DNA of 57,360 bases, taken from NCBI GenBank assembly GCA_030066015.1, contig JASJCL010000031.1, forward strand, positions 1 to 57,360. The letters run 5' to 3'. Positions 1 to 57,360 of the stretch are shown in pieces. The notes under the pieces are model-generated. The model was given only the letters and a program-made list of their open reading frames with translations, ran no database searches and had not been told where the DNA came from. Position 1 is the stretch's first letter; each line of letters opens with the position of its first letter. This stretch comes from Desulfosarcinaceae bacterium (GTDB taxonomy: Bacteria > Desulfobacterota > Desulfobacteria > Desulfobacterales > Desulfosarcinaceae). The position numbers and the translations under genes were made by a program.

Positions 1-127
1 GCCGGCCGTATGCCCTGGCCAGATCGCGATACATGCCGACGGTAAAGGCGTTGCGCTTGGCGGGCCGGTTGATGCCGATCTGCAGCACATGTCCCTTCTC
101 CTCGGTGGTGATGGCGGCGGTGGTCAT
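1..127 (-). CDS. Enoyl-CoA hydratase/isomerase (crotonase family), N-terminal fragment
   Basis: Only the first 42 codons lie in the window; the gene runs off the left edge. The N-terminus (MTTAAITTEEKGHVLQIGIN, then RPAKRNAF) matches the opening strand and the RPxxRNAF-type motif of crotonase-fold enoyl-CoA hydratases/isomerases. The start at 127 has a strong ribosome binding site, AAGGAG, five bases upstream. It follows the TetR gene on the same strand after 65 bases, so the two are probably co-transcribed, opposite to the ligase/dehydratase operon. By family it would hydrate or isomerise an enoyl-CoA intermediate of the pathway encoded at 1004-6108. The specific substrate cannot be read from the fragment. 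Confidence 0.8.
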   Translation of the reverse strand, partial: MTTAAITTEEKGHVLQIGINRPAKRNAFTVGMYRDLARAYGR

Positions 128-192
128 TCGAATCTCCTTGGGGCTACGGGGTCTGTCGGCCAGGGTGCCGAAGGGCACACACCGTCCGGCGC

Positions 193-816
193 TTAACAGC
201 CGCTCTGGGCGATGTAGGCCAAGAGCATGGCTTCCACGCGACCGGCGATGCGCTTCATATGGGCGATGCGTTCCGCCTCGCTGCGACCAGGGTATTTGCG
301 GAAGCTGATCAGGATGCCGCTCAGCGCCGCGAACAGGGTGTGCGCCAGCAGACGCTTATCCTCACGACAGCCCACTCTGCGCAGGACGGTCTCCAGCAGA
401 TCCATGATCTGGATCGACAGGCGGTTGAGTTTAGCGCCCGAAGCGGGGCTGATATTGCCGTGGAGGGCGAAGTGGGTGATCATGCGCCAATGGGCATCAT
501 GGGCGATGCTGTAGTCGAGGAAGCCGTCGATGAGGGCTTTGACCGGGGTTGCCGACGCCCCCTCGACAAGCTGCTTGAGAGAGGCGACGAAGGCCTGGGT
601 GTCGCGGTAGGCGGTTTCCACGAACAAGGCCTCCTGATTGGGAAAATAGGTGTAGATGGAGGACTTGGCGATGCCGGCCGCCTTGGCGATCTCGTTCATG
701 CTGACCTGGTCGTAGGTCTTGGCGCCGAAGACGGTTCTGGCGGCCTCGATGATCAGGTCTTCCCGCAGCTGGCGCTCCTGCTGCTTTAGTCGGCTGAGGG
801 TGTCGCGTTTGGTCAT
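193..816 (-). CDS. TetR-family transcriptional regulator
   Basis: This 207-residue protein has an N-terminal TetR helix-turn-helix at about residues 19-65 (LIIEAARTVFG, then MNEIAKAAGIAKSSIYTYFP), followed by a variable, mostly helical ligand-binding domain of normal TetR length. The start at 816 is preceded by GGAGGAG on the minus strand. It is divergent from the acyl-CoA ligase gene across a 187-base intergenic region that holds a promoter and an imperfect inverted repeat, the usual arrangement for a TetR repressor of a neighbouring catabolic operon. By analogy with other regulators of fatty and aromatic acid pathways, the effector is probably an acyl- or aryl-CoA; this is inference. The crotonase gene lies immediately downstream on the same strand. 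Confidence 0.88.
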   Translation of the reverse strand: MTKRDTLSRLKQQERQLREDLIIEAARTVFGAKTYDQVSMNEIAKAAGIAKSSIYTYFPNQEALFVETAYRDTQAFVASLKQLVEGASATPVKALIDGFLDYSIAHDAHWRMITHFALHGNISPASGAKLNRLSIQIMDLLETVLRRVGCREDKRLLAHTLFAALSGILISFRKYPGRSEAERIAHMKRIAGRVEAMLLAYIAQSGC

Positions 817-861
817 GGTGGCTCCTCCTTAGCACCCTCGCTTCAGCTTTGCAACGGACGG

Positions 862-890
862 TTGACATGCCGACCGGCGTTCGATATCTA
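862..890 (+). promoter_or_regulatory. Predicted sigma-70 promoter for the ligase/dehydratase operon
   Basis: A perfect -35 (TTGACA, 862-867) is followed by a 17-base spacer and TATCTA (885-890). It lies about 110 bases upstream of the ligase start and points into the operon. The -10 is only a partial match. Confidence 0.45.
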
Positions 891-894
891 GAAC
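879..894. promoter_or_regulatory. Candidate TetR operator
   Basis: The imperfect inverted repeat GTTC-N8-GAAC (6 of 8 positions pair) overlaps the predicted -10 element. A second short inverted repeat, GCCG-AC-CGGC (869-878), sits in the spacer. Overlap with the promoter between the divergent tetR and ligase genes fits a repressor site, but the palindrome is short and unproven. Confidence 0.3.
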
Positions 895-1003
895 ATCAAA
901 CTTTTACTCGACCACAATCCAGAACCTACCCAATCAAGCGCAGATGCCCGCAGAATGGACCGCTCTATCCTCGGCGGGGCCCGACGTCACAGGAGGTTTC
1001 TGA

Positions 1004-2845
1004 ATGGCAGCGGACAAGCCCTGGTTGCGCTACTACGGCGACGTTCCCACCACCATCGACTACCCACGGGTCACCATGTATGCGGCCCTCCGGCAGACGG
1101 CTGCGCGCTCGCCCGGGGCTGTGGCCTACGATTTTTTTGGTAAACAGGCCGCTTATGCGCAATTTCTGGCGGAGATCGACCGATGCGCGACTGCCCTTGC
1201 CGCCATGGAGGTGCGGCCGGGCGACCGCGTGACCATCGCCATGCCCACCTGTCCCCAGGCCATCATCTGTTTTTACGCCCTGAACAAACTGGGTGCCGTC
1301 GCCAGCATGATCCACCCCCTCTCCACGAGGACCGAAATCGAATTCTACCTCAACCTCAGCCGTAGCCGCTTCGCCCTAACCCTTGACGCCTTTTACGCCA
1401 AGTTCCAGGCGGTTCGGCCCAATACCGGGTTGGAGACGCTGATTCTCGCCCGCATCCCCGACTATCTGCCCCCCATCAAGCGCTGGGGCTTCAACCTCAC
1501 CAAGGGCCGCAAAATCGCCAAAGTTCCGCCAGATGCGGACGTGATCTGGTGGCGGACCATGATGGCCGGTTGCCCGGCTCGGGAGGCCGGTTGCCCGGCT
1601 CAGGAGGCCGGTTGCCCGGATCGGGAGGATGGTGGCCCGACGGGGAAGGGCGACGGGGACCGGGCGAATGCGGCCGATCCTTCGCCGGCGGCGGACCAGC
1701 CGCCCAAGGGAGGGCGCGATGACGGTTTCGAGGCGCTCGCCGTGATCCTCTATAGCGGCGGCACCACCGGCCGGCCCAAGGGCATCATGCTCTCCAACCG
1801 CAACTTCATCTGTGAGGGGATGCAGGTCTCCGCCTGGGGCGGCCTCAGCGAAGGCGATGCCATCCTCGCCATCTTACCGGTCTTTCATGGGTTTGGTCTG
1901 GGGGTGTGCGTCAATGCCGCTTTCATGGGCGGTGCCAAAAGCATCCTGGTGCCCCAGTTCACGCCAAAGACGGTGGCCAAGCTGATCCGGGCCAAGCGCC
2001 CCAATTTTATCGTCGGTGTGCCCACCCTTTACGAAGCACTGAACCGAGACCCCCTTTTCGGCGACACCGACCTGAGCTGTCTCAAAGCCGCCTTCTGCGG
2101 CGCCGACACCTTGCCGCGCTGCGTCAAGGAGCGCTTTGAGGAGATCGTCCGCCGGCAGGGGGGGGACACCCAGTTGCGCGAAGGGTTCGGATTGACCGAA
2201 GCGGTGACGGCCATCATGGCCATGCCGATGACCGAGTATCGCGAGAACAGCATCGGCATCCCCTTTCCCGACATGGCGGCCAAGATCGTCGCCGTGGGCA
2301 CCACCGACGAACTGCCGGCCGGAGAGGAGGGCGAGATCTGCATCAACGGTCCGGCAGTGATGATGGGCTACCTCGATCAACCCGATGAGACCGCCGGTGC
2401 CCTCCAGACCCATCCGGACGGCAGGGTATGGCTGCACACCGGCGATATCGGCCGCATGGACGAGGACGGATTCTTCTACTATCATCTGCGGCACAAGCGC
2501 CTGATCAAGTCGTCGGGAATGAATGTCTACCCGACCCAGGTGGAGGCGCAGCTCTACAAACATCCCGAGGTGCGCGAGGCCTGTGTCATTGGGGTGCCCG
2601 ACGCCAAGCAGATTGAGCGCGTCAAGGCGTTTGTCGTCCTCAAGGATCCCGCCCAGGCCGGCCCCGAGATGGCGGAAATCCTCATCGACTTCTGCCGCCA
2701 GGACCTCATCATCTGGAGCTGTCCCCGGGAGGTGACCTTCCGAGAAAGCCTGCCCCGCACCTTGGTGGGCAAGGTCGCCTATGCCGAGCTGCTGGCCGAG
2801 GAGCTGGCCAAGCTGGTCGACGGCGCCGACCTCTGCCGGGCGTAG
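1004..2845 (+). CDS. AMP-forming acyl-CoA ligase with an in-frame repeat insertion
   Basis: This 613-residue member of the ANL (acyl/aryl-CoA synthetase) superfamily would convert a carboxylic acid, ATP and CoA to acyl-CoA, AMP and PPi. Visible motifs are the phosphate loop LYSGGTTGRPKG (residues 249-260), the WLHTGD motif near 476 and the C-terminal lysine of VGKVAYAEL at K590. The start has AGGAGG at 991-996. Just before the P-loop is a roughly 50-residue Gly/Pro/Asp-rich insert built on three tandem 7-residue repeats (AGCPAxE, from residue 188), unusual for the family and making the protein longer than the common 520-560. It is the first gene of an operon with two dehydratase/reductase subunits and an activator. 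The substrate, aromatic or aliphatic, is not identifiable. Confidence 0.9.
   Translation: MAADKPWLRYYGDVPTTIDYPRVTMYAALRQTAARSPGAVAYDFFGKQAAYAQFLAEIDRCATALAAMEVRPGDRVTIAMPTCPQAIICFYALNKLGAVASMIHPLSTRTEIEFYLNLSRSRFALTLDAFYAKFQAVRPNTGLETLILARIPDYLPPIKRWGFNLTKGRKIAKVPPDADVIWWRTMMAGCPAREAGCPAQEAGCPDREDGGPTGKGDGDRANAADPSPAADQPPKGGRDDGFEALAVILYSGGTTGRPKGIMLSNRNFICEGMQVSAWGGLSEGDAILAILPVFHGFGLGVCVNAAFMGGAKSILVPQFTPKTVAKLIRAKRPNFIVGVPTLYEALNRDPLFGDTDLSCLKAAFCGADTLPRCVKERFEEIVRRQGGDTQLREGFGLTEAVTAIMAMPMTEYRENSIGIPFPDMAAKIVAVGTTDELPAGEEGEICINGPAVMMGYLDQPDETAGALQTHPDGRVWLHTGDIGRMDEDGFFYYHLRHKRLIKSSGMNVYPTQVEAQLYKHPEVREACVIGVPDAKQIERVKAFVVLKDPAQAGPEMAEILIDFCRQDLIIWSCPREVTFRESLPRTLVGKVAYAELLAEELAKLVDGADLCRA
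1565..1627 (+). repeat. Three 21-bp tandem repeats inside the ligase gene
   Basis: Three near-identical 21-base units (1565-1585, 1586-1606, 1607-1627) differ at one or two positions, followed by a degenerate fourth (1628-1648). Each unit encodes AGCPAxE in frame, so unit gain or loss would keep the reading frame. Confidence 0.9.
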
Positions 2846-2881
2846 GGAAGCGGAATTGCACACCTTTCAAGGGAGATCCAC

Positions 2882-4000
2882 ATGGATGCCATCGAGCGAT
2901 TTCGACAGGTTGTCGCCGATCCGAAAGCCTATGCACGTCGCTGGAAGGAGCGGAGCGGTGGGCCCATCATCGGCACGCTGTGCACCTACGCCCCCGAGGA
3001 GCTGATCCTAGCCGGCGGTGCATTGGCCTACCGCATCGTGGGCGGCAGTGGACGCACCGACCGGTCGGATGCCCACCTGCAGTCCTACTGCTGCAGTCTG
3101 GTCCGGGGCGCATTGGACGATGCCCTGGCCAGCGAACTCGACTTTCTCGATGGTGTCATTTTCCCCCACACCTGCGACTCCATCCAGCGCCTCTCCGACA
3201 TCTGGCGCCTCAATGCCGAGACGGGCTTCCACCTCGATGTGGTCCTCCCGGTCAAGCTCACCACAAAGAGCGCCCGTGTTTACATGGCCGCGGTGCTGGC
3301 CGAGGCCAAAATACGGCTGGCAACCCTGCTGGACCGACCCATCACGAACGCCGATCTGGAGCGGGCCATCGACACCTACAACGCCATCCGCACCACCATG
3401 GCGCGTCTCTACGCCTTGCGCCGAAAAGGGCCGGGCATCCTCTCTGGCAGCGACATGCACACCATCGTGCGGGCCTCGATGACCATGGATCGGAGCGAAT
3501 TCCTCGAAGACTTGCGCCCCCTCGTGGACTCGCTTGAAGGGCAAACCGGGGCAAAAAACCGTTCCGGTAAACGGATTTTTCTCTCCGGCGGGGTCTGCAA
3601 CCTACCCGATCTCTTCGGCGTCATCGAGGCGGCCGGCGGTCGGGTGGTGGGCGACGACCTGTGCACCGGCTCCCGGGGGCTGACGGGACAGATCGATACC
3701 TCGGAGGATCCGCTCACCGCCATCACCGACCGCTATATGCGGCGGGCCATCTGCCCGGCCAAGCACGCCGGCATCACCCGGCGGGGCGACGAACTGGTCC
3801 ATCAGGCCAAGGCCTGCGGTGCCCAAGGCGTGATCTATCTCTTCTTGAAGTTCTGCGACCCGCATGCCTTTGACCTCCCCTATCTCAAGTCCATGCTGGA
3901 CGCAGCGGGGCTGCCCAGCCTGTTAATCGAACTCGAGGAGCAAACCGAAGGCCGGGGGCAGCTGCAGACGCGCTGTGAAGCCTTTATCGAAATGCTGTAG
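2882..4000 (+). CDS. 2-hydroxyacyl-CoA dehydratase / benzoyl-CoA reductase family subunit (HgdB/BcrC-like)
   Basis: This 372-residue protein belongs to the 2-hydroxyacyl-CoA dehydratase D-component family, which also includes class I benzoyl-CoA reductase BcrB/BcrC. Such subunits carry a [4Fe-4S] cluster and form a heterodimer that takes one low-potential electron from an ATP-driven activator. Conserved cysteine contexts are present: GTLCTYAPEE (C34), SYCCSLVRG (C70, C71), PHTCDS (C98), GGVCNLPDLF, and near the C-terminus YLFLKFCDPHAFD followed by LLIELEEQ. It starts 36 bases after the ligase with an AAGGGAGA binding site. The partner subunit and activator follow. Whether it dehydrates a 2-hydroxyacyl-CoA or reduces an aryl-CoA cannot be settled from sequence. 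Confidence 0.88.
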   Translation: MDAIERFRQVVADPKAYARRWKERSGGPIIGTLCTYAPEELILAGGALAYRIVGGSGRTDRSDAHLQSYCCSLVRGALDDALASELDFLDGVIFPHTCDSIQRLSDIWRLNAETGFHLDVVLPVKLTTKSARVYMAAVLAEAKIRLATLLDRPITNADLERAIDTYNAIRTTMARLYALRRKGPGILSGSDMHTIVRASMTMDRSEFLEDLRPLVDSLEGQTGAKNRSGKRIFLSGGVCNLPDLFGVIEAAGGRVVGDDLCTGSRGLTGQIDTSEDPLTAITDRYMRRAICPAKHAGITRRGDELVHQAKACGAQGVIYLFLKFCDPHAFDLPYLKSMLDAAGLPSLLIELEEQTEGRGQLQTRCEAFIEML

Positions 4001-4043
4001 GCCGATCTATTGTTCGCAATCGCCACGGCCATAGGAGACCGGT

Positions 4044-5312
4044 ATGCCATCAGACCTCAAGCCCGTCGACGCCGCTAAGGATCGACGCAAGATCAAGTCG
4101 GTCAGGCGGATGAAGGAGATCATGACCGCCTACTACATCGACGCCAAGACGGCGTCCGACACCGGTAAAAAGGTGGCCTGGATCACCAGCGGCGGTCCGG
4201 TGGAGCCCCTCATCGCCATGGACGTGATCCCCGTCTACCCCGAAAACCACGGTGCCATGATCGGCGCCGCCAAAATGGGGGTGGACCTGTGCGAGAAGGC
4301 CGAGGCGATGGGCTACGCCAGCGACCTGTGCGCCTACGCGCGTGCCGACATCGCCTGCGCCACGGAGGACGGGGGGCCCATCGGGGGACTGCCCCGGCCC
4401 GACATGCTGATCTGCTGCAACAACATCTGCGGGACGGTGCTGAAATGGTACGAGGTCCAGGCCCGCTACTTCGGTGTGCCCCTCTTTATTCTGGACACAC
4501 CGTTCACCCACACCGAGTACAGCCCTGCCGCCAACCAATATGTGCGCGCCCAGCTGGTGGAGTACTTGTCCTTTCTTGAAACCCATTGCGGCAAAGCCTT
4601 CGACCGCGACCGGCTGACCGAAGTGGGGCGTCTCTCCGTCGCTGGGCAGAAACTCTGGCAGGCGGTCCTCCACACGACCACCCATCGCCCAGCCCCCATG
4701 AGTGCCTTCGACGCTTTCTTCCACCTGGCCCTCATTGTCACCCTGCGGGGTACCCAGACGGTGGTCGACTACTACACCGAGCTACTGGCCGAGATGGAGA
4801 CCCGGGTGGCGGAGGGGATATCGGCCGTGCCCGAAGAGCGCTTCCGCCTCCTTTGGGACAATCTGCCGGTGTGGTACCGCACCCGCTGGCTGGCGGAGAA
4901 GTTCGCCGGCCACGGCGCCTGCCTGGTGGCCGATACCTACACCTCCTCCTGGTGTGGCGCCATGCCCTATCTGGACGAGTCAGATTTTCTGGGCTCCATG
5001 GCCGAAGCGTATTCCCGCATCTACATCAATCTCGGCACCGATCTCATGGCCGACATGGTCGTTGAGATGGTGTCGACGTACCGTGCCGACGGTCTGGTGA
5101 TCCACTCCAACCGGAGCTGCAAACCCTATAGTCTGGGGCAGTATGATATCCAGCGCATCGTCCAGGAGCGCTGCGGGATCCCCTCCCTGATGATAGAGGC
5201 GGACATGACCGACGCGCGCAACTTCTCGGAAAGTCAGATCGAGACCCGGATCGATGCCTTCATGGAAATGTTGGCGACCGGATGCTCGCCTCGGTCTAGA
5301 CCATTCCCGTAA
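4044..5312 (+). CDS. 2-hydroxyacyl-CoA dehydratase / benzoyl-CoA reductase family subunit (HgdA/BcrB-like)
   Basis: This 422-residue protein is the likely second cluster-bearing subunit of the heterodimer begun at 2882. Recognisable blocks are ITSGGPVEPLIAMDVIPVYPE near the N-terminus, SDLCAYARADIA, LICCNNICGTVLKWYE, and the C-terminal HSNRSCKPYSLGQYDI followed by LMIEADMTDARNFSE, all typical of the HgdA/FldB/BcrB side of the family. The start has AGGAGA at 4033-4038. It lies 43 bases after the first subunit and 25 bases before the activator gene. Both subunits are about the expected size. The last dozen residues after the conserved domain are basic and Pro-rich and show no motif. Confidence 0.88.
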   Translation: MPSDLKPVDAAKDRRKIKSVRRMKEIMTAYYIDAKTASDTGKKVAWITSGGPVEPLIAMDVIPVYPENHGAMIGAAKMGVDLCEKAEAMGYASDLCAYARADIACATEDGGPIGGLPRPDMLICCNNICGTVLKWYEVQARYFGVPLFILDTPFTHTEYSPAANQYVRAQLVEYLSFLETHCGKAFDRDRLTEVGRLSVAGQKLWQAVLHTTTHRPAPMSAFDAFFHLALIVTLRGTQTVVDYYTELLAEMETRVAEGISAVPEERFRLLWDNLPVWYRTRWLAEKFAGHGACLVADTYTSSWCGAMPYLDESDFLGSMAEAYSRIYINLGTDLMADMVVEMVSTYRADGLVIHSNRSCKPYSLGQYDIQRIVQERCGIPSLMIEADMTDARNFSESQIETRIDAFMEMLATGCSPRSRPFP

Positions 5313-5337
5313 ACATCCTCGCCAGGAGAGCAAGCGC

Positions 5338-6108
5338 ATGATTAGCGTGGGCATCGATGTGGGGTCCATCAGCGCCAAGGCCGCCGCCATGGAGGACGGT
5401 CGCCTCCTGGGCAGCCGCGTCCTCCTCACCGGCTACAACGCCGGCAAGGCGGGAAGGGCGGTGTTCGAAGCGCTGCTGGCGGCGGTGGGCATAGCGGCCG
5501 ATCGGGTCGGCCCCATCGTGGCCACGGGATACGGCCGCAACAGCGTCGATGTCGCCCACAAGGCCGTTACCGAGATCACCTGCCACGCGGCCGGCGCCCA
5601 ATTTCAGAATCCCGCGGTGCGGTGCGTGATCGACATCGGCGGCCAGGATAGCAAAGCGATCGCCTTGGACGGCGGCGGCCGCATCAAAGACTTTGCCATG
5701 AACGACAAATGTGCCGCCGGCACGGGCCGCTTTCTGGAGGTGATGGCCCGTGCACTGGAGGTGGACCTGGACGCTTTCGGCGACCTCTCCCTGGCGGCGG
5801 ACCAGCCGGCGGCCATCAGCAGCCTGTGCACCGTCTTCGCCGAGTCGGAGGTGATCTCCCTCATCGCCAAGGGGGAGCGCCGCGAAAACATCATCGCCGG
5901 TATTCACCGCTCCATCGGTGCACGGGTGGTCGCCATGGCCAAGCGGGTCGGCCTCGCCGACCCGCTCATGATGACCGGCGGCGTGGCCATGAACATCGGT
6001 GTGGTCAAGGCCCTGGAAGAGAAAGCGGGATTGCCGGTTCAGGTGTCGCCATATGCCCAAGTCAACGGGGCGATCGGGGCGGCGTTGATTGGCGCCGGGA
6101 TGGGATGA
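5338..6108 (+). CDS. ATP-dependent activator of 2-hydroxyacyl-CoA dehydratase/benzoyl-CoA reductase (HgdC/BcrAD-like)
   Basis: This 256-residue BadF/BadG/HgdC ASKHA-fold ATPase couples ATP hydrolysis to transfer of one electron from its bridging [4Fe-4S] cluster to the dehydratase/reductase. It shows the phosphate-1 motif GIDVGSISAK (residues 5-14), DIGGQDSKAI (99-108), the cluster cysteine in MNDKCAAGTGRFLE (C125) and the second in SSLCTVFAESEV (C164), plus the adenosine-loop stretch MMTGGVAMN. The ATG at 5338 is preceded by AGGAGAG; an upstream in-frame ATG would overlap the previous gene and lacks that site. Only one activator is encoded, implying a homodimer as in dehydratases, whereas Thauera/Azoarcus benzoyl-CoA reductases use two different activator subunits. 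Confidence 0.92.
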   Translation: MISVGIDVGSISAKAAAMEDGRLLGSRVLLTGYNAGKAGRAVFEALLAAVGIAADRVGPIVATGYGRNSVDVAHKAVTEITCHAAGAQFQNPAVRCVIDIGGQDSKAIALDGGGRIKDFAMNDKCAAGTGRFLEVMARALEVDLDAFGDLSLAADQPAAISSLCTVFAESEVISLIAKGERRENIIAGIHRSIGARVVAMAKRVGLADPLMMTGGVAMNIGVVKALEEKAGLPVQVSPYAQVNGAIGAALIGAGMG

Positions 6109-6169
6109 GGGTCGATCCGCGCGTCATTGCGTCATTTCAGGTTGCGGGGAGGGGCGTCCCAAAAATCAG

Positions 6170-6216
6170 TTGACTTTCATCTGCGCTTACGCCAAAAGAG
6201 GAACACTAAATACGAT
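6170..6216 (+). promoter_or_regulatory. Candidate trp promoter region
   Basis: TTGACT (6170-6175) is a good -35, but 17 bases on is only CAAAAG. Alternatively TTACGC (6187-6192) with an 18-base spacer leads to TACGAT (6211-6216). Either would start transcription shortly before trpL. No TrpR-box palindrome was seen. Confidence 0.3.
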
Positions 6217-6235
6217 TCAGCGTCAAAAGGTAACC

Positions 6236-6310
6236 ATGTCTCGACTTCAGACCCCAGCAGCAATGCACATTCACACCGGCCGTTTCTGGTGGTGGCAGGC
6301 CAATCTGTAA
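6236..6310 (+). CDS. trpL: trp operon leader peptide
   Basis: This open frame of 24 codons plus stop has an AAAAGG binding site five bases upstream. Codons 18-20 are three consecutive TGG (6287-6295) inside GRFWWWQANL, followed four codons later by TAA. Tandem Trp codons near the end of a short peptide directly upstream of trpE are the hallmark of ribosome-mediated trp attenuation. When charged tRNA-Trp is scarce the ribosome stalls here and frees downstream RNA to form an antiterminator. No other function of the peptide is expected. The following hairpin and terminator support the assignment. Confidence 0.92.
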   Translation: MSRLQTPAAMHIHTGRFWWWQANL

Positions 6311-6324
6311 AGGTATGCCTGCTG
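6293..6324 (+). promoter_or_regulatory. Leader 1:2 hairpin overlapping the trpL Trp codons
   Basis: GCAGGC (6295-6300) pairs perfectly with GCCTGC (6317-6322), extended outwards by two G-U pairs into the third Trp codon. Ribosome position on trpL would decide whether this pause-type hairpin forms. Confidence 0.6.
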
Positions 6325-6350
6325 GTCTTGAGTTGACATAAACGACATCG

Positions 6351-6387
6351 AAGGATCCGGGCACACCGACAAGGCCCCGCGATCCTT
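6351..6387 (+). promoter_or_regulatory. Second leader hairpin, possible antiterminator element
   Basis: AAGGATC (6351-6357) pairs exactly with GATCCTT (6381-6387), with an inner GGG/CCC pairing possible. It lies between the 1:2 hairpin and the terminator. Its role, antiterminator or independent stem, is not resolved by eye. Confidence 0.4.
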
Positions 6388-6413
6388 TTTCATTTTCCGG
6401 AGCACCAAACACG

Positions 6414-6442
6414 GGTCGCGGCAGCCGCCGCGGCCTTTTTTT
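6414..6442 (+). terminator. trp attenuator terminator
   Basis: GGTCGCGGC (6414-6422) and GCCGCGGCC (6427-6435) pair along nine positions (one G-U) around an AGCC loop, followed by seven T (6436-6442). It is a canonical rho-independent terminator 41 bases before trpE. Confidence 0.9.
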
Positions 6443-6482
6443 ATGCCGGGGCGAATCGTCAGCGGCCCGAGAGCGACCAAAG

Positions 6483-8000
6483 ATGGGGGCCAAGATGCAT
6501 TTACGAGAATTTCCCGAACGCGAGCGCTTCATCCAGATGGCGGCGGATTACACCGTGATCCCGGTGGTCAGCGAACTCCTGGCCGATACGGAGACACCGG
6601 TCTCCCTGCTGCACAAGGCCCAGACAGCGGGCAAGCAGCCCCTTTTCCTGCTGGAGAGCGTGGAGGGGGGCGAGAAGTGGGGACGCTACAGCTTCATGGG
6701 GATCAGTGCCCAATGCCACCTGCGGATCTTCGCCGAGGAGGTGGTGATCACCCGCAACGGCGACGAAAACCGCCTGGCCCACAACGGTGACCCCTTGGCG
6801 ATTCTAAAATCGGTGGCCGCCGAATATCGCGTGCCCGAAGTGCCCGGCCTGCCACGTTTTTGGGGTGGCCTGGTGGGGCGCTTCAATTATGAGATGGTCA
6901 GCTTTTTCGAACGGATCCCCCATCAGTGGCCGGCGGACCAGCCCCTGGGGCACTTCATCATTCCCGATGAGATCCTGATTTTCGACAACATCCGGAACAC
7001 TCTCCTCTGCCTGGCCCTGGCCTTCACCGACGGCAAGACCGCGGCCGCGGCGCTTTACGATGCTACCCGTCGCCGCCTGGAGGGGCTCCTGGAACTCCTG
7101 GCGGCCCCCATGCGACGGACCTCAACCGAGATGGGCGCCGTGCCGGAGCTGGCCACTCCTGTCGCGGACGCGGACTTCCGCGCCCAGGTGGCCACGGTCA
7201 AGGCCCACATTCTGGCCGGAGACGTGATCCAGACAGTGATCGCCCAGCCCTTCATCTGCGAGACCCCCCCGGACAGCCTGAGCCTTTACCGGGCCCAGCG
7301 CTACATCAACCCATCGCCCTACCTCTTTTATCTCGACCTGGGGGACGGCGTACTGGTGGGGTCCTCCCCCGAGACCATGGTGCGGCTGGAGAGCGGGGTG
7401 GCCACCCTGCGGCCCATCGCCGGTACCCGCCCGCGAGGGGCCACCGAACAGGAGGACCGCGCCCTGGCCAACGAACTGCTGGCCGATGAGAAGGAGCGCG
7501 CCGAGCATCTCATGCTGGTGGACCTGGGACGCAACGATCTGGGCCGGGTGGCCACCATCGGCACCGTCCAGGTCACCGACCTCATGGTGGTGGAGCGATA
7601 CAGTCACGTGATGCACCTGGTCTCCAACATCATCTGTGACCTCAAGCCCGAAGTGGACGCCTGGGATCTGATCCGGGCCACCTTTCCGGCGGGCACCCTC
7701 AGCGGCGCCCCCAAAGTGAGGGCCATGGAGATAATTGCCGATTTGGAGGCGACCCCTCGCGGTCCTTACGGCGGCGCGGTGGGCTACATCGCCTTCAACG
7801 GCAACATGGACCTGGCCATCACCATCCGCACCGCCGAACTCAAGGCGGGCCGCCTCACCGTGCGGGCCGGGGCCGGCATCGTTGCGGACAGCGACCCGGA
7901 ACGCGAGCGCATGGAAACTGTCAACAAGTCCCGTGCCGTGGGCAAGGCCCTGGAACTGGCCTGTGCCGACAGGAACAAGCGGGAGGAGGATTCCAGATGA
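6483..8000 (+). CDS. trpE: Anthranilate synthase component I
   Basis: This 505-residue chorismate-using enzyme catalyses, with TrpG, the first committed step of tryptophan synthesis (chorismate plus glutamine to anthranilate). The N-terminal feedback site motif LLES (FLLESVEGGEKWGRYSF, about residue 57) predicts inhibition by tryptophan. The C-terminal chorismate-binding domain includes PSPYLFYLDLGD, IAGTRPRG and DLGRNDLGRV, then TFPAGTLSGAPKVRAMEII and GGAVGYIAFNGNMDLAI. Two starts are possible: ATG 6483, or ATG 6495 with a G-rich stretch before it. The stop overlaps the trpG start as ATGA, implying translational coupling. Expression is governed by the upstream attenuator. Confidence 0.96.
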   Translation: MGAKMHLREFPERERFIQMAADYTVIPVVSELLADTETPVSLLHKAQTAGKQPLFLLESVEGGEKWGRYSFMGISAQCHLRIFAEEVVITRNGDENRLAHNGDPLAILKSVAAEYRVPEVPGLPRFWGGLVGRFNYEMVSFFERIPHQWPADQPLGHFIIPDEILIFDNIRNTLLCLALAFTDGKTAAAALYDATRRRLEGLLELLAAPMRRTSTEMGAVPELATPVADADFRAQVATVKAHILAGDVIQTVIAQPFICETPPDSLSLYRAQRYINPSPYLFYLDLGDGVLVGSSPETMVRLESGVATLRPIAGTRPRGATEQEDRALANELLADEKERAEHLMLVDLGRNDLGRVATIGTVQVTDLMVVERYSHVMHLVSNIICDLKPEVDAWDLIRATFPAGTLSGAPKVRAMEIIADLEATPRGPYGGAVGYIAFNGNMDLAITIRTAELKAGRLTVRAGAGIVADSDPERERMETVNKSRAVGKALELACADRNKREEDSR

Positions 8001-8569
8001 TCCTGATGATCGACAACTACGACAGCTTCACCTACAACCTGGTCCAGTATCTGGGACAGATCGGCGCCGAGGTGGTGGTTCACCGCAACGACGCCATCGA
8101 TCTGGCCCAAGTGGACACCCTGAAGCCCGATGGCATCGTCATCTCACCAGGCCCCGGCCGCCCCGAATCGGCCGGCATCTCCATCGATCTGATTCGCGCC
8201 TACTCCGGCAAGAGACCCCTTCTGGGGGTCTGCCTGGGCCACCAGAGCATCGCTGCCGCTTTCGGCGGAGAGGTGGTGGCCGCCCAAAAGCTCATGCACG
8301 GCAAGACATCCACCGTGACCGCCGACGGCCAGCACCTATTCAAAGGGATCAACAAACCCTTCCAGGCCATGCGCTACCACAGCCTGGCGGTGCGCCGGGA
8401 GAGCCTGCCCGAATGCCTATCCATCAATGCCGAGGCCGAGGACGGGGAGGTGATGGGCATCCACCACCGGGAGCACCCCACCTGGGGGATCCAGTTCCAC
8501 CCCGAGTCGATCATGACGCCGGTGGGGAAGCGGTTGCTGCGCAATTTTGTAAATTGCACCGCAGCTTAG
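7997..8569 (+). CDS. trpG: Anthranilate synthase component II (glutamine amidotransferase)
   Basis: This 190-residue class I glutamine amidotransferase supplies ammonia to TrpE. Catalytic elements are the oxyanion-side ISPGPGRPE, the nucleophile cysteine in LLGVCLGHQSIAAAFGG, and the His-Glu of GIQFHPESI near the C-terminus. The opening ILMIDNYDSFTYNLVQYL is typical of TrpG/PabA. It overlaps trpE by four bases and is not fused to TrpE or TrpD. Because pabA-type proteins are very similar it might also serve folate synthesis, but its place in the operon supports TrpG as the main role. Confidence 0.95.
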   Translation: MILMIDNYDSFTYNLVQYLGQIGAEVVVHRNDAIDLAQVDTLKPDGIVISPGPGRPESAGISIDLIRAYSGKRPLLGVCLGHQSIAAAFGGEVVAAQKLMHGKTSTVTADGQHLFKGINKPFQAMRYHSLAVRRESLPECLSINAEAEDGEVMGIHHREHPTWGIQFHPESIMTPVGKRLLRNFVNCTAA

Positions 8570-8581
8570 GGATCAGTGAGT

Positions 8582-8613
8582 GTCAGGGAGATCGCTGGCG
8601 CTCGCACCCTGAC
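8582..8613 (+). other. Intercistronic inverted repeat between trpG and trpD
   Basis: GTCAGGG (8582-8588) and CCCTGAC (8607-8613) are perfect 7-base arms around an 18-base GC-rich loop. No T-run follows, so it is unlikely to be a terminator; mRNA processing or stability is possible. Confidence 0.45.
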
Positions 8614-8715
8614 CTACGGTCTTTACCCAAACCCAGTGAATCTAATCCGCGAACGAAAATGACTGTCTACGACACCGTCTATCAATGATTGAAGATTGCG
8701 ACAGAGGAGACGACG

Positions 8716-9732
8716 ATGTTTAAAAACCACCTGCAGTCCATCATCAACGGGGAGAATCTTACCGAGGCCCAGAGCGCCGAGGTGATTGGCACCGTGCTGG
8801 CCGGGGAGGCCACCGACGCCCAGATCGGCGCCCTGATGGGCGCTCTGGCCACCAAGGGGGAGACCTTCGAGGAGGTGGCCGGCGCCGCCCGCGCCATGCG
8901 CAAGGCCGCCCTCCGGATCCAGACCACCGGCAGCCCGGTGGTGGACACCTGCGGCACCGGCGGCGACGGGGCCCACACTTTCAACATCTCCACCACCACC
9001 GCCTTCGTGGTGGCCGGCTGCGGGGTGACCGTGGCCAAGCACGGCAATCGCTCCGTCTCCAGCAAGAGCGGCTCGGCCGACGTCCTCGAGGCCCTGGGCA
9101 TCAACCTCACCACCCCTCCCGAGGTGGTGGAGGAGGCCATCGCCGAGATCGGCATCGGCTTTCTCTTCGCCCCCCTCTACCACGGGGCGATGAAACACGC
9201 CGGCCGGGCGCGCCAGGAGATTGGCCTGCGCAGCATCTTCAATATGCTCGGCCCCCTCACCAACCCAGCGGCGGCCAACTGCCAGCTCATTGGGGTTTTC
9301 GCCCCCGAACTGACCGAGATGTTCGCCCAGGCCCTTCAATTATTGGGCGCCACCAGTGCCCTGGTGGTCCACGGTCACGACGGCCTGGACGAAATCACCG
9401 TCTGTGGCCAGACCCGGGTCTCCCAGCTCAGGGACGGTCTTGTCCGTACCTTCGACCTGGACCCGGAACCCCTCTTGGGCACCATCTACGGCCCCGAGGA
9501 ACTGGCCGGCGGTGATCCTGCGGAGAACGCGGCCATCACCCGCGCCATCCTCCAAGGCGAAACCGGCGGTCGCCGCGACATCGTCTGCCTCAATGCCGCC
9601 GCCGCCCTGGTGGCCGCCGAGCAGGCCGCCGATTTCAGGGAGGGGCTCGGGAAAGCCGCCGCCGCCATCGATGGCGGTGCGGCGCTTGATAAACTCGATG
9701 CCCTGATCCGTTATACCCAAGAGAATGGGTAG
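8716..9732 (+). CDS. trpD: Anthranilate phosphoribosyltransferase
   Basis: This 338-residue protein transfers the phosphoribosyl group of PRPP to anthranilate. It shows the PRPP-binding glycine loop VDTCGTGGDGAHTFNIST, KHGNRSVSSKSGSADVLEALG, FLFAPLYHGAMKHAGRARQEIGLRS (split here only for description) and FNMLGPLTNPA, all diagnostic of TrpD. The ATG at 8716 is preceded by GAGGAG (8704-8709); an ATG nine codons upstream is in frame but has no binding site and gives a length above the family norm. The 146-base gap from trpG is the longest inside the operon and holds an inverted repeat. It is not fused to TrpG, unlike in enterobacteria. Confidence 0.95.
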   Translation: MFKNHLQSIINGENLTEAQSAEVIGTVLAGEATDAQIGALMGALATKGETFEEVAGAARAMRKAALRIQTTGSPVVDTCGTGGDGAHTFNISTTTAFVVAGCGVTVAKHGNRSVSSKSGSADVLEALGINLTTPPEVVEEAIAEIGIGFLFAPLYHGAMKHAGRARQEIGLRSIFNMLGPLTNPAAANCQLIGVFAPELTEMFAQALQLLGATSALVVHGHDGLDEITVCGQTRVSQLRDGLVRTFDLDPEPLLGTIYGPEELAGGDPAENAAITRAILQGETGGRRDIVCLNAAAALVAAEQAADFREGLGKAAAAIDGGAALDKLDALIRYTQENG

Positions 9733-9738
9733 GCGCCC

Positions 9739-10542
9739 ATGAGCCGTGATTTCCTGAAAAAGATAGCGGTATACAAAACCGAAGAGGTGGAACGGGCCAA
9801 AAGGGCCGTTCCCCAGGCGGAGCTGGCCGCCCGACTGAGGGAAGCGCCGCCGGTGCGAAGTCTTGCCGACGCTTTGGCCGAGCCCGGGCCGCGGGGGGCC
9901 AATATCATCGCCGAGATCAAGCGCGCTTCGCCCTCCAAGGGCGTGTTCAGGGCCGATCTGAACGCCGCCGCCCAAGCCGAGGCCTATGCAGAGGGGGGCG
10001 CTCGGGCCATCTCGGTGCTCACCGACGAAACGTTTTTCCGAGGTACGCTGGCCGACCTCATCGCCGTGCGATCGGTCAGCCCCATCCCCGTCCTGCGCAA
10101 GGAGTTCATCCTCGACCCCTACCAGCTCTTCGAAGCGCGGGCGGCCGGGGCCGACGCCATCCTGCTCATCGTGCGGTTGCTGACCCCGGAATCCCTCGGC
10201 GACCTGCTGAGCGTCTGCCGCCAGCTCGGTATGGAGGCCCTGGTGGAGATTCACGGCGAGGCCGAGCTGACCGTCGCCACCCGTTGCGGTGCGCGGCTGA
10301 TCGGGATCAACAACCGCGACCTCGCCAGCTTCGCCACCGATCTCGACATCGCCCCGCGCCTGGGCCGACGGCTGCCGGCGGACCGCATCCCCGTGGCGGC
10401 CAGTGGTATCCGCGACCGGGCCGACATCGTGTACAATCTCGATCAGGGGCTCTTCAATTTCCTCGTCGGCGAGAGCCTGGTGAAGAGCGAGAATCCCCGG
10501 TTGCATCTGGACCATCTGCTGGGCGGGGAGGGGACCCGATGA
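9739..10542 (+). CDS. trpC: Indole-3-glycerol-phosphate synthase
   Basis: This 267-residue TIM-barrel enzyme closes the indole ring from CdRP. Visible motifs are the catalytic lysine segment IIAEIKRASPSKGVF, the VLTDETFFRGT loop, PVLRKEFILDPYQLFEARAAGADAI (conserved second lysine and DPYQ), LVEIHGEAEL, LIGINNRDLASF and VAASGIRDRADI. It starts six bases after trpD. Its TGA stop overlaps the trpF ATG as ATGA, so trpC and trpF are separate but translationally coupled, not fused as in E. coli. Confidence 0.96.
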   Translation: MSRDFLKKIAVYKTEEVERAKRAVPQAELAARLREAPPVRSLADALAEPGPRGANIIAEIKRASPSKGVFRADLNAAAQAEAYAEGGARAISVLTDETFFRGTLADLIAVRSVSPIPVLRKEFILDPYQLFEARAAGADAILLIVRLLTPESLGDLLSVCRQLGMEALVEIHGEAELTVATRCGARLIGINNRDLASFATDLDIAPRLGRRLPADRIPVAASGIRDRADIVYNLDQGLFNFLVGESLVKSENPRLHLDHLLGGEGTR

Positions 10543-11219
10543 GGCGCCAGCGTCCCCAGGTGAAGATCTGCGGCCTGACCCGCGTGGAGGAGGCGCTGGC
10601 CTGCGCGCGGGCCGGGGCCGACGCCATCGGCTTGGTCTTCTATCCCCCCAGCCCCCGTCACGTGAGCGTCACCGCGGCTGCCGCCATCGCCACCGCCCTC
10701 CCGGCAGATGTGGCCAAGGTGGGGGTCTTTGTAAATGAAAGCGTGGCGACCGTGCTGGAGACGGCCCGCAAGGTCGGCCTCAGCGCCGTCCAACTGCACG
10801 GACAGGAAACCCCGGAGATGGTTCTTGCCCTGAAGAGCGCCGGCATAACCGTGATCAAAGCCCTCTTCGCCACGCGGACGCCGGGCCTGGATCTGGCCGC
10901 CAGCTTCGCCGCCGACGCCGTCCTCTTCGAGCAGGGGGCCGGCCCGCTGCCCGGCGGCAATGCCGAGACCTGGGACTACGGACTGGCCCGTCGCCGGACG
11001 CTCGGCCCGCCCCTGATCCTGGCCGGGGGGCTGGCACCCGACAACGTGATCGCCGCCATTGCGGCAGCCAGGCCCGATGCCATCGATCTGAGCTCCGGCG
11101 TGGAGGCCAGCCCGGGTCGCAAACAGGTTGAGAAGGTGAACCGCCTCATGGCGGCGGTGGAAGCGTGCGGCATCCTGGACGGTGACGATGCCCGCATCAC
11201 TTTGAGGCGCGTTTTTTGA
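10539..11219 (+). CDS. trpF: Phosphoribosylanthranilate isomerase
   Basis: This 226-residue beta/alpha-barrel performs the Amadori rearrangement of phosphoribosylanthranilate to CdRP. The N-terminal QVKICGLTRVEEALA carries the catalytic cysteine, AIGLVFYPPSPRHVS and VGVFVNES follow, then LSAVQLHGQET, and the phosphate-binding end is LILAGGLAPDNVIAAI with AIDLSSGVEASPGRKQVEKV. The start is fixed by the four-base overlap with trpC. A 95-base gap separates it from trpB. Confidence 0.95.
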   Translation: MRRQRPQVKICGLTRVEEALACARAGADAIGLVFYPPSPRHVSVTAAAAIATALPADVAKVGVFVNESVATVLETARKVGLSAVQLHGQETPEMVLALKSAGITVIKALFATRTPGLDLAASFAADAVLFEQGAGPLPGGNAETWDYGLARRRTLGPPLILAGGLAPDNVIAAIAAARPDAIDLSSGVEASPGRKQVEKVNRLMAAVEACGILDGDDARITLRRVF

Positions 11220-11314
11220 GAATGGTGACTGTTCAATCGACGACGGGGAATCCATCTAACTTTACCGCCTTACCGCGACCGTTGTTTTAGCCCATCAGAT
11301 TGGAGGCCTGAACC

Positions 11315-12541
11315 ATGATGAATAGAGGGTATTTCGGCAATTTCGGCGGGGCGTTTCTGCCGGAAATTCTGGTTGCCACCTTTGATGAGTTGGAAGAAGC
11401 ATATACTTTGGTTAAACGCGATCCTGGTTTCTGGCAGGACTATGAGCAATTGATGGCCAGCTATTCCTGCCGACCGACACCGGTCACCTTTGCCGAAAAT
11501 CTGACCCGCCATTTCGGCGGCGGACGGATTTTCATCAAGCGCGAGGATCTCAATCACACGGGGGCCCACAAAGCCAACAACGTGATGGGGCAGGGGCTGC
11601 TGGTAAAGCGAATGGGCAAGACGCGCGTGATCGCCGAAACCGGCGCCGGCCAGCACGGCGTGGCCACGGCCACAATGGCAGCCCGCTTCGGATTTGACTG
11701 CACCATCTACATGGGGGAGGTGGATGTGGAGCGCCAACGCCCCAATGTTTTCTGGATGGAGCAGCTGGGCGCCACGGTGGTGCCGGTGACCGATGGCACC
11801 CGCATTTTGAAAGATGCCATCAACGCCGCCTTTCGTGACTGGGTGACCAACATGGATTCCACCCACTACGTCCTGGGAACCGCCTGCGGCCCCCACCCTT
11901 TTCCGGAAATGGTGTCCTGGTTTCAGTCCATCGTCGGCAAGGAAGCGCGGCAGCAATTGTCGGCCCAGGAGGGGCGCCTGCCGAGCCGGGTCTATGCCTG
12001 CGTGGGGGGCGGATCCAACGCCATGGGGGTGTTCAGTGGCTTCTTCGACGATGACGTCGAATTGGTGGGCGTGGAAGCCGCCGGTCGCGGTCTGGACACG
12101 GGCCAGCATGCGGCGCGGCTCTGTTCACGCGATGCCAGTGTCGGCGTGGCCCAGGGGTACAAGACCTATTTTCTACAGGATGCTGACGGCCAGATGCGGG
12201 AGACCCACTCCATTGCCGCGGGTCTGGATTACGTGGGCGTCAGCCCGATCCTTGCGGATCTTAAAGACAAGGGGCGGGTGCGGTTCGAAGGCGCCACGGA
12301 CGGTGAAGTGATCGCGGCGGTCTCCTTGACCATGAAAAAAGAGGGCGTCATCCCGGCGCTGGAGTCGGCCCATGCCTTTGTCCAGGCCTTTAAAGAAGCG
12401 CCGACGCTGTCGCAGGACGAGATCCTTCTGGTCAACCAGTCCGGTCGGGGCGACAAGGACATCTTCACCATCGCCGATGCCTTTGACGATCCCAAATGGA
12501 AACAATTCATCACCCAAAAAGCGAGACAATACCATGCTTGA
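11315..12541 (+). CDS. trpB: Tryptophan synthase beta chain
   Basis: This 408-residue PLP enzyme condenses indole with serine. The Schiff-base lysine lies in NHTGAHKANN (most TrpB1 proteins read HKINN), the catalytic glutamate in AETGAGQHGVATA, the phosphate cup in CVGGGSNAMG, and the C-terminal SGRGDKD is conserved. Absence of the long insertions of TrpB2 and its pairing with trpA support the TrpB1 type. It begins 95 bases after trpF and by eye the 5' part is less GC-rich than trpD-trpC. The end overlaps the trpA start by eight bases. Confidence 0.95.
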   Translation: MMNRGYFGNFGGAFLPEILVATFDELEEAYTLVKRDPGFWQDYEQLMASYSCRPTPVTFAENLTRHFGGGRIFIKREDLNHTGAHKANNVMGQGLLVKRMGKTRVIAETGAGQHGVATATMAARFGFDCTIYMGEVDVERQRPNVFWMEQLGATVVPVTDGTRILKDAINAAFRDWVTNMDSTHYVLGTACGPHPFPEMVSWFQSIVGKEARQQLSAQEGRLPSRVYACVGGGSNAMGVFSGFFDDDVELVGVEAAGRGLDTGQHAARLCSRDASVGVAQGYKTYFLQDADGQMRETHSIAAGLDYVGVSPILADLKDKGRVRFEGATDGEVIAAVSLTMKKEGVIPALESAHAFVQAFKEAPTLSQDEILLVNQSGRGDKDIFTIADAFDDPKWKQFITQKARQYHA

Positions 12542-13298
12542 ACCCTATATCCGTTCACGGCTGACCGAGAAAAGGATCTTGCTGATGACCCACATCGTCG
12601 TCGGCTACCCCTCCCTGGACGACTCATTGGAGATCGTACGGACCATGGTGGAAGCCGGGGTGGACCTGATCGAATTGCAGATCCCCTTTTCCGAGCCTAT
12701 CGCCGACGGCCCGGTGATCCTGAAGGCCAACCAGCAGGCCCTGGCCGACGGGGTGACGGTATCGCAATGCCTGGCGTTCGGCCGCACGGTGGCCGCCCAG
12801 TTCGCCATTCCCTTTCTCTACATGACCTATTACAATGTTCTGTTTAAAAACGGGGTGGATCGCTTTGCCGACCACATGCGGGACGCGGGGCTCAAGGGCG
12901 CCATCGTGCCCGACCTGCCGCCTGAAGAGGCTGACGATTACCTGAATGCCATGGGACGCTGCGGACTCAGCCCCATCTTCATCTTCTCCCCCACCACCAC
13001 GGAGGCGCGCATGCAGGCCATCGCCAAGGTGGCCGACGGCTTTGTCTACTGTGTGGCCCGCAAGGGGGTTACCGGTGACCAGACCATTTTTTCACGGCAA
13101 ATGGACGAATATCTGACCGGCTGCCGCCGGGCCACTGGATTGCCGCTGGCGTTGGGATTTGGGGTCAAGGATCGCAGTGATGTCAAATTTCTCGAAGGCA
13201 AGGCGGATATTGCCATCATCGGTACGGAGGTCCTGCGACTGGTTGAGAGCCAGGGAATCGCGGCGCTGGCACCCTTTCTTAGGAGCCTTCAGATATGA
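12534..13298 (+). CDS. trpA: Tryptophan synthase alpha chain
   Basis: This 254-residue barrel cleaves indole-3-glycerol phosphate and passes indole to TrpB. It has the catalytic glutamate segment DLIELQIPFSEPIADGPVI, the aspartate of GAIVPDLPPEEADDY, the FIFSPTTTEARMQAIA loop, GFVYCVARKGVTG and the phosphate site LALGFGVKDRSDVKF followed by IIGTEVLR. Canonical TrpA reads DLGIPFSDP; the ELQIPFSEP variant keeps the acidic residues. The ATG lies inside the last codons of trpB, so the pair is translationally coupled. It is the last gene of the operon; downstream is a GC-rich convergent gap with a weak stem (13414-13434) and no T-run. Confidence 0.95.
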   Translation: MLEPYIRSRLTEKRILLMTHIVVGYPSLDDSLEIVRTMVEAGVDLIELQIPFSEPIADGPVILKANQQALADGVTVSQCLAFGRTVAAQFAIPFLYMTYYNVLFKNGVDRFADHMRDAGLKGAIVPDLPPEEADDYLNAMGRCGLSPIFIFSPTTTEARMQAIAKVADGFVYCVARKGVTGDQTIFSRQMDEYLTGCRRATGLPLALGFGVKDRSDVKFLEGKADIAIIGTEVLRLVESQGIAALAPFLRSLQI

Positions 13299-13483
13299 GC
13301 GCCGTCAGGATGTAGGCACCGCCAGAACTTCGCCGCGGGTCGGAACAGACGCGTGACATACCCGGGGCGACGGGCGGCGACGGACGGACCCCAGGACGAG
13401 GGGACCCCCACGGTGGCCCGGGTGCAGCGGGCCAATCCGCTGCCGGACGGATGCCCCGGGCGATGGGGCGCCGCTTGGCAGGG

Positions 13484-15352
13484 TCACCCGGCGGGACCTC
13501 CCCTGGAGCGGCTGGTGGTGGGCGCTTTCGTCCGCTCCGCCAAGGCGGCTTTGACCTCCTCCAGGGTGTAGGGCTTGGGAATGACGCCCCGGAAGCCGAA
13601 ACGGCGAAAATCGGTCAGAACTGGATCACTGCTATAGCCGCTGGAGACGAATGCGAAGACATCAGGGTCGATCCGCTTCAGCGCTTCCAGCGTTTCGCGG
13701 CCACCCATGCCCCCCTTGATGGTCAGATCAAGGATCACCGTATCATAGGGCTTGCCGTCCGCCATCGCCCTTTCGTAAAGCTCGACGGCGGCCTCCCCGT
13801 TGGTGGCATGCGTGACCCGATAGCCGAGATGGCTGAGCAGCATTTCGGCCACCTCCCACACCATCGTCTCATCTTCCAGGACCAAAATTCGTCCGCCTTG
13901 TGTCTGCTGTTGCTTCTCCTCCGTAGGCGATGTGACGGCGGCACTCTGATTCCCGGCAAATTCAAGGGGCAAAAAGAGGTCTACCCGGGTGCCCTGGTCG
14001 GGGCGGGCGGACACGGAAACATACCCCTGATGTTTCTGGACGATGGAATGGGTAATGGCCAATCCGAGTCCGGAGCCCTTCTGGGCACCCATCGGTTTGG
14101 TGGTGAAGTAGGGATCGAAGATCTTGTCGCGGATCTCCTTTGGGATGCCGGCACCCCGGTCGCTGACGCTGATGCGCAGGTAGCCGCCCGGCAAGCGGAC
14201 ACCCCCGACACCCTCCTCGATATCGGTGCAGTCGGCCTCCACGAGCACTTCCCCGCCGTTCGGCATGCTCTCGCAGGCGTTGACGATGACGTTCTCGATG
14301 GCCTGGCGGATTTGAGCGGTGTCACACCAAAGGAGGCGGCACTGGGGGTCCACTGTCATCCGGATGCTCACCGGGTGGCCGTCGACGGCGCTCCGCACGG
14401 CATCCTGGAGGAGGTCGGCCACCACTGCCTGGCGGCGAAGGGGGTGGCCGCCGTGGGAGAAGGTCAACAGGCGTATCGCCAGCTGTTTGGCGCGGTTGGC
14501 CGCTTCCGCCGCCTTCTCGAGATAGGTGCGGGTCTGAGACGCCGGCTGCTGCTGCAGCTCCGCCAAAGAGACATAGCCCATGATGGCCGTCAGCATATTG
14601 TTGAAATCGTGGGCGATGCCGCCGGCCAGCACGCCCACCGATTCCAGCTTGCGGGATTGGAGCTGCTCCTCCTGTTTGGCCAGCATCTCCGTGACGTCGC
14701 GGCTGATGACGACGATGCCTGTCGTCACGCCATTGTCGTTTTTCACCGGATAGGCCCGTATCTGCCAGCGGCGTCCGTCAGGATCACGCACGGCGTGATT
14801 CTGCTGAGGGACTCCCTTCGCCAGACTTTTGGGGACTGGGCAGTGCTTGCAGGGCTTTCCGTTGCCCCCTCCCCAGATGGCGTAGCAATGGTCTCCCATG
14901 GAGGACTGTGACCTGAACCGGGGCTCCTTGCGCGCGTTGCGGTTGGCCCAGAGGATGCGCAGGTCGGTGTCCAGGTAGACGACATTCTCGGCGATGCTGT
15001 CCAGCAGAACCGCCTTTTCACGCTCCGCCCGGCGCAGCTTCCGCTCCGCCGCTTTGCGTTCCCGCACCTCCCGCTGCAGTTTTTGGTTGAAGATGATGAG
15101 GAACGCGATGGCGGCGAATGTAGCGGCGGCGGCATAGGGGAGGGATGAGAGCGATATGGCCATGAGCCGATTGGGGGATTGCTGGGGTATGGGCACCTCG
15201 GGCCCCTGGGCCATCGTGTCAGGGAGGTTGCCCAGCAGCCACAGGAGAGCGGCCAGGGCCATTGTGCGTCTCAGGGGAATCCAAGTCCAGAAAGTGCCGG
15301 TTGCCCGGCACCTTTTGCGGGCGTCTTGAATTATCCGCAACGATGGGCACAT
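13484..15352 (-). CDS. Hybrid histidine kinase with cysteine-bearing PAS domain and receiver
   Basis: In this 622-residue protein the order is two hydrophobic segments (about 31-48 and 70-90), a charged coiled coil (95-117), a PAS domain (about 110-225), HisKA with the phospho-acceptor histidine in GGIAHDFNNMLTA, HATPase_c (NVIVNACESM, DRGAGIPKEI, GSGLGLAI) and a C-terminal receiver with the aspartate in VILDLTIKGGMGG. The PAS domain has an unusual cysteine set (DHCYAIWGGGNGKPCKHCPV), suggesting redox, metal or heme sensing; this is inference. The ATG at 15352 has AAGAGG five bases upstream; an ATG at codon 31 is the alternative. No separate response regulator adjoins it, so its output target is unknown. 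It is convergent with trpA. Confidence 0.88.
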   Translation of the reverse strand: MCPSLRIIQDARKRCRATGTFWTWIPLRRTMALAALLWLLGNLPDTMAQGPEVPIPQQSPNRLMAISLSSLPYAAAATFAAIAFLIIFNQKLQREVRERKAAERKLRRAEREKAVLLDSIAENVVYLDTDLRILWANRNARKEPRFRSQSSMGDHCYAIWGGGNGKPCKHCPVPKSLAKGVPQQNHAVRDPDGRRWQIRAYPVKNDNGVTTGIVVISRDVTEMLAKQEEQLQSRKLESVGVLAGGIAHDFNNMLTAIMGYVSLAELQQQPASQTRTYLEKAAEAANRAKQLAIRLLTFSHGGHPLRRQAVVADLLQDAVRSAVDGHPVSIRMTVDPQCRLLWCDTAQIRQAIENVIVNACESMPNGGEVLVEADCTDIEEGVGGVRLPGGYLRISVSDRGAGIPKEIRDKIFDPYFTTKPMGAQKGSGLGLAITHSIVQKHQGYVSVSARPDQGTRVDLFLPLEFAGNQSAAVTSPTEEKQQQTQGGRILVLEDETMVWEVAEMLLSHLGYRVTHATNGEAAVELYERAMADGKPYDTVILDLTIKGGMGGRETLEALKRIDPDVFAFVSSGYSSDPVLTDFRRFGFRGVIPKPYTLEEVKAALAERTKAPTTSRSRGGPAG

Positions 15353-15440
15353 TTAGGCCTCTTGGAGCCAGTGTCGTCGGAGTAGTTAGCGGGGGGCTGC
15401 AGGAGCGCCCCCGCCGGTCTGCGGATTCCTGAACAGAGAA

Positions 15441-15470
15441 AACCTACCCATAGCTACCAAAAAGAGTCAA
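15441..15470 (-). promoter_or_regulatory. Candidate promoter of the hybrid kinase gene
   Basis: On the minus strand, TTGACT (15465-15470) is followed after 18 bases by TAGGTT (15441-15446), about 90 bases before the start codon. The -10 is weak. Confidence 0.25.
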
Positions 15471-15507
15471 ATGTGAATATTACCCAAAAAAGTGCTTGAC
15501 GGTCGCT

Positions 15508-15534
15508 TTGGCGGCCTTGGCGGCCTTGGCGGGC
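15508..15534 (+). repeat. Three tandem 9-bp repeats
   Basis: Two exact copies of TTGGCGGCC are followed by TTGGCGGGC in a non-coding gap. The purpose is unknown. Confidence 0.7.
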
Positions 15535-15811
15535 ACGTCGGCGTGCAATGGTGAGGGGGGTGCGCCGACCGGTGGGCCTGCCCCCTGATTCAATTGGGAA
15601 TGGCCCGCCAAGCCATGGCGCGCTTCAATGTTCAGCGAGGAAGGTTTGTGGCGCAGGGATTATCCGGTGCCAGCTGCGACCTGCCCCGGTTCTGGCCGTT
15701 GGGGACTGCGGGCCTCGCTGGCCGGTAGCGAACGGCGGACGGTCCTCTGCGATGCGTTGACCGCGCGCGGGTCGCCCTCACCGCCCGCTTGGGAGGTCAC
15801 CTGGGCGTTGA

Positions 15812-17335
15812 TCAGCGGTAGTGCTTGTAACTGATGCCGTACTTTTTGGTCTTGTAGGAGAAGATGCGCACCGTGGTCTTGAGGATTTCGGCCGCCCGCG
15901 TGATGTTGCCACGGGTGTTCTTGAGGGCGTCGATGATCATTTCGCGCTCCAGGTTGGCGACGGCCTCCTCCAGGGAGAGATCCGGCAGGGTGTCGCTTTC
16001 GGACCCGGTCTGAAGGGTTGGGGGCAGGTGGTAGCTGTGGATCACACCGCCGTCGCAAACCAGCACGGCCCTTTCGATGCAATTCTCCAACTCGCGCACA
16101 TTGCCGGGCCAGTGGTAGGCCATCAGCATGTCGATCGCAGGTGTTGAGAAACGGCGTATTTCGCGGCTGTTTTCACGGGAATATTTTTCCAGAAAATGGT
16201 CGGCCAGCAGCAGGATGTCGGTCTTGCGCTCCCGCAGGGGCGGCATGTAGATGGGGAAGACATTGAGACGATAGTAGAGATCGCCCCGGAAGCTGCCGTC
16301 CTCGACCGCCTCCTCCAGATTCTTGTTGGTGGCCGCCACGATGCGCACATCGGTCTTGATGGTCTTGCTGCCCCCCACCCGGTCGAACTCCTTCTCCTGC
16401 AGCACCCGCAGCAGGTTGGCCTGAACATCCAGGCCGATGCTGCCGATCTCGTCCAGGAAGATCGTGCCCTTGTTGGCCAGCTCGAATTTGCCCAGTTTGC
16501 GCTTGACGGCGCCGGTGAAGGCGCCTTTCTCGTGACCGAACAGCTCGCTCTCAATGAGGTTGGCGGGGATGGCGGCGCAGTTGACCTTGACGAAGGGCGC
16601 CCGTTGGCGGTGGCTGTTGTAGTGGATCGAATTGGCCGCCAACTCCTTACCGGTGCCGCTCTCACCGCGGATCAGGACGGTGGCGTTGCTCTTGGAAACC
16701 TGGGAGATCATCTGAAACACCTCCCGCATCTTGTTGCTGTTGCCGATGATGTTGGTGATGCGGTACTTGTTTTCCAGCTCCCCCCGCAGGCGCTTGTTCT
16801 CCTCGCGCAGTTTCTCCTTCTCCATGTTGATGGTTTCCAGATTGATCACATGCTGGGCGATCATGGTGGCCACCACCGAGAGCAGTTTGATGCCCTCTCG
16901 CAGGGGATACTTGTCGTCATAGGGGCGGTCCACGCTCAGGGCGCCGATCACTTGTTTGCCCTTTTTCACAGGGACACAGATGAAGGAGAGTTCGTCGCTG
17001 ACCTTGGTTTTTCGCGCTGCCGTGCGGTTGAGGAAGAGGGGCTCTTCGCTGATCTTGGGGATCGCCACCGGACGACCGGTCTGGATCACCTTTCCGGTGA
17101 TCCCCTCGCCCACCTTGTATTTGACCTGCTCCATGGCACTGCGGGAGATGCTGTGGGCCACTTCGATACTGATCTCGTTGCGGAAGGGATTGAGGATAAA
17201 GACGGTGCCGCGCACCATATTGGTGGAGTTGGAGAGGATATCGAGAACCTTGTACAGGGACTTGCGCAGCTCCAGATGCTCGTTGAGGGCCTTGCTGATT
17301 TCATAAAAGAGAGTGACTTCTTCGATACGCTTCAT
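15812..17335 (-). CDS. NifA-like sigma-54-dependent activator (GAF-AAA-Fis)
   Basis: This 507-residue protein has an N-terminal GAF domain (about residues 20-165, with [20 protein letters not shown]), an AAA+ sigma-54 interaction domain (Walker A GESGTGKE at 224-231, GAFTGA at 271-276, [10 protein letters not shown]) and a C-terminal Fis-type helix-turn-helix ([13 protein letters not shown], then KKYGI). The GAF segment and layout most resemble NifA, but the cysteine motif of oxygen-sensitive alpha/beta-proteobacterial NifA is absent and no nif structural genes are in the window. The ATG at 17335 has AAGGA upstream; a longer reading frame would overlap the shikimate kinase gene. It follows the racemase and kinase genes on the same strand. 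Target promoters are unknown. Confidence 0.88.
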
Positions 17336-17417
17336 GATGCCTGAATCCTTGTGACGTGCCGCCGCTGGTCCATCGACCGCGACGGGCATACTGTCAAAAT
17401 TGTCGCCAAAGGGGCTA

Positions 17418-17445
17418 TACATAACAAAAGTGTAATTAAATGCAA
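17418..17445 (-). promoter_or_regulatory. Candidate promoter of the NifA-like gene
   Basis: On the minus strand, TTGCAT (17440-17445), a 16-base spacer and TATGTA (17418-17423) lie in an AT-rich patch about 85 bases before the start. It suggests the gene can be transcribed independently of the upstream kinase gene. Confidence 0.3.
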
Positions 17446-17498
17446 GGGGAAGCTTGATTTTTTCCATCGATTTGATGAAGGGCGGGGGCGCTTTGATC

Positions 17499-18002
17499 TT
17501 AGGGCAGCGCCGCGCAGATCGCTGTGACCGTCCGGTCGGGGCGCAGGTCGTCGCAGGCAACCGTCACTTGCGCATACCGTTCATAGAGGGGGATGCGCCG
17601 TTGATAGAGGTCGGCAATGCTCTCTCCCGGGGCGTGGACCACCCCCCGGTCGTCGATGTTGGCCAGGCGATCTTCGAGCTGGTCCAAGGAGATCTGCAGG
17701 TAGACAATGGTTCCCAGCGTCGCCAGATGCGCCATGGCCGCCGGACTATAGATGGCGCTGCCCCCGGTGGCGATGACATACCCGGTGGCGCGGACGCTGC
17801 GCAAATAGCGCTCCTCCACGGCGCAAAAACCATCGATTCCGTGGGCGGCGATGATGTCGCGCAGGTATCGGCCCTCACCCGTTTGGATGAGAAGATCGGT
17901 GTCCATGAAGCCCAGCCCCAACTGCTTGGCCAGGAGGACGCCCACCGTGCTCTTGCCGACTGCCGGCATGCCGATGAGGATGACGTTGCTTCGTTGTGAC
18001 AT
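17499..18002 (-). CDS. aroK: Shikimate kinase
   Basis: This 167-residue P-loop kinase of normal shikimate kinase size would phosphorylate shikimate in the common aromatic pathway, feeding chorismate to the trp operon in this window. Features are the Walker [10 protein letters not shown] (residues 11-19), MDTDLLIQ with the substrate aspartate, and [10 protein letters not shown] in place of the usual ATGGGAV glycine loop. The start at 18002 is chosen because GGAAGG precedes it; a longer frame has no such site. Gaps are 70 bases from the racemase upstream and 163 bases to the NifA-like gene downstream. The serine in the glycine loop is a mild departure from the family, so a related small-molecule kinase is a remote alternative. 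Confidence 0.82.
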
Positions 18003-18072
18003 GCTGCCTTCCCGAGAGGGGCCTGGTGACCGCCGCAGCGCGGCGGCACCCCATACGGTTCGCATCAGAATC

Positions 18073-18783
18073 TCAGCCGACGATTCGGTTCACCTCCGCC
18101 ATGGCCATCTCCACCGCCGCCTGAGCGTGCAGTTCGGTGGTGTCGAAAAGGGGCAGGGGGCTGTCCTGGGGGCCGATGAGCAAGCCGATCTCGGTGCAGC
18201 CCAGGATGACGCCCTGGGCGCCCGCTGCAGCCAGATCTGCGATGATATCGCGATAGACGATGCGCGAGGCCGGCAATATCTTGCCCAAACAAAGCTCCTT
18301 GAAGATGATCTCGTCCACCTGCTGCCGCTGGGAGGCGGTCGGGGTGAGCACCGCCAGGCCGCCAGTTTCCAGCCGTTGGCGATAAAAGGGGGCTTCCATG
18401 GTGATACGGGTACCCAGGAGCGCGACCCGCTGCAGCCCCCGGGCCTTGATGGCGTCGGCCGTTGGGTCCGCGATGTGCAGCAGGGGCAACTCCGCCGCCG
18501 CCTCCACAGCGGCTGCCAGACGGTGCATGGTGTTGGTGCAGATCAGCAGCAGATCGGCGCCGGCCCGTTTCAGGCGCCGGGCGATGCGGGTCAGGTGGTG
18601 CTCCACGGCGGCCCAGTCATCGGCCCGCATCCATGCTTCCACCTCACCGAAATCCACCGAGTAGAGAAGGATTTTGGCCGAATGGAGGCCGCCCAAGCGG
18701 GCCTTCACGGTTTCGTTGAGAATCCGGTAATAGGTCTGGGTCGACTCCCAACTCATCCCCCCAATCAGTCCGATGGTTTTCAT
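18073..18783 (-). CDS. Aspartate/glutamate racemase family protein
   Basis: This 236-residue PLP-independent racemase of the YgeA/RacX type has the opening TIGLIGGMSWESTQTYYR and the two catalytic cysteines in LLLICTNTMHRLA (C82) and GVILGCTEIGLL (C196). Such enzymes interconvert L- and D-amino acids, often with broad specificity. The start at 18783 has AAGGAG directly upstream on the minus strand; a 64-codon upstream extension has no binding site. It heads a minus-strand row with shikimate kinase and the NifA-like activator. The exact amino-acid substrate cannot be told. Confidence 0.88.
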   Translation of the reverse strand: MKTIGLIGGMSWESTQTYYRILNETVKARLGGLHSAKILLYSVDFGEVEAWMRADDWAAVEHHLTRIARRLKRAGADLLLICTNTMHRLAAAVEAAAELPLLHIADPTADAIKARGLQRVALLGTRITMEAPFYRQRLETGGLAVLTPTASQRQQVDEIIFKELCLGKILPASRIVYRDIIADLAAAGAQGVILGCTEIGLLIGPQDSPLPLFDTTELHAQAAVEMAMAEVNRIVG

Positions 18784-18894
18784 GCGCTCTCCTTTCGACA
18801 TCTGCGGGGTCGTCGTGATGACACGCCGCCTGGCTTCCGCCGGCGCGATCGCCTGCTGACTTAGTATGCTCCCTGAGCGGAAGGCAATCATTTT

Positions 18895-18923
18895 TTGACA
18901 GGCCGCAATGCCTGGGCTTACCA
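18895..18923 (+). promoter_or_regulatory. Predicted promoter of the CBS-domain gene
   Basis: A perfect TTGACA (18895-18900), a 17-base spacer and TTACCA (18918-18923) lie about 80 bases before the start at 19004. Confidence 0.4.
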
Positions 18924-19003
18924 TGGGACCAGGCGTGTTCAACCTGTCGGGTGTGCCGATGCCTGCGGCATCCAACCGTTACCGCTTGCCCAAGGAGGTT
19001 GTC

Positions 19004-19459
19004 ATGTTGAAAGTCTCCGAGATCATGACCCGCGAGGTGCTTACCGCCACCCCCGCCATGGAGATCGCCGAGGCCGCTCGCCTCTTGATGCACCACCAGA
19101 TCAACGGCCTCCCGGTGGTGGATGAGGCCGGCGGCCTGGTGGGCATCCTCTGTCGCAGCGACATCATCGCTCAACAGAAAAAGCTGCCCCTCCCCAGTCT
19201 CTTCACCTTTCTCGACGGATATATCACTTTCAGCTCCATGAAGGGGATCGAAAAGGAGGCCCGCAAGATCGCCGCCCTCAGCGTGGCGGATGCCATGACC
19301 CGCAATCCCGTCACTGTGGGTCCCGAATCCACGATCGAAACCGTCGCGGCCCTCATGGTGGACCGCAATTTCCATACCCTGCCGGTGGTGGCCGAGGGCC
19401 AGCTGGTGGGAGTGGTGGGCCAGTCCGATGTCCTGGGCACTATTGCCGCCCGGGAGTAG
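19004..19459 (+). CDS. CBS-domain protein
   Basis: This 151-residue protein consists of two CBS motifs (VSEIMTREVLTATPAMEIAE, then NGLPVVDEAGGLVGILCRSD; and VADAMTRNPVTVGPESTIE, then FHTLPVVAEGQLVGVVGQSD), forming one Bateman module. Such modules bind adenine nucleotides or SAM and usually regulate a partner. There is no other domain. The start has AAGGAGG at 18992-18998; an ORF extension upstream lacks support. A universal stress protein follows 75 bases downstream on the same strand, a common pairing of nucleotide-binding sensors. The partner is unknown. Confidence 0.9.
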   Translation: MLKVSEIMTREVLTATPAMEIAEAARLLMHHQINGLPVVDEAGGLVGILCRSDIIAQQKKLPLPSLFTFLDGYITFSSMKGIEKEARKIAALSVADAMTRNPVTVGPESTIETVAALMVDRNFHTLPVVAEGQLVGVVGQSDVLGTIAARE

Positions 19460-19534
19460 GCGGCGTGCCGACCTGGCCCCCGTTCCACCGACGGCGGACC
19501 CCACGGCAGGGTGACCCGTCAAAGGAGGTGGATC

Positions 19535-19984
19535 ATGTCACTCAAAAGGATCGCCTGCTGCATCGATTTCTCCCCCAATTCCGATGCCGCCTTCGACGCG
19601 GCCGTGGAACTGGCGACGCGGTTCGACGCCCGGCTGTGGCTGCTGCATGTGCTGCCCCCGGCCATCAACCCCATGCTCACCGACACGGCCTGGGATGTTT
19701 CCCAAGCCTCGACGGCCGCCCTCCTACCCCAGTTGGAGACCCGCATGGTCGACACCTATGGTAAACGGGTGCCGCCGGGGATCGACCAGGAGATCGTCGT
19801 CCTGGATGGGCATGTCTCCACCGAGATTCTCACCTTTCTCAATGAGCGGCCTATGGATCTGGTGGTGATGGGCTCCTACGGTTTTACCGGCATGGGGCTG
19901 GTGGTCTTCGGCAGCGTGGCCAAACGGGTGTCCCATAAGGCACCCTGCTCCGTGATGGTGGTGCGGCCGACGGCTGCGGATTGA
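19535..19984 (+). CDS. Universal stress protein (UspA family)
   Basis: This 149-residue single-domain Usp has the beta-1 start LKRIACCIDFSPNSDAAF and the ATP-binding signature VVMGSYGFTGMGLVVFGSVA followed by HKAPCSVMVVRP, matching the ATP-binding G-2x-G-9x-G(S/T) subclass. The start is fixed by a near-consensus AAAGGAGGTG (19521-19530). It follows the CBS protein gene and is probably co-transcribed. Roles in stress or energy-state sensing are family-level knowledge; no specific function can be given. Confidence 0.92.
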   Translation: MSLKRIACCIDFSPNSDAAFDAAVELATRFDARLWLLHVLPPAINPMLTDTAWDVSQASTAALLPQLETRMVDTYGKRVPPGIDQEIVVLDGHVSTEILTFLNERPMDLVVMGSYGFTGMGLVVFGSVAKRVSHKAPCSVMVVRPTAAD

Positions 19985-20064
19985 CGGCGCTTGCGGACTG
20001 CCGATTGGCGGGCGGCACAGCGACCGACGGGGACAAGCGGCGATGCGAACCGCTCTGCACCGGT

Positions 20065-20093
20065 TTGACACCCGCCGCACGATCCCCTAATTT
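20065..20093 (+). promoter_or_regulatory. Predicted promoter of the radical SAM gene
   Basis: TTGACA (20065-20070), 17 bases, TAATTT (20088-20093). A second TTGACA at 20148-20153 has a poor -10, and a TAATAT at 20204-20209 lies only nine bases before the start codon. Confidence 0.4.
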
Positions 20094-20218
20094 CTGTTAT
20101 CGACAATACCCGACTGCGGGCGCGGTTCTTGCGCCCCTGCGCCGGTATTGACAGCGGCGACGACTGGACCTGACCAGCAGTGACGAAACGAGAATTCATC
20201 GTCTAATATCGATATGGA

Positions 20219-21925
20219 ATGAAGATCCTCCTCATCCACCCCTACTTCCTGGAGGCCCGCATCCACCAGGAGGATATGGTCGCCGTCCCCATCGGCCTTT
20301 TCACCATCGGGGCCCTCCTCAAGGCCGAGGGCTACGCCGTGGCGATCCTCAATTGGAGCCAGCTCTCTACGGGTGCCGATGAGATCCGCGAAACCCTCAT
20401 CGCACAGCATCCGGACGTCGTCGGGATGTCGGTCCTGAACGCCAACCGCTGGGGGGCCATTGAGATCGCCGAAACGGCCAAAGCGCTCGATTCAGATGTG
20501 GTCACCGTCTTCGGCGGGGTGGGGGCCACCTTCCTCTGGCAGCAGCTTCTGACGGATGTACCTGCTCTGGACTACATCATCCGGGGCGAGGGTGAATTCC
20601 CCTTTCTGCGACTGGTTCAGGCCCTCTCCGCAAAGGATCTCGATCCTGCCGCCATCGACGGGCTTGCCTATCGCGGTCCCGCCGGTCCGGTCGCCAATCG
20701 CCGCGCCAAGCCCCTCCAGGATTTGGACCGCCTACCCAATCCGGCCACCTATTTCACCTATCAGCATTTGGCCCTTACCCGTGGCTGCGCTGCCAACTGC
20801 CGGTTCTGTGGTTCCCCCCAGTTCTGGGGCCGCTGTGTGCGCAGCCACTCCCCAGCCTATTTCGTGGAACAGCTCGAACGGCTCCACGGTCGCGGCGTCT
20901 CCTTCTTCTATGTGTCCGACGACACCTTTACCCATGACAAAGAGCGGGTCATCGACGTCTGTCGGGAGATCATCGCCCGTCGCCTGCCCATTCATTGGGC
21001 CGCCATCTCGCGAATCGACCGCGTGGATGCCGAGATTCTGCGCTGGATGCGTCTGGCCGGCTGTCAGCAGATCAGCTACGGGGTTGAGCACGGCGATCCC
21101 GATATCCGGCGGCGCCTGGGGAAGGACTTGGAAGCGGCGGCGATCGTGCGCACCTTCCGCCTCACCACCGCCCACGGCATCATGGCGCGGGCCTATTTCA
21201 TCTACGGCGCACCCGGTGAGACGTCGGCCACCATCCAGGCCACCATCGATCTCATGATGGAGATGAAACCGCTGAGCGCCATCTTCTATCTGCTGGCCCT
21301 CTTTCCCGGCACGGCGCTCTACCGGGACTACTGCCGGCGCACCGGCGAGGACGACCGTTACTGGCGGCGGCGGGAGGAGGATATCCTCTACCACCGAACC
21401 GATCCGCACTTGGATGACGCTCAGATGCTGGCCTTCGGCAGCCGCCTGCGGGAGGCGTTCTGGCTGGCGCTGCCCGAGTTTTGCCGGGCCATCGAACTGG
21501 TCGAGGATCCCGAACTGGCGCCGTTTCACGCCGATTTCCTCTCCCGCCTGGGCATGACCTTCACCCACGGCGACTATGCGGGCCAAGATGCCATCGCAGA
21601 GAAAACGCAGCTGGCGGAGCACCTCTTCCGGCGGGCCCTCGAATACGATCCCCATCAGCGCGCTTACCTGGGTCTGGGGATTCTCCTGCAGAAGGCCGGG
21701 CGTCACGACGCGTGTCGCAAGCTGCTCGATGCGGCCGCGGGCCGCTATCCCCACGCAAAGGAGATCCATCTCTGTTTGGCGGTCTCGCTCATCGCCCTGC
21801 AGGAGCTGCCCAGGGCCATCCAGGTGCTCACCCCCTTCAAGGCCGACGCCCAGGCAGCCGCCTATCTTGCCTACTGCCGCCGGCCGTCCGCTGGAGGGCG
21901 CACGGCCGGGCCCCTCTCCTCCTAA
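20219..21925 (+). CDS. B12-binding-type radical SAM protein with C-terminal TPR-like region
   Basis: In this 568-residue protein, residues 1-160 form a Rossmann-like cobalamin-binding-type domain (ILLIHPYF, VVGMSVLNANRWGAIEIAE, VVTVFGGVGATF), though no DxHxxG signature is evident. The radical SAM core begins with the cluster motif CAANCRFC (C190, C194, C197) and continues with FFYVSDDTFTHDKERVIDVC and QQISYGVEHGDPDIRRRLGK. The last 130 residues look like TPR helices (RRALEYDPHQRAYLGLGILL). This resembles class B methyltransferases and related anaerobic biosynthesis enzymes; the substrate is unknown. The start lacks a ribosome binding site, but an in-frame stop at 20204-20206 excludes a longer protein. 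Confidence 0.88.
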   Translation: MKILLIHPYFLEARIHQEDMVAVPIGLFTIGALLKAEGYAVAILNWSQLSTGADEIRETLIAQHPDVVGMSVLNANRWGAIEIAETAKALDSDVVTVFGGVGATFLWQQLLTDVPALDYIIRGEGEFPFLRLVQALSAKDLDPAAIDGLAYRGPAGPVANRRAKPLQDLDRLPNPATYFTYQHLALTRGCAANCRFCGSPQFWGRCVRSHSPAYFVEQLERLHGRGVSFFYVSDDTFTHDKERVIDVCREIIARRLPIHWAAISRIDRVDAEILRWMRLAGCQQISYGVEHGDPDIRRRLGKDLEAAAIVRTFRLTTAHGIMARAYFIYGAPGETSATIQATIDLMMEMKPLSAIFYLLALFPGTALYRDYCRRTGEDDRYWRRREEDILYHRTDPHLDDAQMLAFGSRLREAFWLALPEFCRAIELVEDPELAPFHADFLSRLGMTFTHGDYAGQDAIAEKTQLAEHLFRRALEYDPHQRAYLGLGILLQKAGRHDACRKLLDAAAGRYPHAKEIHLCLAVSLIALQELPRAIQVLTPFKADAQAAAYLAYCRRPSAGGRTAGPLSS

Positions 21926-22076
21926 ACCCCTTGCGCGGATGGTGAGCGCTCCAATTGGCTGCGGACCTTCCGCCTGTGGCCGCCGGCGCGGTGGCCGAAA
22001 CAGGCGCCCGACCCTCAAGTATCGTTGGAAAAATGGCGATAAGAGGGGCATCCAATGTCGATCCGGAGGCCCCTTT

Positions 22077-24071
22077 TTGCTGTCAATCGTCGGGAAGATA
22101 CGAACCGCTTATCCAGCCGGTCTGAAGGCCATTTTACCGCGTGGCTTCCACCACCGGGTGGCGCTGTGTGTGAGCATTTGGGTGAGCGTCTGCCAGGGCG
22201 TCCTGCTGGGATGCCTCATTACGGCAACTTCGGGCTTCCACGGTATCTCCGCGCCGTCGCTAAGCTGGATAGTGTTGGGGGGGCTCGCGGTGACCATCTC
22301 CACCTATCTGCTGGTGGCATGGCGGCTGCACGCCCTCGATCCGCTGCGCGGCGCGCTGCAGCAGGCTGCCCAGGGGGATTTGGCCTGCCGCGTTCCAGAA
22401 TCGCTGGCCCGCTCGACCCCCTTCGGCCGCCACTTCAATCAGTGCATGGCCAAGCTTTCCCAGGCGACGGCTCAGTTGGAGGATGAGGTGCGGGAGCGGC
22501 GGCGCACAGAGGCCGCTCTGCGGGAAAACAAACTGCTGTTTGATGCCTTCATGCGGTACCTGCCCGCCCTGGCGTTCATGAAGGATGAGCAGGGCCGCTA
22601 TCTCTATTTCAATGCCGCCAGTCAAATGTTCTTCAATCAGAACCCCATGGAGCGCATCGGCAAGACCGATCACGACCTCTGGCCTCCGGATATCGCCGAT
22701 GAACTGGCACGCAACGACCAGCGCGTCCGCGCCGAGGGAGAGGCCCTCAACACCATCGAGATGGTCTCCCTGGGGGAGGAGCTGCGCTACTATCGGGTCT
22801 CCAAGTTTCCCATCCTGCGCCAGCACAAACCGCCATTGCTGGCCGGCATCGCCTTCGATATCACCGACAAGATCCAGGCCGAAAACACCTGCTCCCAGCT
22901 CGAGGCCCAACTGGTGCAGTCCCAGAAGATGGAGGCCATCGGCACACTGGCAGGGGGGATAGCGCACGACTTCAACAACATACTCTCCGGCATCATGGGC
23001 TATGTCGAGCTGGCCCAGATGACGTTGGATCCGGGAGAGGCGGCCCATGAACGCTTGGGACAGGTCCTCAAGGGGACCAACCGCGCCAAGGATCTCGTGC
23101 GCCAAATTCTCACCTTCAGTCGCAAGAACGCTCCCCTCAAGAAGCGCCTCGAACTCACCGGGGTGGTAGAGGAGGCCCTCAAACTGCTGCGGGCCACCCT
23201 GCCCGCCAACGTTCAAATTCAATTGACGGTGGACACGCGCAACGACGTGATCCTTGCGGATCCCACCCAGGTGCATCAGGTGGTTATGAACCTCTGCGCC
23301 AATGCGGCCCACGCCATGGAGGCGGAGGGAGGCGAACTGAGCATCATCCTGGACGAGGCGCCGACGGGGATGGAGGCGTCGGGTAAGGCGGCGTCCGCCG
23401 GCGGCCAGATGGTACGGCTGCGGGTGGCGGACACCGGGCACGGGATGGATGCGGAGGTGCTCAAGCGGATCTTCGATCCTTTTTACACCACTAAGGAGAT
23501 CGGCCGCGGCACGGGTATGGGACTGGCCGTGGTGCACGGCATCGTCAAGAGCCATGGCGGCGCGATCTCCGTGACGAGCCGCCTGGGTGGCGGTACCTGT
23601 TTCGATCTGCGCTTCCCCATCGTCAGCCTGCCGTTGACCGTGGGCGGCGAGGCCGCCGAGGCGCTGCCCGGGGGGTCGGAATCGATTCTATTCGTGGACG
23701 ATGAGCTCTTTTTGGCCGATCTGGGCAGGGACATGCTCGCGCAATTGGGCTATCGGGTGGATGCCCGCTCCAGTTCAGTGGAGGCGCTGGCCGCCCTGCA
23801 TGCCGACAAGGGGCGCTACGACCTTCTCATCACCGACATGACCATGCCCGATCTCACCGGCGACGAGCTCACCGCCAGGGCGCTCAAACTCTGCCCAGAC
23901 CTGCCGGTCATCATCTGCACCGGCTACAGCGAGCGTATCGACAAGTCGCGGGCCGCCGCCATCGGTGCCCGCGAACTGCTTCTCAAACCCCTTTCACTGC
24001 AGATGATGGCCAATACCGTGCGGCGGGTGCTGGACACCCCCCGCGGCACCTCCATTCAGGTGGCCAGCTGA
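22077..24071 (+). CDS. Membrane hybrid histidine kinase (HAMP-PAS-HisKA-HATPase-REC)
   Basis: The start is assigned to TTG at 22077 because GGAGG (22065-22069) lies seven bases upstream and upstream ATGs have no binding site; this gives 664 residues. Two membrane segments (VALCVSIWVSVCQGVLLGC and IVLGGLAVTISTYLLVAW) flank only a short periplasmic stretch and lead into a HAMP-like linker, a PAS domain (LPALAFMKDEQGRYLYFNAA, then DHDLWPPDIADEL), HisKA with GGIAHDFNNILSGIM, HATPase_c (VMNLCANAAHAM, GTGMGLAVVHGI) and a receiver with DLLITDMTMPDLTG. It follows the radical SAM gene by 151 bases. Like the kinase at 13484 it carries its own receiver and has no adjacent regulator. Confidence 0.88.
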   Translation: MLSIVGKIRTAYPAGLKAILPRGFHHRVALCVSIWVSVCQGVLLGCLITATSGFHGISAPSLSWIVLGGLAVTISTYLLVAWRLHALDPLRGALQQAAQGDLACRVPESLARSTPFGRHFNQCMAKLSQATAQLEDEVRERRRTEAALRENKLLFDAFMRYLPALAFMKDEQGRYLYFNAASQMFFNQNPMERIGKTDHDLWPPDIADELARNDQRVRAEGEALNTIEMVSLGEELRYYRVSKFPILRQHKPPLLAGIAFDITDKIQAENTCSQLEAQLVQSQKMEAIGTLAGGIAHDFNNILSGIMGYVELAQMTLDPGEAAHERLGQVLKGTNRAKDLVRQILTFSRKNAPLKKRLELTGVVEEALKLLRATLPANVQIQLTVDTRNDVILADPTQVHQVVMNLCANAAHAMEAEGGELSIILDEAPTGMEASGKAASAGGQMVRLRVADTGHGMDAEVLKRIFDPFYTTKEIGRGTGMGLAVVHGIVKSHGGAISVTSRLGGGTCFDLRFPIVSLPLTVGGEAAEALPGGSESILFVDDELFLADLGRDMLAQLGYRVDARSSSVEALAALHADKGRYDLLITDMTMPDLTGDELTARALKLCPDLPVIICTGYSERIDKSRAAAIGARELLLKPLSLQMMANTVRRVLDTPRGTSIQVAS

Positions 24072-24139
24072 GTCTGTCACCGTCGCCCGCCCGGCCTTCC
24101 CGCAACCGCAGCGTTCACATGTCCGAGCCGTCACCCGCA

Positions 24140-24535
24140 TCAGTGGTGGCCACAGCCACCGATGTGGTCTCCGATCTGCACATGGCCGCCGCAGGTCATC
24201 TGCACGGTGAACGCCGTCAATTGCGCCGCTTTCAACAGTGCCAGATTGTGGGCCACGCTGCCCGCTTCAGCCCGGTAGGCGGTGACGCCGCCGGCCGCCA
24301 GCTTGCGCAGCGCCCCGCCGCCGATGCCGCCCACCACAACGGCATCGACCCGGGTATCCCCGAGAGCCCTCAGCGGTTGACATTGGCCATGGTCATGGTG
24401 CTGATCCGGATTCGCCCGTACCGTGACGCTATCGTCGCTGCTGTCCACAATGACGAAATATGCGGCGGAGCCGAAGTGATTGTGGACCGTCGCGTCAAGG
24501 CCCAGGTCCTCAAGGGTTGGAAATGCGATTCTCAT
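24140..24535 (-). CDS. Dinitrogenase iron-molybdenum cofactor biosynthesis domain protein (NifX/NifB-C-like)
   Basis: This 131-residue single-domain protein of the NifX/NafY/NifB-C fold opens with MRIAFPTLEDLGLDATVHNH and FGSAAYFVIVD, contains VDAVVVGGIGGGALRKLAAGG, and is rich in possible metal ligands: DQHHDHGQC in the middle and a GGCGHH tail. Stand-alone relatives are widespread in sulfate reducers and bind Fe-S or Mo/Fe-S clusters, with no fixed link to nitrogen fixation. The start at 24535 has AAGGAT upstream. It is convergent with the hybrid kinase. The only other nif-related gene here is the NifA-like regulator 7 kb away. Confidence 0.85.
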   Translation of the reverse strand: MRIAFPTLEDLGLDATVHNHFGSAAYFVIVDSSDDSVTVRANPDQHHDHGQCQPLRALGDTRVDAVVVGGIGGGALRKLAAGGVTAYRAEAGSVAHNLALLKAAQLTAFTVQMTCGGHVQIGDHIGGCGHH

Positions 24536-24981
24536 GATCGATCCTTCGTTTTGAGGTGGTTGCGGTGGTGGACGTTTCGACAGCATCCAGCAAAACGGTC
24601 TATCTTAATCCTGATGGCGCGGCATGCAAGTCGACTGCGGGCCGGCCGACAGCGGGTTCGCCAGCTTCGCCCTATTGAAGTCCCCGGGCTCTTGTGCTAT
24701 AGTATCGCTGTCGTTAAAATTAACAATAATTTCAATGCGTCATGGCCCTCAGGCGGTCATTGGCCGATTATCTCCTATCCTTCGGTGCGACCATCGAATG
24801 GCAACCACGCTTGTGGCAACCACTTCCGTCAATGGGATCCACTTTCATTTGAGCACAACGTTCTTCTCGCCGCTCACCGACTACCCGTCATCCCAACCGA
24901 ACGATGCCCGTTTCGTTGCAGGTCGAGGATATGCCCAGCCGGTGACGTCCCCTTGACCCTTAACAGGCCCTCGGAGAGTGC
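24536..24981. other. Intergenic region upstream of the PhoH-like gene
   Basis: These 446 bases between divergent genes contain one good plus-strand promoter (24675-24703) and otherwise no convincing gene; short open frames here lack binding sites. Confidence 0.6.
24675..24703 (+). promoter_or_regulatory. Predicted sigma-70 promoter for the PhoH-like gene
   Basis: TTGAAG (24675-24680), an exact 17-base spacer and TATAGT (24698-24703) give ten of twelve consensus positions. Transcription would begin near 24710, leaving a 270-base untranslated leader. Confidence 0.55.
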
Positions 24982-26316
24982 ATGAACGCCGGAAACCCAA
25001 AAAAGCTCTTTGTCCTCGACACCAATGTCATCCTCCACGACAGCAGCTGTATTCACCAGTTCGACGAGCACGATATCTCCATCCCCATCACCGTCATTGA
25101 AGAACTGGACCGGTTCAAAAAAGGCAAGGAGATTCTCAACTGCAACGCCAGAGAGTTCGTGCGTGCCATGGACACGCTTTCGGGCGCCTCGATTTTCAAT
25201 GGCGGGATGCCACTGGGGGATGGCCTGGGGTCCATCTCGGTCTGTCTGGAGACGGCGCCGGACCCCAAAGTGGCGGCCAACTTCGGCATGGACAAGCCCG
25301 ACCACCGCATCCTCAATGCCGCCTACCATCTGGCCAAGCAGCATGGCTTCGAGCGGGTCGTCATGGTCACCAAGGACGTTAATCTGCGCATGAAGGCAAA
25401 GGCCCTTGGCCTGCTCGCCGAAGACTACACCACGGATCACGTCAAGGATGTCAGTGAACTCTACACCGGCGCCCGTCTGCTGGAGAACAGCCCCAGCGAG
25501 GCGATCGACCGCCTCTACGAGACGCCCTACGAAATCGGTCTGGATGAGATCGAACTGCCGGACGACCTGCTGCCCAATGAGTACCTGATCCTGCGCAATG
25601 GCAGTAAATCGGCCCTGGGCGTCTTCGATCCCTCCATGGACCGTCTGCGGCGGGTGGAGCACCGCACCTGCTGTCAGATCCGGCCCCGCAACGCCGAGCA
25701 GACCTTCGCCCTGGATGCGCTCATGAACCGCGATATTCCACTGGTGACGCTTACTGGCAAGGCCGGTACCGGCAAAACCCTGCTGGCCCTGGCGTCGGCC
25801 CTTGAAAGCAAGCGCTACTATCGTCAGATCTTCATTGCCCGGCCGGCGGTGCCCCTCAGCAATAAGGATATCGGCTATCTGCCCGGGGACATCAAGTCCA
25901 AGCTCGACCCCTATATGCAGCCGCTCTTCGACAATCTCTCCGTCATCCAGAACCAGGTCTCACAAAAGAGCCCCACCGGCTTTCAGATCAAAGACCTGCT
26001 GGAAGAGGAGAAGATCGTCATCACTCCTCTCTCCTATATCCGCGGACGCAGTATCGTGAAGGTCTTCTTTATCGTCGATGAAGCCCAGAATTTGACGCCC
26101 CACGAGGTCAAGACCATAATCACCCGCGCCGGTGAAGGCACCAAGATTGTCTTCACGGGTGACATCTTCCAGATTGACCATCCCTACCTGGACAGCCAGT
26201 CCAATGGGCTCAGCTACCTCATCGAGAAGATGAAGGGTCAGCACCTCTTCACCCACATCAATCTGGAAAAAGGGGAACGGTCGGAATTGTCGGAGATCGC
26301 GATCTCGCTGCTGTGA
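24982..26316 (+). CDS. PIN-domain/PhoH-type ATPase
   Basis: This 444-residue protein has an N-terminal PIN nuclease-like domain (KKLFVLDTNVILHDSSCIHQF split over the first acidic site, later VTKDVNLRMKAKALGL) and a C-terminal PhoH ATPase domain with Walker A LTGKAGTGKTLLALASALE (near residue 257) and Walker B FFIVDEAQNLTPHEVK (near 364), ending FTGDIFQIDHPYLDSQSNGL. This PhoH2-like architecture is known for RNA helicase/RNase activity in some bacteria. It is transcribed alone; a promoter lies 280 bases upstream and the next gene is convergent. A specific substrate is not predictable. Confidence 0.93.
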   Translation: MNAGNPKKLFVLDTNVILHDSSCIHQFDEHDISIPITVIEELDRFKKGKEILNCNAREFVRAMDTLSGASIFNGGMPLGDGLGSISVCLETAPDPKVAANFGMDKPDHRILNAAYHLAKQHGFERVVMVTKDVNLRMKAKALGLLAEDYTTDHVKDVSELYTGARLLENSPSEAIDRLYETPYEIGLDEIELPDDLLPNEYLILRNGSKSALGVFDPSMDRLRRVEHRTCCQIRPRNAEQTFALDALMNRDIPLVTLTGKAGTGKTLLALASALESKRYYRQIFIARPAVPLSNKDIGYLPGDIKSKLDPYMQPLFDNLSVIQNQVSQKSPTGFQIKDLLEEEKIVITPLSYIRGRSIVKVFFIVDEAQNLTPHEVKTIITRAGEGTKIVFTGDIFQIDHPYLDSQSNGLSYLIEKMKGQHLFTHINLEKGERSELSEIAISLL

Positions 26317-26404
26317 TGGGTTGAATCGTCGATTGGGGATGCGGGTGGGATCAGTAGAGCATCCGGCGCTCGAGCCGCTTCCGCCCTGACCGTTGGTCTG
26401 GCTT

Positions 26405-26989
26405 CTATTCTTTTGCCTCGCCCGCCAGCCCCAGTGCCGGCGCCACGCTCTGCATACCGGCGATGGTCTCCTTGATCAGGTCGGCGATGGGCACGCCCAG
26501 GCGCTCGGCCCCCTTTTCGATGATGCCGCGGTCCACCTTGGCGGCGAAGCGTTTGTCCTTCCACTTCTTCTTCACCGATTTCACCTTGAGGTCCATCACA
26601 CTGCGGCTGGGGCGGACCAGGACGGTGGTCGTCACCAGCCCCGTCAGTTCATCGATGGCGTAGAGCACTTTCTCGAGATCGCTCTGGGGCTCCACATCGC
26701 TGCAGATGCCCCAGCCATGGCTCACCACCGCACGGATATAGGTCGCCGGCCAGTCGTTCTCCTGCAGAATTTCCGCCGTTTTGGTGCAGTGCTGCTCAGG
26801 GAATTGCTCGTAGTCCAGATCGTGGACGAGCCCGATCACGCCCCACATCTCTTCATCGGCGCCATATTTGCGTGCGAAATGGCGCATGACGCCCTCCACC
26901 GCCAACGCATGTTTGATGAGGCTTTCACTCTGATTGTAGCGGGTCAGCAGGGCATAGGCTTCTTCTCGTGTGGGTGGGCGCTTGTCCAT
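26405..26989 (-). CDS. HD-domain protein
   Basis: This 194-residue protein carries a compact HD phosphohydrolase domain: LIKHALAVEGVMRHFARKYG supplies the first histidine, GLVHDLDYEQFPEQH the HD pair, and IRAVVSHGWGI and VLYAIDELTGLV the later ligands. Proteins of this HDIG-like type are metal-dependent phosphohydrolases, often of nucleotides; the substrate is unknown. It follows the HD-GYP gene by 19 bases on the same strand, so both are probably one transcript. The C-terminus (KRFAAKVDRGIIEKGAERLG) is conserved in this small family as I recall it. Confidence 0.88.
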   Translation of the reverse strand: MDKRPPTREEAYALLTRYNQSESLIKHALAVEGVMRHFARKYGADEEMWGVIGLVHDLDYEQFPEQHCTKTAEILQENDWPATYIRAVVSHGWGICSDVEPQSDLEKVLYAIDELTGLVTTTVLVRPSRSVMDLKVKSVKKKWKDKRFAAKVDRGIIEKGAERLGVPIADLIKETIAGMQSVAPALGLAGEAKE

Positions 26990-27008
26990 CGGTATCCCTT
27001 CTTGTGAT

Positions 27009-28310
27009 TTATAGGGGGGCGGCGTCGAACCATTTCAGGGTTTGCGCGGGCGGCGCGACAGCGGGCTCAACGGGCTCGCTGGCGGTAGTGTAGCGGGCCT
27101 GGATGGCGCGGATGACGTCCAAGCGGGAGAAGAAGATCTCCACCAGTTCCGGATCGAAGCGTTTGCCGTTCTCCCTCTCCAGGTAGTCGAATATGCGCTC
27201 CTCGGACCAGGGCTCTTTGTAGCTGCGGTTGGAACATAGGGCGTCGTAGACATCGGCCAGGGAGACGATCCGGCCGAAGAGGGGGATCTCCTCTCCCTTT
27301 TTGCCCAGCGGCCTTCCATCGGGTCCTGCTCGTCCGGGCAGGGGGGTCCCGGTGTGCACGTCGATGTGACCGGGGTAGCCACTACCGTCCCACCGCTCAT
27401 GGTGGTTGAGGGCCACGATACCGGCGGCCTCGTCGAAATCCGACTGGCGATCCAGGAAGAGCTGCGCGCCATGCAGGGTGTGGAGCTGCATGATCGAAAA
27501 CTCTTTTTTGTCCAGGCGTTCCGGTTTTTTGAGGATCAGGTCGGAGGTGGCGATCTTGCCCACGTCGTGGAGCATGGCGGCCATGCGCAGGATGTCGCGG
27601 ACCTTGTCAATCTGTTTGGCGTCGATGTTGCGCCGCTGGGCCCACTGCTCGTAGATCTCCACGGCGAAGCCGGCCACCCGGTTGACGTGGGCGCCGGTTT
27701 CAAGGGGGTCGCGCATTTCGGCCATGCGGATCATGCGCAGAATCATGGCGCGCGTCATCTGGGCGCGTTCGAGGGCAACGGCGGCAATGCTGGCGAAATG
27801 GAACATGATGGTTTCGTCGGTGGCCGAGAACGGCTGTATGTGGTGCTCACTGTCCTGAGCGTTGATGATCTGGAGGATTCCGAGGACCTCGCTGGCGGCG
27901 TTCTTGAGGGGCACGGTGAGGACCGATTCCGTTTTGTACCCCGAGGCGTCGTCGAAGCCCTTGCCAAACTGATAGGGCAGGGTGGGATCGAGCAGATAGA
28001 CGTCGTTGATGTTGAGGGATTCGCCGGTAGCGGCCACGTAGCCGGCGATGCTGTGCTTGTCCACGGGCATGCTGAAGGTGGAGTAGATCAGCTTCTGCCC
28101 TTTGGGTAGGCGGCGCTGGAGGGTTTGGTTCTGGGTATAGGTGAAATGGAGTTGCTCCCCGTCGCGAATGTAGATCGAACCAGCGTCGGCATTCACAAAC
28201 TGACGTGCTTCGGTGAGGATCCGTTCCATGAGGATGTCCAGGTCGTGGACCTGATTGAGTTCAATCCCCAGACGGGTGAGGCTTTCCAGTTTCTGTGTGT
28301 CGTTCAGCAT
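27009..28310 (-). CDS. GAF and HD-GYP domain protein, probable c-di-GMP phosphodiesterase
   Basis: In this 433-residue protein, residues 10-185 form a GAF sensor domain (FVNADAGSIYIRDGEQLHF, SVLTVPLKNAASEVLGILQI) and residues 195-400 an HD-GYP domain with the HD pair in AAMLHDVGKIATSD (248-249), a later HTLHGAQLF histidine and the HHERWDGSGYPG motif (about 305-316). HD-GYP enzymes hydrolyse cyclic di-GMP. An unusual insert, PLPGRAGPDGRPLGKKGEEI, separates GYPG from the next helix. The ligand of the GAF domain is unknown. It is the promoter-proximal gene of a two-gene unit with the small HD protein. Confidence 0.92.
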   Translation of the reverse strand: MLNDTQKLESLTRLGIELNQVHDLDILMERILTEARQFVNADAGSIYIRDGEQLHFTYTQNQTLQRRLPKGQKLIYSTFSMPVDKHSIAGYVAATGESLNINDVYLLDPTLPYQFGKGFDDASGYKTESVLTVPLKNAASEVLGILQIINAQDSEHHIQPFSATDETIMFHFASIAAVALERAQMTRAMILRMIRMAEMRDPLETGAHVNRVAGFAVEIYEQWAQRRNIDAKQIDKVRDILRMAAMLHDVGKIATSDLILKKPERLDKKEFSIMQLHTLHGAQLFLDRQSDFDEAAGIVALNHHERWDGSGYPGHIDVHTGTPLPGRAGPDGRPLGKKGEEIPLFGRIVSLADVYDALCSNRSYKEPWSEERIFDYLERENGKRFDPELVEIFFSRLDVIRAIQARYTTASEPVEPAVAPPAQTLKWFDAAPL

Positions 28311-28720
28311 TTCGATGTGTGGCCGTGTCCGGCAAATCTCTGGGTCGCGCGGGGTCGGGGCGGCCTCAGGGGCGGCGTCGCGCTTGTGGGTTGTCGCATC
28401 CGTCTCTAAAAGCGCTGTCGCCGTCGTGATGGTGGCTGGCGATCCACAGGGTTGCGCTTCAGTCGGTACGAAGGTGCCGCTTGGTTGGACAATCTATCGG
28501 TCCACGTTTGGATCGTCAACAGAAAACCAGACGCGTGGGTTCCTTCAAACATAATGTCATTATAAGTAACTTTGAGTATATATAACTATATTTTATTGAA
28601 TAATATTGACAACTACGGGGTAAAAAGGACATATAGTGCTTCAAATTGAGCTAATCTGACGAAGCTTTTATCTCTGGCAGACTTACCTCCTCGATCTGTA
28701 TTCAGAAGCGATGGTGCGGA
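28311..28720. other. Intergenic region with an AT-rich core
   Basis: These 410 bases lie between the divergent HD-GYP and porin genes. The stretch 28540-28680 is markedly AT-rich compared with its surroundings and holds a plus-strand promoter candidate. No gene was seen. Confidence 0.6.
28606..28635 (+). promoter_or_regulatory. Candidate promoter for the porin gene
   Basis: TTGACA (28606-28611) is followed by CATATA (28630-28635) at 18 bases or TATAGT (28632-28637) at 20 bases, inside the AT-rich patch. Confidence 0.35.
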
Positions 28721-30115
28721 ATGCGGCGATGCGGTGCGAACGGCAGGCTGGATCAAATGATCGGCAGCCGTCTGACCCATCCCCTGGCCCCGCCGCCTGT
28801 TTTTCAGCGACAGCTGCGTCCATTGCGACGGGGCGGTTGCCGGGCCCTCCTTCTGCTCCTGCTGCTGCTGCTGCTTCCCAGTAGCGCCCGGTCGGAGCGG
28901 ATTTTCTTTGCCGGCTACAAGGGTGGCTTCTATATCCGATCCGAGGAGGAGGGCGGGATGGCCCTTCGCCTGGGAGGCGCCTTCCAGGCAGACTATCGTT
29001 ATTTTCTGGAAGCGGCGCGCGCCGACAACCGCTTCGATATTCGCCGGGCGCGACTGCGGTTCGACGGCGATCTGACCCGCTGGGTGCGGTACCGTCTCGC
29101 CTATGAATTTCAGGGCAATGAGACCAGCAACCTGGTCGACGCCTACGCCGAGCTCGGCACAGTGCCCCGCAGCCTGCGCATGGGCCAGTTCAAGGTGCCG
29201 TTCAGCCTGGAGTGGCAGACCCGCGACAAAGGGCTCTATTTCGCCGAGCGTTCCTTCGGCTTCAGCCTGGGGCCCGGGCGCGACATCGGTGTGATGCTGC
29301 ACGGGACGGTCTGGAGGGGTCGCTGCACTTACGCCATCGGCGGCTTCAACGGCGACGGGCCGGACGGCAGCACCCGCGGCAACGAAAGCGACGATCCCGA
29401 GGCTGCCGCCCGTCTGGTCGTGGCGCCCTTCAAGGGCGGTGGGCCGGTGTGGCTTCAGAATCTGCAGATCGGTGGCGCCGGAACCTATGCCGCCATCGAC
29501 ACCGCCAATCTCCGCCTCGGCGTCAAGAGCCCGGGTATGTTCGGCGGCAGCCGATCGCTTTACCGCCTCAGCCACGATACCAAGTTCGGCGTCCTGCGGG
29601 AGGTGGGCGACCGCTGGCGTCTGGGGCTCGAAGCCTTCTGGAGCCACGGCCCCATCGCCCTTGCCGGGGAGGCGATCCACCTGCGCTTCACCGGTCTCGA
29701 GCCCGCCGGCGAGTCGGCCCGCGACGCAAATTTCAGCGCCGGCTATTTGAGTGCCATGTGGGCCTTCACCGGTGAAGCCTTCATCCTTTCACAGGGGGTG
29801 GTACAGCCCCTCTATCCCCACCGCTTTTTCAACCCCGAGGCAGGCACCTGGGGGGCGTTCGTATTGGCCGCCCGCTATGCCCGTTTCCAGGGCGACGCGG
29901 ATTGGATCACGCCGGGCGCCCATGTATCGGTGCGTCAGGCCGACAGCGGCTCCCTGGCCATCAACTGGCTCCTCTTCCCCATGTACCGCCTGGTGCTGGA
30001 TCTCAGCCACACCAGCATGTCCGACCGAATCCGGGTGCGGGTGCGTCCCGACGGCACGGTAGATTATGTGGATGAGGAGACCGTCTTCACCCTGCGAATG
30101 GGTCTGGATTTCTAA
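28721..30115 (+). CDS. Outer-membrane porin of the phosphate-selective porin O/P type
   Basis: This 464-residue protein has a basic N-terminus, then a run of ten leucines and a cleavage-like PSSARSE, i.e. a signal peptide. The mature part has the OprO/OprP pattern: FRIRRARL-like FDIRRARLRFDGDL, YRLAYEFQGN, LRMGQFKVPFSLEWQTRDKG and FAERSFGFSLGPGRDIGVML, alternating beta strands, and a terminal aromatic residue (MGLDF) expected for outer-membrane insertion. The start is uncertain: ATG 28721 or ATG 28757, neither with a clear binding site. The leucine run is coded by a short CTG repeat. Its stop overlaps the binding site of the next gene, so they are co-transcribed. The solute is unknown. Confidence 0.85.
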   Translation: MRRCGANGRLDQMIGSRLTHPLAPPPVFQRQLRPLRRGGCRALLLLLLLLLLPSSARSERIFFAGYKGGFYIRSEEEGGMALRLGGAFQADYRYFLEAARADNRFDIRRARLRFDGDLTRWVRYRLAYEFQGNETSNLVDAYAELGTVPRSLRMGQFKVPFSLEWQTRDKGLYFAERSFGFSLGPGRDIGVMLHGTVWRGRCTYAIGGFNGDGPDGSTRGNESDDPEAAARLVVAPFKGGGPVWLQNLQIGGAGTYAAIDTANLRLGVKSPGMFGGSRSLYRLSHDTKFGVLREVGDRWRLGLEAFWSHGPIALAGEAIHLRFTGLEPAGESARDANFSAGYLSAMWAFTGEAFILSQGVVQPLYPHRFFNPEAGTWGAFVLAARYARFQGDADWITPGAHVSVRQADSGSLAINWLLFPMYRLVLDLSHTSMSDRIRVRVRPDGTVDYVDEETVFTLRMGLDF

Positions 30116-30125
30116 AGGAGGATGT

Positions 30126-31406
30126 ATGGATTTGCGGAAGATGATGATCTGGTCGGCCCTCATGCTGGGGCTCACCGCCACAGCGGTCTGGAGCGCTTAT
30201 CACCACGAGGGTGAGCAGGATGCGGCCCAGTTTCTGCTGGCCTTTCCGGAGAAGGCCGGCACCAAGCTGGATCACTGCGCTCTCTGCCACACCGGTGGCA
30301 GCTATCGCGACGATCGCAAAAACCGCGTCGTGGTGCTGGGCAGCTGCCAGTGGTGCCACTACGCCTACGGATACGATGCCAGCGGCAATGTGGTCGACAC
30401 CCTCAACCCCTACGGTAAAGACTACTTCCTCGCCGGGCGCGACGCCGCTGCGATCACGGCCATCGACGCCGCCGACAGCGACGGTGACGGTCATCGCAAT
30501 GTCGACGAGATCGCCGCCAACCGGTTTCCGGGAAATGCGGCCGACGATCCCTCCAAACAGCCGGCGCCCGCCCGCGTCTACACCCGCGCGCAATTGCAGG
30601 CCCTGGGGGCCCACACCCAATTTCTGCTGATGAACACCTCCCGCTCGGGGGATTTTTACGCCCAGTACACCGGGACGCCTGTAAAGACCCTCCTCGACGA
30701 TGCCGGTATTCAGGATGCGGCCACCGGTATCACCGTATTCGCCCCCGACGGCTGGTCCCAGTACCATCCGCTGGAGGAGACCGAAAACTCCGCCGAAGGC
30801 GACGTCTTCTATCACGTCTACGGCGACATGGCTGGCGAGGACTACCAGTATCCGCCGGCGACCTACTACTACGACACCGAGGCGGACACGACCGCAAATC
30901 CCGACACGGGCTGGTGCGACTACAGGGCCGCATCTGCGGAGGGACGCGCTCCGGGCGCCGCCATCGCCGTGACGGGCGGCCTCAAGGCGATCCTGGCCTA
31001 CCAGCGGGAGGGCGCGCCGCTGACGGCGGGCGTCCTCAACGACGAGAACAAGCTGGACGGCGAGGGCCCCTTTCGCCTGGTGGTGCCTCAAAAAACGGTG
31101 GGGCCCCCCGACCAGTCCTCAAAATCGGACGATCAGGGCGTCACCTGGCCCTACGACCATCGTCTGGATCACAATGCCGGCTCCTGCAGCCGCAGCGCCA
31201 CCATTATCCGGGTCGAGCCCCTGCCCGAGGGCACCACGGATATCGACATCCTCGAAGCCGGCTGGAATTACGTCGATCAGGAGATGATCGTCGTTTACGG
31301 GGCGATCGACAATCCCAACACCGACGACCGCGGAGACGTGATTCCCGATACGGGCGTCTCGTCCAGCAGCGGCGGCTGCTTCCTCGGGGCGCTGCTGAGC
31401 TGGTAG
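30126..31406 (+). CDS. Secreted CxxCH (putative diheme) protein with EF-hand and cysteine C-terminal motif
   Basis: This 426-residue protein has a signal-like N-terminus (MMIWSALMLGLTATAVWSA), two heme-attachment motifs CALCH (51-55) and CQWCH (74-78), and a calcium-loop-like DSDGDGHRNVDE (118-129). The C-terminal part has a conserved-looking EGPFRLVVPQK, then SRSATIIRVEPLPEG; I associate this arrangement with poorly characterised cytochrome-like proteins of Desulfobacterota and Geobacter. The chain ends in a serine stretch followed by GGCFLGALLSW, resembling a cysteine-containing C-terminal sorting tail. The ATG at 30126 has AAAGGAGG upstream, overlapping the porin stop. It lies upstream of the tungstate locus but after a 193-base gap. 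No enzymatic function is assigned. Confidence 0.78.
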   Translation: MDLRKMMIWSALMLGLTATAVWSAYHHEGEQDAAQFLLAFPEKAGTKLDHCALCHTGGSYRDDRKNRVVVLGSCQWCHYAYGYDASGNVVDTLNPYGKDYFLAGRDAAAITAIDAADSDGDGHRNVDEIAANRFPGNAADDPSKQPAPARVYTRAQLQALGAHTQFLLMNTSRSGDFYAQYTGTPVKTLLDDAGIQDAATGITVFAPDGWSQYHPLEETENSAEGDVFYHVYGDMAGEDYQYPPATYYYDTEADTTANPDTGWCDYRAASAEGRAPGAAIAVTGGLKAILAYQREGAPLTAGVLNDENKLDGEGPFRLVVPQKTVGPPDQSSKSDDQGVTWPYDHRLDHNAGSCSRSATIIRVEPLPEGTTDIDILEAGWNYVDQEMIVVYGAIDNPNTDDRGDVIPDTGVSSSSGGCFLGALLSW

Positions 31407-31420
31407 GCTCGCTCGAATGG

Positions 31421-31440
31421 GGCCAGCGGTGGCGCCGGCC
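31421..31440 (+). terminator. Weak stem-loop after the CxxCH protein gene
   Basis: GGCC-A-GCG and CGC-C-GGCC pair around GTGG, with a broken T-rich stretch (TCTTTT) some ten bases later. A possible terminator separating the porin unit from the tungstate locus. Confidence 0.3.
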
Positions 31441-31528
31441 ATGATGGGTGTCTTTTACGGGTAGTCTCTCGTCTTTATGGTTCGTCTGAGCGCATTTTTT
31501 GTCTTATATGGAATTATTAAGGAAGCGG

Positions 31529-31557
31529 TTGACACATACCGACAACATCAGTAGGCT
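31529..31557 (+). promoter_or_regulatory. Predicted promoter of the tungstate regulator/tup locus
   Basis: A perfect TTGACA (31529-31534), a 17-base spacer and TAGGCT (31552-31557) lie 43 bases upstream of the regulator start. Confidence 0.4.
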
Positions 31558-31599
31558 CTGCGGACACGACCACAATGCCAAAGCCGGAGATGGTCAGCC

Positions 31600-32532
31600 A
31601 TGAAGCGCCTGCTCACCACCAAAGAGGTGGCCCAGTTTCTGGATGTGAATGAAAAGATGGTCTACGCCCTGGTGGCCGACAAGGGGCTGCCGGCCTCCAA
31701 GATTACGGGCAAATGGCTCTTTCCCACCCACCTTGTGCAGCAGTGGGTGGAGACCCACACCCTCAACTACCCCGAAAACGGCCACCTCCTGCCCCCCTAC
31801 CACGGCCTCTTGATACTGGCGGGCAGCAACGATCCCCTCCTGGAGCGAACCATCGGTTTGTTCAACGATCAGGACGGCGACCAGGTCGCCGTATTCGGCA
31901 ATCTTGGCAGTATGGGCGGCCTGCGCGCCCTGCGTCAGGGGCGTTGCCACATGGCCGCCTGTCATCTGCTGCAGGACAACGAGCGGGAGTACAACTTCGA
32001 CTACGCCACCCGGGAGTTCGAGCAGATGCCGGTGGTGGTCAACTTCTGTCGGCGGGAGCAGGGGATTGTACTGGCACCAGGCAACCCCAAGGGGATTCGC
32101 AGCATCAAGGACCTGGCCCGCAAGGGGATCCGCATCGTCAACCGGTCCCTCTCCACCGGCACCCGTCTCCTGCTGGACCGCGAGCTGAAGAAGGCCGGCG
32201 TCAAGCCGGAGAAGTTGGCCGGCTACGACCATGAGGTGCCCCGCCACCTGGATGTGGGCCTCGAGGTGCTCTCCGGCCGGGCCCATGCCGGGCCGGCGAT
32301 CCGACCGGTGGCCTCGCTGCTGGGCCTCGAATTTCTACCCATCCGCTGGGAGCGGTACGATTTTCTGATCTCCAAAGAGCGCTTCTTCGACCAGGGTGTC
32401 CAGGCCTTCCTGGCCCTGCTGCATGAGAAGGACTTCCGCACGATGGCGGAGAGCTACCGCGGCTACGATGTGGGCAATAGCGGGCGGATGCTCTTCCCCT
32501 ACCAGAACGCCGCCGATGGCGATACGGACTGA
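31600..32532 (+). CDS. Helix-turn-helix regulator with binding-protein-like ligand domain (molybdate/tungstate-type)
   Basis: In this 310-residue protein, residues 1-60 form an excisionase/MerR-like winged HTH (LLTTKEVAQFLDVNEKMVYAL, GKWLFPTHLVQQWVE). From about residue 70 it resembles a periplasmic binding protein without signal peptide (LLILAGSNDPLLERTIGLF, VFGNLGSMGGLRALRQG, then MPVVVNFCRREQGIVLAPGN, SLSTGTRLLLDREL). This one-component layout is known for regulators of molybdate, tungstate and related genes, where the cytoplasmic binding domain senses the ligand. Its place 49 bases upstream of tupA suggests it controls the tup genes and possibly itself. GGAG lies ten bases before the ATG. 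Confidence 0.85.
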   Translation: MKRLLTTKEVAQFLDVNEKMVYALVADKGLPASKITGKWLFPTHLVQQWVETHTLNYPENGHLLPPYHGLLILAGSNDPLLERTIGLFNDQDGDQVAVFGNLGSMGGLRALRQGRCHMAACHLLQDNEREYNFDYATREFEQMPVVVNFCRREQGIVLAPGNPKGIRSIKDLARKGIRIVNRSLSTGTRLLLDRELKKAGVKPEKLAGYDHEVPRHLDVGLEVLSGRAHAGPAIRPVASLLGLEFLPIRWERYDFLISKERFFDQGVQAFLALLHEKDFRTMAESYRGYDVGNSGRMLFPYQNAADGDTD

Positions 32533-32581
32533 CGCCACTTCCACACATTCACAATTCAGGGTCATAAATGGAGGAGAAACG

Positions 32582-33418
32582 ATGATGGGTAAATCTGTTT
32601 GCAGGCTCAGGTTGGTCCTATTTCTGACGGCACTGCTGATGTTGCCCGGCTTCGCATCGGCGGCCGGGGAGACACTGGTGATGGCCACCACCACCAGTAC
32701 GGACAATACCGGCCTGCTGGACTATCTGGCACCCCATTTCACCAAGGCCACCGGCATCGAGCTGCGCTGGACCGCCGTTGGCACCGGCAAAGCCCTCAAA
32801 TTGGGAGAAAACTGCGACGTGGACGTTCTGCTCGTACATGCGCCCAGCGCTGAAAAAGCGTACGTCGAAGCCGGGCACGGCGTGAAACGCCGCGAGGTGA
32901 TGTTCAACGATTTCGTTCTCATCGGCCCCGCCGCCGATCCGGCCGGGATCAAGGGCAAGAGCGTTGGAGATGCGCTGGCCGCCGTCGAAGCCAAACAGGC
33001 GATCTTCGCCAGCCGGGGGGATAACTCGGGCACCCATAAGAAGGAGCTCCATTTGTGGAAATCGGCCGGCAAGCCCGTTCCCGAGATGGCCAAATGGTAC
33101 GTTCAGACGGGTCAGGGGATGCTGTCCACCATCAATGTTGCCGCCGAGCGGGGGGGCTACACCATGACCGACCGGGGAACCTATATCAAGTATGCGGACA
33201 CCCGGGGCGGCAACCCGCCCCTCGAGATTCTGGTGGAGGGCGACGCGGCCCTGATCAACCAGTACAGCGTGCTTGCCATCAATCCTGCAAAATGTCAGAA
33301 GGCGCAATTCGCCCTGGCCCAGAAATTCTCCGACTGGCTGGCCGGGCCCGAGGCCCAGAAGCTCATCGGCGACTTCAAACTGCTGGGCAAGCAATTGTTC
33401 AAACCCAACGCGAAGTAA
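32582..33418 (+). CDS. tupA: Tungstate ABC transporter substrate-binding protein
   Basis: This 278-residue protein has a signal peptide (LVLFLTALLMLPGFASA) and the TupA signature ATTTSTDNTGLLDYLAP right after cleavage, which distinguishes TupA from ModA and WtpA. Further family segments are VDVLLVHAPSAEKAYVEAGH, FASRGDNSGTHKKELHLWK and YTMTDRGTYIKY. TupA captures tungstate in the periplasm with very high affinity. GGAGGAG at 32570-32576 fits either ATG 32582 or 32585. It is followed, after a hairpin-containing gap, by the permease and ATPase genes. Confidence 0.93.
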   Translation: MMGKSVCRLRLVLFLTALLMLPGFASAAGETLVMATTTSTDNTGLLDYLAPHFTKATGIELRWTAVGTGKALKLGENCDVDVLLVHAPSAEKAYVEAGHGVKRREVMFNDFVLIGPAADPAGIKGKSVGDALAAVEAKQAIFASRGDNSGTHKKELHLWKSAGKPVPEMAKWYVQTGQGMLSTINVAAERGGYTMTDRGTYIKYADTRGGNPPLEILVEGDAALINQYSVLAINPAKCQKAQFALAQKFSDWLAGPEAQKLIGDFKLLGKQLFKPNAK

Positions 33419-33546
33419 TTGCCAGCAAGCGTTGCCACCGGCAGGGTGAGTGTGTTCGCCAGGCGGGCTGGCTCACCCTGGATTCGTGCGAGATGCGGCC
33501 GTTTCGGATCTGCACGCGGCAGCGTGGTCGCTGTGCCTGACACCAA

Positions 33547-33577
33547 GCGGCCCGGGAGGTGATATCCTCCGGGCCGC
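33547..33577 (+). terminator. Strong hairpin between tupA and tupB
   Basis: GCGGCCCGG (33547-33555) pairs with CCGGGCCGC (33569-33577), extended by AGG/CCT inside after a one-base bulge. Only a short broken T tract follows (CTTTCCC). It probably causes partial termination or protects the tupA mRNA 3' end, giving more binding protein than permease. Confidence 0.55.
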
Positions 33578-33634
33578 GCTTTCCCTCGCGCCCGCTGGTC
33601 GACACTTGGCCGGGCACTATAAATAGGCGGCTCC

Positions 33635-34321
33635 ATGGGCTATATTCTCGACGGTGTTGTCACGGCCTTGCGCCTGCTCTGGCAGGGCGACCCGCAGACC
33701 TTCTCCGCCATCGGCGCCACCCTCACCGTCTCCTCCTACTCCATGGCTGCCAGCCTGCTCATGGGTGTTCCGCTGGGATTTCTGCTCGGCTACACTGAGT
33801 TTCCCGGCAAACACCAGGTGCGCTTGGTGGTGGACACCCTTCTGGCCCTGCCCACCGTCTTCATCGGACTACTTGTCTACGCCCTCATCTCCAACCGCGG
33901 CCCTCTGGGCGAAATGGGACTGCTCTTCACCCTGCCCGGCATCGCCGTGGGCCAGACCCTCCTGGCCCTGCCCATCGTCGTCGCCCTCGTCGCCACCGCG
34001 GTGGAGAGCATGGACCCCCACCTGCGCCCCACCCTCATCAGCCTGGGGGCCAACCGCCGCCAGCTGCTCCTGACGAGCCTCTGGGAAGGCCGCCACGGCA
34101 TTCTCGCCGCCGCCCTCACCGCCTATGGCCGGGTGATGACCGAGGTGGGCATCTCCATGATGGTGGGCGGCAATATCAAGTGGCAGACCCGCACCATCAC
34201 CACCGCCATCGCCCTGGAGACCAACAAGGGCCTCTTCGGCATGGGCATCGCCCTGGGAATCGTCCTGCTGATGATCGCCTTCGCCGTCAACCTCAGCGTC
34301 AGCTTTCTGCGCCGGCGTTAG
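33635..34321 (+). CDS. tupB: Tungstate ABC transporter permease
   Basis: This 228-residue integral membrane protein has five to six hydrophobic segments (TLTVSSYSMAASLLMGVPLG, LLALPTVFIGLLVYALIS, GIALGIVLLMIAFAVNLSV) and the cytoplasmic EAA-type loop around SLGANRRQLLLTSLWEGRHG that docks the ATPase. AYGRVMTEVGISMMVGGNI is typical of TupB/ModB permeases. It lies eleven bases before tupC. The 216-base gap after tupA carries a strong stem-loop. No clear binding site is visible immediately before the ATG, which could further limit its translation. Confidence 0.92.
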   Translation: MGYILDGVVTALRLLWQGDPQTFSAIGATLTVSSYSMAASLLMGVPLGFLLGYTEFPGKHQVRLVVDTLLALPTVFIGLLVYALISNRGPLGEMGLLFTLPGIAVGQTLLALPIVVALVATAVESMDPHLRPTLISLGANRRQLLLTSLWEGRHGILAAALTAYGRVMTEVGISMMVGGNIKWQTRTITTAIALETNKGLFGMGIALGIVLLMIAFAVNLSVSFLRRR

Positions 34322-34331
34322 GAGAAGCGGC

Positions 34332-35366
34332 ATGAGCGAGACCATCTACCAGCTCGATAACATCACCCAGCGATACGCGGGCAAAACCGTCCTGCACCTG
34401 CCCGAATTGTCCCTCGAAGGCCCCGCCATCGTGGGCCTCATCGGCCCCAATGGCAGCGGCAAAAGCACCCTCATGCGGATTTTGGGATTCCTCCAAGCCC
34501 CGACCAGCGGCGAGGTCCGCTACCGCGGCCGCCCCGCGCGGCCCTTCGATCCGGCCGTTCGCTTCGCGGTCACCATGCTGCCCCAAGAGCCCTTCCTGAT
34601 GCACCGCACGGTGGCCGCCAATATCGCCTACGGGCTCAAACTGCGAGGCAACGGCGGTGACCTCGAGGCCCGCATTGCGGAGGCCCTCGACCTGGTGGGC
34701 CTGGATCCCGCCGCCTTCGCCCGCCGTCAGTGGTACCAGCTCTCCGGCGGAGAGGCCCAGCGAGTGGCCCTGGCGGCCCGCCTGGCTCTGACGCCGCGGG
34801 TGCTCCTCATGGACGAGCCCACCGCCCGGGTAGACGAGGCCAGCAGCCAGCGGATTCAGGCCGCCGCCCTGGAGGCCCGCCGGGAGCGGGGCACCACCCT
34901 GGTGATCGCCAGCCACGATTGGGAGTGGCTCTACTCCATCTGCGACACCGTCCTCTGTCTCTTCCGCGGTCAGCTCATCGGCGGCGCCAAGGGCAATCTC
35001 ATCCGCGGCCCCTGGGAGGTGGATGATCGGGGCAGCTACCTGCGTCGCCTCAATGGCGGCCAACTCTTCCGGGTGCCGCCGCCGCCCGCCGACGAAGCGG
35101 TTGCTTTCCTGGCCCCCGAGGCGGTCGCACTCAACCCGCTCGAAGCGGGGCCTACTGGCCACGCCCACCTAAAAGGGATCCTCACCCGCCTGGCGCTGGA
35201 GCCCAATCACCGTCAGTTGACGGCCACCATCATGGTGGGTGATCTGGCCCTCAGCGCACGGCTCACGGTGGAGCGGGTCGCCGAACAGCAGCTTTACCCC
35301 GGCCGAACGGTGACCCTCAGCTACACGCCCGCGTCGATCCGCTGGATCGGGATGGTGGACGGCTGA
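34332..35366 (+). CDS. tupC: Tungstate ABC transporter ATP-binding protein with C-terminal extension
   Basis: This 344-residue ABC ATPase has Walker A LIGPNGSGKSTLMRIL (near 36-50), signature LSGGEAQRVALAARLAL (near 137), Walker B VLLMDEPTARVD and the switch histidine in VIASHDWEW. It powers import through TupB. Compared with compact TupC proteins of about 210-240 residues it has an extra C-terminal domain (about 275-344, ending LYPGRTVTLSYTPASIRWI) that looks like a TOBE/molybdate-binding fold and may regulate transport by intracellular oxyanion. It ends the tup unit; a short hairpin with T residues follows at 35438. Confidence 0.92.
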   Translation: MSETIYQLDNITQRYAGKTVLHLPELSLEGPAIVGLIGPNGSGKSTLMRILGFLQAPTSGEVRYRGRPARPFDPAVRFAVTMLPQEPFLMHRTVAANIAYGLKLRGNGGDLEARIAEALDLVGLDPAAFARRQWYQLSGGEAQRVALAARLALTPRVLLMDEPTARVDEASSQRIQAAALEARRERGTTLVIASHDWEWLYSICDTVLCLFRGQLIGGAKGNLIRGPWEVDDRGSYLRRLNGGQLFRVPPPPADEAVAFLAPEAVALNPLEAGPTGHAHLKGILTRLALEPNHRQLTATIMVGDLALSARLTVERVAEQQLYPGRTVTLSYTPASIRWIGMVDG

Positions 35367-35437
35367 GGGGAGCGGCGAAACCCGCTGCCGGCGACCGATG
35401 CAACCGCCCTCCGTTTCAATGTCCGGGGGCATCTCTG

Positions 35438-35458
35438 AAGCGGCCTTGTCGGCCGTTT
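35438..35458 (+). terminator. Weak terminator after tupC
   Basis: AAGCGGCC and GGCCGTTT pair (with one G-U) around TTGTC, 72 bases after the tupC stop. The T tract is only three bases. Confidence 0.35.
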
Positions 35459-35769
35459 GCATGCGGTGCGCGCGATTTGACAGCCCTGCCTGCCGTCAAC
35501 AGGATCAGCTGGCAGGCTGAGGGCGTGGATGATGCATTTAAAAAGTTTGCAGAGGGTTGAAGCGGCACTGGGCGCCAATTTCAGCGCCACTGGCCGTCAT
35601 GTTCACGGTCTTCTCTCTGCGATCAGCCGCCTGCCCTAAGCTCGCTCGGCGGCAACACCTCAGATCGGCATGATTCTCCATATCCTGAGCGGCGAACGAG
35701 ATCGATCTGGCGCAAAGCACCCTTTACGCAATTAATCCCTAATATCGTTGGATATCATGGAAGCGCCGC

Positions 35770-35798
35770 TTGTCTGTGGGGTGGTGTTGGGGTATGAT
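35770..35798 (+). promoter_or_regulatory. Predicted promoter upstream of the AhpD-like gene
   Basis: TTGTCT (35770-35775), an exact 17-base spacer and TATGAT (35793-35798) match nine of twelve consensus positions. Transcription would start near 35805 and include the structured element at 35823-35883. Confidence 0.5.
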
Positions 35799-35822
35799 CA
35801 AGTAACGAATCCCCGGGGAGTG

Positions 35823-35883
35823 ATGTGGGCATCGTCGGCGGGGAAACCATCGATCCCGATGCGGCCTTTTCCCCGCCCCACAT
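35823..35883 (+). promoter_or_regulatory. Structured RNA element in the 5' leader of the AhpD-like gene
   Basis: Three nested perfect stems: ATGTGGG/CCCACAT (35823-35829 with 35877-35883), GCGGGGAAA/TTTCCCCGC (35838-35846 with 35868-35876) and CATCG/CGATG (35848-35852 with 35857-35861). An eight-base bulge lies on the 5' side between the first two stems and a six-base internal loop on the 3' side between the last two. In all 21 base pairs form without mismatch. The palindrome CCCCGGGG (35811-35818) precedes it, and a smaller hairpin (TATCCA/TGGATA, 35952-35972) lies near the start codon. There is no T-run, so it is not a terminator. I do not recognise it as a known riboswitch class. Confidence 0.55.
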
Positions 35884-35997
35884 GCCGATATGGGATAAAC
35901 CATCATCTCACCGCGGTCTTTCTGGAGAATAACTGCCCACACTCCCCCTTCTATCCATCCTAAAATTGGATAACGACGGTTTCTACGCGAGATCAAG

Positions 35998-36369
35998 ATG
36001 ACAGATCTAACCGAAAAGAAGATTCAGCAAAGTATCGACGATCGAAAACGAACCCACAGAATCTTTCTCGAGAATGTCAAAACCTACAAACCATTTATGG
36101 AATTGGAAGAACAGGCCTTCAAAGATGGCGCCCTCTCGAAGAAGATGAAAGAACTGATGGCCTTGTCCATTTCGATTGTCACCAAATGTGAACCCTGTAT
36201 GGAGTGGCATCTCGCTCAAGCGCTCCAGAATGGCGCAACAGAGGAAGAAGTTTATGAAACGATTGACGTTTCGTTAGAGATGGGGGGCGGCCCATCCGGG
36301 GCTTATGCCCGCTTTGTTTTGAAGGCAATGGACTATTTCAAGAATCAAGATAGCGGACCCAGCCGGTAA
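35998..36369 (+). CDS. Carboxymuconolactone decarboxylase / AhpD-like protein
   Basis: This 123-residue all-helical protein has the AhpD-core active site KCEPCMEWHLAQAL, i.e. CxxC followed by histidine, and the surrounding LMALSISIVTKCEPC and GATEEEVYETIDVSLEMGGGP. AhpD-fold proteins of this size act as thiol-based peroxide reductants or are of unknown function; the CxxC supports redox activity rather than decarboxylation. The binding site before the ATG is weak, and the leader is long and structured. By eye the coding sequence is less GC-rich than the tup genes. Confidence 0.88.
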   Translation: MTDLTEKKIQQSIDDRKRTHRIFLENVKTYKPFMELEEQAFKDGALSKKMKELMALSISIVTKCEPCMEWHLAQALQNGATEEEVYETIDVSLEMGGGPSGAYARFVLKAMDYFKNQDSGPSR

Positions 36370-36459
36370 AAAGCGTTTGTACGATGGGACCAAATCGCAT
36401 GGTCGCGCGCAAAGCGACCGTGCAGCGCAGTGGTGGCCGCTGAAAGGAACCCCAAGGAG

Positions 36460-36924
36460 ATGATCCCCATCTTTCCATACGCCTATATTGTCGCCGCCGT
36501 CCTGATCTTCCTCATGGGGTTCTGCGTGCATTGGGTTGCCCAGCTCACATCCGTGCTGAATTGGGATCTGGTGACGCGCCTGGGGCTCCAGGAGTGGGCT
36601 ATGCCCAGTGAGTAGACGGTCTATGCGCATGCAATCGCAGTTGCCGATACGGCGCTGGCGTGGCTATATGGCCTTGCGGCCGCGGGGCTGCTCATCAATG
36701 CAGAATGGGGATATACGCTGGCTTGGATACCAGGGTCACTTCTACTCTACCATGCCATCAGTGCCTGGACCTGGGAACGCAACCGACGGAAAGCGGGCCG
36801 TCAGTTCTGGCCTGAATCGCTGCGAATCACCTGGTGCGGCCTCAATGCGATGACCGGCTTTTTTGCACTTGTCTTGTCTTGGTCGGTCAAGGGCGGCCGA
36901 CCAGACCCGCGAACTCGGCGGTGA
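36460..36924 (+). pseudogene. Small membrane protein gene interrupted by an in-frame amber codon
   Basis: The frame runs from ATG 36460 through 51 codons (IPIFPYAYIVAAVLIFLMGF, HWVAQLTS, LGLQEWAMPSE) to TAG at 36613-36615, then stays open for a further 102 codons in the same frame (VYAHAIAVADTALAWLYGLA, LAWIPGSLLLYHAISAW, then FFALVLSWSVKG) to TGA at 36922. The downstream part is hydrophobic, without internal stops, and reads as the natural continuation, so a single nonsense change (for instance a Tyr codon TAC/TAT to TAG) best explains it. Read-through is the alternative. AAAGGA lies 11 bases upstream. The family is not named with confidence. Confidence 0.7.
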
Positions 36925-36987
36925 CGTCCGCTTTGCCCCATTTGCGGCGGTTATTTACACCACCGTTACGCGTCATCAAGAGATGCA

Positions 36988-37395
36988 ATGAAGTTAGCCC
37001 CCAAAATACTTTTGATCGTTGATGGTGTTGTAAATCTACTGCTGGGAATTTTTTTGGTCGCATTTCCCATGGGGGTGGTCCGTCTCTTAGGGTTGCCCAG
37101 CACGAACACCAATTTTTATCCAAGCATCTTAGGTGCCGTTATATTCGGGATAGGATTGGCGCTTTTTTTGGAATTGATTGGCTATAAAAAACAATTCCGG
37201 GGGCTGGGGCTTGGCGGCGCAATCGTGATCAACCTCGCTGGTTCCATCGTCCTGTTTTGCTGGCTGTTATTCGGCGCCCTATCTATTCCGATGAAGGGGC
37301 GAATCATCTTATGGTCCGTCGCGCTGATTGTCTTCGCAATCGGTATCGCTGAGTTATACTTCAAAGCGTGGCTCTATGAAAACCATACGACATGA
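36988..37395 (+). CDS. Small four-helix membrane protein of unknown function
   Basis: This 135-residue protein has four predicted membrane helices: ILLIVDGVVNLLLGIFLVAF, ILGAVIFGIGLALFLELIG, IVINLAGSIVLFCWLLFGAL and IILWSVALIVFAIGIAELYF. It is intact, unlike its two neighbours. No binding site stands out before the ATG. I do not recognise a specific family; the charge pattern suggests cytoplasmic ends. It lies in an accessory-looking segment of short membrane genes. Confidence 0.7.
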   Translation: MKLAPKILLIVDGVVNLLLGIFLVAFPMGVVRLLGLPSTNTNFYPSILGAVIFGIGLALFLELIGYKKQFRGLGLGGAIVINLAGSIVLFCWLLFGALSIPMKGRIILWSVALIVFAIGIAELYFKAWLYENHTT

Positions 37396-37483
37396 GATGC
37401 GGTGCCATGGAGGTCCACGAATAGCTTGTGGCCTGTTGGCCGCGCTGTCGGACTGAACGCCATCCTAAAGTAGAGGCGGCCCT

Positions 37484-37931
37484 TTGCAACCAACACGCAT
37501 AACGTGGATACACATCGTATTTGGTGTCCTTACATTGGCCCCACTTCTCGTGGCCCAACTCGTCATCCTCGTAAATCCCATAGCCAAGAGGCGAAAGACA
37601 TCCTTGTCGCTAAAGGTGAAGACTGGCGAGACAAACCGCAGTTCGATCCGCCCTGGGGTGTGCCTGGGCGGATTGATTGCTAGTTGCCCCTCTGTTGATT
37701 TCGGGAAGCATTGGTGTGATGCTTGGGCATGCCTGGGGGTATGACCCGTGGGGAGCGACTGGCGCTATTTGCCTGTATATCAATATCGGTTTGTGGTTCA
37801 TGGAGAAGGCGTACGTCTATCCTTCCCGTGGAGCGCTTGCCGATTACGCCTATTATTGGGGGCTTTTTGTATATTGGGGCGCACTTGTCGTGGTATACGC
37901 CGCTATCCGTCTCAGCGGAGTAGAGATATAG
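37484..37931 (+). pseudogene. Decayed small membrane protein gene with two frameshifts and a nonsense codon
   Basis: Three successive frames form one plausible protein. From TTG 37484 (GAGG seven bases upstream) comes a membrane segment, IHIVFGVLTLAPLLVAQLVI. Near 37581 the frame must shift by one base to read QEAKDILVAKGEDWRDKPQF. Near 37661 it must shift again to read CAWAD, meeting TGA at 37674-37676 where a tryptophan is expected, and then continuing LLVAPLLISGSIGVMLGHAW, CLYINIGLWFMEKAYVYPSR and YYWGLFVYWGALVVVYAAIR to 37931. Both frameshifts can be explained by loss of one G and the stop by TGG to TGA. Sequencing error is possible but would need three events. Confidence 0.6.
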
Positions 37932-38062
37932 GCCAGTCCGGTGATGGCGCGTCATGCGGAGAGATTCACCCGATATACCGTCCAATAGCGGCGCTCAAGG
38001 ACGACGAGAGGCGCGCTGCCCCGACGCCGGGCGTCAGCTGGCCGAATCAGATAGGAGGGACG

Positions 38063-38491
38063 ATGCATAACAGGAAAGCTTTGACAGCACCTTGCGGTCT
38101 TGATTGCTTCAATTGTGACATCTATGAAGAGAATCTAACGGCAGAATTCGCTGAGATGATTCACCACAAGTTGGGGATCTCCAAGGAAGAGATCCCCTGC
38201 AAAGGGTGCCGCGAACAAGATGGTGCCCATTTTCATCTGCCCGATGGGTGCGCCACCTTGAACTGCGTCAAAGCAAAAGGGGTCCAATTGTGTTGCGACT
38301 GTGACGATTTTCCCTGTGCCCTCCTCGCTCCCCTTGCAGACGGCGCGGCAAAATACCCGCACAACATGAAAGTTTATAACCTGTGCCGTATTCAAACCAT
38401 CGGCTTGGAAAGATGGATTGAGGAGGCTGCCAACATTCGCAAACAATATTTCAAAGGAGGATTTGTGGTAGGCAAGGGACAGGCCGAGTAG
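38063..38491 (+). CDS. DUF3795 cysteine-rich (zinc-binding-type) protein
   Basis: This 142-residue protein has clustered cysteines characteristic of DUF3795: APCGLDCFNCDIYEENL at the N-terminus, CKGCREQDG, CATLNCVKAKGVQLCCDCDD and FPCALLAPLADGA. The spacing suggests one or two metal sites, zinc or Fe-S. The start at 38063 has a strong ATAGGAGGGA. Function is unknown; relatives are common in anaerobic bacteria and archaea. The upstream neighbour is a decayed membrane gene and there is no clear operon partner. Confidence 0.88.
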   Translation: MHNRKALTAPCGLDCFNCDIYEENLTAEFAEMIHHKLGISKEEIPCKGCREQDGAHFHLPDGCATLNCVKAKGVQLCCDCDDFPCALLAPLADGAAKYPHNMKVYNLCRIQTIGLERWIEEAANIRKQYFKGGFVVGKGQAE

Positions 38492-38825
38492 CAGGCTGCG
38501 CCCACAAACTGGATGTGGATTTTCTTCTTGCGAATCGCCAGATCACGGCCGCGGGCACCGGCCGTACGACCGACATGGACAAGGGGCCGATTGGGAATTC
38601 GCACCACTGTGTCCAGGTCGGTGACGCCGTTGGCCGACAGGCAAGCAGAGCACCTCAGCCACTGCGGCGTGCTAAACCGCGACACAGGGACACTTGAGCG
38701 GCATGAAGCGACGAACGAAGGCAGCAATGCGATTACCACGAACACGCTGAAACGCCCCGGTCAACACCGCCAAGCGGCTTGCAACGGCCATTCTTCAATG
38801 AAGTATGCGCCATAGGAGTCGCGTC
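38492..38825. other. Intergenic region without recognisable gene
   Basis: 334 bases between two small plus-strand genes. Short open frames on both strands lack binding sites and domain-like sequence; nothing further is seen. Confidence 0.55.
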
Positions 38826-39131
38826 ATGGGCAACCATTCCAACACGGGCAAGAAAAAACCCAAGGGGTCAGGGAAATTTGCCGTCTTCTGCGCAGGATTG
38901 TTTTTATTGCTGTTCGCGGGCTCATTCATCGTGCCCGTCGACAAAATTCCCCCAGAGTGGGCCATCAGAGCTTGGCTCTTTTTTGCCGGCGCCGTCCTGA
39001 TGTACTGGGGCTGCAACCGAATCACCAACGGCCGGGACGATCCAACCGTCGGTCAAGGCACGATCAATCTCGTCATCGGCATTTTCGCGGCCACCGTCGC
39101 GCTCCTGTCACTGCTCAAGACGACGCCGTGA
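38826..39131 (+). CDS. Small two-helix membrane protein of unknown function
   Basis: This 101-residue protein has a basic, lysine-rich N-terminus (TGKKKPKGSGK) followed by a first hydrophobic segment (FAVFCAGLFLLLFAGSFIV), a second (WLFFAGAVLMYWGC) and a third weaker one at the C-terminus (LVIGIFAATVALLSLL). The ATG at 38826 is chosen because AGGAG (38814-38818) precedes it by seven bases. No family was recognised. It stands alone between larger gaps in the accessory segment. Confidence 0.65.
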   Translation: MGNHSNTGKKKPKGSGKFAVFCAGLFLLLFAGSFIVPVDKIPPEWAIRAWLFFAGAVLMYWGCNRITNGRDDPTVGQGTINLVIGIFAATVALLSLLKTTP

Positions 39132-39316
39132 TGCGACCCGCGATGGTTTACGGGGGACGCTGCCCGACATCGCTGTCGGTGCTGCACAATTGAGCCCACG
39201 TCGATCTGTTGAGCGATGAACTGCCCTGAGGCGGCTGCCGCGGACAACTCCGCTGCGGGGCAGATCCAAAATGCGATCCAACCCCATCACCGATATCGCT
39301 TTGGGAGGGTAGAACG

Positions 39317-39679
39317 ATGATCAAGCTCATCATGTGTTTGCGCCGTCGTCCAGAGATGACGCGCGAGGAGTTCCAAGCGTACTGGCAGCATCAGCACGGC
39401 CCATTTTTCATGCGGAATGCCGGCGTCATGCGGGCGAAGCGCTATGTGCAATCCCATACCATCGACACCCCTTTGAACGAAGGGATGCGGAGCGCGCGGG
39501 GGATGCGGCCCGAATATGACGGGGTCGCGGAGGTCTGGTTCGAATCGGAAGAAGATCTGCTGGCGGCGATGAATTCGCCCGAGGGACAGGACTTGAGCGC
39601 CGCCTTGCTGGCGGATGAAGGCAACTTTATCGATCACGCCAATTCCTCGGCCTTCATCGTGCGAGAGCGGGCTTTCTAA
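39317..39679 (+). CDS. EthD-domain protein (dimeric alpha/beta barrel)
   Basis: This 120-residue protein opens with IKLIMCLRRRPEMTREEFQA and YWQHQHGPFFM, the EthD/ferredoxin-like barrel signature, and later has the strand-helix pattern AEVWFESEEDLLAAMNSPEG. EthD-like proteins are small dimeric barrels found beside catabolic or redox enzymes, mostly of unknown chemistry. GGGAGG lies eight bases before the ATG. There are no obvious operon partners; the next gene begins 128 bases downstream. Confidence 0.85.
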   Translation: MIKLIMCLRRRPEMTREEFQAYWQHQHGPFFMRNAGVMRAKRYVQSHTIDTPLNEGMRSARGMRPEYDGVAEVWFESEEDLLAAMNSPEGQDLSAALLADEGNFIDHANSSAFIVRERAF

Positions 39680-39807
39680 AGCAGCGGGCAATCGGCCGCC
39701 AATCGGTGTGTCCGGCCGCCGCATACCGCGCCGAGATGAGCGGTGCTTGAGACCCACAGTCGCCGTATCCGGCGACGACATCCTTTGGCCGACCGACGGG
39801 AGGGGAG

Positions 39808-40281
39808 ATGGAGCGCGTCGTGACAGCCGTCTTCATCGGCGTACTGGGCACCATTGCGATGGATCTGTTGAACCATCTCTTCGCACGATCTGGATGGATT
39901 CTCAAAATCGATGTGGCCACCATTGGCAGAATGGCCGCGGGATGGCTGCGCGGTCGCTTCCGCTACCGCCACCCCGGCGAATTGAGGCCGGTTGCCAACG
40001 CAACCCTATTGGGATACCTCACGCACTATGGCATCGGAGTGGGCCTGGCGATTCCCTTCGTGTTCGGCTGGGATCACTGGGCGGGAAGCCCGCTGTCCCC
40101 CCTGTGGGCCCTCGCATACGGCCTCGCAACGACCGTCGCCTCGGTCTTTTGGGTCTATCCATCCCTGGGACTGGGGGTTTTGGGCCTCAAGTCCCCCGAA
40201 GGCGTGAAGGCGCCCCTGTCGAGTTTGGCCAACCATCTCTTCTTTGGTATGGGGATGGCGGTCGCCGTTCTACTTACCTGA
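39808..40281 (+). CDS. DUF2938-like membrane protein
   Basis: This 157-residue protein has about four membrane segments (VVTAVFIGVLGTIAMDLLNH, YLTHYGIGVGLAIPFVFGW, LWALAYGLATTVASVFWVYP, LANHLFFGMGMAVAVLLT) and conserved-looking histidines in NHLF, THYG and a second NHLFFG. The pattern fits the DUF2938 family as I recall it. AGGGGAG directly precedes the ATG. Function is unknown. Confidence 0.7.
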   Translation: MERVVTAVFIGVLGTIAMDLLNHLFARSGWILKIDVATIGRMAAGWLRGRFRYRHPGELRPVANATLLGYLTHYGIGVGLAIPFVFGWDHWAGSPLSPLWALAYGLATTVASVFWVYPSLGLGVLGLKSPEGVKAPLSSLANHLFFGMGMAVAVLLT

Positions 40282-40611
40282 GGTCGGTGTGGGCGCGGCG
40301 TGTTGAAATTCTTGTGATTTATCCAAAAAGGCCATGGTACGTGGCAGGCGCCGGTGTTGCCGGCAAACGATCGCATCTTGTGGAACAGCAGCCAACCTGT
40401 TTCCTGACCGATCTTTTCGTTAACGATGTAACATAGGGTAGAGTAGACCATCCACTTTTGCTTGCGACCGGACGCTAGCATCCGGCGTAGCGGATAACTG
40501 GGATTCAATCTATTGCACGTTGAAGAATCGCCAGGTTGAGAGATGGCGGAAGCCCCTCGGCTCAGCCGTTTCGGTTCTCCACGTGGTTGAGAATTGTGAG
40601 GGATTCTGGCC
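40282..40611. other. Intergenic region without recognisable gene
   Basis: 330 bases. A perfect palindrome TCGTTAACGA and a short GCCGG/CCGGC hairpin are present, but no promoter or gene is convincing. Confidence 0.5.
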
Positions 40612-41157
40612 ATGAGTAAGCGTGACGCTGATCATACAGCCCACCCATTCTATATTTTCGGCTCGGGTGTTGCCATAGGTGTTGTGGCGACCTTCTCGTT
40701 CATGTCGTTTATCATTATGCAAAACTATGTAGAGAAAGAGAACGTCAACGCATTCATAGAAAAGCAGGGAAAAGCCATTATTGATGCGGGCAAATTGAGC
40801 GAATACATGGAGATGGCAACCGAATATGCCGTTTTGGAAACGGGTCAGACAAGAAGCGACTCCATTTCGGATGAAGCGACGGCACCACCCGCTGTCCCGG
40901 CCGACACCTCCTTTCAGATCTCTCTGGCATCGCCGCTGGTGAGAGTCGACGACGAGCTTTCGCTCTTGTTGTTGAAGATCGAGCCGAGCCGGGCCCGGTT
41001 TCAGTTCAACTTTCATTTGTCCCCCAAAAAGGAGAAACGGTTATTTATCTATCGCGACAAACCGCAGACCGTTTCGATGGACGACCGCACCTACGTCGCT
41101 CGACTTCTGGAGATCAGGAACGGATCGGAAGTGATTGTCAATTGCACCAAATACTGA
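40612..41157 (+). CDS. Single-pass membrane protein of unknown function
   Basis: In this 181-residue protein one hydrophobic segment near the N-terminus (IFGSGVAIGVVATFSFMSFI) anchors a soluble region of about 140 residues containing a charged stretch (EKENVNAFIEKQGKAIIDAG), a Pro/Ala linker and a beta-rich C-terminal half (FQFNFHLSPKKEKRLFIYRD). There is no recognised domain. The binding site is weak (AGGGA region). It may face the periplasm by the positive-inside rule. Neighbours give no functional hint. Confidence 0.65.
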   Translation: MSKRDADHTAHPFYIFGSGVAIGVVATFSFMSFIIMQNYVEKENVNAFIEKQGKAIIDAGKLSEYMEMATEYAVLETGQTRSDSISDEATAPPAVPADTSFQISLASPLVRVDDELSLLLLKIEPSRARFQFNFHLSPKKEKRLFIYRDKPQTVSMDDRTYVARLLEIRNGSEVIVNCTKY

Positions 41158-41236
41158 GAATCCAATGCATTGAATACGCCCGGCGGCCGCAATTCAACTG
41201 ACGAAACGCCCCCCGCGAACCCCATTTCGGTGACGA

Positions 41237-42031
41237 ATGCTGCGAATCCTCTTGTTCTGGGCCCTTTTCCCCTTCGTGCTCCCCCAGGCGCTGCGCCTGC
41301 GCCAAAACGCGCCACGCGTCACCGGGGCCGGGGGGCCCAAAAAGGGCAGCATGGGATCGGGGAAACCGCTTCAGCTCATCGCCGTCGGCGACTCGATCAT
41401 CTCAGGGGTCGGCGCCCCGGTGCTGGCGAAGGCGCTGGTCGGCCAGACCGCCCGCCAACTCTCTGAACGGCTCGATGCCCGCATCCACTGGGCCGCCTAT
41501 GGCGGCATCGGCGCCAGATCCCACAAGGTTCTCAACCAGCTCTTGCCCCGCATATCGGAGACAGCGGCCGATTTTATCGTGTTGTCCGTCGGTGTAAATG
41601 ATATAACCGCTCTGTCGCGGCTATCCGCCTGGGAGCGGCAGCTGGAGGCCCTGTTAAGCACCCTGGCCGATCGGTTCCCGGACGCCGTCGTGGCGGTCGC
41701 CGGAATTCCGCCGCTAGGCGGGTTTCCCCTGCTGCCGCAGCCCCTGCGCGCCGTGTTCGGCCTCCGCGCAGTGAGCTTCGACATCGCCAGTCGGCGGATT
41801 ATTGCCCGGCATCCCTTGGCGGTGCACGTCCCCTTGGACTTTGATCCGCACCCGGATAAGTTCTCTCCGGACGGTTTTCATCCGTCCGAGGAGAGCTACG
41901 CTGAATTTGGCCACATGGTGGCGCAGCGCATCGCCGACCGCTGCGGGGCGGGCGCGGTCGGGACGTCAACCACGCCTGCCGCGCCACCGGCCGCGGGAGG
42001 GGGCGTTGACCATGGAAGGGGGGCGGCATAG
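41237..42031 (+). CDS. SGNH/GDSL-type esterase
   Basis: This 264-residue protein has a hydrophobic N-terminal anchor or signal (LRILLFWALFPFVLPQALRL) followed by the SGNH hydrolase blocks: LIAVGDSIISGVG (serine 53), the glycine in AAYGGIGARS, the asparagine in VLSVGVNDITAL, and the Asp-x-x-His of SPDGFHPSEESY. These form the catalytic set of SGNH esterases, which hydrolyse lipid or carbohydrate esters. The C-terminal 30 residues are low-complexity Ala/Pro/Gly. The acetyltransferase gene starts three bases after the stop, so the two are coupled. Confidence 0.9.
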   Translation: MLRILLFWALFPFVLPQALRLRQNAPRVTGAGGPKKGSMGSGKPLQLIAVGDSIISGVGAPVLAKALVGQTARQLSERLDARIHWAAYGGIGARSHKVLNQLLPRISETAADFIVLSVGVNDITALSRLSAWERQLEALLSTLADRFPDAVVAVAGIPPLGGFPLLPQPLRAVFGLRAVSFDIASRRIIARHPLAVHVPLDFDPHPDKFSPDGFHPSEESYAEFGHMVAQRIADRCGAGAVGTSTTPAAPPAAGGGVDHGRGAA

Positions 42032-42034
42032 GAT

Positions 42035-42538
42035 ATGCGCACGCTTCGATTGCGGCCTGCAGCAACGGCCGATTTGGCCGAGATCAACGCCATCTTCAAC
42101 CGCTACGTGGCCACCTCCACCTGCGTCTGGACGACCCACGAGACCACAGCGGCGGAGCGTGCGGCGTGGTTCGCATCCCACGATGACGCAACCCCGGTAC
42201 TGGTGGCCGAGGCGCGAGGCCGCATCGTCGGCTGGGGTGCCTTGGCGCCCTTCGTGACGGCCTGCACCTTCCACAAGACGGCGGAGAACTCGGTCTATGT
42301 CCACCCCGACTGCCAGCGCCGCGGAATCGGCGGGCGGATTCTGTGCGAATTGGTGCGCATGGCCCGACGAGCCGGTTACATCTCCATCGTGGCCTCGATT
42401 TCGGCGGATCAAGCGGCCAGCATCGCACTGCACCGCAAGGCCGGTTTTGAAGAGATGGGCCGGTTGCGGCAGGTGGGCTACAAATTCGATGCGTTCAGGG
42501 ATCTCGTTTACCTGCAGCTGCGGTTGGCAGATCGCTGA
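42035..42538 (+). CDS. GNAT N-acetyltransferase (phosphinothricin acetyltransferase-like)
   Basis: This 167-residue GNAT protein has LRPAATADLAEINAIFNRYV at the N-terminus, the acetyl-CoA-binding motif A VHPDCQRRGIGGRILCELV, and the late GFEEMGRLRQVGYKF segment typical of the Pat/Bar and YncA-like group. The natural substrate may be an amino acid or amine rather than phosphinothricin. It is translationally linked to the SGNH esterase gene and separated from the lipoprotein gene by 93 bases. Confidence 0.9.
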   Translation: MRTLRLRPAATADLAEINAIFNRYVATSTCVWTTHETTAAERAAWFASHDDATPVLVAEARGRIVGWGALAPFVTACTFHKTAENSVYVHPDCQRRGIGGRILCELVRMARRAGYISIVASISADQAASIALHRKAGFEEMGRLRQVGYKFDAFRDLVYLQLRLADR

Positions 42539-42631
42539 GAATTGGGGGGCCGGCCATATCTTCGCGAAGGTCGGCCGGCAAGAGACAACTCGGAATTCGA
42601 ACTCGGATACAGATGCGGAAAGGAGAGAAAG

Positions 42632-43375
42632 ATGATGCGTCGTTACGGGTGGCTGGCGCTTGTTCTCACGGTCGCTTTGCTGGCCGGTTGCGCCACCAAA
42701 CAGGATATTGAACGTCTGGAGGGCAAGGTCGATCTGCTCATCCTGGCTACGAACCGCACCACATTGGACGAGATCTTCGGTGATCAGGCCACCGAGATAA
42801 CCCGCCTGGTCAACGATCTGGACGCCTATCAGAAACGGCGCTTTGAAAACCTTCAGCAGGAGTACACCAACGGCACCATGGCGGTGGAGACGGTTCGGCA
42901 GAAGATGCTCAGCATCCTCGGCAACAATGACCGCATCGTGAGCACCCAGCGCGGCATCTATATCCGCAATCTGCAAGGGGCCAAGCTGAAGGCGATCGCC
43001 ACCGACACCAAGATCGTCAATTGCCAACTGCTCGACGTGGCCGAGATCCCCAACGCCATCCAGCGCAAACGGGTGCTGAAACGCTACTCCTGGGGACGCG
43101 GCGAGCTCAATGGGGAGCCCATTCTCTTCCCATGGGAGCTGACCATCTCGGCCTTCACCAAAGAGGTGGCCGAGCATACCGCCCGGCGAACGGCCCAGGA
43201 GTTCATCAAGATGGGCGGTGAGAAGAAGTGGCAGCGACCCATCAAGATCCAGATCTCAACCGAGAAGGATGATCCCGTGAAGATCACGACGGACGAAACG
43301 GAGAGCGAGATCTACCTCGAGTACGAAAACCGCGAAGCGGAGGGCGGCGCGGCGGCCGACGGGTCCGGCAACTAG
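42632..43375 (+). CDS. Predicted lipoprotein of unknown function
   Basis: This 247-residue protein has a lipoprotein signal peptide (WLALVLTVALLAGCATKQD), the lipobox LAGC placing the lipidated cysteine near residue 20. The mature N-terminus is a predicted coiled coil (IERLEGKVDLLILATN; LVNDLDAYQKRRFENLQQEY), followed by a mixed domain and an acidic C-terminus (TDETESEIYLEYENREAEGG). The start has AAAGGAG. There is no named domain. The acidic residue after the cysteine is not aspartate, so outer-membrane sorting is expected by the E. coli rule; that rule may not hold here. Confidence 0.8.
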   Translation: MMRRYGWLALVLTVALLAGCATKQDIERLEGKVDLLILATNRTTLDEIFGDQATEITRLVNDLDAYQKRRFENLQQEYTNGTMAVETVRQKMLSILGNNDRIVSTQRGIYIRNLQGAKLKAIATDTKIVNCQLLDVAEIPNAIQRKRVLKRYSWGRGELNGEPILFPWELTISAFTKEVAEHTARRTAQEFIKMGGEKKWQRPIKIQISTEKDDPVKITTDETESEIYLEYENREAEGGAAADGSGN

Positions 43376-43397
43376 CCCGATGCTGCTGCGATGCGTG

Positions 43398-43421
43398 GCC
43401 GTCCGGGCCCGGGAGGACGGC
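43398..43421. terminator. Hairpin between convergent genes
   Basis: GCCGTCC (43398-43404) pairs perfectly with GGACGGC (43415-43421). No T-run on either strand, so termination activity is uncertain. Confidence 0.35.
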
Positions 43422-43485
43422 GCCCGGCCTGCCAACGGGCCCGCTTCTGCCCCGCCACTGGTCGGGGCGCCACTGCCGGTGCCCC

Positions 43486-44286
43486 TCAATGCCCCTCGAT
43501 GAAGCGCACCAGGATCCGCAGAAAGCTCTCCGGCGCCTCGGCAGGCAGGCTGTGGCCTAGCTGGGGTAGGCGGATATGGCGGCCGCTGCTCACTTGAACG
43601 ATCTTCTCCGCCCCTGCGGCGGGCACCAGGGGATCTGCGGAACCGCTGAGGACCATGATGCGGGGGGAGAGCGGCGCCAATACCTTGCCCAAAGGGCGGT
43701 ATTTGGCCATGGCCTCGAAATGGGCCAGCAGGTGGGCCTCCTTGTTGCGCCGGGTGATACTCTGGGCGATGTGGCCCATCATCTTCTGGTTCTCCTTCAA
43801 GAAACGTTCGCCGAAAACGTGGGGCAGCGTGGCCCACACCAGGGCTTCCAGGCCGCCGTGGCGGAGGATTTCGCGCCAGGAGCGCACGATGAGGCGCCCC
43901 CGTGTGGTGGCCGCCGCGCTGACGCTGGTGAGGAGCAAGGAGTCCACCCGGTGGGGGGCGTCCAGGGCCAGCCGATAGGCCACATAGGCACCGTGGCTGA
44001 GGCCGCAGAGGTGGGCGTGGCCCAAGTCGAGGTGATCGAGGAGCCCGATGAGATCGCCGACATGCAGATTGAGGTTGAGGGGCGCTTGGCCGAGGTCGCT
44101 GTTTCCCTGGCCCCGGGCGTCGTAGAGGAGCACGCCGAACCGCTCGCGCAGCTTGAGGGCGAAGGCACGCCAGTAGAGGGTGGTCTGCATGCTGCCGTTA
44201 AGGAAGACGATGGTGGGCCGGGCGCTCGAGAGGTTGAAAGCCTCGTAGAAGAGGCTGCAGCCGTCGGGTGTTTTCCAGAAGGACAT
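43486..44286 (-). CDS. Alpha/beta-fold hydrolase
   Basis: This 266-residue hydrolase has the oxyanion segment IVFLNGSMQTTLYW, the nucleophile elbow LCGLSHGAYVAYRLAL (serine 97), the acid in VLSGSADPLVPAAGAE and the histidine in QLGHSLPAEAPESF, a complete catalytic triad. The fold family covers esterases, lactonases and thioesterases; the substrate is unknown. A good minus-strand promoter lies 78 bases upstream. It is divergent from hisE, with which it shares overlapping -35 regions. Confidence 0.9.
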   Translation of the reverse strand: MSFWKTPDGCSLFYEAFNLSSARPTIVFLNGSMQTTLYWRAFALKLRERFGVLLYDARGQGNSDLGQAPLNLNLHVGDLIGLLDHLDLGHAHLCGLSHGAYVAYRLALDAPHRVDSLLLTSVSAAATTRGRLIVRSWREILRHGGLEALVWATLPHVFGERFLKENQKMMGHIAQSITRRNKEAHLLAHFEAMAKYRPLGKVLAPLSPRIMVLSGSADPLVPAAGAEKIVQVSSGRHIRLPQLGHSLPAEAPESFLRILVRFIEGH

Positions 44287-44363
44287 GAGCGCTCCCTCCC
44301 TGAAGATCGATTCGTCAGAATTGCGCCGGTATCGCTCGCAGCGGGTTTGGGATCACACGCATT

Positions 44364-44392
44364 AGAATAGGGGATTCGGGGCCATTTGACAA
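44364..44392 (-). promoter_or_regulatory. Predicted promoter of the alpha/beta hydrolase gene
   Basis: On the minus strand, TTGTCA (44387-44392), an exact 17-base spacer and TATTCT (44364-44369). The same bases give TTGACA (44386-44391) on the plus strand towards hisE, but without a good -10 (GTAAGC). Confidence 0.45.
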
Positions 44393-44493
44393 TGATGATG
44401 GAATTGGCGTAAGCGCCAGGGGCAACGGGGCCGGCCGTCGGCTGGCGCCGGCGACCGCACACGCAGCGCATCGACGAGGGATAGTGAGATGTC

Positions 44494-44757
44494 ATGAAAA
44501 GCTTTGAAGATCTGTTCCAGGAGCTCCAACGCAAGGCGGCCGCCAAGGATCCTGCATCGGGGACGGTGCGGCTCCTGGCCAAGGGGCGCCACGCCATCGG
44601 CAAGAAGATCATCGAGGAGGCCGGCGAGGTGTGGCTGGCGGCCGAATATGAGGGGCGCGAGAAGACGGCCGAGGAGATCTCCCAGCTGCTCTACCACCTG
44701 CAGGTGATGATGCTCGACTGCGGCCTGGAACTGAAGGACGTATACAAGTACCTGTAG
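44494..44757 (+). CDS. hisE: Phosphoribosyl-ATP diphosphatase
   Basis: This 87-residue HisE hydrolyses phosphoribosyl-ATP to phosphoribosyl-AMP in histidine synthesis. The helical fold shows the expected [23 protein letters not shown]-type stretch (here [20 protein letters not shown], then [20 protein letters not shown]) with the acidic Mg-binding residues, and [17 protein letters not shown]. It is a stand-alone protein, not fused to HisI. The binding site is weak. hisG follows 80 bases downstream, so two successive steps are together while the rest of the pathway is elsewhere. Confidence 0.94.
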
Positions 44758-44837
44758 GGTGAATATCGGCCAGCATCGCCTTCCATCGATCCCTTTGCCC
44801 GCTGACAGACGGCCAAACGACACATCGGAGGTACATC

Positions 44838-45686
44838 TTGCTCCAGATCGCCCTGCCCAACAAAGGGTCGCTCTCCCAGGCGGCCATTGAGCTGGTCCGC
44901 GAGGCCGGCTATCATTGCCGCCGCTACAGCCGCGAGCTGGTGGTGCGCGACAAATCCCACCCCATCGAGTATATCTTCCTGCGGCCCAAGGATATCGCCA
45001 TCTACGTGAGCCGGGGGCTGCTGGATCTGGGGATTACCGGCCGGGACCTGGCCCTGGACAGCCGCGCCGATTTCGAGGAGCTGCTGCCCCTTCAATTCGG
45101 CCGCTCCAGGTTCCATTACGCCGTTCCCCAGGAGAGTGATCTCACCCCAGAGCGCTTCGAAGGGCTGCGCGTCGCAACCTCCTACGCCAACCTGGTGGGA
45201 GAGGATCTGCAGGCGCGGGGCGTGTCGGCAGAGGTGGTGCACCTCGACGGCGCCGTCGAGATCGCCATCCGTCTGGGGGTGGCCGACGCCATTGCCGACG
45301 TGGTCGAGTCGGGGCGCACCATGTTGGAGGCGGGGCTCAAGACCGTGGGAGAGCCCCTGGTCAACTCCGAGGCGATTCTCATCGCCCGGGACGGCAGCGT
45401 GACCGAGAACCCCCTGATCAAGCAGTTCATCGAACGCCTGAACGGAATCGTGGTGGCGCGGGAATACGTGATGGTGGAGTACGACGCCCCCAAGGAGCTG
45501 CTCGAGATGGCCTGCATGATCACCCCCGGTATCGAGGCGCCCACGGTGGCCCCCCTGAGCCGCGAGGGGTGGGTGGCCATCAAGTCCATGGCCAAGAAGA
45601 AGGAGGTCAACGAAATCATGGACCGGCTGGCCGATATGGGGGCCAAGGGGATAATCGTGACCCCCATCCGGACCTGCCGGATTTAG
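44838..45686 (+). CDS. hisG: ATP phosphoribosyltransferase, long form
   Basis: This 282-residue HisG starts with TTG at 44838, supported by GGAGG at 44827-44831 six bases upstream. It catalyses the first step of histidine synthesis. The N-terminal LQIALPNKGSLSQAAIELVR, the GLLDLGITGRDLALD segment and the PRPP loop region VADAIADVVESGRTMLEAGL are clear. The C-terminal roughly 75 residues (GIEAPTVAPLSREGWVAIKS, AKGIIVTPIRTCRI) form the regulatory ACT-like domain, so it should be a hexameric, histidine-inhibited enzyme not needing HisZ. Confidence 0.95.
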   Translation: MLQIALPNKGSLSQAAIELVREAGYHCRRYSRELVVRDKSHPIEYIFLRPKDIAIYVSRGLLDLGITGRDLALDSRADFEELLPLQFGRSRFHYAVPQESDLTPERFEGLRVATSYANLVGEDLQARGVSAEVVHLDGAVEIAIRLGVADAIADVVESGRTMLEAGLKTVGEPLVNSEAILIARDGSVTENPLIKQFIERLNGIVVAREYVMVEYDAPKELLEMACMITPGIEAPTVAPLSREGWVAIKSMAKKKEVNEIMDRLADMGAKGIIVTPIRTCRI

Positions 45687-45754
45687 CGCGTCAAATGGTC
45701 AAATCGGTTGCCCAACACTGAAAGAGGGAGAGCGGCGCCGGTTCTGGACGGGTA

Positions 45755-46045
45755 CTAGGTCACGGCGGCGACCACCCGCACCTCTGTCTTCGACTCCAAC
45801 AGGTCATCGATCCGTGCACGGGCCTTTTGCCATGCGGTGCTGGTCTCCCAGTTCCGCCAGGCCGTCATGCTGCTCCACGTACTGTTCTCGATGCTGATCT
45901 CCGACACTTCCGGGGTGGACAGCACCTCGGTGTAGAAGTGGCCGTTCTGATACCGGATCAGCTCGCGTACCTGATCCAGCAGGGAAATGGCCAAGTCCCG
46001 TTTGTGGGTGGGGATGATGCGTCGGATTTGAATGGTGACCGGCAT
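45755..46045 (-). CDS. Small antibiotic-biosynthesis-monooxygenase-like barrel protein
   Basis: This 96-residue protein has the ferredoxin-like dimeric barrel pattern of the ABM superfamily: VTIQIRRIIPTHKRDLAISL, LLDQVRELIRYQNGHFYTEV, SIENSTWSSMTAWRNWETST, followed by a C-terminal strand. The start at 46045 has AAGGAG. It follows prpE on the same strand after a strong hairpin, so it may belong to the end of that operon or be separate. The function, possibly a small oxygenase or heme-related protein, is unknown. Confidence 0.75.
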   Translation of the reverse strand: MPVTIQIRRIIPTHKRDLAISLLDQVRELIRYQNGHFYTEVLSTPEVSEISIENSTWSSMTAWRNWETSTAWQKARARIDDLLESKTEVRVVAAVT

Positions 46046-46102
46046 GATGCTCTCCTTGAGGCGGCCCATCGGGACCCGACCCGATGCGGCCGCAGCGTTC
46101 TG

Positions 46103-46128
46103 CCCCCACCCCGCCAGCGGGGCGGGGG
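46103..46128 (-). other. GC-rich hairpin between prpE and the barrel protein gene
   Basis: Near-perfect arms of about 12 bases (C5, mismatch or G-U, C4, GC) with a very small loop. No T-run follows on the minus strand, so it more likely stabilises the prpE mRNA 3' end or causes partial termination. Confidence 0.45.
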
Positions 46129-46149
46129 GTATCGGTTTATTTAGATCGC

Positions 46150-48054
46150 TCAGCTCCGCGCTTTGGCGTAGCCGATGCCCTCCAGGGCAACTTCCATCTC
46201 GTTGAGGATGGTGGGGTCGTCGATGGTGGCTGGGACCTTGTACGTCTCGTTGTCGGCGATCTTCTGGATGGTCCCGCGCAGAATCTTGCCCGAACGGGTC
46301 TTGGGCAGGCGCTTGACCACCGTGGCGGTCTTGAAGGCCGCCACCGGGCCGATGCGTTCGCGCACCATCTGGATCACCTCCTTGATGATCTCGCCCTCAT
46401 CCCGCTCCACACCGGCGTTGAGCACCAGGAACCCTACGGGCAGCTGCCCCTTGAGCTGATCGGCCACCCCCAGAACGGCGCATTCGGCCACGTCGGGATG
46501 ATCGGCCAGAACCTCCTCCATGGCCCCCGTGGAGAGTCGGTGCCCGGCCACGTTGATGATGTCGTCGGTGCGCGACATCACGTAGATGTAGCCCTCGGCG
46601 TCGATGAAGCCCGCGTCGGCGGTCTTATAGTAGCCGGGGAACTCCTCCAGATAAGATTCCAGATAGCGTGCATCGTTCTGCCAAAGGGTGGGCAGGGTGC
46701 CCGGCGGCAGGGGCAGTTTGACCACCAGGGCGCCGATCTCACCGGGCGCCACCGGCTGACAGGCGTCGTCCACCACCTGGACATCCCACCCCGGGGCCGC
46801 TTTGGTGGGGGAACCCTCCTTCACTGGATAATGGTGCAGCCCCATGCAGTTGGCGGCGATGGCCCAGCCGGTTTCGGTCTGCCACCAGTGGTCGATGACC
46901 GGGACCCCCAGATTCTTCTCGGCCCAGTGCAGGGTGTCCGGGTCGGTGCGTTCACCGGCCAGGAAGAGGACCTTGAAGTGGGAGAGATCGTACTGCTGGA
47001 TCAGCTCGGCCTGGGGGTCTTCGCGCTTGATGGCGCGGAAGGCGGTGGGGGCGGTGAACATGGTCTTGACCTGATGCTGGGCGATCACGCGCCAGAACAC
47101 GCCGGCATCGGGGGTGCCCACCGGCTTGCCCTCGAAGAGGATGGTGGTGCAGCCGCGCAGCAGAGGGCCGTAGACGATGTAGCTGTGGCCCACCACCCAG
47201 CCCACGTCGGAGGCGGCCCAGTAGACGTCGCCGGCGTCCACGTCGTAGATGTTCTTCATGGTCCACTTGAGGGCCACCAAGTGGCCGCCGTTGTCGCGCA
47301 CCACCCCTTTGGGCTGACCGGTGGTGCCCGAGGTGTAGAGGATGTAGAGTGGATCGGTGGCCGCCACCGGCACGCAGTCCCGCGGGGTGGCCTGCTCCAT
47401 CGCTTCGATCCAGTCCACGTCGCGGCCCGCGATCATATCTGCGGTGGCCATGGGACGCTGGAAGATGACGCACTTCTCCGGCTTGTGGGTGCTGGCGTCG
47501 ATGGCCCCGTCCAGCAAGGGCTTGTATTCGATCACGCGCTGCACCTCGATGCCGCAGGAGGCCGAGACCACCACCTTGGGTTTGGCGTCGTCGATGCGGG
47601 TGGCCAGCTCGTTGGCCGCGAAGCCCCCGAACACCACCGAGTGGATGGCGCCCAGGCGGGCGCAGGCCAGCATGGCGATGGCCGCCTCGGGAATCATGGG
47701 CATGTAGATGATGACCCGGTCGCCCTTGACCACGCCCTGATCGGCCAAGACGCCGGCGAAGCGGGCCACCGTGTCGCGCAGCTGATGGTAGGTATAGGTC
47801 TTGACGGTATCCGTGACGGGACTGTCGTAGATCAGGGCCGCCTGGTCGCCGCGGCCCTTGTCGATATGGAAATCCAAGGCGTTGTAGCAGGTGTTGGTCT
47901 CCCCGCCGGTGAACCAGCGATAGAAGGGTTTGTTGCTGTCGTCCAGCACCTTGTCCCACTTCTTGTACCAGAAACATGTCTCTGCGGCCTCGCCCCAGAA
48001 TCCATCCGGATCGGAGAGGGAGCGGGCATGGGCCTCGTCGTATAGGGTTGTCAT
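46150..48054 (-). CDS. prpE: Propionyl-CoA synthetase (PrpE-like)
   Basis: This 634-residue acetyl/propionyl-CoA synthetase family enzyme shows the P-loop YILYTSGTTGQPKGVVRDNG; the VVRDNGGH ending is typical of PrpE rather than Acs, whose motif continues GVLHTTGGY. Other motifs are VIDHWWQTETGWAI, YYKTADAGFIDAEGYIYVMS, DDIINVAGHRLSTG and the acetylatable catalytic lysine in TRSGKILRGTI. It activates propionate, or acetate less well. It is the last core gene of a minus-strand operon after the symporter and a 28-residue peptide (33-base gap), consistent with uptake followed by activation of a short carboxylate. Confidence 0.92.
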   Translation of the reverse strand: MTTLYDEAHARSLSDPDGFWGEAAETCFWYKKWDKVLDDSNKPFYRWFTGGETNTCYNALDFHIDKGRGDQAALIYDSPVTDTVKTYTYHQLRDTVARFAGVLADQGVVKGDRVIIYMPMIPEAAIAMLACARLGAIHSVVFGGFAANELATRIDDAKPKVVVSASCGIEVQRVIEYKPLLDGAIDASTHKPEKCVIFQRPMATADMIAGRDVDWIEAMEQATPRDCVPVAATDPLYILYTSGTTGQPKGVVRDNGGHLVALKWTMKNIYDVDAGDVYWAASDVGWVVGHSYIVYGPLLRGCTTILFEGKPVGTPDAGVFWRVIAQHQVKTMFTAPTAFRAIKREDPQAELIQQYDLSHFKVLFLAGERTDPDTLHWAEKNLGVPVIDHWWQTETGWAIAANCMGLHHYPVKEGSPTKAAPGWDVQVVDDACQPVAPGEIGALVVKLPLPPGTLPTLWQNDARYLESYLEEFPGYYKTADAGFIDAEGYIYVMSRTDDIINVAGHRLSTGAMEEVLADHPDVAECAVLGVADQLKGQLPVGFLVLNAGVERDEGEIIKEVIQMVRERIGPVAAFKTATVVKRLPKTRSGKILRGTIQKIADNETYKVPATIDDPTILNEMEVALEGIGYAKARS

Positions 48055-48087
48055 GCGACCTCCTTCATGGGGGTGTTCTGTCGGGTG

Positions 48088-48174
48088 TTAGCCCCACACT
48101 CCCCAGCCAAATGAGAGGGTGAAAAGGATCGAAAACACTACCAGGCCCACCATCCAAATATCTTCACGTTTCAT
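48088..48174 (-). CDS. 28-residue membrane peptide, putative symporter small accessory protein
   Basis: The frame MKREDIWMVG followed by LVVFSILFTL and a Gly/Trp-rich end (SFGWGVWG) encodes one membrane helix with a charged cytoplasmic-type N-terminus. A GGAGGA binding site lies nine bases before the ATG at 48174. It sits exactly between the symporter gene (92 bases upstream) and prpE (33 bases downstream) on the same strand. Very small hydrophobic partners are known next to sodium:solute symporters in anaerobic bacteria. Too short for routine gene callers; the assignment is from context, binding site and composition. Confidence 0.75.
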   Translation of the reverse strand: MKREDIWMVGLVVFSILFTLSFGWGVWG

Positions 48175-48266
48175 GCGTCGCTGTCCTCCATAGAAAAGAT
48201 AATGTGTAAACCGTGTCCATTGGGCCGCGGCCGGTGCTGACGGCCACGGCCCGCTCGCCGCCGCGA

Positions 48267-50054
48267 TCAGGTCTCCTTGACGACGATCATGGTCTCGCGG
48301 TCGGCGCGTTCGATCTGGGTCTCGTTGGTGGTGGCCATCTCCGCCTTGAAGCACAGGGCCCACATCATGACGATACCCAGGATCCACCAGACGATCTGCC
48401 AGGACCAGATCGCGGGGAAACCGCAGAAGCTGAAGGCGCTGTTGGCCAGGATGCAGGCCGGGCCGATGGCGAAGAAGTACCACAGGGGGACCACCACCTT
48501 CATCGCTTTACGCCATTTGCGGCCCGACTCGCTGGGGGCATCGACGCTGTCCAGCCACGCGCGCACCTCCTGCTGACGGGCGACCGTTTCTTCATCGTCC
48601 TTCATCCCAAGGCCGCGGCACAGGTAAGCCACCGCCGCGCCCACCGCCAGCCCCCAGAAGGCGGGGTGCATGGAGAGGGGCTTGGGGATGATCTTGTAGG
48701 TGACGAAGATGGAGATCATGGCGGCGATCATTCCCAGAACGGCGCCGATGGCGGGGAAGCGGAAGCCCCACAGACAACCGGCGAGCAGCAGGTACATGAT
48801 GAAGCCGAAGCAGGTGGCCAGCGCCCCCAGGATCACCAGGGCGGCCTTGGAGTTGAGGCCGACGGCCAGGGCGGCCACGATGAGGAGGGTGGCCAGCAGG
48901 CGGTTGACCCAGATCTGTTCGGCGTCCGAGGCGTTTTGGTTCTTGACGTAGCGCCAGTAGACATCGCGCAGGAGAATGGAGCCGCCGGTGCCGATATAGG
49001 GCGCCGCGGTGGAGTGAATGGCAGCGATGGCCCCCACGAAAACGACCCCCAGCATGAAGGGCGGCAGGTAGGTCTGCATCAGCAGCGGTACCACCACCTT
49101 GTCGCTGGTGATGGTGGCGAATTCGCCGATGCCGGCCACCTGGAGGATCTTGGCGCCCATGCCCTGGAAAGCGGCGAAGAAGAAGAGGGCGAAGCCAACC
49201 ACGAAGGTAGACATGAAGGCCTGCTGCCAGGCCAGGGGTTTGGGGGACTTGATGCCGAAGGTCCACATAGTGAAGGCCGGTGAACTCTGGATCCCCATGA
49301 GGGCGAACATGTAGGTGAGAATATAGATCGCCGTCCACCCCTGCCCCTTGAGGGCCACGTCGATCACCTTGGGCACCTCGAGGTACTTGGTTTCGAGGCT
49401 GGCCACCTTGGCGCTGAACCCGCTCCAGCCGCCGAACTGGGGTGCGTTGATCACGTAGGCCCCGAGGATGATGATGCCGCTCACCAGGAGGACGAACTGG
49501 ATTACGCCCACCCAGGTGGAGGCCTTGAGGCCGCCGGTGCAGACGTAGAACCAGACGATGAAGCCCATGAAGAGGGCGCCGACGGTGATGGGCACCCCGC
49601 AGATGACGTTGAACAGCGCCGCCGAGGCCATGAGCTGCAGGGCTGAGTAGAAGACGGCGTAGAGGGTGGCCGCCAGCACCACCAGCCAGCGGACCGCCTC
49701 GCTGTTGAAATAGTAGGCGTACATGTCGCCCGGGGTGATGAAGCCGTAGCGTTTGCCCATCAGCCAGGTGCGCTTGGAGAAGAAGGTGCCGGTGATGGGG
49801 ATCGTGATGACGTAGAAGGAGGCGAAGGCGTAGGCCAGACCGAATTTCCAGATGGCGCCGGGATGGCCGATGAAGGTCCAGCCGGAGAAGGAGGCCGCCG
49901 TCGACGCCATCAGGAAGGCCACGAAGGGGATCGACCGCCCGGCAATGGCGTAACCCGAAGAGGTCTTCTCGGTGAAATACCCTTTCAAGCCCCAGTAGAA
50001 GCAGTAGATGATGTAGAGCCCGAGCATGATATAAACCCACGTGGTACCTTGCAT
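48267..50054 (-). CDS. Sodium:solute symporter family transporter
   Basis: This 595-residue integral membrane protein with about 13 hydrophobic segments has the SSS-family pattern: TSSGYAIAGRSIPFVAFLMA near the N-terminus, SFSGWTFIGHPGAIWKFGLA, GGLKASTWVGVIQFVLLVSG and AAIHSTAAPYIGTGGSILLR. An elongated C-terminus holds a soluble insert (MKDDEETVARQQEVRAWLDS) and two further helices. The start at 50054 follows GGGAG; a 26-codon upstream extension has no support. Co-transcription with prpE suggests propionate or a similar short carboxylate as substrate, an inference from context. Confidence 0.9.
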   Translation of the reverse strand: MQGTTWVYIMLGLYIIYCFYWGLKGYFTEKTSSGYAIAGRSIPFVAFLMASTAASFSGWTFIGHPGAIWKFGLAYAFASFYVITIPITGTFFSKRTWLMGKRYGFITPGDMYAYYFNSEAVRWLVVLAATLYAVFYSALQLMASAALFNVICGVPITVGALFMGFIVWFYVCTGGLKASTWVGVIQFVLLVSGIIILGAYVINAPQFGGWSGFSAKVASLETKYLEVPKVIDVALKGQGWTAIYILTYMFALMGIQSSPAFTMWTFGIKSPKPLAWQQAFMSTFVVGFALFFFAAFQGMGAKILQVAGIGEFATITSDKVVVPLLMQTYLPPFMLGVVFVGAIAAIHSTAAPYIGTGGSILLRDVYWRYVKNQNASDAEQIWVNRLLATLLIVAALAVGLNSKAALVILGALATCFGFIMYLLLAGCLWGFRFPAIGAVLGMIAAMISIFVTYKIIPKPLSMHPAFWGLAVGAAVAYLCRGLGMKDDEETVARQQEVRAWLDSVDAPSESGRKWRKAMKVVVPLWYFFAIGPACILANSAFSFCGFPAIWSWQIVWWILGIVMMWALCFKAEMATTNETQIERADRETMIVVKET

Positions 50055-50316
50055 AGATCTCCCTTTCGCATGTGCTGATGGTTGCGTTTCGCCTTGGTTT
50101 CCTGGTCCGTCTCCCCGGGAGCCGGCCCTCACTGGTCCCTCCTTACCCCCTTTCGTCCGAGCAGCGGTTGCGGTGGACGGCCGCTTTCCCTGCGGCCGCC
50201 GCCGGTCTACAAGCCGTAACAGCCTGCGTGTCCCAGTGTCGCCACGATACGCAAGCGGGCCAGGGCCGACAATCGGTGCGCGGCTATTTTTTCTGTAGGC
50301 TCTCGGGGGTCGGATT

Positions 50317-50335
50317 TGTAGGTTGCGGACCTACA
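50317..50335. promoter_or_regulatory. Perfect inverted repeat, candidate operator
   Basis: TGTAGGT-N5-ACCTACA. A third half-site (CTGTAGG, near 50293) lies 24 bases away. It is downstream of the predicted promoter on the minus strand, compatible with a regulator site or a leader hairpin. Confidence 0.45.
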
Positions 50336-50400
50336 GGCGGCGGAAAGGGTGCGGGGGGCGTGCAGGGGTAGCGGCCTTAAACGTTAACATAATTAAAAGG

Positions 50401-50426
50401 CTGGTAAATATAAAACAGTATACCAG
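50401..50426 (-). promoter_or_regulatory. Candidate symporter-operon promoter within an inverted repeat
   Basis: On the minus strand TGG-TATACT (50417-50425) is a near-consensus extended -10; TTGCGT lies 19 bases upstream. CTGGTA (50401-50406) and TACCAG (50421-50426) are perfect arms 14 bases apart and overlap the -10, as expected for a repressor site. Confidence 0.45.
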
Positions 50427-50801
50427 GGAGTTGGTTGATTTACGCAATGCGCATTATCAGACGTTATAATTTCCTCTTAGGTTCGCCAGTTCAGTCCGGA
50501 TTCATCCAGGTTGGCCTTTTTACACCCAGTTTGCCAGCCTTGGCCATGACCTCGCAGGCGACTGCCCGGGTCGATTGCCATACGCGACGCCAGTGGGCGG
50601 GTAAGCCAGCTGGCTTTCGGCGCCTCCAAATAATCCTGATCGCAACCGCCACGTGAGTTCCTCGGTACCGTATGGTGAATAATCGCCGCACGCTGAATGC
50701 GCCAAGTCCCGCCTTTTCACCCGATTGCGGCCCTTGGTGCGACACCACTTTTGGGCCGATCCCCAATCGCTGGCCCCAGGCTTGCGGGCATCCAAGCAAA
50801 C

Positions 50802-50840
50802 AAAAAAGGCAGAGCCTCCGAAGAGGCCCTGCCTTTTTTT
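50802..50840 (-). terminator. Bidirectional terminator with UUCG tetraloop on the minus strand
   Basis: The minus-strand stem GGCAGGGCCTC/GAGGCTCTGCC closes with C(TTCG)G, the exceptionally stable tetraloop, contains one G-U pair, and is followed by six T. On the plus strand the loop is CGAA, there is an A-C mismatch, and seven T follow. The better stem and the upstream small genes point to use on the minus strand. Confidence 0.85.
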
Positions 50841-50884
50841 ACCGCCGGATCGGCGTGTACGATTTCTATGCCTTTGGTTCAGAA

Positions 50885-50895
50885 GCTCTGCCTTT
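50885..50895 (-). promoter_or_regulatory. Alternative pairing arm for the terminator
   Basis: Read on the minus strand this is AAAGGCAGAGC, an 11-base perfect complement of the terminator 3' arm (50805-50815), better matched than the terminator's own 5' arm. It could act as antiterminator. Confidence 0.45.
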
Positions 50896-50905
50896 AACCA
50901 TACCC

Positions 50906-51001
50906 TCAGATCTTGCAGGCGGCATCTGCGTTCTTCCGGCCGGCCACACATCTGTTGATAAAGTACGCCAGCGTAAGGAGCGTCAGTGTCGTTCCAATCA
51001 T
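50906..51001 (-). CDS. 31-residue membrane peptide
   Basis: The ATG at 51001 has GGAAGG (AAGGAAGGTG context) upstream. The peptide is hydrophobic (IGTTLTLLTLAYFIN) then basic and polar (RCVAGRKNADAAC), i.e. one membrane helix followed by a positive tail. It starts 18 bases after the preceding 44-residue gene and ends 66 bases before a strong terminator on the same strand. It is below normal gene-calling size. The similarity in size and design to the 28-residue peptide of the symporter operon is notable, but the sequences differ. Function is unknown. Confidence 0.6.
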   Translation of the reverse strand: MIGTTLTLLTLAYFINRCVAGRKNADAACKI

Positions 51002-51019
51002 TGAGCACCTTCCTTTCCG

Positions 51020-51154
51020 TTAGCCAGCGACATCGATTCCCATGTCACACCCCAGATGCTCGTCGGGCTTGTCGCACTGGAAGTTGGCTTCGCGCGTATC
51101 AACGTGTCCTTCATTTCTCTCGTCAGTATAGTCGTCAGTTCTATTCTCGGACAT
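51020..51154 (-). CDS. 44-residue acidic small protein
   Basis: The ATG at 51154 is preceded by GAGGTGAT, a perfect complement of the 16S rRNA 3' end, six bases upstream. The product is very acidic and polar (SENRTDDYTDERNEGHVDTR) with two cysteines towards the end (FQCDKPDEHLGCDMG). It has no hydrophobic segment and is probably cytoplasmic. A predicted minus-strand promoter lies about 65 bases upstream, and a membrane peptide gene and terminator follow. A longer open frame on the opposite strand has no binding site. No family recognised. Confidence 0.6.
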   Translation of the reverse strand: MSENRTDDYTDERNEGHVDTREANFQCDKPDEHLGCDMGIDVAG

Positions 51155-51760
51155 GCTATCACCTCATTGGTAAGCTGTATTAAGTGCGTTTTGTACTAGT
51201 TTCTTGCTTCAATCATAAAATACCGCATCATCAGCGGTGTGCAATAAGGGGCATAGGGGGGGCTTATGGTAGGCAATAACTATTACTTTTCTCCGTCGGC
51301 AATTAATTGCTATTTCAGCATAAAGTGCTTTCAACCATTTAGTATAATTGATTTTATTTCACCTTCATTGGAAAAAGACACCCTTACCTCTGACGATTGC
51401 CGTAAAAATGGTGCACCTTTTCCATCGAACCGGAGCACACCGCCGAGTCATCAATGGAAGTACCAGCCCGCCCCGCCGAGTCGAATCATTATGGCCCCAT
51501 CTTTTTTTCCGTGTCCGCGCTGCCCGGTGTGTGGGTCCAAAAGAAATAGCAACGCATCATCCGCAACAGAATATGGGACGCGCTGAACTGAATAAGACGT
51601 ATTCCTATAGAAAGGCGGGGAAGAATTCCATCGCAAAAGCGTGACAGAAGGATCGACGCGATCCCCTTGGGCTAGAAATGGCGTTGCGAAGAACCACCCT
51701 ATTCCAAATCCTGATTGCCAATAGCGCAGATGTGTTAGTTTCCTGTTAGGCGTTGGCGGG
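51155..51760. other. Intergenic region upstream of the small-gene unit
   Basis: 606 bases, AT-richer than average around 51290-51380. Apart from the minus-strand promoter at 51217-51244 nothing is recognised; short plus-strand frames lack support. Confidence 0.55.
51217..51244 (-). promoter_or_regulatory. Predicted promoter of the two small genes
   Basis: On the minus strand, TTGCAC (51239-51244), a 16-base spacer and TATTTT (51217-51222). The spacer contains CCGC-N7-GCGG (51223-51237), a possible regulator site. Confidence 0.45.
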
Positions 51761-52717
51761 CTAATTCAATCCCAACTCCGTTAGGTAGCGCCGGGCGCCC
51801 GGGTGGATACGGTCCGGATCACCGGCCGCTTTCCTGGTGTTCGCCGGCAAGGTGTCCCGCCCCTGCGGCAGACGCTCGGCCAAGTGTGGTTGGCCTTTGT
51901 GGATCGCTCTGGTCAAGCGATAGGCCAACTCTTCCGGCAGATCCGCGCGGGCCAGCAGAAAGCTGAAGGAGCCGACGGTTTGCAGCGGCTCCGCCTGGCC
52001 GGGGTAAGAGGCCGCCGGAATGGTCAGCGGCATCAGGAAGGGATACTTGGCGTTGATCCTTTTTATCTGATCGTGGCGAAATCCCACCAGCCGGCCGCCG
52101 GCCTGCATAATCCGCGTAAAGTTGGGCCAACCGACGCCGCCCCCCCATTGGGCCGCCACCTCACCGTTGAGGACCATGGGTGCCCCTTGGCCGGCGCGCT
52201 CGAGATAGACCGCGACAAAGTCCCTGTCACGATCCAAGCCCAGTGCTTCGGTCACATATTGCCCAAGCAAGGTCAGGCCCGAAGAGATGGTGCCCCAGGC
52301 GACCTTCTGGCCGACCAGATCGGAGAATGTCTTCGCCGGACTGTCCCCCCGGACGGCGAAGGCACCGAAGGTGGGGTATATGGCCGTGATGATCTTGAGC
52401 GGGGTCGGCCCATCTCGCTCGATTCCCTCGAAAGCTTCGCGGGCCGGCAGGCTGGCCACCAGCGCCACATCCAGGGTGCCCTGCTCCAACAAGGGGATGT
52501 TCTGGCGGCTGCCGCGCGTGTTCCGGGCCAGAACATTGAGGGAGGCATCCGTGCTGTTGATCACCTCGGCGAGCACCCCGCCATAGAGTTCGAATCCGCC
52601 GCCGGGCGTGGCCGTACCCATGAGGATGGGGGTGCGTTCCGCCCCTCGGGAGGGGGCTACCCAGTGGCCGATCACCATGACCAGGGCCACGGCCAATAAT
52701 CCGATCAATCGCTTCAT
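51761..52717 (-). CDS. TAXI-family TRAP transporter solute-binding protein
   Basis: This 318-residue protein has a signal peptide (MKRLIGLLAVALVMVIGHW). The mature region matches TAXI binding proteins: ILMGTATPGGGFELYGGVLA, LEQGTLDVALVASLPAREAF, AIYPTFGAFAVRGDSPAKTF, VGQKVAWGTISSGLTLLGQY and YVTEALGLDRDRDFVAVYLE. Such proteins deliver solutes to a TRAP permease, but none is in the window, so it is an orphan here. The start at 52717 has GAGG eight bases upstream; the 31-codon extension is unsupported. It lies 89 bases after ppc on the same strand. Confidence 0.87.
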   Translation of the reverse strand: MKRLIGLLAVALVMVIGHWVAPSRGAERTPILMGTATPGGGFELYGGVLAEVINSTDASLNVLARNTRGSRQNIPLLEQGTLDVALVASLPAREAFEGIERDGPTPLKIITAIYPTFGAFAVRGDSPAKTFSDLVGQKVAWGTISSGLTLLGQYVTEALGLDRDRDFVAVYLERAGQGAPMVLNGEVAAQWGGGVGWPNFTRIMQAGGRLVGFRHDQIKRINAKYPFLMPLTIPAASYPGQAEPLQTVGSFSFLLARADLPEELAYRLTRAIHKGQPHLAERLPQGRDTLPANTRKAAGDPDRIHPGARRYLTELGLN

Positions 52718-52806
52718 GCCATACCTCGCAGATCTTTGATGAACCCACCCGCCTGCTGACGTTGCCGTGCAAGCGCGTCTGGCGCGTTTAGCAACAGGGG
52801 CATCCA

Positions 52807-55575
52807 TCACCCAGTGCTCTGCATGGCCGCAGCGATGCCGTTGATGCTGAGAAACAGGGCTTGGCGCAAGGGAAGGGAATCCTCCTCGGCGCGAACGGCC
52901 CAGCGCTTGAGCAGTTCGATCTGGATCAGGTTGAGGACGTCGGTGTAGGGATTGCGCAGGATGATGGATTGCTGAATGGCCAGGTGGTTGTCCAGCAGTC
53001 TCTCCTGGCCGGTGATCTGCAACACGGCGAGTCGGGTTTTTTCAAACTCCTCTGCAATGCGGTCGTGGAAAGAATCCTGGCAAAGGCCGCTGTAGACCTG
53101 GGCAATCTCCATGCGGGTGCGCGCCAGTTCCAATTGCACGTTTTCGATCACCGTGCGGAAGAAGGGCCAGCTTTGCCACATCAATTGCAACTGCTCCAAG
53201 GTATCGGAACCATTTTTAATTTCATCTTCAATGGCCGTGCCGGCGCCGTACCAGCCCGGCAGGTTGTAGCGGGTCTGGGTCCAGGAGAAAACCCAGGGGA
53301 TGGCCCGCAGGTCGTCGAACTCTACCTCGCTGGCCGAAATACGCGAGACCGGTCGCGAGGCTATGGGCAGGTTACCGATGTGATCGATGGGCGTGAGCTG
53401 CTTGTACCACGGCCAAAATGTTGGATCATCGATAAGTTTGCGGTAGGCCTGCATCGATTGGGCGGCGATGCGGTCCATGAGGGCCTGCATCGGTGGACTG
53501 CATCCCACGTCGCATTCCTTGTCGTGGGCGGTCAGCAGTACGGCGTTGACGATCTGCTCCAAGTGCCGGCGGGCGATAAAAGGGCGGGCATAGCGAAAGG
53601 AGATCACCTCGCCTTGTTCGGTGAAGCGCATGCCACCGCTGCGGCTCTGGCTGGGGATGGCGAATATGGCCTGGTTGGCGCGACCGCCACCGCGTCCAAC
53701 GCTGCCACCCCGGCCATGGAAGAAGCGCATCTTGATATTGTTTTGCAGGCCGACTTCCGACAGGTGCTCCTGACCCTTGTGAAGTGCCCAGTTGGCCATC
53801 CAGAAGCCGCCATCCTTGTTGCTGTCCGAGTATCCCAGCATGATCTCCTGGAAGTCGCCGCGTGTCTTTAAATGGCGTCGATAGAGTGGATTTTTATAGA
53901 GGGCCTCCATCAACGACGCCGCCCCTTGCAGATCATCGATGGTTTCAAAGAGCGGCACCACATCCAATGGTGTGGTGACAATACCATCATTCATGCGCCA
54001 CATGCCGACCTCTTTGGCCAGCAGCAGTACTTCCAGCAAGTCGCTCACCGAGTGGGTCATGCTGACAATGTAGGCACCGATGGCCGCTTCGTCCGTAGAC
54101 ATCACGCGTCGCATCAGCTTGAACACCTTCAATAGTTCGATGGTCTGATCCGAAAAGTCTTCCCGATCGCCACAGAGGGGTCTTGGATTGGCCAGCTCTT
54201 TTTCGATTAGAGAGATCTTTTCCGATTCCCGAAGGGTCGGGTAGTCTTCGCATACACCGGATAATCGCAACAGCTCCGCAAGCACGGCCTCATTTACTTG
54301 GCTGTGCTGCCGGATATCCAGCGCGGCCAAATGAAAACCGAACACCTGGCTGCGGATGATCAAATTGGAGAGGCTCTGGTAGGATGACAGCGCTTCGAGC
54401 CCGCAGTCGGCCAGGCTGCTTTGGAGCAGCGTCAAATCGTTCTGAAATTGCGAAATGTTATAGAGGCTGCCGGCCGGCTCGGCCTGGAACTGCCGGAGGC
54501 GTTCCAGCATATAGGCGATTTTGAGCCGGAAGGGCTCGAAGCGGTAACGATGCAGTTTGTCCGGATCCAAGGTGATCGTTTCGGCCTCGCGCTGAATATC
54601 TTCCATCAGGGCCTGGGGAACCGTCACCCGCAGCGATGAGATGCTCAACTCCTCCCACAAGGCGTCAATGGCGGTCCGGTAGTTGTTGAGGGCTGCATCT
54701 CGGTGGGCCGCCAGCGTTTGGGTCGTGATACCGTGGGTCACAAATGGGTTGCCGTCCCGGTCGCCGCCGATCCAGGATCGGATGCGCAAGAAGGGCGGGG
54801 CGTCGCCGATGCCATAATAGGTGCGCAGCGCCTGGCCCAGATCATCGATGATGCGTGGCAGGGTCTCCCAAATGGCATGGGTCTGGTAGTAGATGCCATT
54901 GTTCACCTCGTCCTGCACGCGCAGGCGGTCCGAGCGCACGTCGTCCGTCACCATTAAAAGGGCGACTTCATGGGCGATGCGGTCGATGGTGCGGTCTGTC
55001 GCCCGCTGGGAAAGCGCACGGTCCTGGTACAAGCGCTCCAGCAACTCGGCGATGCGGTTCTGCTTGATCAAAATGGTCCTGCGGCGAACTTCGGTTGGAT
55101 GTGCGGTGAGGGTCGGTTCAATGTCCAGCTCGCGCACCAGCAGTTGCACCTCCTCTTCGGTGAGGCCCTGCTGTTTGAGGTGATGGACCGCTTCGAGGAT
55201 CGAACCCTTGCGCGGGCTTGCCGGCGTTTCCCGTTGGGCGGCCAGGCGGTTTATGCGGACGATCTCTTGCCGCTCGGCCTCGTTGACCAGGTGGAAAAAG
55301 GCGGTAAATGCACGACATATCCAGACCAGCTGGTCCAGGTTCAGGGGCGTGATGTGCGACTGCAGCGCCTCGTGTGACCGCCACTGATTCGGACGGGAAG
55401 CGGCCTCGCAGTGATCCATCAGCTCCTCGACCAGTTGGGCCGTATCGGCACTGGCCTGTTGCCGCACCACCTGCCGGATTAACCGGCCGATGAGATCGAT
55501 TTTACGCTGCAGGGGCTTGGTAACGCCCCGCGTCCATTCCCCGCCGCCAGTGGTTTCTTTGCTTGTCATGCCCAT
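52807..55575 (-). CDS. ppc: Phosphoenolpyruvate carboxylase
   Basis: This 922-residue bacterial-type PEP carboxylase adds bicarbonate to PEP to form oxaloacetate. It shows the catalytic histidine in [14 protein letters not shown] (H159), the [21 protein letters not shown]-binding region, [39 protein letters not shown] (catalytic Gly/Arg loop) and the C-terminal STG in place of the usual NTG. The length is normal. The ATG at 55575, or 55569, has no strong binding site. It probably supplies oxaloacetate for biosynthesis. The TAXI gene follows. Confidence 0.95.
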
Positions 55576-55958
55576 GATCTTCAGTGCTTAAGAACCGCAA
55601 TGGAAAGCAACATCGCACACCTCTACACCTAAAAAAAGAGAGGTCTCTTAGCCTCATCTTCTTCCGCGTCGTGGCGAAGATATAAGCTCAACAATATGCA
55701 TTCATGCGTTGTGTGTCTATCTGGAAGCGATCCTTTTTGGGACGGGGTGTTACCACCCGCACGAGCCAACCGATTGATACCGCCTGGATTGGATTGACCC
55801 CATCCTCCGCTTGCTCGAGTGCCCGCTACCCCCATCACTGGCCAATGCTCACCTGCGCTTTCCGCGTGCAATTACTTTCCAATGGCAAACGATGGATCAC
55901 GCCATGCACGGCAAAATGATGCCCCATCCCACAATCCCCATTTCTGAGAAGCGGTGGA
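55576..55958. other. Intergenic region upstream of ppc
   Basis: 383 bases between two minus-strand genes. A short AT-rich terminator-like stem is present; no clear ppc promoter or gene was found. Confidence 0.55.
55631..55650 (-). terminator. Weak terminator-like stem upstream of ppc
   Basis: On the minus strand AAGAG-ACCT-CTCTT followed by five further T. The stem is only five to six base pairs. It lies about 310 bases after the upstream gene. Confidence 0.35.
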
Positions 55959-57360
55959 TTAACCGCCGCCCTCGATTTCGCTTAGCATCGCTTTGCCCTC
56001 CGGACTTTCATGTATCTTAAGAAGTAGCCTCAGTTTTTTAATGGCGGCAGTTTTTTCACCGGAGGCCAAGTTTAACTTGGCCAGGTATAAAAGGGCGTTC
56101 TCGTGGTATGGATCAAGGGACAGGGCCTTCTCGAATTGGTCCCGCGCATTGGTATAATTACTTCTCATGACCATCAGCACGCCCATTTTGAAATGGGCAG
56201 TCGGTTTTTCATGCGCTTCGGCGATGTCGATACTCCTTGCCAGGCTTTGTTCGGCCTTGTCGAAATCGCCCTGCTTGGCGTAAATGACGCCCATGTCGCT
56301 CCAGGCATTGCCATCCCCGGGAACTTGGCTGAGGTGCCGCTCGATGTACGCAACCTGCACCGCAGCACAGATTTCTCTGCTTCGGTCGTCGAAAAACATC
56401 ATATAATCATCAACAATGCGTTTGGTGCAGAATTCACCAACAAGGTCATGATACCGCATGGTTTGTGCGGGTGTGGCCGCTGTTAGATCGATGGATGGGA
56501 AGTTCTGTGCAAATAGAGATGTGGAAAGCTCCGCCATGTTAAGCGCCATGTCCAGATCTCGCGAGGTTGAGATGATGGATGCCAATTCGGATGAGATCCG
56601 AGAACGCTTTTTAAGTTCAGCATCAAGTCCTTTGCCAGCTGTGTAGAGATGCCTGGGCGCCGCGAATTCAAGATGCGGCTGGTTGTCGCTGTGGATCATT
56701 CCATCTGCGAACATCTCGCTCACACGATCCGTCACAATCAAATGCAATAGTACGCTGGCATCCGAGAGCCGCATAACCGTTGATTTATGGGCAAATGACA
56801 GATGTTGGTCGGCAATCGACACCCCCAATGGATGTTCCCCCTTAATGCCGACAAAGAAAAAATCGGCGCCGCCAATGGGAGATGCCATCAGCACGCTGTT
56901 GGGAAAGACCGTGCTGAACGTCTTACCGATCATTGCCAGTGTTTGCCAATTCATTCGTCCGGCATTCACCCACTGTATGAAAATACCGTTGTCATTTAAG
57001 CGCTGCTTGATCGTTTCAAATGATTCTTTCGTGTACAGGCTTGCCATCCCCGCCATCCAGGGATTGGAGGGTTCCGATATCACCACATCATACTGCATCC
57101 GGCTCAACAAAAGGTGGTTGCGGCCGTCCTGAACGATAAGGCGTACCCTTGGGTCCTCGGAAAATTGGTTGTTCCAGTCGTCGAAAAAGCGGGCGGCCTT
57201 GATTACCTGGTCGTTGATTTCCAAAACGTCGACGCGGGAAACGGGATAATGGAGTACTTCTCCGGCCGTCATACCACTGCCCAAACCCAATATCATGACG
57301 TTGGCTGGGGACGGATGAAACAGCAACGGTACGTGCGCCAATAGCGCCTGCGTGGCGGCG
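55959..57360 (-). CDS. Spermidine-synthase-like methyltransferase-fold protein with TPR domain, partial
   Basis: The reading frame is open to the right edge (467 codons visible), so the N-terminus is missing. It starts in ALLAHVPLLFHPSPANVMIL, then the nucleotide-binding GLGSGMTAGEVLHYPVSRVD and EIND, and QYDVVISEPSNPWMAGMASL, typical of the spermidine synthase-like domain in large fused membrane proteins (N-terminal part outside the window). The C-terminal 130 residues are TPR repeats (NAWSDMGVIYAKQGDFDKAE, ARDQFEKALSLDPYHENALL). The catalytic aspartate of true aminopropyltransferases is not evident, so polyamine synthesis is not assured. Confidence 0.85.
   Translation of the reverse strand, partial: AATQALLAHVPLLFHPSPANVMILGLGSGMTAGEVLHYPVSRVDVLEINDQVIKAARFFDDWNNQFSEDPRVRLIVQDGRNHLLLSRMQYDVVISEPSNPWMAGMASLYTKESFETIKQRLNDNGIFIQWVNAGRMNWQTLAMIGKTFSTVFPNSVLMASPIGGADFFFVGIKGEHPLGVSIADQHLSFAHKSTVMRLSDASVLLHLIVTDRVSEMFADGMIHSDNQPHLEFAAPRHLYTAGKGLDAELKKRSRISSELASIISTSRDLDMALNMAELSTSLFAQNFPSIDLTAATPAQTMRYHDLVGEFCTKRIVDDYMMFFDDRSREICAAVQVAYIERHLSQVPGDGNAWSDMGVIYAKQGDFDKAEQSLARSIDIAEAHEKPTAHFKMGVLMVMRSNYTNARDQFEKALSLDPYHENALLYLAKLNLASGEKTAAIKKLRLLLKIHESPEGKAMLSEIEGGG

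Follow-up and report, generated by a model that had tools for sequence, protein, structure and literature searches.

A small two-gene unit of Desulfobacterales shares a predicted operator with protection-type operons and may belong to a PAS-LuxR-controlled regulon

The window, a stretch of 57,360 nucleotides from a Desulfosarcinaceae bacterium, encodes on its minus strand two very small proteins, ORF1 and ORF2. On balance, we favor the interpretation that this unit is one of several dispersed copies within a photo-oxidative/UV-type protection regulon of Desulfobacterales, under the control of a PAS-LuxR protein. Because the unit carries the same predicted control switch as genes for light and oxidation damage, ORF1 and ORF2 probably take part in the corresponding protective response. 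Light or oxidation as the signal is read from gene content, that is, from likenesses rather than from a demonstration of the signal. The two peptides look like new small-protein families in a stress regulon of a known kind, and both the operator and the regulator appear to be undescribed.

Results

Architecture of the ORF1-ORF2 unit

ORF1 (51020-51154, minus strand, ATG start, TAA stop included) encodes an acidic protein of 44 residues with an invariant Cys-x8-Cys motif, and its ribosome site is GAGGTGAT. ORF2 (50906-51001, minus strand, ATG start, TGA stop included) follows the sequence GGAAGG and encodes 31 residues with a hydrophobic N-terminal half and two invariant cysteines. Both frames, each with a strong ribosome signal, are located where the original prediction had placed an acidic 44-residue protein and a 31-residue peptide. 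The predicted UUCG-loop terminator is likewise present as a 17-pair stem at 50802-50839 (minus strand), followed by a U tract; the 116 nt around the stem fold at z = -4.96. A generic sigma-70 scan did not report the ORF1-ORF2 promoter. Comparison of copies reveals it as a -35 box TTGCAC (51239-51244, minus strand) separated by a 16-nt spacer from a -10 box TATTTT (51217-51222, minus strand), in agreement with the upstream promoter that had been proposed. Transcription would be expected to start near 51210. Judged by these signals, the assignment of ORF1 and ORF2 to a single transcription unit is supported.

Two further elements had not been described for this stretch. An operator-like inverted repeat, TAATAGTTATTGCCTACCA, lies at 51267-51285 (minus strand), 22 nt 5' of the -35 box, and the spacing from this repeat to the TTG of the box is conserved among copies. 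A conserved RNA element of the form GGCAGAGCUUC-N8-AGGCAUA occupies 50867-50892 (minus strand), 3' of ORF2. No Rfam match came close to a gathering score.

Two small-protein families under purifying selection

Of 195 related genomes, 55 encode a relative of ORF1 at E<=1e-5 (a list made by hand) and 77 do so at E<=1. Relatives of ORF2 are encoded in 36 of the 195 at E<=1, and in 25 of 97 genomes at E<=0.1 by profile search. When 395 genomes sampled evenly from the phylum were searched with the ORF1 profile, 3 gave a match: the own genome plus two others from its order, and none outside this order. A scan of named genomes gave 102 stretches encoding ORF1 relatives; the best 80, corresponding to 79 distinct loci, were retained. 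Their labels include Desulfosarcina, Desulfatitalea, Desulfobacula, Desulfotignum, Desulfospira, Desulfamplus and Desulfocicer; many read only "Deltaproteobacteria" or "Desulfobacterales", and one reads Bacteroidales. The last is an ORF1-ORF2 unit (L097, 94-325) on a contig labeled Bacteroidales UBA10428, which is probably misbinned. A search of viral contigs returned no relative.

The median dN/dS is 0.175 for ORF1 (219 of 903 pairs with usable pS) and 0.36 for ORF2 (58 of 276 pairs), values that describe a mixture of orthologues and paralogues with synonymous sites close to saturation (median pS 0.73-0.74). When the +1 frame is read as a control, pN exceeds pS for ORF1 (0.32 vs 0.26) and slightly so for ORF2 (0.46 vs 0.43). 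The homologue and dN/dS comparisons that the original prediction had proposed as checks thus agree with its claim that both small genes are real, and by sequence comparison we regard their status as genes under purifying selection as confirmed. All of 105 ORF1 proteins have the Cys-x8-Cys motif, and each of 34 ORF2 peptides has two cysteines. Invariant residues include H17, D19, R21, C27, C36 and D41 in a 27-row alignment of ORF1, and M1, I2, G3, Y13, N16, C18 and C29 in a 21-row alignment of ORF2. The mean net charge is -8.0 for ORF1 (range -13 to +4) and +2.1 for ORF2.

The claim that neither peptide resembles a recognizable family also stands, with 0 matches for the two window proteins in Pfam and in NCBIfam. 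The search of 38 ORF1 and 21 ORF2 relatives against Pfam gave stray weak matches only, ORF1 relatives had no match in PADLOC, and the best hit of a profile search of the PDB had an E value of 1.6. The structure model of ORF1 is without confidence (pLDDT 57) and not usable. In the open-licence literature we found no paper with these peptide sequences or on small proteins in Desulfobacteria.

Copy number and neighborhood

ORF1 is commonly present in several copies per genome or in tandem arrays; in the own genome, they are found singly on contigs C70 and C39 and as three in tandem on C52. ORF2 is present in 35 of the 106 copies with enough downstream sequence, and 32 of these 35 units have an ORF1 of 44 residues. 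It is absent in 71 copies, comprising 59 in which ORF1 is not 44 residues long and 12 more in which it is. These 71 copies weigh against an obligate ORF1-ORF2 pair, and the arrays without ORF2 argue that ORF1 is able to act alone as well.

Conserved neighbors were at first rejected as a functional guide. Among 80 loci (the 79 and the window), the largest neighbor cluster covers 12 loci at scattered distances and on either strand, and no functional neighbor recurs across many of them. The suggested link to a carboxylate symporter operon finds no backing here, as the symporter frame lies beyond the terminator. Two further clusters were set aside by their coordinates as spurious frames, antisense to ORF1 or overlapping it. 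One eight-locus cluster (-582 to -5419) was identified by position and sequence as PAS-LuxR in the six loci checked (L085, L086, L092, L117, L121 and L140), its other two members being L135 and L136.

A common operator and promoter geometry

What the ORF1 copies are shown to share, at the level of sequence, is an operator-like repeat and a fixed promoter geometry. The 19-bp inverted repeat TGRTAG-N7-CTAYCA is found in 80 of 103 distinct ORF1 copies with at least 120 nt upstream, in upstream regions that otherwise differ. By our own reading, 12 of the 23 copies without it are downstream members within tandem arrays. A TTG follows exactly 22 nt past the repeat in 78 of the 80 sites, four of which read TTGTTG and so have a TTG at 19 nt as well. 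In 66 of the 77 copies with operator and correctly spaced TTG, the best spacer between the -35 and -10 boxes is 16 nt. The dyad is centered near -66. In the own genome, the operator with the 22-nt spacing is found at each of the three ORF1 units. Five ORF1 copies labeled Desulfotignum (L104, L112, L114, L116 and L133) are without the operator and have a -35 box similar to TTGACT or TTGACA.

The position weight matrix gives the window operator a score of 23.7, and the next best other place in the 57 kb scores 10.0; with the copies of the own genome left out of the matrix, the values are 23.3 and, on the same strand, 9.7. At a score of at least 13, the operator ahead of ORF1 is the one place in the whole window. 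The matrix was derived from ORF1 promoters with a seed picked by eye, so that independent evidence comes only from matches that are not at ORF1, from the controls with the reversed pattern and from sites adjacent to PAS-LuxR genes.

Other operons behind the same module

The module of operator, 22-nt gap and TTG, allowing one mismatch, has 101 matches in 44 genomes, compared with 20 for the reversed pattern (46 matches in 12 genomes and 55 in 32, with 10 and 10 for the reversed control). Sorted by hand, 43 of the 101 sites are next to ORF1, one is next to a lone ORF2, one is at a contig end and 56 are elsewhere. Some matches without an obvious target will be due to chance, as the reversed controls imply. 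Of the 56 sites away from ORF1, 43 were inspected. The family names below come from representative proteins, several of them partial, with the remaining members assigned by eye.

A gene for a two-domain SAM methyltransferase is behind the module in seven genomes (G005, G014, G017, G026, G037, G143 and G161), and an MFS_2/DUF1295/cyclopropane-synthase operon in five (G005, G012, G022, G139 and G143); the case of G022 is clear for the MFS gene alone, and the operon of G005 begins with DUF1295. An M50 protease gene occupies this place in four genomes (G008, G028, G031 and G068). Fasciclin, DUF2177 and desaturase-amine oxidase-DUF1365-CMAS operons are found in two genomes each, UvdE, SOUL and Chalcone_3 as single cases, and Lipocalin_2 and DUF2062 are also among these families. 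The site of UvdE, a UV endonuclease, is among the weaker ones, with a score of 13.4. The operator is common to ORF1 and to gene families known from protection against light or singlet oxygen; in related genomes, the same predicted operator is shown to front other operons of a protection type.

Several short proteins are also encoded near these sites. A protein of 82-83 residues without a Pfam match is behind the operator in the own genome and in G025 (the pair L177 and L234). One of about 100 residues is found in G009, G079 and G022 (L194, L228 and L231), and one of 70 residues, hydrophobic by eye, in two genomes (L181 and L189); for each of these two families one member was checked and had no Pfam match. 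A short family with two cysteines and a GRYAGN end (L242 and L244) is located near operator sites, and the L244 protein has no Pfam match. In G017, a gene of the peroxidase family PF00141, KatG-like by eye (L264, 9212-11419), follows a methyltransferase gene and a RudS-like gene.

A candidate PAS-LuxR regulator

In many loci, a PAS-LuxR gene is located directly ahead of the module and the methyltransferase gene. The encoded protein matches GerE (PF00196) above the cut-off and PAS_4 slightly below its cut-off. In a six-row model (pLDDT 79.6, pTM 0.46) a PAS-like fold is present, so that GerE HTH and PAS fold are combined in one protein. A fold search matches the model to chains of VqmA and EL222 at E values of about 1e-6 to 1e-5, among many PAS/LOV chains; whole-chain TM scores are low (about 0.3) and the identity is about 15%. 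The photoactive cysteine of LOV domains sits in the motif GxNCRFLQ. By eye, the PAS-LuxR protein reads GxNYLxxC where this cysteine would be expected, and it does not qualify as a canonical LOV protein.

Orthologues of PAS-LuxR (listed by hand at 250 bits or more, with G025 in two pieces, G094 partial and G152 with an internal stop) are present in 39 of the 55 hand-listed ORF1 genomes and in 15 of the 140 without ORF1 on that list; with the own family left out, the figures are 22 of 36 and 13 of 129. The operator is found in 31 of 33 ORF1 genomes with PAS-LuxR versus 4 of 14 without, a tally of 47 scored genomes that sets aside G001, G054, G079, G094, G143 and G189, which had no usable upstream sequence or ORF1 string match. 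With four cases added from other data (G043 and G139 with a site, G094 with none, and G084 with a site at a second copy), the counts are 33 of 36 versus 5 of 14; the Fisher p value of 1.2e-4 (previously 1e-5) overstates the association, as related genomes are not independent. Sixteen of the 55 ORF1 genomes are without PAS-LuxR, and 5 of the 14 scored among these still have the operator.

A site scoring at least 13 is located within 350 nt past the PAS-LuxR stop, on the same strand, in 26 of 38 scorable loci (44 were given, 6 were not evaluable, and two of those scored are from G019), or in 20 of 31 once seven loci picked with a nearby site already known are left out (L267-L272 and L274). Five of the 26 sites are in genomes without a good ORF1 match (G013, G045, G074, G083 and G192), which argues that the site follows the regulator and not ORF1 alone. 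In PAS-LuxR loci of the Desulfosarcina type (L296, L297, L305-L308 and L321), the site is without a TTG at the usual distance. No such site was found within this range in the own genome (best score 8.7) or in G031, G057, G061, G070, G079, G097, G104, G122, G139 and G141; in G017 it is further downstream, behind other frames, and in G057 and the own genome PAS-LuxR is instead located ahead of ORF1. The operator also stands ahead of the PAS-LuxR gene itself in G017 and G028. No site was seen ahead of this gene at L267, L269 and L271, and the stretch ahead of it was not covered at L268 and L270.

The PAS-LuxR gene shares a contig with ORF1 in several genomes. That of the own genome presents in line PAS-LuxR, the methyltransferase, NmrA/DUF2867, RudS, the operator and three ORF1 copies; the RudS-type gene within this cluster combines 2-thiour_desulf and DUF1722. 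In G002, the order is PAS-LuxR, operator and ORF1-ORF2. A PAS-LuxR paralogue of G019, 50% identical, also has a site behind it, so that more than one PAS-LuxR protein could be the acting one. A search of the open-licence literature found no paper on PAS-LuxR in sulfate reducers.

A conserved element in the 3'UTR

Of 35 units, 24 have the exact 11-mer GGCAGAGCUUC at 7-19 nt past the ORF2 stop, and 11 do not have it at this place. The wider 3'UTR pattern has 9 matches in 5 genomes, all of them ORF1-ORF2 units by position, and the control has 0. This conservation suggests a possible second role of the transcript as a regulatory RNA. Pairing of the element with the terminator as an antiterminator was set aside, as the stems of L021, L024 and L049 change without a matching change of the element. 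By eye, stretches similar to GGCAGAG can also be made out in the gaps that separate tandem ORF1 copies and within some of the 5' leaders.

Discussion

Furan fatty acids are made in Rhodobacter by UfaM, UfaD and the DUF1365 protein UfaO (PMC7380195), and the genes for their synthesis are in the core sigma-E-ChrR singlet-oxygen regulon (PMC6852236). The regulon proposed here likewise contains lipid genes of the UfaD/UfaO/UfaM type; the Rhodobacter system relies on a sigma factor and an anti-sigma factor, whereas here a sigma-70-like promoter is combined with an operator (PMC6852236, PMC7380195). The light-induced LitR/CarH regions of Pseudomonas, with genes for photolyase, SDR, FAD oxidoreductase and UfaM, are similar in their SDR, FAD-dependent oxidoreductase and UfaM-type methylase; their regulator LitR is of the MerR family, whereas here the candidate is a PAS-LuxR protein with a 19-bp repeat near -66 (PMC9758184). 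The genes inspected in the present analysis did not include an identified photolyase. RudS genes are reported to be frequent in light-responsive operons (PMC11417400), and blue-light data of Vibrio include a putative CFA synthase (PMC5241685).

In the mechanism that we propose, the PAS domain would sense light, oxygen or a redox change, and the PAS-LuxR protein would bind the inverted repeat near -66 and recruit RNA polymerase to the -35/-10 promoter. The two peptides have opposite charges and two cysteines each, and ORF2 is hydrophobic in its first half; these features suggest a membrane-anchored pair with a possible four-cysteine site. More tentatively, ORF2 may be placed in the inner membrane with its basic, cysteine-bearing tail toward the cytoplasm, the acidic Cys-x8-Cys protein ORF1 may dock at it, and a redox or metal site built from the four cysteines could protect the membrane. 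ORF2 may have the regulatory or membrane-partner role that was originally suggested for the pair.

Other explanations differ in what they take to be the regulator or the product. We consider it rather unlikely that control is exerted by an OxyR-like activator of the LysR type, with the PAS-LuxR gene as only a neighboring member of the regulon. LysR-type recognition sites have a T-N11-A form and are located near -66, which is also true of the repeat described here, and the PF00141 peroxidase gene is near one operon; however, it is PAS-LuxR that is found again and again next to the sites, and genomes with PAS-LuxR tend to be those with the operator. We are similarly doubtful that the unit serves chiefly as a coding small RNA, whose 3'UTR element and terminator would regulate other messages while the peptides are secondary. 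The exact 11-mer in most units despite near-saturated synonymous sites, the confinement of the wider pattern to ORF1-ORF2 units in 5 genomes, and the strong terminator with its U tract are in favor of this reading, but both ORFs are under selection at the protein level and 11 of the 35 units do not have the exact 11-mer there. In Rhodobacter, Pos19 is reported as a coding small RNA (PMC5036791); it resembles the unit in being a short transcript of a stress regulon with a small ORF that is translated, and differs in having one ORF and an alphaproteobacterial host.

If the unit were a selfish repeated element or resembled a type I toxin-antitoxin system, with a toxic small hydrophobic peptide, the multiple copies and the short hydrophobic ORF2 would be accounted for. 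We hold this to be very improbable, given the strong constraint on the acidic ORF upstream, the sharing of a stress operator with other operons, the viral contigs without a relative and the ORF1 proteins without a PADLOC match. To the idea that ORF1 and ORF2 are chance frames we give practically no credence; their conservation refutes it, and after the comparison nothing speaks for it. The preferred interpretation remains a PAS-LuxR-controlled protection regulon with dispersed ORF1-ORF2 copies. An extended version of it, which we offer as a speculative and not very probable proposal, is that an undescribed PAS-LuxR protein and its 19-bp operator run a light- and oxygen-damage regulon in anaerobic sulfate reducers, whose most amplified target would be a coding RNA with two jobs: it would encode two cysteine-bearing peptides that together make up a redox or metal site anchored in the membrane, and it would supply a 3'UTR RNA whose 11-nt seed is conserved.

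The analysis defines two conserved small-protein families outside Pfam and NCBIfam and places them in a testable context, for which operator, regulator and regulon are all predicted. Should light or oxygen prove to be the signal, the regulon would reveal in what way anaerobic sulfate reducers make ready for exposure at the sediment surface, and which genes of as yet unknown function join that response.
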